From Pyrinomonadaceae bacterium (lineage in GTDB: Bacteria > Acidobacteriota > Blastocatellia > Pyrinomonadales > Pyrinomonadaceae), in the NCBI GenBank assembly GCA_022843305.1, contig JALHNX010000025.1:1-41004 (forward strand): 41,004 nucleotides of DNA, in the 5' to 3' direction. Shown here one piece after another: positions 1 through 41,004 of this stretch. Below the pieces are notes generated by a model. That model saw nothing but the letters and a program-made list of their open reading frames with translations. It did not search any database and was not told where the DNA came from. Each line of letters starts with the position of its first letter. Within the stretch, counting starts at the first letter, position 1. The translations under genes and the position numbers were made by a program.

Positions 1-1102
1 AACTTTCGTCGCCGCCGTCGCCGTTAAGTGCGACCGTCACATATTTGCGCGTTTCGCGCGAAACATAATAAGTCGGAATTGCCGACGGATCGGCGTAAGG
101 TTCGCCGTAATGTTCGACCAGCGTCGGCAGAATCTCGAGCGCGTTCGGGCGCACGATAAATTCGTTGTATTCCGCGCCGAGATGTTCGGCGACGCGTTTC
201 GCGTATTTCAGCTCGCTGTAATCCTGTTCCTCAAAGCCGATGGAAAAGGTTTTGACCGGAGTTGAGCTTTCCTGCGCCATCAGCGCGACGACCGCCGAAG
301 AATCAACGCCGCCCGACAGAAACGCGCCGAGCGGAACTTCCGAAATCAGCCGGAGCTTGGTCGCTTCGCGCAAAATCCGCGTCGTTTCTTCGATTGCTTC
401 TTCCTCGGAAATCTTTATCTTTTTTGAAAAATCCGGCGACCAATAACGTCTTGTTTCAATGTTTCCGCTCTTCCAGCGAAGCCAATGACCGGGTTCGAGC
501 TTGCGGATTTGCTTGAAAGCCGTCAGCGGCGCGGGAACGCACAGATAAGACAAATAATTGTCAATCGCCTCGAAATCAACCTCGCGCGAAACATCGGGAT
601 GTGCGAGCAGCGCGGTAAATTCCGACCCGAAAATCAGGTCGCCGTTTGGCTGCAGCGAATAAAGAAGCGGTTTTTTGCCGACGCGGTCGCGGGCGATGAA
701 AAGCGACTTATCCCGAAAATCCCAGATCGCAAACGCGAACATTCCGCGCAAATATGAAACGCAGTCCGCGCCGTATTCGTCGTAAAGATGAATAATAACT
801 TCGGTATCGGAATTCGTATGAAACGCATGTCCGCGAGCTTCTAAATCTTTTTTGAGTTCCTGAAAATTATAGATTTCGCCGTTAAAAACGATGACCGAGC
901 TTTTATCCTCATTAAAAATCGGCTGTTGTCCGCCCGTCAGATCAATGATCGCCAAACGGCGCATTGCCAGCGCGACCGTTTCACCCGTATAAAAACCGTC
1001 CCCGTCCGGTCCGCGATGAACGATGCAATTGTTCATCCGCTCCAGAATTTCGCGGCTTGCCGCACGTGAGTTTGAATTTACAAATCCGACTATTCCGCAC
1101 AT
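1..1102 (-). CDS. asnB: Asparagine synthase-type glutamine amidotransferase (partial, C-terminus off the left edge)
   Basis: The protein starts MCGIVGF, so Cys2 is the Ntn nucleophile of a class II glutaminase domain (about residues 1-190), with the RGPDGDG substrate loop near residue 30. The synthetase domain follows with the PP-loop SGGVDSSAV near residue 268. About 367 codons are present of a family length around 600, so the C-terminal part lies outside the window. The family transfers glutamine nitrogen to a carboxylate activated as an acyl-adenylate. It begins 4 bases after the stop of the upstream membrane protein gene and closes a polysaccharide cluster. In such loci AsnB paralogues often amidate sugar acids rather than make free asparagine. 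That role is inference; the family call is secure. Confidence 0.93.
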   Translation of the reverse strand, partial: MCGIVGFVNSNSRAASREILERMNNCIVHRGPDGDGFYTGETVALAMRRLAIIDLTGGQQPIFNEDKSSVIVFNGEIYNFQELKKDLEARGHAFHTNSDTEVIIHLYDEYGADCVSYLRGMFAFAIWDFRDKSLFIARDRVGKKPLLYSLQPNGDLIFGSEFTALLAHPDVSREVDFEAIDNYLSYLCVPAPLTAFKQIRKLEPGHWLRWKSGNIETRRYWSPDFSKKIKISEEEAIEETTRILREATKLRLISEVPLGAFLSGGVDSSAVVALMAQESSTPVKTFSIGFEEQDYSELKYAKRVAEHLGAEYNEFIVRPNALEILPTLVEHYGEPYADPSAIPTYYVSRETRKYVTVALNGDGGDES

Positions 1103-1106
1103 TTAT

Positions 1107-2471
1107 TTATCGTAAACCTTTTTCCTTTTTTTCTCTCAGATGACTTTCAAGACGCTCGCGTTTCGCCGCATTCATCAGCTTTTTATTTTCCTTTTTCTCT
1201 TTTCTGAGCGTCCAGCCGACCGCGATGAAGATAAACAGAAACACCTGAATCTGCGTCCGCTGGCGGTATGCCGTGCCGACGTTTCCCTGAAAGATCGAAT
1301 AGGCAAGCGTCAGCATCAGCGTAAAAATCAAAATCGCAATCGCGTTGCGCAGACGATGTCTGATGGTATAAACAAGTCCCATTATCAAAAACGGCATCGA
1401 AGCCCACCAGACGATCATTTCGGGAATCGTGATGGATTGCCGCAAGCTGCCCAACTGCCACGGAAACGGCGCGAGCAGCAAGTAAGTAAAACCGACAGGA
1501 ATAGCGCCAATCGCGCCCTGGGTTGTCGAAACGTCAACATCGCCGCCAAAGCCCGAATCCGCCGACTTTGCCAAATCCAAACGGCTTCGCTGAACGCTTT
1601 CGAGACTTCCCCATTTTTCAAAGTTTTCGCCCGCCGTCCTGAGAACGCCCATATATGTCAGGGCAACCCCCACTACGATCAGCAAAATAAAACCTCTGGC
1701 GACGGATTTTGCCGACCCGCTCTGTCCGATGATAAAACTTCCGGCAACTGAAATTGCCACCATATAAAATATGTAAAACCTTAAGCTGAGAATGCCGAAA
1801 AGCGCGAATATCAGAAAAATGACTGCCAAATAATTAAACTTTTCCTGAAGTTGCAAAACCATCGTCATTGCCAGCACGAGCAGAAAAATAATCAGCCCGT
1901 CTTTGAGCAATTGCCCCGACCAGATGATAAAAGCGGGAAACAGCGCAACCATCAGAGCGGCGATTTTACCGACCTGATTGTTATTGAAAATCTTTTGAGC
2001 GCAGATATAAACCATCGGCGCGGTCGCCGCGCCGATCACCGCGCAGAAAGACTGCGCGGCTAACATATTGCGTCCGGTAAACATATAAATAATCGCCGTC
2101 AGATAATGCATTCCCCAGCCGGGCGTTCCCGCGCTCATTGCTCTCTGAGCCACATAATTACTTTCCGGTATGACATTAAACCAAACATCTACGATGGCTT
2201 GTCCGAGCCAATCGTATGTCAGCGCATCCGCGCCGAAAAATCCGCGCAAATTGAAGGCGTGAAGAAATACGCCGAAAAGCATTCTGAGTATCAGCGCGAC
2301 TAAAAAAAGCTGAATCAGAAAATGACTCTCGGTCGTGTTTTGCCTGATTAAAACTATGACCAGTGCCGAAACAAGTGCCGTTACCAAAACGGCAACCAGC
2401 CCTTCGGGAAATGCCGCGAGCATTACCAGAAGCGCCGTCACAAAGGCGGAAATTGCGATTACTTTATCCAT
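1107..2471 (-). CDS. Polytopic membrane protein, GT-C glycosyltransferase-like (ArnT/PMT type) or polysaccharide polymerase
   Basis: This 454-residue protein is mostly hydrophobic, with roughly ten or more predicted membrane segments starting at residue 5. After the second or third segment comes a loop with FFGADALTYDWLG, the place where GT-C enzymes carry their catalytic acidic residue. A late YRQR motif precedes the final membrane span, as in many GT39-like proteins, and the C-terminus is a Lys/Arg/Glu-rich cytoplasmic tail. GT-C enzymes move sugars from polyprenyl phosphate carriers on the outer face of the inner membrane. It sits 9 bases downstream of the carbamoyltransferase and 4 bases upstream of the amidotransferase, so probably one operon. 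The cluster has a flippase but no other obvious Wzy polymerase, so this could instead be the polymerase. Confidence 0.6.
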   Translation of the reverse strand: MDKVIAISAFVTALLVMLAAFPEGLVAVLVTALVSALVIVLIRQNTTESHFLIQLFLVALILRMLFGVFLHAFNLRGFFGADALTYDWLGQAIVDVWFNVIPESNYVAQRAMSAGTPGWGMHYLTAIIYMFTGRNMLAAQSFCAVIGAATAPMVYICAQKIFNNNQVGKIAALMVALFPAFIIWSGQLLKDGLIIFLLVLAMTMVLQLQEKFNYLAVIFLIFALFGILSLRFYIFYMVAISVAGSFIIGQSGSAKSVARGFILLIVVGVALTYMGVLRTAGENFEKWGSLESVQRSRLDLAKSADSGFGGDVDVSTTQGAIGAIPVGFTYLLLAPFPWQLGSLRQSITIPEMIVWWASMPFLIMGLVYTIRHRLRNAIAILIFTLMLTLAYSIFQGNVGTAYRQRTQIQVFLFIFIAVGWTLRKEKKENKKLMNAAKRERLESHLREKKEKGLR

Positions 2472-2480
2472 TACTTCAGA

Positions 2481-4190
2481 TTACCGCTCATTAATCACTA
2501 AATTGTTTTCCAGCACGAGCGCGTCGAAATTTGCATTATGAAACGTATTTATCGCATTTTCGGGCGTGCAGACAATCGGCTCCTGAATGTTGAACGAGGT
2601 GTTCAGCAGAAGCGGAATGCCCGTCAGCTTGCGGAATTCGTTGATCAGATTCCAGTAACGCGGATTCACGTCTTTATTGACCATCTGCGGACGCGCCGTG
2701 CCGTCAACGTGAACGACTGCCGGAATTTTCTTCTTCCATTCTTCGGCGACCTGTATGACGGTAATCATAAACGGGTCGTGATGCTCGACGCCGAAAATCT
2801 CTTTGCCGTATTCTTCGAGCATCGAAGGCGCGAGCGGACGAAACCATTCGCGCAGTTTTACTTTGTCATTCAAAATCTCGCGCATATCGGCGCGGCGCGG
2901 GTCAGCCAGAAAGCTCCGCGCACCCAACGCGCGCGGTCCCCATTCGCTGCGACCGTTAAACCAACCGATGATCGCGCCTTCGGAGATCATTTTCGCCAGT
3001 TTCGGCAACAATTCTTCATCGGGCAAAGTTTCGTATTTCAAGCCCGCCGCGTCCAACGCTTTTTGACATTCTTCGTTGGAAAATTTCGGTCCCCAATAGG
3101 CGTTGTTCATCACGTATTTGCGCGGTTTGCCCAAAATCTGATGCCAGACGTAATACGCCGCGCCGAGGCTGCAGCCCGCGTCGCCCGCCGCCGCCTGCAC
3201 ATAGAAATTCTTAAACGGCGTTTCGTGAAAAATGCGCCCGTTCATCACCGAATTAAACGCGACACCGCCCGCCATACAGAGGTTTTCTTCGCCCGTCATT
3301 TCCTTGATCTGTTTGACCAGATAAATCGCCGTGTCTTCCAAAACCTTCTGCGCCGACGATGCGATGTCCCAGTGATGCTCGGTCAATTCTTCGCCTTTTT
3401 TGCGTCCCGGTCCGATTTCTTTGACGATTGTTTCGGGAAACTGGTAATGCTTGGCAAGATGATGGTCGAGAACTCTGATATTAAAATGAAAATCGCCGTT
3501 CCCGTTTTTGGTCAGAACCTTTTCCGAGAAAAAGTCATAATACTTCGGCTTGCCGTAAGCCGCGAGTCCCATGACCTTCCATTCGTCGCCCGTGAACATA
3601 TTGAAACCGATATAATTCGTTACCGCCGAATAAAATTGCCCCAAACTGTGCGGAAGTTTGATGCGCTTTAAGACCTCAATCTTATTGTCTTTGCCGTGCG
3701 AAAAGAGCGTCGTCGTGTCTTCGCCCGTGCCGTCCCAGGTCATGATCGCCGCCGAGTCGAACGGCGAAACGAAAAACGCGCTCGCGGCGTGCGTCTGGTG
3801 ATGTTCGAGATAATGAAACTTGAAATCCGACGCGCCGAAATGATCGCGCAGTCTTTGCGGATGTTTGAACATTCCGAGATAGCTTTCCGAAACCTGCGCG
3901 ACACCGCGATCTGCCCGCGCCTTGAACATTGACGGCGAAATCAATGCCGCTTTCAAAGCCTGCATCGCTTTATGCCGCAGAATCCACGGCTTCCAGTAAT
4001 GCCCGACGTGTTCGACGTCTTTCAAAGTAATTCCCGCATAATCCAGACAAAATTCAACTGCCTTGAAAGGAAACCCGCTGTGATGTTTTTTGCGCGAAAA
4101 TCTTTCTTCTTCGATTGCCGCAACAATCTCGCCGTCTTTGATCAAAGTCGCGGCTGAATCGCCCAATGTTGTTAAACCCAAAATATACAT
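2481..4190 (-). CDS. Carbamoyltransferase, NodU/CmcH/TobZ family
   Basis: The 569-residue protein has the two-part architecture of O-carbamoyltransferases. The N-terminal Kae1/Hsp70-like domain starts MYILGLTTLGDSAATL and contains the metal-binding segment EHHQTHAASA at residues 129-138, with FDSAAIMTWDGTGED just after it. The C-terminal domain carries GWFNGRSEWGPRALGARS, the carbamoyl-phosphate region WFRPLAPS and NTSFNIQEPIV near the end. The family makes a carbamoyl-adenylate from carbamoyl phosphate and ATP and transfers the carbamoyl group to a hydroxyl, as on Nod factors and antibiotics. Here, between a methyltransferase and a membrane glycosyltransferase, it most likely decorates a sugar of the surface glycan. 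The acceptor is unknown. Length and motifs look complete. Confidence 0.95.
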   Translation of the reverse strand: MYILGLTTLGDSAATLIKDGEIVAAIEEERFSRKKHHSGFPFKAVEFCLDYAGITLKDVEHVGHYWKPWILRHKAMQALKAALISPSMFKARADRGVAQVSESYLGMFKHPQRLRDHFGASDFKFHYLEHHQTHAASAFFVSPFDSAAIMTWDGTGEDTTTLFSHGKDNKIEVLKRIKLPHSLGQFYSAVTNYIGFNMFTGDEWKVMGLAAYGKPKYYDFFSEKVLTKNGNGDFHFNIRVLDHHLAKHYQFPETIVKEIGPGRKKGEELTEHHWDIASSAQKVLEDTAIYLVKQIKEMTGEENLCMAGGVAFNSVMNGRIFHETPFKNFYVQAAAGDAGCSLGAAYYVWHQILGKPRKYVMNNAYWGPKFSNEECQKALDAAGLKYETLPDEELLPKLAKMISEGAIIGWFNGRSEWGPRALGARSFLADPRRADMREILNDKVKLREWFRPLAPSMLEEYGKEIFGVEHHDPFMITVIQVAEEWKKKIPAVVHVDGTARPQMVNKDVNPRYWNLINEFRKLTGIPLLLNTSFNIQEPIVCTPENAINTFHNANFDALVLENNLVINER

Positions 4191-4195
4191 AAATC

Positions 4196-5032
4196 CTAAA
4201 CTTCTCTCTTAAAACCGACGGCGCACCAGAAAGGAAAACCGTCGCTGAATTTTATTTTTTCAAGCCCTGCCGTCTGCATCATTTCGGAAATCTCAGCCCG
4301 CGTGAAGCGTTTTTCCAAACGAGTTCCGAAACGGTCGAGCGCGTCGGTGCGCATCGTGTAAAAACTGTGATGCCGGTAAACCGAAAGCGGAAAACTCTCG
4401 ACATTCAAACCGGTTTTTTCCAATATCTGCGCCGTTTTCGCCAGCGGAAAATAAACCGTCACCGCGATTCCGTCCGTCATAATCTTTTTCAAATCGAACG
4501 GCAGCGTGCTGATTCCGCGCCGCAAAACGTCGGAAACCTTCCAGATCAGCCGAAACCAGCCGGGGCGATTATCAAACGCGTAATACAGATAAACCAGAAA
4601 CGGTGCGCCCGGTTTGATTTTTTGCACGCACGACGCGATGCCCTGCGCCGTATCGGGAATATGATGCAAAACGCCGAGACTGTAGCCGAAATCCATCGAA
4701 TCGTCCGCAAGCGGAATTTCCGCGACCGTCGCGTGATGAAATTCGACGTTTTTCGCCGTCGCCAGATTTTTTTTCGCCACATCGAGTGCTTCCGCGCTCG
4801 CATCAATGCAGTGCAGTTTCCCGACTTTTCCAGCCATCACTTTCGCCCAGCGACCGCTTCCGCAGCCGAGATCGAAACCGACAGCATCGGCGGGCAAACT
4901 CTCGAACGGAAAAACCGCAAAATACCGCCCAAATTGTTCGCCTAATTCGGTTTCCGACATTTCCGTCTGGTCAAAGCGCGACCATTCTTCGCCGAAACCT
5001 TCAACCGTTTTGACATCTACATTCGCCTGCAT
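4196..5032 (-). CDS. Class I SAM-dependent methyltransferase
   Basis: The 278-residue protein has a Rossmann-fold methyltransferase core of the Methyltransf_11/25 type. Motif I is VGFDLGCGSGRW near residue 48, the acidic end of strand 2 is LHCIDAS, and motif IV is FGYSLGVLHHIPD, with HHIPD typical of small-molecule and sugar methyltransferases. An N-terminal segment of about 45 residues precedes the fold and a C-terminal extension of about 100 residues follows, probably forming the acceptor site. It lies 5 bases upstream of the carbamoyltransferase gene. It may O-methylate a sugar or aglycone of the same glycan; the substrate cannot be read from sequence. Confidence 0.88.
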   Translation of the reverse strand: MQANVDVKTVEGFGEEWSRFDQTEMSETELGEQFGRYFAVFPFESLPADAVGFDLGCGSGRWAKVMAGKVGKLHCIDASAEALDVAKKNLATAKNVEFHHATVAEIPLADDSMDFGYSLGVLHHIPDTAQGIASCVQKIKPGAPFLVYLYYAFDNRPGWFRLIWKVSDVLRRGISTLPFDLKKIMTDGIAVTVYFPLAKTAQILEKTGLNVESFPLSVYRHHSFYTMRTDALDRFGTRLEKRFTRAEISEMMQTAGLEKIKFSDGFPFWCAVGFKREV

Positions 5033-5069
5033 AAAACCTAATATCCTACAACTTGCCGCGCTTTATAAT

Positions 5070-6200
5070 TTATGCGGCAGCTTTACCGTCAGCCGTCCGA
5101 TTTCGCTCGACTTTGCCGATTTCGTGAAAAACTTTTGCCAAAATTTCCGTCTGACGCGGCACGGTAAAATGTTTCAGGGCGTATTGTCTTCCGTTTTCGC
5201 CCATTTTTTTTCGCAGAACAATGTCCGACAAAAGTTTGTTCAACGAATTATACCAAACTTCATCGCTGTCTGCGTTAAAGTGTGTTTCGCCCGCAACGCC
5301 GATTTCAGCGCACATCCCGATCGGCGTAACGACAAACGGAATGCCGACCGCCAGATATTGAATTGCCTTAAAACCCGATTTTCCGAGAATCCATTCGGGC
5401 GGCGCGGATTTTGCGGTTTGAATCGGGTAAAGCCCGATGTCGAGCGACTGGAAATCCGCCACCTCGCGTTCCAGACTCCACTTCAGGTTTTCAATTTTCA
5501 CGCCTTCAAGCGCGATGTTTTCGCGTCCCGCGCCGACGATCTTCAAAATGAACTCGTGCTTTTCGGCTAATTTTTGCAGAACCGGAAACAGCGATTCCAA
5601 AAACGGAAAAGTCGAATGTGTGCCGATCCAGCCGATCACCGGAATTTCGTTGTTTTTTTCGACGGGGCAAAAAATTTCCGTGTCGGCGACCGTCGGCACG
5701 ACGACCGCTTTTGTTCCTTTGCCTTCGACATATTCGGCAATAAATCGGTTTCCGCAAACGACGACCTGCGAACGCCCGATCAATTTATCGGTTTTGCCGA
5801 AAAACTTTAATAAACTCCCGATTTTGCCGTAAGTCGGGCTTTCATAAGCGATATAGGTCGCGTCGTCCAAATCGAGAATCAGCGGAATATTGCCGAATTT
5901 CCCGAAAATCCGCTCAAAAACCGCCGGACCGAAAAACATCGCCTCGCGCTGAACCAGCAGCGCGTCATATTTGCCGACTTTCGAGATTTCCGAAACGCGG
6001 CGAACAAACGGTTTCGCCAGCCCGAAAACTTTTTCAAAGAGCGATTTATTCTGATATAAAAGCGCGAATTGGCGGCTGTCAAGAAACGGGCTGATTTCCA
6101 GATTGATGCCTTTTTCCGCCAGCGGCGCGACAAACTGCGCCAGACGATAGCGCGTTGCCGCCGATTCAATCGGATATGAACATAATCCCAAAATACGCAT
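5070..6200 (-). CDS. GT4-family glycosyltransferase (GT-B fold)
   Basis: The 376-residue protein starts MRILGLCSYPIESAATRYR, a GT-B N-terminal nucleotide-independent Rossmann domain. The second domain starts around residue 190 with VIGWIGTHSTFPFLESL. The nucleotide-sugar site follows with KSGFKAIQYLAVGIPFVVTP, the weak form of the E-x7-E region used by GT4 retaining enzymes. It is separated by 2 bases from the next GT4 gene upstream (start 7468), so the two are probably cotranscribed and act in successive assembly steps. Sugar donor and acceptor are unknown. The product is likely cytoplasmic or peripheral on the inner membrane. Confidence 0.88.
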   Translation of the reverse strand: MRILGLCSYPIESAATRYRLAQFVAPLAEKGINLEISPFLDSRQFALLYQNKSLFEKVFGLAKPFVRRVSEISKVGKYDALLVQREAMFFGPAVFERIFGKFGNIPLILDLDDATYIAYESPTYGKIGSLLKFFGKTDKLIGRSQVVVCGNRFIAEYVEGKGTKAVVVPTVADTEIFCPVEKNNEIPVIGWIGTHSTFPFLESLFPVLQKLAEKHEFILKIVGAGRENIALEGVKIENLKWSLEREVADFQSLDIGLYPIQTAKSAPPEWILGKSGFKAIQYLAVGIPFVVTPIGMCAEIGVAGETHFNADSDEVWYNSLNKLLSDIVLRKKMGENGRQYALKHFTVPRQTEILAKVFHEIGKVERNRTADGKAAA

Positions 6201-6202
6201 TT

Positions 6203-7468
6203 CTAATCCTTCGTCAGTAACCTTTGATAAATCCGGCGATAACGCTTGCCGCCGACATTAAACAAATCGAACCTTTTCCGCGCACTTTCGCGGCAATTTT
6301 CCGCCAATTCTATTTTGTTTTCCAACAAATTATCAAGGCTTTCAAGCGCGTTTCGGTAATCTTCCGCGCTGAAATTTTCGATCACCACGCCGGTTTTGTC
6401 CGCTTCGGTCAATTCGGTCGTATCGCCGATGCCGCCGTTGACGACGAGCGGCAAACCGCACGCTAAGTATTCGGCATTTTTCGTCGGCGACGAAGCCTGT
6501 TTTGAATAACACGGCTTGATAAACGACACCGCCGCGTCCGCCGCGCTCAGATATTGCGGAATTTCCGCCGGCTGAACTTTTTGAATAAAAAAATCGCCGT
6601 CCTTGTAGCCTTGTTCACGCAGGAGCGGCTCGATCATTTCCGGCTTGCTCTGGGTCAGAACGAGCGCAAAAGCGTCCGCCTTTTTTCTTTTTAATTCGCC
6701 GTAAAAATCGGCGGTTTCACGCGCCATATACCAACCGCCGAACGAACCGACATAGACGACTGCGAAACGATTGCCGATATTTAATTTCTGCCGCATTTCG
6801 CGCCGCGAATCTTCGTTCGCCGCTTCGAATCTTTTCAGATCAACACAGCATGGAATTACTTCGACCGGTCTTTTTAATTTATCGAATCCGGTTTCCGCGC
6901 TTTCGGGAAAGAGGATTTGACGCGCTCTTTCGGTCAAGACGACAAAGCCATCGGCTTCTTTCAAAAGCCATTTTTCGATTCTTTTGACCGTTTTGTAAAG
7001 CCCGCCGTTTTCCTTCCAAATGCCCGCGTCGGTGTATTCTTCGGGGAAAAAACCGCGAATGTCGAAAAGCAGTTTCGGCTTTCTGCCGAACATAAATTTT
7101 TTCGCCAGTGCGCCCATCAGCGCGGGAATATGAACGCGGGCGTGAATCACGTTAATTTTTTCGCGCCGCGCTTTTCGCCAAACAAAAAACGCGCCGCACA
7201 ACACGTCGAACAGCGTCGCGGGCGCGGACGGTCGTTTATGATACGTCAGAAAATTCCACTCGATGCCTTCCGATGCGAGTTTTTGTTTTTCGGTTTTGAT
7301 TTGTTCCGCCGTCCAGTTTTCTTTCGGATTCGGTTCGAAGGTCAGGATCGAAACGTCCGTTCCGCCTTTTTTTATTTCGCGAAGATAAGATAAAACCTGC
7401 GTTTGCACGAGCGGTTCGCGCAGACCGAAATAACAGAGATAGAGTGTCTTAAAATTATTTTCCCCCAT
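6203..7468 (-). CDS. GT4-family glycosyltransferase (GT-B fold)
   Basis: The 421-residue protein has an N-terminal domain beginning KTLYLCYFGLREPLVQTQV with the NVIHARVHIPALMG segment typical of GT4 enzymes. The C-terminal domain starts near residue 232 with FAVVYVGSFGGWYM and holds SSPTKNAEYLACGLPLVV, where the glutamate of NAEYLACG corresponds to the nucleotide-sugar-binding glutamate of the family. There is no signal peptide. It is adjacent to a second GT4 gene (2-base gap) and downstream of a methyltransferase, inside the polysaccharide cluster. The linkage made is unknown. Confidence 0.88.
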   Translation of the reverse strand: MGENNFKTLYLCYFGLREPLVQTQVLSYLREIKKGGTDVSILTFEPNPKENWTAEQIKTEKQKLASEGIEWNFLTYHKRPSAPATLFDVLCGAFFVWRKARREKINVIHARVHIPALMGALAKKFMFGRKPKLLFDIRGFFPEEYTDAGIWKENGGLYKTVKRIEKWLLKEADGFVVLTERARQILFPESAETGFDKLKRPVEVIPCCVDLKRFEAANEDSRREMRQKLNIGNRFAVVYVGSFGGWYMARETADFYGELKRKKADAFALVLTQSKPEMIEPLLREQGYKDGDFFIQKVQPAEIPQYLSAADAAVSFIKPCYSKQASSPTKNAEYLACGLPLVVNGGIGDTTELTEADKTGVVIENFSAEDYRNALESLDNLLENKIELAENCRESARKRFDLFNVGGKRYRRIYQRLLTKD

Positions 7469-7532
7469 GCCGATTCAAAACCAAACTATTGATAATAGCA
7501 AAGCGCGAAGGATTTTGCTTGAGAATTTGAGT

Positions 7533-8246
7533 TTATTTTTGCAAAACCGTGAGAATGTTTTTCCCGGCAGGAAATTTCAAAAACCGCTCGAACTGTTTGG
7601 TCAGCGGCACGGCGAATTTATCGTAAGCCGTTACCGCGCCGCTTTCCAGACTGTCCGATTTGAGTAATTTATATTTGATATACCACGGAAAAATGCCGAC
7701 AAAATCGAAATATTTCGATTTGACGACCTTAAATCCGGCGGACTTTCCTTTTTCTTCCAGTTCGTTTTTCGTGTAGCGCCGAAAATGTCCGACTTTCGCG
7801 TCGAACGCGCCGTAAAGCGACATAAACGCCGGCACGAAAATCAAACAATGTCCGCCCGGTTCGAGCGTTTCATAAACCTTTTCAAGCTCGCCGCGGTCGT
7901 CTTCGATATGTTCGAGAACGTTGACGTAAATTATCGTGTCGGGCGTTTCGTTCAGTTTATCGGCGGTTTCGGAAAATATCGAGTTGTAATAATTGACGCT
8001 TGCCGATGTTTCAAACTGCGAGATGTTTTGTTCTAAGAATTTGAACATTTCCGAAGGTTCGACGAGTGCCAGATTTTCCGGCTTTTCGCCGATCAGCATT
8101 TCGGAAAACGAACCCGTTCCCGCGCCGACCTCGACCAATTTTTTTCCCAGAAACGGACGGAATTCTTCGAGAATCCATTTGTGATAATTGACGGCAAACG
8201 ACATCGCTTCGAGGTCTTTGCCAACGTAAACAACCTTTTTACTCAT
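7533..8246 (-). CDS. Class I SAM-dependent methyltransferase
   Basis: The 237-residue protein has motif I KLVEVGAGTGSFSEM near residue 35, an acidic ALVEPSEMF strand-2 end and motif IV TIIYVNVLEHIEDD. These fit a Methyltransf_23/25-like core close to UbiG/Coq3-type enzymes. The start overlaps the 3' end of the upstream GT2 gene by 8 bases, implying translational coupling. The coupling to a DPM1-like glycosyltransferase suggests a role in modifying or capping a lipid-linked sugar, but this is inference; the substrate is unknown. Confidence 0.88.
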   Translation of the reverse strand: MSKKVVYVGKDLEAMSFAVNYHKWILEEFRPFLGKKLVEVGAGTGSFSEMLIGEKPENLALVEPSEMFKFLEQNISQFETSASVNYYNSIFSETADKLNETPDTIIYVNVLEHIEDDRGELEKVYETLEPGGHCLIFVPAFMSLYGAFDAKVGHFRRYTKNELEEKGKSAGFKVVKSKYFDFVGIFPWYIKYKLLKSDSLESGAVTAYDKFAVPLTKQFERFLKFPAGKNILTVLQK

Positions 8247-9036
8247 TTGTTTCTAATGCCAGAGATTCGTTCTTTTCCTGTAATAAACTTTTCGGGATTT
8301 CGCGGTAGGAACTCTTTAAATCCGTGAGCCAATTATATTTCAAAATATAAAACAAAGCCGCCACGCCGTCCTTGAAACCGATTTTTTTGCCTTCTTCGTA
8401 AGTTCTGCCGTAGTAACTGATCGGCACTTCGTAAACCGCGCATTTGAGTTTCGCAACCTTTGCCGTTACTTCGATCTCGAAACCGAAGCCGCTCGAAGTA
8501 ATCGTCATATTGCGGATAATTTCGCCGCGAAACGCCTTGTAGCAGGTTTCCACGTCCGACATATTGAGATTCGTCAAACAGTTTGAAAGAAACGTCAAAC
8601 CTTTGTTAGCGAGATAATGGTAAAAATACAAAACGCGCGCCGCTTTTTTGACCATAAAACGCGAACCGTAAACGACATCGGCGTGTCCTTCGGCAATCGG
8701 CATCACGACATCCGATATTTCCGACGGATCGTATTCGAGATCGGCATCCTGCACGATCACGACCGTGCCTTTCGTCAAACTGAAACCCGTCTTCAAGGCT
8801 TCGGTTTTTCCGCTGTTGACGGACTGCCGAACATAGCGAACGCGCTCGTCGGCGTTTGTCAACGCCTGCGCGATTTCGGGCGTTCTGTCTTTCGAGCAAT
8901 CGTCAACGATGATCAGTTCAAGCAAAAAATCCAGTTCCAAAACTTTGTCCACGATCTGTTTCAGCGTCGCTTCTTCATTGTAAGCAGGCATCACGACGGA
9001 CAAATAAGGGCGATTGGAAAGGTTTGTTCCAGACAT
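8239..9036 (-). CDS. GT2-family glycosyltransferase, dolichyl-phosphate mannose synthase-like
   Basis: The 265-residue GT-A protein starts with LSVVMPAYNEEATL. The UDP/GDP-binding acidic motifs are IVDDCSKDRT (about residue 43) and QDADLEYDP (about residue 95), the latter carrying the DxD metal site and matching DPM1/polyprenyl-phosphate glycosyltransferases closely. GFGFEIEVTAKV and VPISYYGRTYEEGKKI in the second half are also typical of that subgroup. No C-terminal membrane segments are seen, so it is the soluble DPM1-like form. Such enzymes make polyprenyl-phosphate-sugar, the donor type used by GT-C enzymes, and a GT-C candidate lies in the same cluster (1107-2471). The link is inference. 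Confidence 0.9.
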   Translation of the reverse strand: MSGTNLSNRPYLSVVMPAYNEEATLKQIVDKVLELDFLLELIIVDDCSKDRTPEIAQALTNADERVRYVRQSVNSGKTEALKTGFSLTKGTVVIVQDADLEYDPSEISDVVMPIAEGHADVVYGSRFMVKKAARVLYFYHYLANKGLTFLSNCLTNLNMSDVETCYKAFRGEIIRNMTITSSGFGFEIEVTAKVAKLKCAVYEVPISYYGRTYEEGKKIGFKDGVAALFYILKYNWLTDLKSSYREIPKSLLQEKNESLALETNE

Positions 9037-9199
9037 ATTTTATTGAATTTACGCTAAATTTAATTTTTATTCAAAACCGACTGTTCTGAACCGGAAAAAG
9101 CTGTTTGGCAATTTTTAGATCAAAAGACAAGGCGGGTCGAAATAATCGTTGATTATACCTTTCCCTGCGGTTGTTTCATAAATCCGCAATTTCAATGTT

Positions 9200-9228
9200 T
9201 TGCAGTTTCCCGAAAAAACTCTTATGGT
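9200..9228 (+). promoter_or_regulatory. Weak candidate sigma70-type promoter in a divergent intergenic region
   Basis: The 242-base gap 9037-9278 separates divergent genes and must carry promoters for both sides. On the plus strand TTGCAG (9200-9205) and TATGGT (9223-9228) are separated by 17 bases, about 50 bases before the start of the GT2 gene at 9279. The match is only fair and no Shine-Dalgarno is obvious before 9279. No minus-strand promoter could be picked with confidence. Confidence 0.25.
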
Positions 9229-9278
9229 AAATATAAAACGTGCGGTAAAAAACCGGGCGCGTAAAAACTCAAATTAAA

Positions 9279-10214
9279 ATGACCGAACAAGAAAAAATAA
9301 AAGTTTCCGTTTGTATGATCGCCTATAATCAGGAAGATTTTATCTCCGAGGCGATTGAAAGCATTCTGATGCAGAAAACCTCGTTTCCCGTCGAAATCGT
9401 GATCGGCGACGACCACAGCCCGGACAAAACCGGCGAAATTTGCGCGTCCTACGCCGCCAAATATCCCGGTAAGATCAAATATCTGCGCCGCGATCCCAAT
9501 CTCGGAATGATGCCGAACTTTATCAAAACGCTCGGCGAGTGCGAAGGCAAATATATCGCCGTCTGCGAAGGCGACGATTTTTGGACGGACGAGAATAAAC
9601 TTCAATCTCAGGTTGATTTTATGGAAGCTCACGCGGACGTTTCGCTGTGCTGTCATAATCATTCGGTTTTTGCGAACGGCGAGATGATTCACCCGAATGA
9701 AGACATCGCCGAAAACATGATAATCCTCGAAACCACGGATTATATGCGCGATCCTTTTTTCCACACGTCGAGCTATTTTTTCCGCCGCGAAGCCCAGCCC
9801 GCGCCTTATCCCGGTTGGTATAAAGACGTGCTGGCGGGCGACCATTTTCTGGTTCTGTTCCTGTCAATGAAAGGAAAAATCGGTTATCTGAACAAACGGA
9901 TGTCGGTTTTCCGAAATCACGGCAGCAGCGTTTCGTTCACGCGCAAGGCACTCGAAATCAAGCAGAATTTCGTTCGTCATCTGGAAATTTTCAACGAATA
10001 TTCAGACCGGAAATTTGAAGCTGAAATCCGCGAAGTGATTAATCGCTGGAATCTCGTCTATCAGGTTTACGAGCCGGTCGGATATTTGAAAAAGGTTTCG
10101 TATCTCGTGCAGAACATCGGGTTTTATTTTCAAAACTTCAAAAAGGTCGGCGGCTTAAAACTGCTCGTCAAATACCTCGTGCCGAACACTGTTTTGCAGC
10201 AATTAAAAAGTTAA
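9279..10214 (+). CDS. GT2-family glycosyltransferase
   Basis: The 311-residue GT-A protein starts VSVCMIAYNQEDFISEAI, with VIGDDHSPDKTGEI near residue 45 and the metal-binding acidic motif CEGDDFWTDENKL near residue 95. This arrangement, with FWTD after the DD pair, is characteristic of a GT2 subgroup common in O-antigen and capsule loci. The C-terminal third has no recognisable extra domain. It and the next gene (5-base gap) are the only plus-strand genes within the 18.8-kb cluster, so they form their own transcription unit from the 9037-9278 region. Donor and acceptor are unknown. Confidence 0.9.
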   Translation: MTEQEKIKVSVCMIAYNQEDFISEAIESILMQKTSFPVEIVIGDDHSPDKTGEICASYAAKYPGKIKYLRRDPNLGMMPNFIKTLGECEGKYIAVCEGDDFWTDENKLQSQVDFMEAHADVSLCCHNHSVFANGEMIHPNEDIAENMIILETTDYMRDPFFHTSSYFFRREAQPAPYPGWYKDVLAGDHFLVLFLSMKGKIGYLNKRMSVFRNHGSSVSFTRKALEIKQNFVRHLEIFNEYSDRKFEAEIREVINRWNLVYQVYEPVGYLKKVSYLVQNIGFYFQNFKKVGGLKLLVKYLVPNTVLQQLKS

Positions 10215-10219
10215 AATAA

Positions 10220-11353
10220 ATGCCGACACCCGAAAAACGCATCAAAGTTACATACATCATATCGCAGATTGATAAAGCCATCGGTTTCGAATGGATTACC
10301 GAAAATCTCGACCGTTCGCGGTTTGATCTGTCTTTTATTTTGCTCAATCCGAAGCCTTCGTATCTGGCGAATTACCTGCGCGAAAAAGGCATCGCCGTTG
10401 ACGAGCTGACTTTTTCGGGCAGTAAACAGGAACTGCCCCGCATTCTGCTCAAAGTAATCAATTTACTGCGAAAAAAGAAGCCCGACGCGATTCACACGCA
10501 TATGTATATTGCCGATCTGGTCGGGCAGTTTGCGGGAAAGATTCTGCGCATCAAAAAGCGAATCTACACGCGGCACAGCTCCAACGAAAGCCGTAAATAT
10601 CACAAAAAACAGCGCATTGACCGGATCGTTAATTCCCTTTCGACGCACGTTATCGCCATCAGCGAAAATATCAAAAATATTCTGCACAAGGAAGAAAACG
10701 TGCCGCTCGAAAGAATTCGTCTGATTCATCACGGCTTCGATCTTGCAAGGTTTGACAATATTCCGCAGACGGAAATCGAAGAGCTTTCCGCGAAATACAA
10801 CCCGCAGAACAGAAAACCCGTGATCGGCGTGATCGCGCGTTATTCGCATTGGAAAGGCATTCAATACGCGATTGCGGCATTCAAAAAAGTTCTCGAAGAT
10901 CATCCGCACGCGCTGCTTTTGCTCGCCAACGCCAAAAAAGGCGATTTCGGGAATGAAATCGCCGCGCTTTTGTCGGAACTTCCCGCCGGTTCTTATCACG
11001 AAATTGAGTTTGAACATAATCTTTTCGCGCTTTACCGGCTGTTCGATGTTTACGTTCATCTGCCGATTGATGCCGAACTGGAAGCCTTCGGGCAAACGTA
11101 TGTCGAGGCTCTGGCGGCGGGAATTCCGTCTGTTTTCACGAATTCGGGTGTCGCGCGTGAATTTATCCGTGACGGCGAAAACGCGCTCGTCGTTGATTTT
11201 CAAAATTCCGAACAAGCATATACGGCAATCGTAAAACTGCTCCGTGACGAAAATTTAAGAAAAAAACTTTCCGCGAACGGCAAAGCCGACGTTAAAAAAC
11301 TTTTCAATTTGGAAATAATGATCGGCAAGATGGAAAAACTTTACGCCGAATAA
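10220..11353 (+). CDS. GT4-family glycosyltransferase (GT-B fold)
   Basis: The 377-residue protein shows both GT-B domains. The N-terminal part includes PDAIHTHMYIADLVGQ and RIYTRHSSNESRKY. The C-terminal domain begins VIGVIARYSHWKGIQYAI near residue 190 and holds the GT4 signature EAFGQTYVEALAAGIPSV, a clean E-x7-E pair. It ends KMEKLYAE and its stop codon overlaps the left arm of a strong inverted repeat. It is 5 bases downstream of the GT2 gene, so the two are cotranscribed. Retaining transfer from a nucleotide sugar is expected; the specificity is unknown. Confidence 0.9.
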   Translation: MPTPEKRIKVTYIISQIDKAIGFEWITENLDRSRFDLSFILLNPKPSYLANYLREKGIAVDELTFSGSKQELPRILLKVINLLRKKKPDAIHTHMYIADLVGQFAGKILRIKKRIYTRHSSNESRKYHKKQRIDRIVNSLSTHVIAISENIKNILHKEENVPLERIRLIHHGFDLARFDNIPQTEIEELSAKYNPQNRKPVIGVIARYSHWKGIQYAIAAFKKVLEDHPHALLLLANAKKGDFGNEIAALLSELPAGSYHEIEFEHNLFALYRLFDVYVHLPIDAELEAFGQTYVEALAAGIPSVFTNSGVAREFIRDGENALVVDFQNSEQAYTAIVKLLRDENLRKKLSANGKADVKKLFNLEIMIGKMEKLYAE

Positions 11354-11433
11354 AAGTATGACAAACTTCAGTTCGTCGCCAGCCGCAGTTTAAGAATGAC
11401 ATTGAGCGACAAACTGAAGTTTGTCATACTTTT
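11352..11433. terminator. 28-bp inverted repeat between convergent genes (bidirectional terminator or REP-type palindrome)
   Basis: The arms 11352-11379 and 11406-11433 match at 27 of 28 positions when one is reverse-complemented, with a 26-base loop. The left arm begins inside the stop codon of the plus-strand gene and the right arm ends just before the stop of the minus-strand cupin gene. Both outer ends are A/T-runs (AAAAG / CTTTT), so each strand gives a stem followed by Ts. The position fits a bidirectional terminator. The length of the stem also fits a REP-like mobile palindrome used as a terminator. Confidence 0.7.
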
Positions 11434-11439
11434 CCGCTT

Positions 11440-11877
11440 CTAGCTGTTGAAATCGAAATCGCTGAAATCCGCCGAATGCTCGTCGTTCATTTCGGGTGTC
11501 CACGCCGGATTCGGCATATTCAAAAGATAGGCTTCTTCGTCGCCCAGACATTGGACGGCGGCGGGAATTCCGGTCGGCACTTCGATTGAATTATATTCGT
11601 GATCTTCGCCGCTGAAAAAAACTTCGTAACCCGTGTCTGTCTTTAAAACGACGCGCACGTTGCCCTTGATGCAGGTAAAAAAGCCGGTGCGGATAAAATG
11701 CAGATGCGGACCCTTTATTTTATTCGGCAGAATCGTCGTCAGATAAACCTGCTGCGGCTCTTTTCCTTCCGCAAAAAATTTGTCGTGAATGTTGTAAAGC
11801 GGCACGAGAAACCCGTTCGCGTCGCCGTCTTCGTCTTTGGTCGTAAATTTTTTGTGTGAAATTGTTCTGATTTCCAT
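11440..11877 (-). CDS. Cupin-fold sugar isomerase/epimerase (FdtA/WxcM-like or RmlC-like)
   Basis: The 145-residue single-domain protein has the beta-barrel pattern of RmlC-type cupins. GPHLHFIRTGFFTCIKGNV around residues 52-70 supplies the histidine pair and the glycine turn, VEVPTGIPAAVQCL is the second cupin motif, and YLLNMPNPAWTPE closes it. FdtA/QdtA 3,4-ketoisomerases and RmlC 3,5-epimerases both act on dTDP-4-keto-6-deoxyhexoses. The stop-to-start gap from the upstream aminotransferase is 5 bases. Ketoisomerase, aminotransferase and acetyltransferase in a row is the pattern of 3-acetamido-3,6-dideoxyhexose pathways, which favours the FdtA/QdtA reading. An RmlC-like epimerase cannot be excluded, and no dTDP-glucose synthase or dehydratase is in the window. 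Confidence 0.65.
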   Translation of the reverse strand: MEIRTISHKKFTTKDEDGDANGFLVPLYNIHDKFFAEGKEPQQVYLTTILPNKIKGPHLHFIRTGFFTCIKGNVRVVLKTDTGYEVFFSGEDHEYNSIEVPTGIPAAVQCLGDEEAYLLNMPNPAWTPEMNDEHSADFSDFDFNS

Positions 11878-11882
11878 AAACC

Positions 11883-12992
11883 TTATATTTCAAATTTCTT
11901 AATCGTTTCGACGATCAACGAAACCTGTTCCATCGTCAGATTCGGATGCAGCGGAATACTCAGAGAATCTTCGTTCAGAATCTCGCAGTTTTCCAGCGTT
12001 GCCGTGCTGCCGTAAAGCGGATTCAAATGAAGCGGATGATAGCGAAGCGTCGTGTAAATGTCCGCCTCAAAAAGATAACGCGCCAATTTGTCGCGGTTCG
12101 GAACGCGGATAACATATGTAAAATACGAATGTTTTTCGTGCGGTTCGGCATCGGGCGGGCGAACGATCCACGAAACGTCGGCGAATTCCTTTTGATAAAT
12201 ATCCCAGATCTGCTTGCGGTAGGCTTGAAGCTCGTCAATCTTTTCAAGCTGTGCGAGTCCGATTGCGCCGGCGATATTGGTCGGCAGCATTTTGATGAAC
12301 GGCTCTTGAATATTGTATTCCCACCAGCGGTTTTTCTCGCCCGCGCTTGCCGCCGCCGCTTCGAAACCGGATTTTCCGATGCCGCAGTAACGCAGAATTT
12401 TCGCACGTTCGATCAGTTCCGTTTTATTTGTCGTGATGCCGCCGCCTTCGCCGGTCGTTAAATTTTTAACCGCGTCGAAACTGTAAATACCGACATCCGC
12501 AATCCCGCCGCACGGCTGACCGTGATAAAACGAATCAACCGCGTGCGCCGCGTCTTCGATGATCGGCAGACCGAGTTCGATGATCGGGTTCATATCCACG
12601 GGTTTGCCCGCGAAATGGACGATCATAATCGCTTTTGTGTTTTCCGTCATCGCGGCTTCGACCGTTTTGCGGCTGACGTTGAGCGTATCGAGTTCGACAT
12701 CGCAGAAGACGGGTTTATGTCCGGCGAGCAGAACCGACTGCGCACACGAAACCCACGTAAACGCCGGCACGATAACTTCCGAATTTTTGGGCAGATTCAG
12801 AAGCGAAACCGCCATATAAAGCGCGTTCGAGCCGCTGTCAACCATCGCAAAATTCTTAAGCCCAAGCCGCGCCGCGAATTTTTCTTCAAATTCGCTGACT
12901 TTTTTTCCGAAACCCATCCACTGGCTTTCAAGCACCGCCGACACATTGGCAATTTCTTCCTTGCCTACTTTTGAACCGAATACTGAAATCAT
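11883..12992 (-). CDS. DegT/DnrJ/EryC1/StrS-family PLP sugar aminotransferase
   Basis: The 369-residue protein is the usual length for the family. Key segments are SGSNALYMAVSLL (PLP phosphate contact), VIVPAFTWVSCAQ, PIIEDAAHAVDSFY (the aspartate that pairs with the pyridine nitrogen) and YSFDAVKNLTTGEGGG, in which the lysine of AVKNLT forms the internal aldimine. It converts a nucleotide-linked keto-sugar to an amino-sugar using glutamate. The start codon overlaps the stop of the acetyltransferase gene by 4 bases (ATGA type), and the cupin gene follows after 5 bases. The three are probably translationally coupled and form an N-acylated amino-sugar cassette. Confidence 0.94.
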   Translation of the reverse strand: MISVFGSKVGKEEIANVSAVLESQWMGFGKKVSEFEEKFAARLGLKNFAMVDSGSNALYMAVSLLNLPKNSEVIVPAFTWVSCAQSVLLAGHKPVFCDVELDTLNVSRKTVEAAMTENTKAIMIVHFAGKPVDMNPIIELGLPIIEDAAHAVDSFYHGQPCGGIADVGIYSFDAVKNLTTGEGGGITTNKTELIERAKILRYCGIGKSGFEAAAASAGEKNRWWEYNIQEPFIKMLPTNIAGAIGLAQLEKIDELQAYRKQIWDIYQKEFADVSWIVRPPDAEPHEKHSYFTYVIRVPNRDKLARYLFEADIYTTLRYHPLHLNPLYGSTATLENCEILNEDSLSIPLHPNLTMEQVSLIVETIKKFEI

Positions 12993-13537
12993 TTTGTTTT
13001 ATTAATATTTATATTGCAGTTTTTTAATGAGTCTTTTGATAATTCCATCAAAACATATTCATCGCCGACGCGGTCAATAATCGAGAATTCATTCTTTTTA
13101 TACCACTCGACCGCCGGATTTTCGCTCAAAACCTTACAGCGAATCGGTAAATCTTCATACTTTAAGGCGGCAAACGCAAGCATCGCGCGAAAAGCGTCGC
13201 TCATCGTAAACGAACCCGGTTCGAGTTTGACGGCGCGAATGATGTTATACGCGTCAACACATCCTTCATCGGCTAATTTGCGAAATCCCAAACAGCCGAT
13301 TGATTGCCATTCGTCACCGGCAAATTGTTCGACGACGAACATAAAATCGTCGTTTCGCTCCGAAAACGCCGCAAACCATTTTTCCTGTTCTTCGGGCAAA
13401 ATATCGCGGTTCAGAAAAAACGAACCTTTATTCTTATTTTTCCAAACACGCAGATTTTCGATGTCTTCCCTGCCGATTGTTCGCAGTCTGAGGTCTTCGT
13501 GGTCGGCTAAAGCGAGAATCAAATTTTTATCGTTCAT
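12989..13537 (-). CDS. GNAT-family N-acetyltransferase, PseH-like, amino-sugar acylation
   Basis: The 182-residue protein begins with LRLRTIGREDIENLRVWKN, matching the first beta-alpha unit of RimJ/PseH-type GNATs, followed by LPEEQEKWF. QSIGCLGFRKL is the central strand, and CKVLSENPAVEWYKKNEFS contains the typical late GNAT segment (N-x-A-x-x-x-Y-x-K-x-x-F). The acetyl-CoA loop is poorly conserved. It overlaps the aminotransferase gene by 4 bases, so it very likely acylates the amino group installed by that enzyme. Acetyl is the most likely acyl group, but other acyl-CoA donors are possible. Confidence 0.8.
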   Translation of the reverse strand: MNDKNLILALADHEDLRLRTIGREDIENLRVWKNKNKGSFFLNRDILPEEQEKWFAAFSERNDDFMFVVEQFAGDEWQSIGCLGFRKLADEGCVDAYNIIRAVKLEPGSFTMSDAFRAMLAFAALKYEDLPIRCKVLSENPAVEWYKKNEFSIIDRVGDEYVLMELSKDSLKNCNININKTK

Positions 13538-13553
13538 AAATTCCGAACCAATT

Positions 13554-14525
13554 CTAACTAAATCTTTTTAATCCTTCACGATAGCCTGCCCAAAAATACG
13601 CGCTGGCGAGCATTCCGAAAATAAAATTACGATTGCTGTTTTGAAACAGCTTTTCGGTTTTCTGCGCGTAAAAAAGCAAAAGTCTGCGCCCGAAACCGGA
13701 AGCTAAGGCGACTTTTGCAAGATTTTTTGCACCGCTTTTGCCGAGTCCGTCCATTTTCCGTTTCAATTCGGCAAAACTTTCTAAATCCGTTATATCCGAA
13801 TATTTAGCAAAAGCCTCGGCGGTTCCCATACCGTATTTATACTGCTGCTGGACAAGCCAATCTAATTTTAGGTGATGATTATGAATTGCACAAATATGCG
13901 CGGCGCGAAAGATCGGGATGCCCATTTTGTGAAAACGCGCGATAATTTCGTATTCTTCCGCCGCCGGAATGCTCAGATCGTCGCGGTAAAAATCTCCGAT
14001 TTCGCGCAGCCGAGCCTTATCAACCCAGAGCAAACCGCTGGTGATCGCGTTCACTTTTTCAAAACTTGCTTCGTCGGTAATCGCGTCGTAGCCGTAAAGA
14101 TGCCGCGCGAATTGGTGCAGCGATTCGGTTTCGTGCGTGATGAACGGGTAACTTCCGAAAACGACCGCGCCCGGCGCGTTGCGGTGCGCTTCCGATATTT
14201 CTCGAAGCGTCGCCGGTTTGAGCAGAATATCGTCGTCCAAGAATAAAACGAGGTCGGACTGCGCCTCACGAAATCCGCGATTGCGCGTCGCGCCGATGCC
14301 AGCATTTTTCTGTGTAATCAAACGCAGATCAATGACCGCCGGAATTTCTTCGAGCTTCGCCAGCGCGTCTTTGACGGGTCGCGGGCTTCCGTCGTCAACG
14401 ACGATCAGCTCGATATTTTGAAATCCCGTAAAGTCGCTTTCAAAAAGCCGTCTGACCGTCTGCAACACCTTATCGTCGCGGTTATAGGATGAGATTGTAA
14501 TACTTAAATCGTAATTCTTATTCAT
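13554..14525 (-). CDS. GT2-family glycosyltransferase
   Basis: The 323-residue GT-A protein starts LSITISSYNRDDKVLQTV, with LIVVDDGSPRPVKDAL near residue 40 and the DxD metal motif LVLFLDDDILLKP near residue 95. The segment AAEEYEIIARFHKMG supplies the catalytic-base region (ED/EE) of inverting GT2 enzymes. It overlaps the GT4 gene upstream by 8 bases and precedes the acetyltransferase gene by 16 bases. No membrane segment is clear. Substrates are unknown. Confidence 0.9.
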   Translation of the reverse strand: MNKNYDLSITISSYNRDDKVLQTVRRLFESDFTGFQNIELIVVDDGSPRPVKDALAKLEEIPAVIDLRLITQKNAGIGATRNRGFREAQSDLVLFLDDDILLKPATLREISEAHRNAPGAVVFGSYPFITHETESLHQFARHLYGYDAITDEASFEKVNAITSGLLWVDKARLREIGDFYRDDLSIPAAEEYEIIARFHKMGIPIFRAAHICAIHNHHLKLDWLVQQQYKYGMGTAEAFAKYSDITDLESFAELKRKMDGLGKSGAKNLAKVALASGFGRRLLLFYAQKTEKLFQNSNRNFIFGMLASAYFWAGYREGLKRFS

Positions 14526-15723
14526 TAATATCAGCCGCTAAAACATCCGCGAGTTCGGCGAAAGATTTCTCTTCGTTATAATTTTCCTCGACGTGTTTTT
14601 GCGCGTTTCGCCCGAATTCCCGCCATTTTGCGCGTTCCTGCCACGCTTGTTCGAGCTTTTCGCCGATGTCGGAAACGTCCGTCGTTTTGGCAAGCCAGCC
14701 CGTTTCATTTTCGACGATCAATTCGGGAATTCCGCCGATCGGAGTTCCGAGCGCGGGTCTCGCGCAAGCCATCGCTTCAATCATAGCAAACGGAGTTCCT
14801 TCCGCTAAAGAAGGCATTAAAAGCACGTCGTTGCGGGCGATTTCCGCCAAAACCTCTCTGGTATGCGGCAAAATTTTGATCTTTTCGCGGTTTAAACCGT
14901 AAAACCCGAGCATTTTTTCGAGGTAAAACTTGCCGAATCCGTCAATCCCGATAAACGTCAGCCGCCAATCGCGTCTTTTCCAAACGTCTTGCGCCAGTGA
15001 TTCAAGTAACAAATACTGCGCCTTGTCAACGGGCGAATATCTGCCCAAATTAAAAAACCTTGCCGTTTCGCTTGTTCCGACGGGTGCGCTTTCGCCGATT
15101 TTTTTTGCTTCCGCAATTTTTTCAGCCGTCAGCGCGTTGACCGAATGAAAAGCATTTTCGAGTTTTCGCCCGATCGCGCGTTCAAGCGAAAAACGATTTT
15201 TTTTCGAGATGAAAATAAACCTTTTTGCCGACGCGGCAACATCCGTAACCGTTTCGATTTCCCTTTCCGAGTTGAGAAAAAAATTATCTGCGCCGTGCTG
15301 TAAGATCAGCCAATACGGGATTTGCAGATTTTTACAGAGGCGCGTAGCGTAAAGCAATTCGCGCAGATCGGCAAGCGCGGCGACGTTAAACCAGACCAAA
15401 TCCGGCTTTTCTTCGGCAATTTTGTCGAACCACGGCAAGGTTCGCGTATCTTTTTTCCCGAAAGTATCAGCCAGACGATAAAAATTGCGCCGCGCGAAAT
15501 CAACGTTAAAATGCTTGTAAAAATCCGCTGTTATTCCGCTTTCAGCAATCATTCCCGCCTTTTCCCGCGTCGCCGGACTGTCGGCTAGAACAAGCCGGAA
15601 ATCGAAACGCGAATTTACCCGCGCATCTCTGACGAAATCGAACCAGAAGGTTTCCGAACCCGCCCAGAATGGATACGGGTTAAGGGTGCTGAACAGCAGA
15701 ATTTTTTTCTTATGTTTTTGCAT
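14518..15723 (-). CDS. GT4-family glycosyltransferase (GT-B fold)
   Basis: The 401-residue protein starts KILLFSTLNPYPFWAGSETF, a frequent GT4 N-terminus. KPDLVWFNVAALADLREL lies mid N-terminal domain. The C-terminal domain includes FNLGRYSPVDKAQYLLLESL, and the signature EGTPFAMIEAMACARP carries the E-x7-E pair. It is directly adjacent to the FkbM gene (0-base gap) and overlaps the GT2 gene by 8 bases, consistent with one polycistronic message. The linkage formed is unknown. Confidence 0.9.
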   Translation of the reverse strand: MQKHKKKILLFSTLNPYPFWAGSETFWFDFVRDARVNSRFDFRLVLADSPATREKAGMIAESGITADFYKHFNVDFARRNFYRLADTFGKKDTRTLPWFDKIAEEKPDLVWFNVAALADLRELLYATRLCKNLQIPYWLILQHGADNFFLNSEREIETVTDVAASAKRFIFISKKNRFSLERAIGRKLENAFHSVNALTAEKIAEAKKIGESAPVGTSETARFFNLGRYSPVDKAQYLLLESLAQDVWKRRDWRLTFIGIDGFGKFYLEKMLGFYGLNREKIKILPHTREVLAEIARNDVLLMPSLAEGTPFAMIEAMACARPALGTPIGGIPELIVENETGWLAKTTDVSDIGEKLEQAWQERAKWREFGRNAQKHVEENYNEEKSFAELADVLAADINE

Positions 15724-16521
15724 TTATGCTTCACGATAAGCAAATATGTTCATCTGAAAATCCATTCCAAGATAGCTGTGTCTTTCACAAAGGGGACTTT
15801 TCCCTGTGTTGCACGGATGAGCATTTACTCTGAAACCCGATGAGAGCAGAATGTTAAAAAGTCTGTCAATTTTTTGCAGCAAGTCGGCAAAAGAATGATA
15901 CTCGACAAAAAGATTTTCTACATTTTTCAAATCCTCTACGCAATCTTCCAATACTTCAAGTTCAGCACCCTCAATATCCAGTTTCAGAAAATCTATTTTG
16001 GCGGTTAAAAAATCTTTTAGTCTGAGAGCTTTTACTTTGACGGTTTTTGCTTCTTCAGTCTTGACAACTCTTCCGCTATCCGCACCTTCCGCCATAAAGG
16101 TTAATTCCGTATTTTCAGACCATAAAGCCGCTTGGTGTAATTCCACATCACCAATTTCAAAACTATGCAAATTCTTTTTGAGAACCTGAAACACATTCTC
16201 ATCAGGCTCAAAAGCTATGATTTTAGCATTCGGATACAGGGATTTTATGTAAATCACACTCAAACCGATGTTTGCGCCGCCGTCAATAATTAAAGGGGTT
16301 TCCGAAGTTGATTTAAATTTATAAATTTCATTCTCGAAAATTTCTTTATACATTCCGAAAAAAGATGAAGTGTCAACAATTTCAATCGGCTTTTCGAGCA
16401 AATTCGTCGTTGTTTTAGTATATCGGGGCAATTTACTTAAACGCCTAAACTCCAGATGCGTCGCCCTGTATTTTTTATTCACTAAAAAGTTTTGTAAAAA
16501 ATTCAGATATTCTCGTGTCAT
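15724..16521 (-). CDS. FkbM-family SAM-dependent methyltransferase
   Basis: The 265-residue protein has the FkbM signature: LIIDGGANIGLSVIYIKSL (motif I), IIAFEPDENVFQVLKKNL (motif II, acidic EPD) and IDFLKLDIEGAELEVLE (motif IV, DIEG). FkbM-type enzymes O-methylate hydroxyls of secondary metabolites and sugars. The coding sequence looks clearly richer in A/T than its neighbours, which hints at separate acquisition, but this was judged by eye. It lies between another methyltransferase (2-base gap) and a GT4 gene. Confidence 0.92.
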   Translation of the reverse strand: MTREYLNFLQNFLVNKKYRATHLEFRRLSKLPRYTKTTTNLLEKPIEIVDTSSFFGMYKEIFENEIYKFKSTSETPLIIDGGANIGLSVIYIKSLYPNAKIIAFEPDENVFQVLKKNLHSFEIGDVELHQAALWSENTELTFMAEGADSGRVVKTEEAKTVKVKALRLKDFLTAKIDFLKLDIEGAELEVLEDCVEDLKNVENLFVEYHSFADLLQKIDRLFNILLSSGFRVNAHPCNTGKSPLCERHSYLGMDFQMNIFAYREA

Positions 16522-16523
16522 TA

Positions 16524-17261
16524 TTATTTTTCGGCAACGGCAAAAAGATTTATATAAACCGTGTGCTGGTCTTCGTCGTCAATGACAACCCGGAAATCGT
16601 CGTGAATCTTGTCGGAAAGAAAATGAACAAGCTTTCTAACCGGACGAAGATAGAGATTTCGCAGAACAAAATGCATCAGCCCGTGAACTTTTTTGCGTGA
16701 GCTGTGCATCGAATCAATGTATCTGTCCCAGAAAAACGCCAAACCGCGCACGCCGGTCGTGACTTTGTAAATCCGTATGTTGTTAAAGCCGGTGTTTTTG
16801 AGGTCTCTTTCCAATCCCTGCCGCATCCATCGCTGGTAATCGTTCGGGCATTTATGGTCTTCGTAAAGACACGGCAGAGCAAGCAAAAATTTGCCATGCG
16901 GTTTCAGCAGACGGTAAACTTCGCGCAGATAACTTTGCGGATCGTAAACGTGTTCGAGAACCTGCGTTGATAAAACGACTTCAAAACTTTCGTCCGATTC
17001 TTCGACCGTTCCGCCGTCCGTGATAAGCAAATCGGGCGAAGTTTCGGGCGTAATGTCGGCTTTCAGATATTTAGCGTTCGGAAAAAGAAAATCATACGGC
17101 GAGCTTCCCGCGCCGAAATCGAGAATCTTACTGCCGGGTTCGATTTCGATTGATTTAACCGCCTGTTCAAGCGCGAGCAGCGCGTCCGAAAGATGAATAT
17201 ACAAATCTTCACCGCGCACGGGTCGCTGCCGCTTTTTCGTGTAATCTTCGTCAAAACTCAT
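16524..17261 (-). CDS. Class I SAM-dependent methyltransferase
   Basis: The 245-residue protein has motif I KILDFGAGSSPYDFLFP near residue 44, YLKADITPETSPDLLI as motif II and FEVVLSTQVLEHVYDPQSYL as motif IV/post-IV, followed by LLALPCLYEDHKCPND. This is the Methyltransf_11 type frequent in glycan clusters. It overlaps the flippase gene upstream by 4 bases (17258-17261), indicating translational coupling. The modified group is unknown. Confidence 0.88.
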   Translation of the reverse strand: MSFDEDYTKKRQRPVRGEDLYIHLSDALLALEQAVKSIEIEPGSKILDFGAGSSPYDFLFPNAKYLKADITPETSPDLLITDGGTVEESDESFEVVLSTQVLEHVYDPQSYLREVYRLLKPHGKFLLALPCLYEDHKCPNDYQRWMRQGLERDLKNTGFNNIRIYKVTTGVRGLAFFWDRYIDSMHSSRKKVHGLMHFVLRNLYLRPVRKLVHFLSDKIHDDFRVVIDDEDQHTVYINLFAVAEK

Positions 17262-18814
17262 AAAAATCTTCTTTTTAATTTATAGAACAAATCGTATTGC
17301 ATAGTAAACTTCGGCAATTCGGTGATAAAAAAAGTCAGTCCCGCAATAGTCAAAAAACATATTCCGATTGCGATAAAAAGGTATAGATGTGAAATATCCG
17401 CCGTCAGAAACCAGCGAAATCCCGCGCCGATCAAAACTCCGACCAAAGCGATTTTACCGACGTCTTTGAAATACCAGTCCTTGAGGCTGAAATTTAGAAA
17501 GTTATTTCTGATGACCGGAACAAATGTGAAAAGGTAAACCGAATTCAAGATCAGCCAGCAAAATGCCGCGCCGAGCGCACCGTAGAAATGCGAACTGATG
17601 ATCAAAGCCGGAATATTAAGAATCAGCGCGATCAGATTAAACCGAAAGCTGATGTTCGACCGCCCGTTTGCCAACTGCAAATAATACGGAATCAACGTCA
17701 GCGCGTTCAAGCCCATGCCGATCGCCCAAACCGATAACAAAAGACTCGTTTTCTCGGCAACCGCCGGATTTCTTGCCCAGATCAATAAAATCTCCTGCGA
17801 AAAAAATGCCAGAATCGTTGCTATCGAAACCATTCCCCAAGCCATCAACTGACTGCTCAGATGAAAATTCTTTATCAACTCCAGGCGATTATCCTGCGCG
17901 ACGAGCCGCGAAAAATTCGGGAAAATCACGTTCGTCACGGAATTCGAGAAAATCCCGACAGTCATCGTCGTAATGCTGTAAGCGAGCATATAATAGCCGA
18001 AATCTTCGAGCGACAGGACACGGCTTAAAATAACCTTGTCCGACTGCATCAGCAGAATTATCACTAAATTGTTGGCAAAAAGCTCGGAAGTAAATTTTTT
18101 CAGCCGCCGGAGAACTTCGCTCTTGAATTTGCCTCTGTAGCCGTCGGTTTCGGTAAATTTCGTGAGCGCGATTTTCAGAATCAGCACTTGCAGAACCGCC
18201 AGAATCATCTGAAATATCAGAAATGCGCGAATTTTATCGTCAAAGTAAATGACCGCCGCGTATGAGCCGACGCATTTGAGCGTGTTGATAAAAATATTGA
18301 TGAAATTTAACGGAATCTGCTGATTAAGCCCTAAAAGTCCGCCCGTATAAAATGCGATCGGAAACTGCAAAACCAGCGAAAACGCGAGGATCGCCAGAAC
18401 CGAGAAAAGATAAGCGGGCGTAAATCGGTCGGAATTAAACCAGTAAAAAGCGAGCAGCGCGATAAAACCGCTTAAAAATATGGTTATCAAACCCGACAAC
18501 CCGTAACAGACTATTTCGAGCGTTTTTTTCACATCGAGCAGATCGCGTTTGTCTTTCTGCTCATAAAATTTCGACATTTCGCGGTTGATGTTGGTCGTTA
18601 TTCCAAAATCAAACAGCCACAAAAAAGTGGTGATGCCGTTAAATGCGCCGATCACGCCGTAGGCTTCGATGCCGATATAGTTGATATACAAAGGCACGAA
18701 AATTATCCCGACAATCAGCGAGTAAACATTTGCGATTAAATTTGAGGCAGTTCTGACCTGAGCCGGAAAACGGTAAGCCGAAACTCGTTTAGTTAAATTC
18801 GAAAACTTAGACAT
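17258..18814 (-). CDS. Wzx-type polysaccharide flippase (MOP superfamily)
   Basis: The 518-residue protein is hydrophobic along its whole length, with a spacing consistent with 12-14 membrane helices. It starts near residue 25 with IANVYSLIVGIIFVPLYINY and contains the early loop IEAYGVIGAFNGITTFL that marks Wzx/RfbX and related MOP exporters. SLEDFGYYMLAYSITTMTVG repeats the same motif in the second half. The family moves lipid-linked oligosaccharide repeat units across the inner membrane. As the first gene of the minus-strand cluster it marks the system as Wzx/Wzy-like rather than ABC-dependent. A polymerase is not certain in the window. Confidence 0.92.
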   Translation of the reverse strand: MSKFSNLTKRVSAYRFPAQVRTASNLIANVYSLIVGIIFVPLYINYIGIEAYGVIGAFNGITTFLWLFDFGITTNINREMSKFYEQKDKRDLLDVKKTLEIVCYGLSGLITIFLSGFIALLAFYWFNSDRFTPAYLFSVLAILAFSLVLQFPIAFYTGGLLGLNQQIPLNFINIFINTLKCVGSYAAVIYFDDKIRAFLIFQMILAVLQVLILKIALTKFTETDGYRGKFKSEVLRRLKKFTSELFANNLVIILLMQSDKVILSRVLSLEDFGYYMLAYSITTMTVGIFSNSVTNVIFPNFSRLVAQDNRLELIKNFHLSSQLMAWGMVSIATILAFFSQEILLIWARNPAVAEKTSLLLSVWAIGMGLNALTLIPYYLQLANGRSNISFRFNLIALILNIPALIISSHFYGALGAAFCWLILNSVYLFTFVPVIRNNFLNFSLKDWYFKDVGKIALVGVLIGAGFRWFLTADISHLYLFIAIGICFLTIAGLTFFITELPKFTMQYDLFYKLKRRFL

Positions 18815-18839
18815 AGATAACTGCCGGTGTCAGGATAAT

Positions 18840-18998
18840 AAGAAGTTGGACAGATTTATCATTAAAAAAAAACATCAGTAGAGCGAGCGGTAGCGAGTCT
18901 GACTCAATAGCGATTGTCGATCAGCGAAGCAGACTCGCTACCGCTCGCTCTACCGATTGCCGACAAATTTAGATTCGTTTATTTCTGTCCAACTACTT
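18840..18998. mobile_element. MITE-like element, 159 bp, with terminal inverted repeats, 5-bp flanking direct repeat and internal hairpin
   Basis: The ends 18840-18854 and 18984-18998 are inverted repeats matching at 14 of 15 positions (core AGTTGGACAGA). They are flanked outside by the direct repeat ATAAT (18835-18839 and 18999-19003), as a target-site duplication would look. Inside, 18878-18901 and 18930-18953 form a perfect 24-bp inverted repeat with a 28-base loop. There is no open reading frame of note. The element sits in the 318-base gap 18815-19132 upstream of the flippase gene. The rest of the gap holds a weak stem (TCGGCGG 19044 with CCGCCGA 19072) and nothing else recognised. Confidence 0.6.
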
Positions 18999-19132
18999 AT
19001 AATACGATTCCGGCAAAGGCTCACTAAAGAATATAAAATCGGCGGGTTTTATTAGATTTTCATTATCTGTCCGCCGACTAATTCGCTGTTTCGCTCGAAT
19101 TCAATAAAACAGATTACCATAACGAAGCAAAT

Positions 19133-19813
19133 TTAATTCATTATCTTTGCCTTTAATTTGTCGAACCACGACTGCGAAGCCGGACGTTTTGTTTTCATCG
19201 GCGGAAAATTCTTGATTATTTCACGCGGCGCGGCGTGTGCGTCGGCAATCGCTTTTTCAAAGCAATTTTCGTAAGTTTCGATTATTGGCTGAGTGTTTTC
19301 TTCGCCGCCCGTTTCCGCCGCATCTTGTGAAATCCATTCGACGCGCTCTTTATCAATGACGCAGTTGATGACAATGCCGACGCAGACTTCGGGCGTTGTG
19401 CCGATGACGCGGGTTAAAAACGGGCGATAATAGCGCGTCGGACGATAAAAGATTTCCGAATCGGCGTGTCCGACTGCGAGCGTCGCCGTCTGCGGATTCA
19501 GAAGCGGCAAAACCGCCCAGCCGAGGTCATCTGAATTCCAGATCAAATAAATGTCGGGATTTAATTCATTCAGCCAATTTGCCGCAGCGGGCGCGTTTTT
19601 TTCAACCAAACCGTCCAACCGTAACAGACTTATATGCAAAAGCGGATTTGATTCTTCAATTTGCCCGAAAACATTTTCGCCCGGCGCATTTTTTATCATC
19701 AGGTGAACTTCATTGCCTTTATCGGTTAAACCTTCGAGAAGTTTCGGCAGAAAGGCTTGCGCTTCGTTGGGCTGAGCGTCGTCAGAGCCTGTATTGATTA
19801 CCGCTATTTTCAT
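19133..19813 (-). CDS. Isolated GT-B N-terminal-like domain protein, unknown function
   Basis: The 226-residue protein starts MKIAVINTGSDDAQPNEAQ, then LLEGLTDKGNEVHLMIKNA and LNELNPDIYLIWNSDDLGWA. This order of strands and helices resembles the acceptor (N-terminal) half of GT4 glycosyltransferases. There is no second Rossmann domain and no E-x7-E motif: from about residue 150 the protein turns into a Cys-containing stretch and an acidic/basic tail ending SWFDKLKAKIMN. It may be a degenerate glycosyltransferase or an accessory protein of the polysaccharide locus. It stands alone with noncoding sequence on both sides, and the family assignment is uncertain. Confidence 0.6.
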   Translation of the reverse strand: MKIAVINTGSDDAQPNEAQAFLPKLLEGLTDKGNEVHLMIKNAPGENVFGQIEESNPLLHISLLRLDGLVEKNAPAAANWLNELNPDIYLIWNSDDLGWAVLPLLNPQTATLAVGHADSEIFYRPTRYYRPFLTRVIGTTPEVCVGIVINCVIDKERVEWISQDAAETGGEENTQPIIETYENCFEKAIADAHAAPREIIKNFPPMKTKRPASQSWFDKLKAKIMN

Positions 19814-19932
19814 CAGTGATAATAATACTTGCCGCCCGAAGAATTCGACAAACGACGACGGACTATATTTTTATTCAACAGTTCTTTCGGATAACGCTTT
19901 CAGCCTTTGTTGTCATCAAAACTCGTGAGCAT

Positions 19933-19961
19933 CTGACAACCTCCGTTTATTCATCTATAAT
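19933..19961 (+). promoter_or_regulatory. Sigma70-type promoter for the M3 peptidase gene
   Basis: CTGACA (19933-19938) and a perfect TATAAT (19956-19961) are separated by exactly 17 bases on the plus strand, about 84 bases before the ATG at 20045. AGGAG at 20033-20037 is a good Shine-Dalgarno, 7 bases before that ATG. The 231-base gap 19814-20044 is divergent; no equally clear promoter was seen for the minus-strand gene. Confidence 0.6.
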
Positions 19962-20044
19962 TTGAGTTTATAAAAAATGCGGCAAAATCAGCCGCGCAAG
20001 CGACAGTTTTACTAAACGAACGAATTATCAAAAGGAGATTATTG

Positions 20045-22267
20045 ATGCATAATTTTACTTTGCCCCGCATATTGCTTTTCGCGTTTGCGGTGACTTTTTT
20101 ACTGAGTATTAGCTTTATGAGATCAGAAACGAATGTCCGCGCCTTTGAGTTGAATAGCAAAACGGCGGCGGAAGAAACCAATCCGCTGCTTGCCGATTGG
20201 ACGGGACCCTACAGCGGAATCCCGCCTTTCGACAAGGTAAAAATCGAGCAGTTCAAACCCGCGCTCGAAGCCGCGATGACGGAAAATCTCGCCGAGATTG
20301 ACAAAATCGCCAACGAAAAAAGCGCGCCGACGTTTGAAAATACGATTGCGGCGATGGAACGCACCGGCAGCTCGCTCGACCGGGTTTCGACCGTTTACGG
20401 GATTTGGACGGCGACGATGAGTTCGCCCGAAATCCGCGTTGTCCAGCGCGAAATGGGACCGAAATTTGCCGCGATGGGCGACAAGATCACGCAGAACGAA
20501 GCGCTTTTCAGACGCATCGAAGCGGTGTATAACAACCCGCGAAAAAAGGATTGGACTGCCGAAGAGCAACGGCTGGTGTGGCGTTACTACACGAATTTCG
20601 TCCGCGCGGGCGCAAAATTGGGCGCGGGTGAAAAAAAACGTCTTTCGGAAATCAATCAAACTTTAGCCGGACTTTACACGCGTTTCAGCCAGAATCTGCT
20701 GGCGGACGAGACCGATTTATACATCGAAATAAAAAACGAAGCCGATTTGGCGGGACTTCCCGATTCGCTGAGGGACGCGGCGGCGCAAACCGCCGAAGCC
20801 AAAAAATTAAAAGGCTCGTGGTTGATCGCCAACACGCGTTCGTCGGTTGACCCGTTTTTGACTTATTCAGCAAACCGCGGTTTGCGCGAAAAGGTCTGGA
20901 AAATGTTCGTCAATCGCGGCGACAACGGCGACAAGAACGACAACAACGCGATTATCACCGAGATTTTACAGCTTCGCGCCGAACGCGCCAAACTTCTCGG
21001 TTTTGAAACGCACGCGCATTGGAGATTGGAAAACGCGATGGCGAAAACGCCGGAACGCGCGATGGAATTGATGGAAGCCGTCTGGACTCCGGCGGTCGCG
21101 CGCGTTAAGGAAGAAGTCGCCGATATGCAGAAACTCGCCGATAAAGAAGGCGCGAAGCTCACAATCGAACCGTGGGATTACCGCTACTATATGGAAAAAG
21201 TCCGCAAAGAGCGTTATGATCTCGACCAGAACGAAGTCAAGCCTTATCTGCAATTAGACAAACTGCGCGACGGAATGTTCTGGGTCGCGGGCGAGCTTTT
21301 CAATTTCAACTTTACGCCCGTTTCAAACGTTCCGGTCTATCACCCGGATGTCACAGTTTGGGAAGTCAAAGACAAGTCGAGCGGCAAACATATCGGTTTA
21401 TGGTATTTCGACCCGTATGCCCGCGAAGGCAAGCGTTCGGGCGCGTGGATGAATTCCTATCGCAGTCAGGAACGAATGGACGGTCGTGAAATAACGACCA
21501 TCGTTTCGAACAATTCAAACTTTGTGAAGGGCAAACCGAACGAGCCTGTTTTGATTTCGTGGGACGATGCCGTGACGCTTTTTCATGAATTCGGGCATGC
21601 GCTTCACGGTTTGAGTTCAAATGTCACCTATCCTTCGCTTTCGGGAACGAACGTCGCCCGCGATTACGTCGAATTCCCTTCGCAGCTTCTCGAACACTGG
21701 CTTTCAACGCCCGAAGTTTTGCAGAAATTCGCGCTTCATTACGAAACCGGCAAACCGATTCCGCAAGCGCTCGTTGATAAGATCAATCAGGCGGCGACCT
21801 TTAATCAGGGTTTCGGAACGGTCGAATATCTTTCAAGCGCACTCGTTGATATGAAACTTCATCTCGCGGGTTCGCAGAAAATTGACGCGGACAAATTCGA
21901 GCGCGAAACGCTTGCCGCGCTCGGAATGCCGAAGGAAATCGTTATGCGCCACCGTACGCCGCAATTCGGACACGTCTTTTCGTCGGACGGCTATTCCGCC
22001 GGCTATTACAGCTATCTCTGGTCGGATGTCATCACCGCCGACGCGTTCGGCGCATTCACGGAAGGCAAAGGCGCATACGACAAAGCGGTTGCCGCGCGGC
22101 TCGTGAAAAACATCTTCTCGGTCGGCAACACGCTCGATCCGGCTGACGCTTATCGCAATTTCCGCGGACGCGACCCCGAAGTCAGCGCATTGATGAAAAA
22201 ACGCGGTTTTCCGGTTAAGGAAACGAAAACCTTGTCAAAGGGAAAGACGAAGAATAAGAAGAAATAG
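20045..22267 (+). CDS. dcp: M3-family zinc metallopeptidase, peptidyl-dipeptidase Dcp-like, exported
   Basis: From the ATG at 20045 (chosen because AGGAG lies 7 bases upstream; a TTG immediately before it is also possible) the protein has 740 residues. A hydrophobic N-terminus (about residues 8-24) looks like a signal peptide or anchor. LLADWTGPYSGIPPFDKVK is the usual start of the mature Dcp/oligopeptidase region. The zinc site is HEFGHALHG with His514, Glu515 and His518, and Glu543 in DYVEFPSQLLEHW is the third ligand. Family members remove dipeptides or cleave short peptides inside a closed channel. The lysine-rich tail (KGKTKNKKK) is unusual. It has its own promoter and a terminator-like repeat downstream, so probably a single-gene unit. 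Confidence 0.94.
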   Translation: MHNFTLPRILLFAFAVTFLLSISFMRSETNVRAFELNSKTAAEETNPLLADWTGPYSGIPPFDKVKIEQFKPALEAAMTENLAEIDKIANEKSAPTFENTIAAMERTGSSLDRVSTVYGIWTATMSSPEIRVVQREMGPKFAAMGDKITQNEALFRRIEAVYNNPRKKDWTAEEQRLVWRYYTNFVRAGAKLGAGEKKRLSEINQTLAGLYTRFSQNLLADETDLYIEIKNEADLAGLPDSLRDAAAQTAEAKKLKGSWLIANTRSSVDPFLTYSANRGLREKVWKMFVNRGDNGDKNDNNAIITEILQLRAERAKLLGFETHAHWRLENAMAKTPERAMELMEAVWTPAVARVKEEVADMQKLADKEGAKLTIEPWDYRYYMEKVRKERYDLDQNEVKPYLQLDKLRDGMFWVAGELFNFNFTPVSNVPVYHPDVTVWEVKDKSSGKHIGLWYFDPYAREGKRSGAWMNSYRSQERMDGREITTIVSNNSNFVKGKPNEPVLISWDDAVTLFHEFGHALHGLSSNVTYPSLSGTNVARDYVEFPSQLLEHWLSTPEVLQKFALHYETGKPIPQALVDKINQAATFNQGFGTVEYLSSALVDMKLHLAGSQKIDADKFERETLAALGMPKEIVMRHRTPQFGHVFSSDGYSAGYYSYLWSDVITADAFGAFTEGKGAYDKAVAARLVKNIFSVGNTLDPADAYRNFRGRDPEVSALMKKRGFPVKETKTLSKGKTKNKKK

Positions 22268-22280
22268 CTAAAAGCTAATC

Positions 22281-22353
22281 AAACCGCAGGAGACGCGGAG
22301 AACGCCGGGTTTTCGTAAAACATTTTCCGCGTTTTCCGCGTTTTCTGCGGTTT
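22281..22353. terminator. Imperfect inverted repeat between convergent genes, terminator-like
   Basis: AAACCGCAGGAGACGCGGAG at 22281-22300 pairs with the region 22325-22353 (ending TCTGCGGTTT), about 24 of 29 positions with mostly G-T type differences. It lies 14 bases after the stop of the peptidase gene. The repeated CGCGTTTTC units resemble the widespread GCGTCTTTGCG-type interspersed repeats also seen inside the GT2 gene at 30541-30610. It could terminate transcription from either side. Confidence 0.5.
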
Positions 22354-22356
22354 ATT

Positions 22357-22578
22357 TCAGAATTGGACGGTTTCATATTTATCCAACGCTTTTTCAAATT
22401 CCTTTGGAGCTTCGGCAATTTTCAGATTTTGAAAATCTTTTTCCGGCATAAATTCTTTCAGAATCGGCAAACATTCATCCGGATCGTTTTTTCGAGCGCC
22501 GAACTTTTCGCCTGCTAATAATCGGATGATTTTTCCTTGTTTTAATAAATTTACCGCCTTATTTTCAATGATTCTCAC
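22357..22578 (-). CDS. Small hypothetical protein downstream of the third thiC 3'-end copy
   Basis: A 73-codon frame starts at GTG (22578) and overlaps the stop of the degenerate thiC 3' end (22565-22567), so it could be translated by coupling. A longer frame reaching 22629 is rejected as the start because its first part reads the thiC remnant out of frame. The product is charged and probably helical (IRLLAGEKFGARKNDPDE, LKEFMPEKDFQNLKIAEA), with no signal peptide or membrane segment. I do not recognise it. It may be the gene that originally followed thiC, or a fragment. Confidence 0.4.
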   Translation of the reverse strand: MRIIENKAVNLLKQGKIIRLLAGEKFGARKNDPDECLPILKEFMPEKDFQNLKIAEAPKEFEKALDKYETVQF

Positions 22579-22651
22579 CCGCGCCTTGAGGTTTATTGCC
22601 GTGATAGATTTCCGCGCCCGTTGCGACAAATTCTTTCGCCTTTTCAGCCAT
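22565..22651 (-). pseudogene. thiC 3'-end remnant, copy C (28 codons plus stop)
   Basis: Read on the minus strand, this segment encodes [19 protein letters not shown] followed by KPQGAGENH and a TGA stop. It matches the C-terminal 28 residues of the intact ThiC at 25668-27644 at 20 of 28 positions, in frame and with the stop in the same place. Upstream of its ATG the similarity stops abruptly. It has no start signal of its own and is read as a residual 3' end left by an insertion into or next to an ancestral thiC. Confidence 0.75.
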
Positions 22652-22815
22652 TCATATATTCGTCTTATATTCGTCTGATTTCAGTTGAGCCGACTTTGAT
22701 TGCTTCTTACTTTCTTAAAATCTTCTCCATTGACTTACCTTTTGCCAATTCATCAATCAGCTTATCTAAATTCGGACAGATTGGAGTGATAAACCTACAA
22801 CTGCTTTATGAATTG

Positions 22816-22998
22816 CCGTCTGCTTTAGCTGACGGATTCAGGAATAAAATTGATGCGGTTTTAGCCAAAATAATAAAAATAATCAATCATCCTTACAGCT
22901 TCAGCTAAAGCAAAAAGGAAAATTATTTTATCTGATATTCGGCTGAAGCCTTTTTGTCTTGACCTTGTTTTCCGTCAGCTAAAGCAGAACCTTCCAAT
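22816..22998. repeat. REP-like repeat units left of the Y1 transposase, and the noncoding stretch 22652-23053
   Basis: Two palindromic motifs recur: GGCTAAAGCC and CCGTCAGCTAAAGCAGACGG, normally 21-23 bases apart. One unit is in inverted orientation (CCGTCTGCTTTAGCTGACGG at 22816-22835 with GGTTTTAGCC at 22858-22867). One is direct (GGCTGAAGCC at 22941-22950, then a partial CCGTCAGC motif from 22972). The direct unit is preceded by a shared leader from about 22880. Between 22652 and 22815 the minus strand has only a 28-residue C-terminal scrap (ending LAKGKSMEKILRK) with no start. No gene is supported in 22652-23053. Confidence 0.65.
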
Positions 22999-23053
22999 TC
23001 ATTTAAAACCAAATTCATTCGTAAATTTTCAATCAAAAATCTCAATTAAAAAA

Positions 23054-23497
23054 TCAATCATTCTTGTCTTCAAATCTCTGAAAACCTGCTCTTTTCAAAA
23101 AGTTTTCAAACTCCTCATCAAAACTTTTCTCTTTATGATGAGTTTCTTGATTCTTGATGTAATCCCGAACATTATCAACGACATTTTCGCTCACCGACAC
23201 GACGAAATAATCATCCTGCCAAGCGAATTTTTCTTTGCAAAGTCCGGTTTTGTTAATCCAAAACGACGATTCGCCTTTTATCAACTGCATTATTTTTTCG
23301 ATTGTCTGATCCGAACCCGGAGAAATCAAACAATGAGCGTGTTCGACATAGCCGTTGATAAAATCAATAAAAATCCCTTTTTCACGGGCATTTTCCCGAA
23401 TATGCTGAAAAACCTTTTGCCTGATGTCATCGGTCAGAAAAGGCTTTCTGTCTTTTGTTGACCAAACAAAATGCAGCCAAACTTTGATGTATGACAT
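23054..23497 (-). CDS. tnpA: IS200/IS605-family Y1 (HUH) transposase, REP-associated type
   Basis: The 147-residue protein has the size and motifs of a Y1 transposase: an N-terminal KVWLHFVWSTKDRKPFL, the HUH metal motif in GYVEHAHCLISPG (His-Ala-His), IMQLIKGESSFWINK, and the C-terminal helix VVDNVRDYIKNQETHH, whose Tyr in DYIKNQ is the expected nucleophile. The family cuts and rejoins single-stranded DNA at hairpins. Copies of a palindromic repeat lie on both sides, as for REP-associated transposases (RAYTs). All catalytic residues appear present, so it may be active. No TnpB is nearby. Confidence 0.9.
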   Translation of the reverse strand: MSYIKVWLHFVWSTKDRKPFLTDDIRQKVFQHIRENAREKGIFIDFINGYVEHAHCLISPGSDQTIEKIMQLIKGESSFWINKTGLCKEKFAWQDDYFVVSVSENVVDNVRDYIKNQETHHKEKSFDEEFENFLKRAGFQRFEDKND

Positions 23498-23504
23498 AGT
23501 TTTT

Positions 23505-24030
23505 ATTTAGGCTAAAGCAAAAAGGAATTTCTTTTTTGTTATTCGGCTAAAGCCTCTCCTTTATTCTTCATCTTTCCGTCAGCTAAAGCAGACGGCAACT
23601 CATATTTTTCCATCACAATTCACATTTTTTCAATCGTCCGCTTTAACAACAGACAAACATATTAACTTTAATCTGCTTTATGAATTGCCATCTTGCTTTA
23701 GCTGACAAATTTTCTTTTATGAATTGCTGTCTGCTCAAGCTGACAAAACTAATCTTATGAATTGCATCTTGCTTTATGAATTGCTATTTTGCTTTATGAA
23801 TTGCCGTCTGCTTTATGAATTGCCGTCTGCTTTATGAATTGCCGTCTGCTTTATGTTTAGGAACTGTAATTGCAATAATAACAGGCTTTAGCCGAAAACA
23901 AATAAAATATCAATCATCCTTTTCGCTTGAGCTAAAGCTGTCAGGAATTTGATTTATTCTTTTTGAATTCGGCTAAAGCCTTGTCTATCTTGACCTTTTC
24001 AATCCGTCAGCTAAAGCAGACGGCAATTCA
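23505..24030. repeat. REP-like repeat units right of the Y1 transposase
   Basis: The units seen on the left recur: GGCTAAAGCC at 23545-23554 with CCGTCAGCTAAAGCAGACGG at 23576-23595, and GGCTAAAGCC at 23971-23980 with the same 20-mer at 24004-24023. An inverted GGCTTTAGCC is at 23884-23893. The second unit has the leader ATCAATCATCC near 23912, shared with the left-hand unit near 22883, so a repeat of about 110 bp is present as direct copies around the transposase. The stretch 23498-24054 holds no gene, only these repeats and the tandem array at 23756-23855. Confidence 0.65.
23756..23855. repeat. Tandem array of a 19-bp unit, five copies
   Basis: The unit TATGAATTGCCGTCTGCTT occurs perfectly at 23795-23813, 23814-23832 and 23833-23851. 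Diverged copies precede it at 23756-23774 and 23775-23794 (20 bases), and a partial TATG follows. The unit is a piece of the REP-like repeat (GAATTGCCGTCTGC is the complement of GCAGACGGCAATTC), so the array arose by local amplification of that end. There are no spacers. Confidence 0.85.
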
Positions 24031-24054
24031 TATTTTTCCAATCACTTCGACAAT

Positions 24055-24150
24055 TTATTGATGTTCTTTCGCCCCGTCCGGCAGATTTCCGTGATAAATT
24101 TCGCCGCCCGTCGCCACAAATCCCTTCACCTTCTCAGCCATTCCGACTGC
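24055..24150 (-). pseudogene. thiC 3'-end remnant, copy B (31 codons plus stop)
   Basis: On the minus strand this encodes AVGMAEKVKGFVATGGEIYH then GNLPDGAKEHQ and TAA. From the shared Met it is 87 bases long, like the true thiC end, and differs at 17 of 87 bases (20 of 28 residues identical). The last part is identical to thiC over 25 bases (24059-24083 against 25672-25696). Similarity begins exactly at the Ala-Val-Gly before the Met and stops upstream of it. It lies 36 bases downstream of the HEPN gene, in the place a restored thiC end would occupy. Confidence 0.78.
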
Positions 24151-24185
24151 ATTTTTTCTACCTTCTGGACAAAAATAAAATTGGG

Positions 24186-25652
24186 CTAAGTTGAAATCAA
24201 TTTTCTGTTGTTTTCTTGCTCTTGATGAGCTATTAGATTTCGAGAAAGGAAATCTTTATTTACATAAGACTTTGATAAATCCCACTCAAAATAAGCAAGT
24301 AATAATCTTTCGAGAGTCCACTGCAAATGCTGTGTTGCAACAAATAAAGCACTAAATTTATAATCTGCAAATTCGTCGCCGTGAACAATTTTGTTACGAA
24401 TAGTTGTTAATGACCAATTATTGCCTCCTCCAGTTATACCCCAAAGATCGCTTAAATCTACCTTGTAATAATCGCAATGCTTATTAAATGCGTAGGAAAA
24501 AGAAATTCTTTCAAGTGAAGATAGATTTTCATAAACAAGTTTTCTTTTCTCTGTTTTTTCCTTACCTGCAAGCAAATTTTGTTCTTTTAACCATTTCTGC
24601 ATTTTTTTCTTAGTTTCTTTCCACTCTTTTGCCTCATCTTCTTGAGAAAAAATAAACTCTAAATTGTTTTGACGACGGAATAACAACACCAGAGTTTCCA
24701 AAGAAGAAAATAAACTCGTAAATCTTGCTTCGGCTGTGAGTCCTTTATGCGGCAAAACTCCACGAATTGAATCTCTTAATAGGTCAATAAATGTTTCATT
24801 GACAAATTTACTGTAAGCCTGTTGTAAAAAATCCTCGTAATGCTGTGGTTCAATTAGTCCATCATCAACATAATATGTAGATTTTGAATCTGGAATGGAG
24901 ATATTTCCTCGATAAAATCTGGTATGACCTATCGAATCAAATACCTCCCATCCAATACAGACGCTACGTTGTCTTGATGCAAATGATGAAAGAAGTAAGA
25001 AATCATCAAGTTGACGTAAAAGTTTATCATCTATTTTTTCACTTCCTTTTGGGTCATTCCACAAATTAGTTTCTGCAACTAAATAACTTGTGGTTACAGT
25101 GTCTCCAACTTCATTTTTACGATGCTTATAGTGCTTTTGAAAATTCAAAAACAGATCGTTTGATAAAGAAAATGATTTAGTTCTAACAGATTCAACTTTT
25201 ACTTCACCTGTGTAAGAACTTGAAATTATCTGAGCCGGAGTTAAGACAATACTTGGAGTTATCCAAAAACGACATTCTGTAGGAGAAATCTCTCGATTAA
25301 GTATATGTTCAATTCTTAAATCAGTAGGTTCGGCTTCCCAAATAGATTCTAATAAATTTATTCCGTATGCCTTTGAAGTCATGCCTAGAGAATAAACATT
25401 ATCTGCACTAATGCGTAGCAAAGTTTCATCCAATTCTTTCCTTTCCGCTAAAATTGAAAATTTCCAAAATTTATTGAAAGCACGTTCTATAAAAAGTGCT
25501 TGTTCGGAAGAAGGAAGTAGGATAATTAAAACTCGATCTTTCGGTTTTTCGGGTAAAAAAACCTTACATCTAAGTTTTTCAATTTTTATCTCATCTTCAC
25601 CTGTTATAGTTGCTTCGAGTTGATAATCTTCTTTTCTATCGGTCGCAATCAT
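24186..25652 (-). CDS. ApeA-like HEPN-domain protein, candidate anti-phage defence RNase
   Basis: The 488-residue protein has an N-terminal beta-rich region (about 1-290) resembling the ApeA N-terminal domain in size and position. An all-helical C-terminal domain (about 300-470) follows, with RFTSLFSSLETLVLLF at its first helix and TTIRNKIVHGDEF near its end. Arg419-Asn-x3-His424 is the R-x4-6-H motif of HEPN ribonucleases. ApeA-type proteins protect against phages, probably by cleaving RNA. The gene is strikingly A/T-rich next to thiC and uses AT-ending codons, indicating transfer. It sits alone, without a partner antitoxin, between two thiC 3' ends. The HEPN motif is seen directly; the ApeA assignment is from pattern recognition. 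Confidence 0.7.
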   Translation of the reverse strand: MIATDRKEDYQLEATITGEDEIKIEKLRCKVFLPEKPKDRVLIILLPSSEQALFIERAFNKFWKFSILAERKELDETLLRISADNVYSLGMTSKAYGINLLESIWEAEPTDLRIEHILNREISPTECRFWITPSIVLTPAQIISSSYTGEVKVESVRTKSFSLSNDLFLNFQKHYKHRKNEVGDTVTTSYLVAETNLWNDPKGSEKIDDKLLRQLDDFLLLSSFASRQRSVCIGWEVFDSIGHTRFYRGNISIPDSKSTYYVDDGLIEPQHYEDFLQQAYSKFVNETFIDLLRDSIRGVLPHKGLTAEARFTSLFSSLETLVLLFRRQNNLEFIFSQEDEAKEWKETKKKMQKWLKEQNLLAGKEKTEKRKLVYENLSSLERISFSYAFNKHCDYYKVDLSDLWGITGGGNNWSLTTIRNKIVHGDEFADYKFSALFVATQHLQWTLERLLLAYFEWDLSKSYVNKDFLSRNLIAHQEQENNRKLIST

Positions 25653-25667
25653 TATTAAAAATTTAGG

Positions 25668-27737
<2,070 letters not shown>

Positions 27738-27755
27738 AACTTCGACTCTATATGT

Positions 27756-27784
27756 AGTTTACAAATATGAGGATTCTCTTGCAA
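27756..27784 (-). promoter_or_regulatory. Candidate promoter for thiC and its riboswitch
   Basis: Reading the minus strand, TTGCAA (27784-27779) and TAAACT (27761-27756) are 17 bases apart, each 4 of 6 to consensus. Transcription would start about 27748, roughly ten bases before the riboswitch. No better pair was found between the riboswitch and the inverted repeat at 27820. Confidence 0.4.
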
Positions 27785-27819
27785 TAAAGACGTTTTTTAG
27801 ATTTTTACATATTCCGATG

Positions 27820-28039
27820 ACGGCTCTTGCAAAGTCAGAAAAAGCGGGCGCAGTGAGAGCAAACCTTTCCTAACCTGTCATTGGTTTGATCGGGTCGTTT
27901 TCAACTTCAATTTAAGAAAAAATGAAAGTTTATCAAAGAAGTTACCACAAATTTGAGGTCGGGAAGGGTTGCTCTCTGCGCCCGCCAAACAAGCATTGTG
28001 GAGAATGTTCGGGAAAACCTCTGACTTTGCAAGAGCCGT
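27820..28039. repeat. 220-bp inverted-repeat (fold-back) element upstream of the thiC promoter
   Basis: The outer arms 27820-27839 and 28020-28039 are a perfect 20-bp inverted repeat (ACGGCTCTTGCAAAGTCAGA). Farther in, 27843-27868 and about 27961-27986 again pair nearly perfectly around GCGGGCGCAG. Together about 45 bp of each end are inverted copies around a unique A/T-rich centre. It fills most of the gap between the thiC leader and the stop of the upstream gene (28055). It could be a MITE-like insertion, with or without terminator activity for the gene upstream. No flanking duplication was found. Confidence 0.6.
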
Positions 28040-28054
28040 AGTTATACGAAAATT

Positions 28055-29557
28055 TTATTTAACGACCTGCGCCGCCGTGTTTTCCGGCACGCCGTTGCCG
28101 TTAAGAATGCTCAGAAGATTTCTGGAAACCGTTGCATCGCCCGTCAGACGATTGTGTTCGGCGCACGAATCGGGTGAACTGTTGAGAATAACGTTTGAAT
28201 TTATGTTCTTCAGGTTTCCGATTTTTAAAAACGAACCGAGCAGCGAGCGTTTCGGCACAACGCCGTCACCGGGCGAGAGCAGAACCTTTTCGGTTTCTTC
28301 CTTGGTTATTTTTCTGCCTCTCGAATTTGTAAACGAAGTTGCGTTGAATTCGGTTTTCCAAACGCCATTTTTCCCATCGCGGCGGATTATCATGCCGTCA
28401 ACCGTCTGCCGGCATTCCGCGCCGAGATAAAATGTCGGCACCGGATTTCTGCGCGTCGGCACGGCATCGAGCGCGGCTTGAAAATGTTTGGCGCGAAGCA
28501 GAACGGCGCGAAAATACGCTTTTGCCTGCGCCTGTTCGGTCGCGTCGAATTTTTTCGTAAAATCTTTGTCCGAATAAACCGTCCAACCGTATTTTTCCCA
28601 CGTCGCGGGATTGTAAAGGTCAATTCTCAAAGGCTTTAGGTTTTCGTCAAAAACCCGCGCCGTTCCGGCATGCGGCAAAAGCTGGTAAATCGAGGGAATC
28701 GTAAAAAGATCGGCGCGGCTCAGGTTCTGGACGAACGGCAGATTGAGTTTCCCGGTGCCGAAAAGCGAAAACCCGTTAATCATCGAATCGAGTGCGCCGG
28801 TCGCGCCCGCGTTCGGTGTCGCAACCATCGAAATGCTGTTGAAATACGAAGCGCCGCGCCACGCCGGTCGCGTTCTCCGCGCTGTCAGATCGGCTTTGCC
28901 GTACATTGCCGCGTAACGCGCGATACGTCCGCCCATCGAATGCGCGATGACGTTGAATTTCAAATCGGGACGATTCAGCCCCGCGCGCAGTTTGTCCAAT
29001 TTCTGCAAAAGAATCTGCGCGTTTCCGACGTTATCGAATCGCCAGTCGTAAGGGAAAACATAAAACGTATCGGCATCGCCGCCCGCTTGCGGGTCATCAA
29101 TTTTGCCTTCGGTAAAGCCGTCAGCCTGCAAAGTTTCGATCAATTTTTGATAAACTTCGACCTTCGGCGTAAATCTGATGAGTTGAATCTCGCGCAAAAT
29201 GTCGCCCGGGATGAGATTGTCGCGGTTTGCCTTGAGATTCGGCGAAATCGGCAGACGCAGATCGTCGTCTTTGGCGCGCGTCAGATCGAACCAAACCGTT
29301 TTATTGGTGGTTTTATTGACAAGCTCCGAACCGATCAAACCCGGAATAAGAATCACCGGCAATCTGCCTTTCGCAGTATTTTTCACTTCCGCCTGCGCTT
29401 CTTTTTTGCTTTCCTTTTTCTCGCTTTTTTCCTCTGTCCGGACTTCGCTTTTTTCATCTTTCTTTTCGTCCTGCGCCAAAACGCTTTGTCCGAAAACGAG
29501 CGATAAAGCAAAAAGCATTGCCATAAAGCATCGGTTCAACCTGTAATTTTTCGACAT
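28055..29557 (-). CDS. Secreted LCAT-like acyltransferase/lipase (alpha/beta hydrolase)
   Basis: The 500-residue protein has a signal peptide (hydrophobic core about residues 10-25, cleavage after QSVLA), followed by a highly charged Lys/Glu linker (residues 30-62). The hydrolase domain begins VILIPGLIGSEL at about 68, then FPYDWRFDN near 168 and the nucleophile elbow VIAHSMGGR with Ser207. The acid and base are likely in SPGDGVVPKRS and SCAEHNRL near the C-terminus. This matches the lecithin:cholesterol acyltransferase family (PF02450), which transfers or releases acyl chains from phospholipids. The substrate here is unknown. It probably acts in the periplasm or outside the cell. Confidence 0.87.
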   Translation of the reverse strand: MSKNYRLNRCFMAMLFALSLVFGQSVLAQDEKKDEKSEVRTEEKSEKKESKKEAQAEVKNTAKGRLPVILIPGLIGSELVNKTTNKTVWFDLTRAKDDDLRLPISPNLKANRDNLIPGDILREIQLIRFTPKVEVYQKLIETLQADGFTEGKIDDPQAGGDADTFYVFPYDWRFDNVGNAQILLQKLDKLRAGLNRPDLKFNVIAHSMGGRIARYAAMYGKADLTARRTRPAWRGASYFNSISMVATPNAGATGALDSMINGFSLFGTGKLNLPFVQNLSRADLFTIPSIYQLLPHAGTARVFDENLKPLRIDLYNPATWEKYGWTVYSDKDFTKKFDATEQAQAKAYFRAVLLRAKHFQAALDAVPTRRNPVPTFYLGAECRQTVDGMIIRRDGKNGVWKTEFNATSFTNSRGRKITKEETEKVLLSPGDGVVPKRSLLGSFLKIGNLKNINSNVILNSSPDSCAEHNRLTGDATVSRNLLSILNGNGVPENTAAQVVK

Positions 29558-29602
29558 TAATTTCTCCCTTTTACGACAACTAAACTCAAACCTTCTTGAA
29601 AT

Positions 29603-30889
29603 TTAATCCAAAATGTCTGATGAAGGCAAGGTTCTATTCGTTGTATTTTCATAATTTACAAGCGTTTCGGCGGGTGATAAAAGCGTGTAATGAATACCGC
29701 GCCAGACGATTTTGCGTGAAATGAGAGCGCACACCGAATTGTAAAAAAACAGCGCGGGCGAAAAAATCCAGAGCGTAGTTTGCGTCCAAAACTGCTTTTC
29801 AAGTGCGCTCTCGTAATTTTCCAAGACCAATTTCACGGCATTCAGACGAAACCGCGATTTGCCGATGCTGAATGCGGAAATCAAAAACAAAGAAACGAGC
29901 GAAAACCAAAACGCAAACGAATCAGCCCGATAAAAAAATAAATTAAAAATCCCCCAAATCCAGACGAGATTGAAAAGTCCCGCGCCGATAAACGACAATT
30001 TCCAAAGATGCGGCGCGTAAACCCGCGTAATTTTCATCTGCCGCGTCGTAAATTCAAGACATTCGCGCCAATTACAATTTTCGATTGAAACCGCGAGTGC
30101 CTGCGGAACGAAATAAATCGGCAAAGCGGCTTCGTTCATTGCCCGCGTCACCGCAAAATCATCGGAAAGCGTCCCGCGCCAACGCTCGCGCATTTCGATC
30201 TTTTCAAACGTCGCGCGCCGCAAAGCCATCGAACCGCCCCAGCAAAAATTGCTTTTCAGGTTTGCGCCGAGTGCCGACGCAATCGAAGCGTTCCAAACCG
30301 AGCGCATTTCGGACGCGAAACCGAAATTTTTCGAGATAAACCACCGATATGCGGTCGCCGCGCCGATTTTCTCGTCCGCGAGCGGTGCAATCAAATTCCG
30401 CAGCCAATCTGCCGACGGACGCGCGTCGGAATCCACGAAAACAAAAACTTCCGATTCATCCGCGACGTGCAGAACGGCTTCGCGCAGATTATGAACTTTC
30501 TGGCTTTCATTCTCGGCTTTTCCGGCGACTACTAATTTTTTAACGCAAAGACGCAAAGACGCGGAGTTTTCCGATAAAATTCGCTGCGCCTCTGGGTCTT
30601 TGCGCTGAATAATTTTGTTAATGACCGAAACAGATTCATCGGTTTCCGAATCAACGACAAAGATCACTTCGTAGCGCGGAAAATTCTGGCGGAAAAGTGC
30701 GTTGAGGTTTTCTTCCAGGTCTTCGTCAAGCCCGCGGCACGGCGCGATTATCGAAACAAACGGCGTAAAATCGGAAAGCGGTTTGCCGAGTTCTTTTTTG
30801 AAAAAAATCAAATAATCGATCCCGCCGCGAAAAGATTTCCAGCTCAAAAAAACCAAAACGGCGGCGAAAAAGTAAAAAACGAAAATCAT
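29603..30889 (-). CDS. GT2/GT21-family glycosyltransferase, ceramide-glucosyltransferase or HpnI-like, membrane-bound
   Basis: The start at 30889 (MIFVFYFFAAVLVFL) is chosen because upstream codons read through an interspersed repeat. The 428-residue product has an N-terminal membrane helix, then FVSIIAPCRGLDEDLEEN, VIFVVDSETDESV, the metal motif VFVFVDSDARP, TLSDDFAVTRAM and the processive-type RQMKITRVY. Two to four membrane helices follow in the C-terminal third. These D, DxD, D and R-Q-x-x-R motifs are those of ceramide glucosyltransferase and of HpnI, which adds a sugar to hopanoid side chains. An in-frame 70-bp repeat (30541-30610) is inserted between the first two acidic motifs. It is followed by an LCAT-like gene and preceded by waaA. 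Confidence 0.82.
   Translation of the reverse strand: MIFVFYFFAAVLVFLSWKSFRGGIDYLIFFKKELGKPLSDFTPFVSIIAPCRGLDEDLEENLNALFRQNFPRYEVIFVVDSETDESVSVINKIIQRKDPEAQRILSENSASLRLCVKKLVVAGKAENESQKVHNLREAVLHVADESEVFVFVDSDARPSADWLRNLIAPLADEKIGAATAYRWFISKNFGFASEMRSVWNASIASALGANLKSNFCWGGSMALRRATFEKIEMRERWRGTLSDDFAVTRAMNEAALPIYFVPQALAVSIENCNWRECLEFTTRQMKITRVYAPHLWKLSFIGAGLFNLVWIWGIFNLFFYRADSFAFWFSLVSLFLISAFSIGKSRFRLNAVKLVLENYESALEKQFWTQTTLWIFSPALFFYNSVCALISRKIVWRGIHYTLLSPAETLVNYENTTNRTLPSSDILD
30541..30610. repeat. Interspersed palindromic repeat inserted in frame in the GT2 gene
   Basis: AACGCAAAGACGCAAAGACG starts at 30541 and TGCGCCTCTGGGTCTTTGCG lies at 30585-30604, an imperfect inverted repeat built of CGCAAAGA units. 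It is translated without stop as IIQRKDPEAQRILSEN plus SASLRLCVKKL, a stretch that has no counterpart in the motif order of related enzymes. Confidence 0.6.
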
Positions 30890-30894
30890 TTTAG

Positions 30895-31051
30895 TCGGAG
30901 CGCAGGCAGCTTGCCTGCATCGCGTTCGGCGCTGACCGCACGAACGCCGAAACGTGCATAATAAAAAACCAACTTGAAAGCTAAAGCCGCATTTTCGTCT
31001 GTTTTCGCTTCGCTGAACAGACACTTGCAGGCAAGTTGCCTGCGCTCCGAC
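30895..31051. repeat. Pair of inverted REP-like palindromes (26 bp, 25/26 match)
   Basis: The arms are 30895-30920 and, inverted, 31026-31051. Each is itself palindromic (GCAGGCAGCTTGCCTGC) and carries GGAGCGC outside. A related copy is at 35391-35416. The pair fills the 163-base gap between waaA and the GT2 gene. Because both genes lie on the minus strand, the pair may act as a transcription attenuator or just be a REPIN. Confidence 0.7.
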
Positions 31052-31052
31052 T

Positions 31053-32339
31053 TTAAAGTATTTGCTTCAGATTCTCGATCGTTTTCGCGGTCGCGCCGCG
31101 ATTTTTTTGCATTACTTCGAGCGCGTTTTTTGAAATTTCCGCGCGTTTTCCCGCATCTTTCAAAAGCTCTGCCAAATCTCGCGCCAAATCTTCGGCAATG
31201 GTTTCTTTGTTTGTTTCAGGCAATTGGATAAGCGCGTTTTTGTCTAAAAACTCCTTGACCGCCGCCGTAAAATTCATCGTGTAAAAGCCGGTAATAATCG
31301 CTTTTTCCGCGACTGCCGGTTCTAAAATGCTCTGTCCGCCGTGCGGAATCAGGCTGCCGCCGACGAAAACGATTTCAGCCAGCGGATACGCGGCGCGAAG
31401 CTCGCCAATCGAATCGAGCAGAATGATTTCCGCCGTTTTATCTTTTTCGGACGCGCTTTCCGAACGCCGAACCCATTCAAATCCTGTTTTTTCAATAATT
31501 TCGGCAACCTCCGCAAAACGTTCGGGATGACGCGGAACGATCAAAAGACGCGGCAGTTTTTCGGGCGAATTTTTCCAAAGCAGTTTAAATGCTTCGAGAA
31601 TCCATTTTTCCTCCGGTGCGTGCGTACTTGCCGCGAGAATCAGCGGCGCGTCTTCCGTAATCGCAAAGCGTTCGCGGAAAACTTCGGTCAACCCGCTCGT
31701 TTCAAAACTCTGGTCAAACTTGATATTGCCCGTCACTTTGACCTTGCCCGGATGCGCGCCGAGCGTCATCAGGCGTTTCGCATCCGCGTTTCCCTGCATC
31801 AAAGCCAGATCAAGATAATTCAAAACGCGGCGGATAAAATTTTTGATATACGAGTAATTTTTAAATGATTTTTCCGAAAGTCTGCCGTTGACGACGATCG
31901 TTTTCGCACCGCTTTTATTGGCTTCGCGCAGAAAATTGAACCACAACTCGGTTTCCATCAAAAGCACGACAGCGGGTTTGAAATGCCGCAAAGCGCGGCG
32001 GACGCTGAATTTGAAATCGAACGGGAAATAAAAAACGGTTTCGGCTTGATCTTTAAAAATGTTTCGGGCGAGGTCTTGTCCGGTTCGCGTCGTCGTCGAA
32101 ATTATCAAGCGATGCGCGGGAAATTGTTTTTTCAGTTCTTTAACGAGCGGTCGCGCCGCGTTCGTTTCGCCGACCGAAACGCAGTGCAGCCAGACAACGC
32201 GCCGTTCATCGGGCGTAAAATCCGGCAAAAAACCCAATCTCTGCCAAAATCCCGACGCGTATTTTTCGCGTTTGAGCAAAAAAACCGGCGACATCAGAAT
32301 GAAGCCGACGGTCAGAAGAAAACTGTAAAGTATGAACAT
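31053..32339 (-). CDS. waaA: 3-deoxy-D-manno-octulosonic acid (Kdo) transferase
   Basis: The start at 32339 (MFILYSFLLTVGFILMSP) is chosen; longer readings begin in heptamer repeats. The 428-residue protein has an N-terminal membrane anchor, then VWLHCVSVGETNAARPLV, in which the Glu of SVGE is the catalytic base of GT30 enzymes, and IISTTTRTGQDLA. The C-terminal domain has ILAASTHAPEEKWIL, RLLIVPRHPERF and FVGGSLIPHGGQSILEPA, all standard WaaA segments. It adds Kdo from CMP-Kdo to lipid A precursor at the inner membrane, so the organism makes LPS or a Kdo-lipid A. It follows efp on the same strand. Confidence 0.96.
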   Translation of the reverse strand: MFILYSFLLTVGFILMSPVFLLKREKYASGFWQRLGFLPDFTPDERRVVWLHCVSVGETNAARPLVKELKKQFPAHRLIISTTTRTGQDLARNIFKDQAETVFYFPFDFKFSVRRALRHFKPAVVLLMETELWFNFLREANKSGAKTIVVNGRLSEKSFKNYSYIKNFIRRVLNYLDLALMQGNADAKRLMTLGAHPGKVKVTGNIKFDQSFETSGLTEVFRERFAITEDAPLILAASTHAPEEKWILEAFKLLWKNSPEKLPRLLIVPRHPERFAEVAEIIEKTGFEWVRRSESASEKDKTAEIILLDSIGELRAAYPLAEIVFVGGSLIPHGGQSILEPAVAEKAIITGFYTMNFTAAVKEFLDKNALIQLPETNKETIAEDLARDLAELLKDAGKRAEISKNALEVMQKNRGATAKTIENLKQIL

Positions 32340-32343
32340 TTTC

Positions 32344-32425
32344 AGTCGAGAGTCGAGAGTCGGGAGTCGAGAGTCAAAAGAAATTTTCAAACTGACTCTT
32401 GACTCCCGACTCTCGACTCTCGACT
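32344..32425. repeat. Heptamer-built inverted repeat between waaA and efp
   Basis: The arms 32344-32376 and 32393-32425 match at 32 of 33 positions as an inverted repeat with a 16-base loop. Each arm consists of GAGTCGA-type heptamers in tandem. On the minus strand it follows the efp stop (32426) immediately, so it may end or attenuate transcription before waaA. Length and perfection exceed an ordinary terminator. Confidence 0.75.
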
Positions 32426-32989
32426 CTATTTAACGCGTTCCATATATTTCGATTCCGACGGATTGACGCGAATCTTTTCGCCGGGGACGATAAACGGCGG
32501 CACGTAAAGCGTTACGCCGTTTTCCAAAGTCGCCGGTTTGTTTGAGTTCGACGCGGTCGCGCCTTTCATGACGGGTTCGGTTTCCGAAACGACCAGTTCC
32601 ATCGAAGCCGGAAGCGTAATGCCGATCGGCGTTCCTTCGTAAAATTCGACATCAATTTTCAGTCCTGCCATCAGCCACTGCGCCGCGTCGCCGAGTTCTT
32701 CTTCGGTCAGCGAAACCTGTTCGTAGGTTTCCGAATTCATAAAATGATGATGCGAGCCGTCCGAGTAAAGATATTCCATCTTTTGCTGGTCTAACCTGAC
32801 GACGTTGAGCGTGTCGTTCGAGCGAAAACGATGCTCGAACGAGTTTCCGGTCAAAAGATTTCTGAGCCGCGTCTGCACCATCGCGCGCAGGTTGCCCGGC
32901 GTGTGATGCCGGAATTCCATCACCTTGACGGGCGTGCCTTCAAAAAGAATAACCATTCCTTTTCTGATATCGTTTGCTGAAATTGCCAT
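32426..32989 (-). CDS. efp: Translation elongation factor P
   Basis: The start at 32989 (MAISANDIRKGMVILFEG) gives exactly 187 residues, the usual EF-P length; longer readings are rejected. The KOW-like domain I contains FRHHTPGNLRAMVQTRLRNL, domain II EYLYSDGSHHHFMNSETYEQ, and domain III ends FIVPGEKIRVNPSESKYMERV. EF-P relieves ribosome stalling at polyproline. The loop tip that is Lys34 in E. coli (PGK) or Arg32 in EarP-type species reads PGN here, with Asn33 at the tip. The modification of this EF-P, if any, is therefore neither the beta-lysine nor the rhamnosyl-Arg type. Confidence 0.97.
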   Translation of the reverse strand: MAISANDIRKGMVILFEGTPVKVMEFRHHTPGNLRAMVQTRLRNLLTGNSFEHRFRSNDTLNVVRLDQQKMEYLYSDGSHHHFMNSETYEQVSLTEEELGDAAQWLMAGLKIDVEFYEGTPIGITLPASMELVVSETEPVMKGATASNSNKPATLENGVTLYVPPFIVPGEKIRVNPSESKYMERVK

Positions 32990-33154
32990 AAACTTGTAAA
33001 AAAATCTCCGTATCTTAAAAATCTGTCGATGATCGCAAAAGAGATAGTTTAATTTTTGCGAGCCGCGTTTGTCCAGTTCGCAGAATTTCGCGTCCGCGCT
33101 TTCAGCCGTCAACCGGTCGGCGCGTCGCTGAAAGATTTGTAGTGTTTAGATGAC

Positions 33155-33249
33155 GGTCAGAACCATCTGCGGTAGCGGATGGTTGAACTTTCCGAACAAA
33201 GATTCTCGAATGAAAACATAAACCGCCCGCTTGCGGCAGACGGTTCTGA
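33155..33249. repeat. REPIN-like pair in the efp upstream region; rest of 32990-33354
   Basis: 33155-33183 (starting GTCAGAACCATCTGCGG) and 33220-33249 (ending CAGACGGTTCTGAC) are inverted copies of a REP unit, about 24 of 30 matching, 36 bases apart. The gap 32990-33354 is divergent and must hold promoters for efp and for the lipoprotein gene. None was strong enough to call. It also contains the hairpin at 33309-33334 described with the lipoprotein. Confidence 0.55.
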
Positions 33250-33308
33250 CACGCCAACCCTGTCTATTCAGTTAGTATCTACCAGCAAATTGTCGTATCA
33301 TTTTGTTT

Positions 33309-33334
33309 GTGTCAAAAACCACCCTTTTTGACAC
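33309..33334. repeat. Hairpin repeat, left copy flanking the lipoprotein gene
   Basis: GTGTCAAAAA and TTTTTGACAC form a perfect 10-bp stem with a 6-base loop. The first 22 bases recur at 33939-33960, right after the lipoprotein gene, with 20 of 22 identical and in the same orientation. It lies 20 bases before the start codon at 33355. Confidence 0.65.
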
Positions 33335-33354
33335 GCTAAAAGTAGAAAATAAAT

Positions 33355-33939
33355 ATGAATAAGTTTTATTTAACTTTGATAACATTTTGCCTTTTATTTT
33401 CTGCGTGTAATGTGTCACCGACACCTCCATCCCTTCAGACTAATGCGCCGATTGTTCTACCAGCAAAAGAAATTGAATGGAAAGAGTTTGTTTCGGAAGA
33501 AGGAAGATTTAAGGTCAACTTTCCCGGTGCACCCCGCCAATCATTCAAAGAAATCGATACACAAGCTGGAAAAGCTAAAACTACTATTTATAGTGTTGCT
33601 TTAACTGAAGATTACTTTGAAGTTAGATATGGAGATTTTCCTGCTGAACCCGACGTAGATCGAAATAATCTTAAATCGTATTACGATTTTATTCGTGATA
33701 ATACTTTGAAACTTCAATCATCCACTTTGTTAAGCGAACGTGATCTTTCACTTAACGGAAATCCGGGTCGAGAATTAGTTATTAATTTCAATGAAAACTA
33801 CACTATATACAGGTTTTTCTTAATCGGGAATCGAATATTTCAAACAACTACAAGAGTTGGGATTTCTCGTAAAGATGATCCACAAATTCAGGAAAGATCA
33901 AATAAGTTTCAAGACTCATTTCAAATTATCGAAAAATAG
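33355..33939 (+). CDS. Small secreted lipoprotein, PsbP-like fold possible
   Basis: The 194-residue protein starts MNKFYLTLITFCLLFSACN, a signal peptide with a lipobox ending at Cys18, so it is probably a lipoprotein. The mature part begins with a Pro/Thr/Ser linker and then EWKEFVSEEGRFKVNFPGAP, a segment typical of PsbP/DUF1795-like small periplasmic domains. YFEVRYGDFPAE and GRELVINFNENYTIYRFFLI follow. It is much more A/T-rich than the genes around it and is flanked by near-identical hairpins, suggesting acquisition as a unit. Function unknown. Confidence 0.85.
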   Translation: MNKFYLTLITFCLLFSACNVSPTPPSLQTNAPIVLPAKEIEWKEFVSEEGRFKVNFPGAPRQSFKEIDTQAGKAKTTIYSVALTEDYFEVRYGDFPAEPDVDRNNLKSYYDFIRDNTLKLQSSTLLSERDLSLNGNPGRELVINFNENYTIYRFFLIGNRIFQTTTRVGISRKDDPQIQERSNKFQDSFQIIEK

Positions 33940-34117
33940 TGTCAAAAACGCCCCTTTTTGGAACGGTCAAAAAAGTGTCTCATAAGCACCGTTTTTGGGA
34001 CAGTCTAAACCCTTATAAGTAATAGAAATAAGCCTTTTTCGTCAGATACGGCTTTTTTCTGTTTTGTCTCATAAACCGTCTCATAACTAAAGTCCCAAAA
34101 ACGTATGGCTTTTGACA
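33939..34117. repeat. Cluster of hairpins after the lipoprotein gene; noncoding 33940-34191
   Basis: A second copy of the flanking hairpin starts at 33939 (its first base is the last base of the stop codon). CGTTTTTGGGAC at 33990-34001 is repeated inverted at 34092-34103, with TTTTGACA beyond it. AAGCC (34030-34034) and GGCTT (34050-34054) followed by six Ts could be a simple terminator for the lipoprotein gene. A 72-codon minus-strand frame crosses this area but reads through the repeats and is not supported. Confidence 0.5.
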
Positions 34118-34191
34118 CATTTTTTGTGAAACGAAAAACTTTACGAAACCAGTTTTCAGCCGCGTCGAATTTACAAACCGGCGAAATATTT

Positions 34192-34722
34192 TTACGGGTT
34201 GTTTTTGACGCGGTATAAAACATACACGCAGCCGTTTTTGAACTGCGTTGATTCGATCAGTTCCAAATCAATTTGACTGTTCATCTCCAGAAAAAGCGGA
34301 ATTCCCTGCCCGAGCAGGACGGGATGAATATTGAAGCCGATCTCGTCGATCAGTCCGGCTTCGAAAAGCGTTTTCGCGAAATCGCCGCCGCCCATCACGC
34401 AGATCTCTTTGCCGTCCTGTTGTTTCAAATCGCGGACAAATTCCGCCGCGTTTTCCGAAATTATTTCGGCGTCGGCGGCGTCTTTCAAAGTCCGTGAAAA
34501 AACGTAGGTTTTGATGTGCGGATACGGATTTTTCTGCCCTTTGCTTTGGGCGAGCGCGATTTCGTAAGTTTTGCGCCCGAGCAGGATCGTGTCGATCTTT
34601 TGCCAGAAATCTTTCATGACCGCCGCCGCTTCGTCCGACCAAATCAGCCAGTCAACCGCGCCGTCCCGGCGGGCAATAAAATTATCCAGACTGTTGGCAA
34701 CGCCGAACGTTACTTTTCTCAT
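34192..34722 (-). CDS. Dihydrofolate reductase/RibD C-terminal-domain family reductase
   Basis: The 176-residue protein has KVTFGVANSLDNFIARRDG at the N-terminus, then the WLIWSDEAAAVMKDFW insert of this subgroup, DTILLGRKTYEIAL (the G-R-K-T/R-Y NADPH signature) and EICVMGGGDFAKTLFEAGLI, ending with a DEIGFNIHPVLLGQG strand. This is the YwjB/YyaP-like branch of the DHFR superfamily, predicted NADPH-dependent reductases of unknown substrate, distinct from folA. It lies 14 bases downstream of a lipoprotein gene on the same strand. Confidence 0.9.
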   Translation of the reverse strand: MRKVTFGVANSLDNFIARRDGAVDWLIWSDEAAAVMKDFWQKIDTILLGRKTYEIALAQSKGQKNPYPHIKTYVFSRTLKDAADAEIISENAAEFVRDLKQQDGKEICVMGGGDFAKTLFEAGLIDEIGFNIHPVLLGQGIPLFLEMNSQIDLELIESTQFKNGCVYVLYRVKNNP

Positions 34723-34736
34723 TTCTCCAAATTATT

Positions 34737-35276
34737 TTATTTGATCGGCATCGGCGGCGGTTCTTCATCTTCTTTCGGCGGTTCGCGCCCGATGCTCTTG
34801 AAAATCTCAATGATCTGGTCGTGCATCGACTGGGCTTCCTTGTCGTCGGGATTGAGCTTCAAACCTTTGCGGAAATCGCCCAAAGCGGCGCGATACTGCG
34901 CGGCTTGCGTCAAGGCGAAAGCGCGTTCGAAATAAGCCGCCGCCAGATTTTTCTTCGCCTTTTCATCGTCGGTTTTGGCTTTGTATTCTTTGTCGGCTTT
35001 TTCGATCTTCGCCGTCATCGCGGTAACATCAACCGGTTTCTGCATCGGCGAGTTTGCTGATGTCTGGTCAGCCGGGGCGGCAGGTTTCGACGGCGCGTTC
35101 TTGTCGGTCGAATGACTCGAAACGACCAAAGTATTATCCGCGCTGCGCGTTGTCGTCGCCGGCGCGGTGTTCGTGTTGGCGGTCTGCCGGTTCACGCTGA
35201 CGTTCGTCTGCGCCGCATCGCCGCCGCAAGCCGCGAAAATTAAAGCCGATAAACTTAAAACTACAATTTTTTTCAT
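34737..35276 (-). CDS. Lipoprotein with C-terminal TPR-like helical repeat
   Basis: The start at 35276 is chosen because MKKIVVLSLSALIFAACGG is a clear signal peptide with a lipobox; a longer frame reads through REP DNA. The 179-residue product has a Thr/Ala/Asn-rich linker (residues 20-75), then a helical stretch with KNLAAAYFERAFALTQAAQY and RAALGDFRKGLKLNPDDKEA, spaced like one or two TPR units. It ends in an acidic proline-rich tail (EDEEPPPMPIK). It is likely membrane-anchored on the periplasmic side; the partner is unknown. Confidence 0.82.
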   Translation of the reverse strand: MKKIVVLSLSALIFAACGGDAAQTNVSVNRQTANTNTAPATTTRSADNTLVVSSHSTDKNAPSKPAAPADQTSANSPMQKPVDVTAMTAKIEKADKEYKAKTDDEKAKKNLAAAYFERAFALTQAAQYRAALGDFRKGLKLNPDDKEAQSMHDQIIEIFKSIGREPPKEDEEPPPMPIK

Positions 35277-35288
35277 AAATTTAGGAAT

Positions 35289-35416
35289 GCCGTCAGCCTG
35301 ACGGCAACGAACGCCTGAGCGTTCAAACGAACTCCACAAAACATTAGACTTGAATATTAAAACGTAAATTAGATTGCTGCGCGCAATCTTTGCCGGCAAG
35401 ATGCCGGCGCTCCGTC
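35289..35416. repeat. REP-like palindromes between the lipoprotein and ATP-grasp genes
   Basis: GCCGTCAG-C-CTGACGGC is a perfect palindrome at 35289-35305. AGATTGC/GCAATCT arms follow at about 35371-35389. The 26-bp unit at 35391-35416 (TGCCGGCAAGATGCCGGCGC and on) is the same REP family as 30895-30920 and reaches into the stop codon of the upstream gene. On the minus strand the first stem after that stop could terminate transcription. Confidence 0.65.
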
Positions 35417-37388
35417 ATTTCTTTTCAATATACGGGCGCGCCTGAACAATGTAAATCCGCCCGTTCATAATTCCCCATTCGATGTCCTGTTCGGCTTTGT
35501 TTCCGAAAATGCGGCGGACATTGATCGCAATTCTTGCTAAGTTTCGCACCTGCAAATTTGTCAAAATTCTTTTCGTCGTCGGACTGGCGCATTTGTCGGG
35601 CGTTTCTTCGAGTCCGCCGGCGGCGCTGAATTTCAGCGAATTTTTCTGGTCGGAGAGCGTCATCACGACGACCGCATTCGATTTCGGGTTAAACAAAATC
35701 TGCTCGGGAATTCCGGTATTATTAACGACATTTGAATTATGCCCGCAAACCGCGCTCATATAAACCGCGTTTTTGTTTTCGTCGTCGAACGGGTCTTTCG
35801 AGATCATCACGCCGCCCTTCTGCATATCAACGCTCAATTGAATCAGTGCCGACATATAAACCGTATCATGGTCAACATAATTGCGCATTCTGGCTTCGTA
35901 AGCCTCGAATTTCCAGAGCGAAGCCCAAACCTTTTTGACCGCTTCGATGAGCTTTTCTTCTTCTTTGACGTTTGGCACGCTGGAATAAAGCCCCGCGCCC
36001 GAAAAATCCGGCAAATCTTCAGCGTTCGACGAACTGCGGACAAAAACCGAACGCCCGCCGAGCTGAACTTTCCATTTCTGGATGATCTGCTTTTTCAACG
36101 CTTCGTCAAACGCGCCGTTTTGAATTTTCGTGCGCAGTTCTTCGAGCTTTTGACGGCGAAAACGCGGGTTGTGAATAAAATCATAAGTTTCGAGCAATTC
36201 CTCGATCTCAGCGTCGAAACCGTTATCTTTTATAAACTTGTCATACCAGTAAAACGGAACGGTAAAGCCGTCGGGAACGATGAAGCCCGGAAGTTTCGCA
36301 AAAAGCATCTCGCCTAAGTTCGCCGATTTCGCGCCGAACGCGAGGCTGTCTTTTGCCCGCATTTCGCGCAAACCCGTGATTTTTTTGACTTTCAGATTCG
36401 ACGGTGCTTCACGCGGGAGAACCGTCGGAGCCAGCTCCAGTTCAGGTATTCCGGCAGGTTTATACTCGTATTTGGTTAAAGTCGCGTCAAACTTGATCCA
36501 TTTTTCGTTCAGTTCTTTAAAAAGTTTGTCGGCATCTTTGATATAAACGTTCGGAATGCCCCAGCCTTTCGCCAGAATATTGATGTGCGACAAAGGCGAT
36601 GACGGTTTGGCGACGATGATGCCGCGCACGGGCGGAAGAGTTTCGGGCAGTTCCTTCAAAATTATGATCTCGTTGTCGCCGATTTCGACCGTGTCGTCGA
36701 GTTTCTCGATAATATGAACGCGTCCGATCGCCGTTCCGGTATTTAACGCGAGATATTCCTGATTTTTATTGAGTTCGTCCTGCGTTATCCGCTCGAAACC
36801 GATGTTCGCCGAAACGTCTTCCTGCCGGAGCGAATTCGGTTTGTAAAAAACCTTCTCGAAAAACGTTTTGTTGATAATTTCGTTCGCGGTTTTCAGGTGT
36901 TCGGCGGTCGCCAGATCGCCTTCCCACATTTCCCACGTCCATTTATCGACCGTTTTCTGCCACGCGATCGTGCCGACGATAAAGCGGCGGTCTTCGGCAA
37001 AATAGGCGGCTTTGTAAATGTCCGTCCCGAACGGCGCCAAGCCCGTCGCGTACAGAAAATCCTTGTGAAAACGGAACCGCTGCGAATTGACGTAATAGAT
37101 CCGGTTGTTGTTCTTGCGGTCGATGACGAACATCGCGTGCGGCAATGCATACGGCGTGTTCTGGTGATAAGTGCGCCCGATCGAGTCGAAATCTTCCTGC
37201 GATTTTATTTCGAGCAGAGAATTTTTCTTCGAATCCGGCGCTTTGTCCATCGCGCCTTCGGGTTCGCGCGTCGCCGTCGGTTTGCGCGACATCTGCGCGA
37301 AACCGGTGAGCGGCAAGCAGTAAGCCGTGAGCAGCAGAAGAACTGCAAGATAATTCGTGATTCGTGATTGTTGATTCGTAATTTTCAT
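35415..37388 (-). CDS. Exported phosphohistidine-swivel plus ATP-grasp protein with glucan water dikinase-like domain order
   Basis: The 657-residue protein starts with a signal-peptide-like segment (YLAVLLLLTAYCLPLTGFAQ, residues 13-32). A unique region follows, then the PEP-utiliser swivel domain with KPSSPLSHINILAKGWGIPN, in which His268 is the phosphorylated histidine. After that comes a PPDK_N-type ATP-grasp domain (about 340-657: LAFGAKSANLGEM, FVRSSSNAEDLPDFSGAGLY, ending GRIYIVQARPYIEKK). In PEP synthase and PPDK the ATP-grasp comes first and a PEP-binding barrel last. Here the order is reversed and the barrel is absent, as in alpha-glucan water dikinases. The start overlaps the carbonic anhydrase stop by 4 bases. 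ATP supply outside the cytoplasm would be a puzzle. Confidence 0.82.
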   Translation of the reverse strand: MKITNQQSRITNYLAVLLLLTAYCLPLTGFAQMSRKPTATREPEGAMDKAPDSKKNSLLEIKSQEDFDSIGRTYHQNTPYALPHAMFVIDRKNNNRIYYVNSQRFRFHKDFLYATGLAPFGTDIYKAAYFAEDRRFIVGTIAWQKTVDKWTWEMWEGDLATAEHLKTANEIINKTFFEKVFYKPNSLRQEDVSANIGFERITQDELNKNQEYLALNTGTAIGRVHIIEKLDDTVEIGDNEIIILKELPETLPPVRGIIVAKPSSPLSHINILAKGWGIPNVYIKDADKLFKELNEKWIKFDATLTKYEYKPAGIPELELAPTVLPREAPSNLKVKKITGLREMRAKDSLAFGAKSANLGEMLFAKLPGFIVPDGFTVPFYWYDKFIKDNGFDAEIEELLETYDFIHNPRFRRQKLEELRTKIQNGAFDEALKKQIIQKWKVQLGGRSVFVRSSSNAEDLPDFSGAGLYSSVPNVKEEEKLIEAVKKVWASLWKFEAYEARMRNYVDHDTVYMSALIQLSVDMQKGGVMISKDPFDDENKNAVYMSAVCGHNSNVVNNTGIPEQILFNPKSNAVVVMTLSDQKNSLKFSAAGGLEETPDKCASPTTKRILTNLQVRNLARIAINVRRIFGNKAEQDIEWGIMNGRIYIVQARPYIEKK

Positions 37389-38047
37389 TTTCCGACTCCG
37401 ATTTTTTGACGCTGATTGATGGTTTTCAAACGCAGATCATCCAAACTTTCGATGCTTTTGACGGTTACTTTTAAATCGCGGTAAATTCCGTCGGTGATGT
37501 AATAGATCCAGCCGTGAACCCGCAAATCCTGCCCGCGCAGCCACGCGTCCTGCACGATCGTCGTTTCCCCGACGCTGACGACCTGTTCGATGACGTTGAT
37601 CTCGCATAATTTGTCCAGGCGCTCTTCATAATTTTCCAATTGATCGAGTTCGGCTTGATATTTATGCGCGAGGTCTTGGATATGCCGCAGCCAGTTGTCG
37701 ATCAAACCGAGCCGCGTATCGTCGAGCGCCGCTTTGACGCCGCCGCAGCCGTAATGACCGCAGACGATGATATGTTTGACCTTCAAAACGTCAACCGCGA
37801 ACTGCATGACCGACAGACAATTCATATCGGTATGAATGACGAGATTGGCGATGTTTCGATGAACGAACATTTCGCCGGGCAGCATTCCGATGCTCGTCGC
37901 GGGCGTGATGCGGCTGTCGGAACAGCCGATCCAAAGATATTCGGGATTCTGCAAACCGGCGAGCTTTTCGAAAAACTCCGGCTCGTTGTCCTTCATTTTT
38001 TCCGCCCAATTTCTGTTTTTTTCTAAAAGATTTTTCAGCGAATCCAT
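37385..38047 (-). CDS. can: Beta-class carbonic anhydrase
   Basis: The 220-residue protein has WIGCSDSR with Cys42, Asp44 and Arg46, and IIVCGHYGCGG with His98 and Cys101. These four zinc and dyad residues carry the same numbers as in E. coli Can. No signal peptide is present, so it acts in the cytoplasm, interconverting CO2 and bicarbonate for carboxylation reactions. The stop overlaps the start of the exported ATP-grasp gene (ATGA), so the two are translationally coupled although their cellular locations appear different. Confidence 0.97.
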   Translation of the reverse strand: MDSLKNLLEKNRNWAEKMKDNEPEFFEKLAGLQNPEYLWIGCSDSRITPATSIGMLPGEMFVHRNIANLVIHTDMNCLSVMQFAVDVLKVKHIIVCGHYGCGGVKAALDDTRLGLIDNWLRHIQDLAHKYQAELDQLENYEERLDKLCEINVIEQVVSVGETTIVQDAWLRGQDLRVHGWIYYITDGIYRDLKVTVKSIESLDDLRLKTINQRQKIGVGK

Positions 38048-38084
38048 TTTTTTATAAGCGAACCAATATTTTAGCTGTTTCGGG

Positions 38085-39365
38085 CTATCTCTTCAAAATT
38101 TCCTCAATCGCGTCGCACGCGATCTTGCTGCCGTATTCGGAATTAACGACTTTCGCGGCTTCGGCGGCATTCGTTTTATAGGTTTCGTCCGACAATAGTT
38201 CGCGCAGTTTTTTTGCCGCCGTTTCGGCATTATAATTGTCGCGCGAAATAATTTTCGCTACGCCGATTCGTTCACAACGCGCCGCATTGTCGGGCTGATC
38301 GTGCGAATACGGCATAAAAAGATGCGGCACTCCGGCGCGTAAAACCTGCGCGGTCGTGCCGACTCCGCCCTGATGAACGACACACGCCGCACGCGGAAAA
38401 ACCTGCGAATACGGCGCATAAGGCACAGCGATTATCTGTTTTTCACTCTCCACTCTCCACTCTCCACTCTCCACTATTTTCGGCAAATCGTTAAAAATCC
38501 CGTAAAGCAAAACGGCGCGTTTTCCTAAAATTTTCGCCGCCTTTGCGCTTTCCTCGAAAAAATCCCGCGCGTCCATCACCGCCGCGCTTCCGAGGGTAAA
38601 AATTATCGGCGGTTCGCCCGCGTCGAGAAATTCCGCCAAATCTTCGTCAATCGCGCCGTAATCGTCCTGACCGTCATAAAAACAAAACCCCGTCTGCAAG
38701 GTCGAAACCGCCCAATCGGGCTGCGTCGTCCCGAGAACTTTCGAGAACATCGCCAGATTCAGCATATCGGATTTTCCTTCAAAAAGCGGGTTGCGACCTT
38801 TGCTTAAACCGATCTCGCGGCGAAATTCGCGGTATTCGTCAAACCACGAATCAATCCATTTTCTAACAAGCGAAAACATCGCGCCGTGAAACGTTTTGCC
38901 GAGAAACCGCAAATGCCTGAGCCAAATGGCGGTCGGCGGCACGAACGGGTCGTAAGCCGAAAGAAAAGTTCCGGGCGCGAGCGTCGTCGTCACCCATTTG
39001 ATGCCGGTCTTTTCGGCGACCGACGGCGCGGCGAAAACGACTTCGGTCGAAATTAGAAGATCGGCATCGCGCACGGCTTCCGTCAAATCTTCATACATCG
39101 GACGCAGATTCGGCAAGATAATCTGTCTCAAAAGCAGTTCCGAACCTTTTGCAGCGTCCATCATTTCCCGGGCGAGTTCCTTATTGTTCGGGTCGAGATG
39201 CGGGCGCATCGGGCGAAATTCGAAACCGAGCAGCTCGATCTTTTCGCGGTAAAATTCCATCGCCGCGAAAATTACCGTGTGTCCGCGTTTTCGGAGTTCG
39301 ATCCCGAGCGCGTTCATCGGATGCATATCGCCGAGCGAGCCGAAAACGGCAAAAACTATTTTCAT
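38085..39365 (-). CDS. GT1/UGT-type glycosyltransferase (MGT family)
   Basis: The 426-residue GT-B protein starts KIVFAVFGSLGDMHPMNALG, the typical N-terminus of GT28/GT1 sugar transferases. The C-terminal donor site is AACVVHQGGVGTTAQVLRAG, then PHLFMPYSHDQPDNAARCER, with the HQGG and DQ motifs of UDP-glucosyltransferases. Enzymes of this kind glycosylate lipids, sterols, rhamnolipid precursors and macrolides. The heptamer repeat 38444-38474 adds VESGEWRVESEK in frame between the donor-domain strands. It overlaps the small membrane protein gene by 4 bases. The acceptor is unknown. Confidence 0.9.
   Translation of the reverse strand: MKIVFAVFGSLGDMHPMNALGIELRKRGHTVIFAAMEFYREKIELLGFEFRPMRPHLDPNNKELAREMMDAAKGSELLLRQIILPNLRPMYEDLTEAVRDADLLISTEVVFAAPSVAEKTGIKWVTTTLAPGTFLSAYDPFVPPTAIWLRHLRFLGKTFHGAMFSLVRKWIDSWFDEYREFRREIGLSKGRNPLFEGKSDMLNLAMFSKVLGTTQPDWAVSTLQTGFCFYDGQDDYGAIDEDLAEFLDAGEPPIIFTLGSAAVMDARDFFEESAKAAKILGKRAVLLYGIFNDLPKIVESGEWRVESEKQIIAVPYAPYSQVFPRAACVVHQGGVGTTAQVLRAGVPHLFMPYSHDQPDNAARCERIGVAKIISRDNYNAETAAKKLRELLSDETYKTNAAEAAKVVNSEYGSKIACDAIEEILKR
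38444..38474. repeat. In-frame heptamer tandem repeat (CACTCTC x 4.4)
   Basis: Four perfect CACTCTC units and a partial CAC lie inside the UGT-type gene. On the coding strand they read GAGTGGA units and give the protein VESGEWRVES. The period of 7 shifts frame each unit, so three units restore the frame every 21 bases. The same period is seen at 32344-32425, 37353-37383 and 39375-39395. Confidence 0.85.
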
Positions 39366-39682
39366 ATCTGTTCTTTGTCCGTTGTCCGTTGTTCACTGCC
39401 GAATTGTTCCTTCGCCGGAATCTCGTTCAAAAGCGGCGTTTCCGAATCTTCTTCAAATTCTTCTTCTTCAAATTCTTCTTCTCTCCTCTTCTCCTCTTCT
39501 TCCAATCTTTCCGCTTCATAGCCTTTGAGCCTTTCCTTGATCTGAAAACGCATACTGATGAAGAACGAAACCGCCGCGAAAACCGCCGCCGCAAAAGTGT
39601 AATCCCGGGAATTGCCCTGCCATAAAAAATAAGCGGCGACTCCGCCCAGAATCACCGCTAAAATTTGAAAAAATCCTACCAT
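39362..39682 (-). CDS. Small two-helix membrane protein with acidic coiled-coil tail
   Basis: The 106-residue protein has two predicted membrane helices (about residues 4-20 and 30-45), followed by a charged Glu/Arg stretch (ERLEEEEKRREEEFEEEEFE) likely to form a cytoplasmic coiled coil. The last codons read through a CGGACAA heptamer repeat (EQRTTDKEQI). It overlaps the UGT-type gene by 4 bases and follows the DUF4349 fragment by 11 bases. Family unknown. Confidence 0.7.
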   Translation of the reverse strand: MVGFFQILAVILGGVAAYFLWQGNSRDYTFAAAVFAAVSFFISMRFQIKERLKGYEAERLEEEEKRREEEFEEEEFEEDSETPLLNEIPAKEQFGSEQRTTDKEQI

Positions 39683-39693
39683 TTATTATTCGC

Positions 39694-40146
39694 TTAGAGT
39701 TCCTCTTTCGCTATCTTGCTGACCGTTGTCTGCTGACGGCGTTTTTTTAAAATGTATCTTATAACCAGATAAATGGGCAAAACGATAAAAATCAAAAACG
39801 GCAGAATGGCGATCAAAAACGAGACGAGTCCGGGGATAAAACTCAGCGCCGCGTCGAAACCGCTGCTCAAAGATTCTTTGAAGCGAAAGCCGAAACCCGT
39901 CGAACTTGCCGAAAAAGCGGTCGGCGTTTGGAGACGAATCTTGATGGTCGAAAGCGATGTCTGATTTTCCAGAAAACGCTTTCTGCCCTCGATTTTCTCG
40001 ATCTCGCCGCGCACTTCCGCCAGTTGCCGCTGAACGTCCAAAGCGTCTTCGACCAGGTTGGCGCGTTTCATAATTTCGAGAAACTGTGCTTCGAGCGATT
40101 TTTTCGCCTTTAACTGCGCGTCAATGTCAATGAACTGTTCCGTCAC
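39694..40146 (-). CDS. DUF4349-family membrane protein, 5'-truncated
   Basis: The frame reads VTEQFIDIDAQLKAKKSLEA then VEDALDVQRQLAEVRGEIEK, exactly the second half of DUF4349 (coiled coil), followed by a C-terminal membrane helix LVSFLIAILPFLIFIVLPIY and a basic tail. The family normally has a signal peptide or lipobox and a beta-rich domain before this, so about half the gene is missing. In-frame codons continue upstream only to the stop of the neighbouring barrel gene at 40174. The GTG at 40146 is the only plausible start. It may be made by coupling to the upstream gene or be a decaying remnant. Confidence 0.7.
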   Translation of the reverse strand: MTEQFIDIDAQLKAKKSLEAQFLEIMKRANLVEDALDVQRQLAEVRGEIEKIEGRKRFLENQTSLSTIKIRLQTPTAFSASSTGFGFRFKESLSSGFDAALSFIPGLVSFLIAILPFLIFIVLPIYLVIRYILKKRRQQTTVSKIAKEEL

Positions 40147-40173
40147 GTCGTCCGATTTGGAAGCCGCATCAGT

Positions 40174-41004
40174 TTATTTGAAAAATCTGCCGAACGCGAA
40201 ATAAAATCTGCCGCGCCCGTTTTCGTTGACGCTGCCGCCTAAGAAGACGGGTCCCAAAGGGGTTTCGAGGATCGCGCCGCCGGAGATGCTTTGACGGTAG
40301 TTGGCGGTGCTGAACTTCTCGAACGCGCTGCCGGCTTCATACCACGCGCCGAGATAGGCTTTGCCGCCCAAAAATGTCGGGAAAAACTTCGGATTGTGCA
40401 AAATGCCCGCGCCGCCCTGCAGAAAATTTCTTGCGCGAAATTCGTCATAGCCGTAACCGCCGAGCCGGAACGGTCCGCCGAGCGTAAATTGCTGGAAGGG
40501 CGACGGATTTCCGCCGAAAGTTATTCCGCCGCCGCCGAAACCGAACGCGATGTTTTGCGAGTCGAGCGATTTGAAAACGAAATTTCTCGTTTCCGACTGC
40601 GTGAAGTTGCCGACCGCTTCGGGGCTCGTGAGATAATAATTGAGCGAATTTTTCGATAAGATGCCGTCGGTCGGGACCTGCGCTTTATCGAGACTGTCGT
40701 AGGCATAGCGCAAGCCGAACGTGCTGAACGCGCCTTTCACATTGGGAAGCAGCGGATCGCCGATGCGGCGCGAAACATTTTGATAGCCGAACGTGTAACC
40801 TGCCCGAAACTCGCTTCTCGAATTGAAGCTGTAACCTAAATCAACGCCTGCCTGCACGTTTTGGGCGGCGTATTCGGCAAGGCGATTTCCGTCCGTGAAG
40901 AGCGCGACTCTCCGCCGTTCGTAGGACGCGTGCGGGGCGACGAAAAACCTCGATTTTCCGAGCGGGCGAAAATATTCCGAAGCGAGATAGGTGTTCGAGC
41001 CGAT
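40174..41004 (-). CDS. C-terminal BamA/Omp85-type barrel, probably of a patatin-like phospholipase (partial)
   Basis: The open frame runs from the right window edge for 276 codons and a stop; the N-terminal part is outside. RFFVAPHASYERRRVALF (about residue 19 of the visible part) followed by NRLAEYAAQNVQAGVDLGYS is typical of the linker and first strands of patatin/PlpD-type proteins with a surface-antigen (D15) barrel. The remainder is alternating beta strands: FGLRYAYDSLDKAQVPTDG, FTLGGPFRLGGYGYDEFRA and a terminal strand RGRFYFAFGRFFK ending in Phe-Lys. FRLGGYGYDEFR matches the VRGY/F-type L6 loop of Omp85. It is an outer-membrane protein. The patatin half is predicted, not seen. Confidence 0.75.
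   Translation of the reverse strand: MGSNTYLASEYFRPLGKSRFFVAPHASYERRRVALFTDGNRLAEYAAQNVQAGVDLGYSFNSRSEFRAGYTFGYQNVSRRIGDPLLPNVKGAFSTFGLRYAYDSLDKAQVPTDGILSKNSLNYYLTSPEAVGNFTQSETRNFVFKSLDSQNIAFGFGGGGITFGGNPSPFQQFTLGGPFRLGGYGYDEFRARNFLQGGAGILHNPKFFPTFLGGKAYLGAWYEAGSAFEKFSTANYRQSISGGAILETPLGPVFLGGSVNENGRGRFYFAFGRFFK

Follow-up and report, generated by a model that had tools for sequence, protein, structure and literature searches.

Strings of displaced gene ends are known from two bacterial systems. At rhs loci, new DNA takes over the 3′ end of the gene and the old end is shunted downstream, giving one-orientation strings of displaced ends with cargo between them, and homologous recombination with circular intermediates has been proposed (Jackson, 2009; PMC2935791). 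In Vibrio cholerae, arrays of orphan T6SS immunity genes show sequential displacement in which effector 3′ ends are shifted back, an integron-like order without an integrase for which homology-facilitated illegitimate recombination has been proposed (Kirchberger, 2017; PMC5361080). Integrons themselves stack small cassettes, the newest beside a fixed expressed gene, and Arr-type genes are among their cargo. On the protein side, the Apea-like HEPN family (PF18739) has been described (Anantharaman, 2013; PMC3710099), and ApeA has been named as a defence system (PMC10952713).

The locus described here lies in a 41,004-nucleotide stretch of DNA from a Pyrinomonadaceae bacterium of the Acidobacteriota (GCA_022843305.1, contig JALHNX010000025.1, positions 1 to 41,004; hereafter the window) and shares traits with all three kinds of array. 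As in the rhs and T6SS arrays, displaced 3′ ends stand in tandem on one strand downstream of an intact gene, and as in integrons, small cassettes are stacked with the newest next to the fixed gene and with Arr-type cargo. In contrast to rhs, however, the target is thiC, a housekeeping gene, the cargo is unrelated to it, and the displaced ends look like equivalent alleles, mostly of 80–105 nt, rather than alternative toxin tips. In V. cholerae the cargo consists of immunity genes belonging to the displaced effectors, whereas the thiC arrays hold any accessory gene behind a metabolic gene. Unlike integrons, they have neither attC sites nor an adjacent IntI, their repeats are gene 3′ ends, and it is the gene end itself that appears to be exchanged.

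Stacked cassettes behind thiC

Three thiC 3′ ends stand in line within the window, the real one at 25668–25763 and two others at 24055–24150 and 22565–22653, and there are therefore two stacked inserts. From the riboswitch onwards, the features are:

27636–27744, minus strand: TPP riboswitch aptamer ahead of thiC (Rfam RF00059, 67.9 bits, gathering score 54.3)
25668–27644, minus strand: intact thiC (phosphomethylpyrimidine synthase), its last ~100 nt (25668–25763) being the current tail
24151–25667, minus strand: cassette 1, the HEPN gene and 35 nt past its stop, the newest insert by position
24186–25652, minus strand: ApeA-like HEPN gene, 488 aa (HEPN region about residues 269–458, with R419/H424 and E319)
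24055–24150, minus strand: displaced thiC tail 2 (AVGMAEKVKGFVATGGEIYHGNLPDGAKEHQ, then stop), which closes cassette 1
22654–24054, minus strand: cassette 2, a Y1/REP-type transposase gene with REP-like palindromes
23054–23497, minus strand: IS200-like/REP-associated tyrosine transposase, 147 aa, the cargo of cassette 2 (PF01797, E=1.7e-27; NF033573, 4e-18)
22565–22653, minus strand: displaced thiC tail 3, the oldest by position

The HEPN gene is an unbroken ORF of 488 aa that starts at 25652. An earlier, sequence-only reading of this DNA had its two ends exactly right and its strand had to be corrected to minus; a plus-strand reading of the interval is ruled out by 44 stops. That reading had also rightly seen the gene as A/T-rich relative to thiC, GC being about 32–37% in segments of the HEPN gene against 50–54% across most of thiC. 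Its picture of a single cargo gene between two thiC ends is correct in that the gene is flanked by thiC 3′ ends, but understates a locus with three ends and two inserts (the HEPN gene and the IS200-like/REP-type transposase), in which the HEPN gene makes up one cassette of a stack, and such arrays recur across the class. The palindromes of cassette 2 are REP-like (CCGTCAGCTAAAGCAGACGGCAATTCATA and relatives), and a transposase 89% identical to the one encoded there sits in an array of another genome (G056; L050, 5734).

The HEPN gene is co-oriented with thiC, and no terminator was called between the two. A cassette beginning only 15 nt behind the thiC stop could share the thiC transcript and so come under the TPP riboswitch; we infer that the HEPN gene may be co-transcribed with thiC, and hence that thiamine would control a putative defence gene.

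The HEPN protein and its probable role

From its motif, the conservation of that motif and a remote profile match, the protein is predicted to be an Apea-like HEPN ribonuclease. It contains R419-N-K-I-V-H424, an Rx4-6H motif with a polar residue after the arginine that the sequence-only reading had already picked out, and R419, H424 and E319 are invariant across an alignment of six homologues, down to 17% identity. HEPN_Apea is its sole Pfam match, sub-threshold at E=0.16 and 12.8 bits (gathering cut-off 24.4), and the same profile (PF18739) matches three of the six homologues, at best with E=1e-4. The invariant motif together with these homologue matches therefore points to a C-terminal HEPN domain of the Apea kind, as had been proposed. 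In the AlphaFold model the N-terminal half is weak and the helices of the C-terminal half are moderately confident (307–328, 415–424 and 433–454, mostly pLDDT 65–91). R419 and H424 lie where one helix ends and the loop before the long helix begins, and the motif is therefore not broken up; E319 is the conserved acid in the helix ahead of it (307–328). The catalytic motif of HEPN proteins is known from this same position, at a helix end and loop start before a long helix (PMC3710099), and with model and literature in agreement the HEPN assignment holds. A fold search with the weak model gave no match at E≤0.001, and a sequence search of the PDB gave nothing useful.

How close does the protein come to ApeA? 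Both have a C-terminal HEPN domain with R-N-x3-H, a conserved acid upstream and a large N-terminal domain with predicted strands. For ApeA itself we looked for an N-terminal domain of ~300 aa made mostly of beta strands; in the window protein, strands are predicted at low confidence in the N-terminal ~265 aa, which no known family matches, and Pfam gave no N-terminal match at E up to 10. The profile searches thus bore out the HEPN half of the earlier proposal, if remotely, and not its ApeA half: PADLOC defence models matched the window protein with no family at E up to 10, and its homologues with weak non-ApeA matches only. The protein further differs from ApeA in its sub-threshold profile score, and its gene in standing outside a restriction-modification operon. 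With an N-terminal domain that belongs to no family, membership in ApeA proper is not proven.

Homologues are rare, occurring in G009, G036 and G043 among 119 genomes of the order, with a more distant relative in the same phylum (G373) and another in a Calditrichota MAG; none was found in viral contigs or in plasmids. The homologue of G036 (C186; L003, 1489–2325) is N-terminally shortened and starts 4 nt past an ORF that by eye resembles a menaquinone-pathway radical SAM gene. In the Calditrichota MAG (L056, 647–3770), two more R-x4-H genes precede the HEPN homologue, one with a sub-threshold DUF4145 match and the other with a sub-threshold AbiU2/integron-HEPN match, and the locus is a possible HEPN cluster. 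The neighbour of the G009 homologue is an HNH gene. These neighbours are mildly suggestive of a defence setting. Defence-type genes are a minority of the cargo in related arrays.

We regard the gene as probably encoding an anti-phage RNase of the ApeA type, defence being, by analogy, the most likely role of the protein. It would most likely act alone as a defence effector, with the N-terminal ~265 aa as the sensor of infection and a HEPN part, probably dimeric, that would cleave RNA and so halt phage growth. The earlier suggestion of a one-gene abortive-infection system may fit this picture, although sister arrays carry mixed cargo with few defence-type genes. Toxin-antitoxin systems often contain HEPN domains (PMC3710099), direct evidence for defence is absent and PADLOC was negative, so that the protein might instead be a toxin paired with an antitoxin, or an enzyme of housekeeping RNA processing. 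We nonetheless think such a role unlikely, as the cassette holds no partner gene, the large N-terminal domain is nearer to the ApeA layout than to a small toxin, and occurrence in 4 of 119 genomes of the order and in one Calditrichota is too patchy for a housekeeping enzyme.

Tail arrays across the class and beyond thiC

When the 563 kb that follow 58 thiC genes of the order were scanned with an HMM of the ThiC tail, 31 copies in 15 loci came up on the thiC strand and 0 on the opposite strand, far more than chance would give. Many relatives also show thiC-tail repeats with a 44-aa ThiC tail query, and there are indications of the pattern in two further families of the class (G492, G507, G510); thiC-tail cassette arrays occur in many Acidobacteriota. 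The cassettes between tails hold mostly one to three genes, mostly in thiC orientation. Their cargo is mixed and includes a KilA-N protein (PDC-S22), a DNA methylase, Arr-domain, DUF2200 and SnoaL-like proteins, a glyoxalase, IS200/REP-type transposases and proteins with signal-peptide-like starts, defence-type genes being few. Identical kinds of cargo turn up again in other genomes, chiefly from different genera, at 60–90% identity, and in some cases have other flanks. Ectopic thiC-tail copies lie away from intact thiC at L037 7108–8470 (G029:C33), in G080:C25, in G045:C7 and in G073:C35 and C56, as though an array or a cassette had been relocated. At the thiC end of L048 (G066:C15), seemingly two tails share one reading frame (SEIYHSADGATESDHHERRSYGNIADGNVPSGAKQDH), perhaps a frame-preserving displacement.

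Tail repeats are not exclusive to thiC, and the same arrangement was seen at lysS, mdh, a deoxyhypusine-synthase-like gene and a DUF4386-like cargo gene (the names lysS, malate dehydrogenase and deoxyhypusine-synthase-like being read from translations). The tails at the first three are similar in length to those of thiC. The lysS 3′ end is repeated in G041 (C4, 27486–30332), past 640 bp of inserted DNA with a single lipoprotein-like gene. The mdh gene of the window's own genome (G000:C19, L200; 10826–11758) has its 3′ end again at 15302–15379, 3.5 kb downstream and behind three cargo genes. Behind the deoxyhypusine-synthase-like gene, tail repeats occur in several genomes of one genus (L064 5328–11406 in G073:C45; also G066, G045, G071, G065, G078 and G048); in G073 this gene adjoins an integron integrase with attC-like sites. 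In a control of gene ends over four sets (about 1.64 Mb, 1,240 genes), clean repeats were otherwise rare, at 1 of 284 genes in G041, 0 of 335 in G067 and one plus thiC among 348 in G000, while G373 gave a few loose matches, about 60% identical and in both directions. Gene starts showed almost no same-strand repeat pattern in the same sets. The gene thiC is thus a hot spot, not the sole site, of tail repeats.

Proposed displacement of gene ends and its alternatives

How do such arrays arise? We consider it somewhat more likely than not, taking locus and protein together, that an Apea-like HEPN RNase, likely a stand-alone defence effector, was brought in by displacement of the thiC 3′ end. Incoming foreign DNA, consisting of a thiC 3′ end and the HEPN gene, would have recombined with the resident thiC, which would gain the foreign tail while its own, cut about 80–105 nt before the stop, would be shifted behind the new gene. 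The transposase cassette would have entered likewise at an earlier event, and repeated events would build an integron-like array, newest beside thiC, without integron parts. The recombination step may combine homologous recombination within thiC on one side with short-homology or end-joining on the other, and cassettes may later be exchanged through the tail repeats.

The order of events can be seen in two relatives: in G052 a KilA-N cassette follows thiC directly, and in G079 it lies one place further, separated from thiC by an extra tail and a small HTH-like cassette. This nesting reflects insertion beside thiC with older material pushed away. The tails look like natural ThiC alleles rather than decayed copies, and insertion thus seems to give the gene a foreign 3′ end and push its old one downstream. 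For the window thiC this is suggestive, the current tail being 86% identical to that of another genus (G033) against 70–80% to congeners, with no such pattern in the displaced tails. It is clear in one lysS case, G041, where the displaced copy has the family-typical C-terminus and the intact gene an odd end, RPESK; the new end thus most likely came with the incoming DNA. When thiC genes of neighbours were compared to locate the left crossover, none of the genomes formed a near-identical pair differing by an insert. In the literature covered, with subscription journals mostly outside its scope and absence therefore weak evidence, thiC was not found as an island insertion site.

Tail starts fall 79–105 nt before the stop in 27 of 41 copies, scattering over about 25 nt and trailing to over 200 nt with no single point, and an exact single crossover is unsupported. 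Plain illegitimate recombination does not predict so narrow a zone, which counts against the displacement proposed here; a single-site recombinase predicts one point and random joining a broad spread. A dedicated site-specific recombinase acting in trans on the ~80–105 nt gene tail as its attachment site, which would make these real mobile cassettes of a new integron-like system, would account for the narrow zone, the reading frame restored at each event, the newest-first order, the small thiC-oriented cassettes and the similar tails at lysS, mdh and the deoxyhypusine-synthase-like gene. We think this improbable, given the spread of breakpoints, the unrelated target sequences and the lack of such an enzyme in the cassettes or nearby: no tyrosine recombinase was found among 66 cargo ORFs or in the 12 kb downstream of 58 thiC genes.

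We reject an integron in the usual sense, no attC and no nearby IntI having been found at the arrays. IntI might still have built the arrays by using thiC tails as unusual folded attC-like sites, since it scores above cut-off in 35 of 119 genomes of the order, the tail length falls in the attC range and Arr-domain proteins recall integron cargo; two such genes, both above the TIGR02249 cut-off, lie in the window's own genome (G000:C254:118–1056 and G000:C66:1784–2719). This is very unlikely, however: the arrays lack the RYYYAAC/GTTRRRY site pair, exchange, unlike that at attC, falls at the tail's 5′ boundary and replaces the gene end, and G007, G033, G064, G067 and G070 have arrays, some of the largest among them, and no IntI above cut-off. 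A simple attC scan, which found none at several other IntI loci, gave 0 in the window and 18 array loci and 3 in the integron region of L064. Assembly errors, or tandem copies of thiC that have decayed, are a highly improbable source of the tails; many genomes are indeed fragmented into hundreds of contigs and at least some are MAGs, but the arrays also lie mid-contig in genomes of 7–20 contigs (G067, G007, G041), the copies differ as ThiC alleles do, the opposite strand has none, and N-terminal ends yield almost no same-strand pattern.

A bolder and doubtful reading is a dedicated gene-capture system of this class, trans-acting or integrase-less, that would use the last ~100 nt of core genes, thiC foremost, as landing sites, keep the core gene intact by the tail swap, and place captured genes, including defence genes, under a core promoter and the TPP riboswitch. 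What sets the breakpoint 80–105 nt before the stop is a question that can be tested. If gene-end displacement is correct, the repeated gene ends would offer a ready search handle for cassettes and a rich place to look for new defence genes in a little-studied phylum, and accessory genes, including those for defence and drug modification, would be gathered behind core metabolic genes, at their 3′ ends, in the order of an integron but with no integron present.
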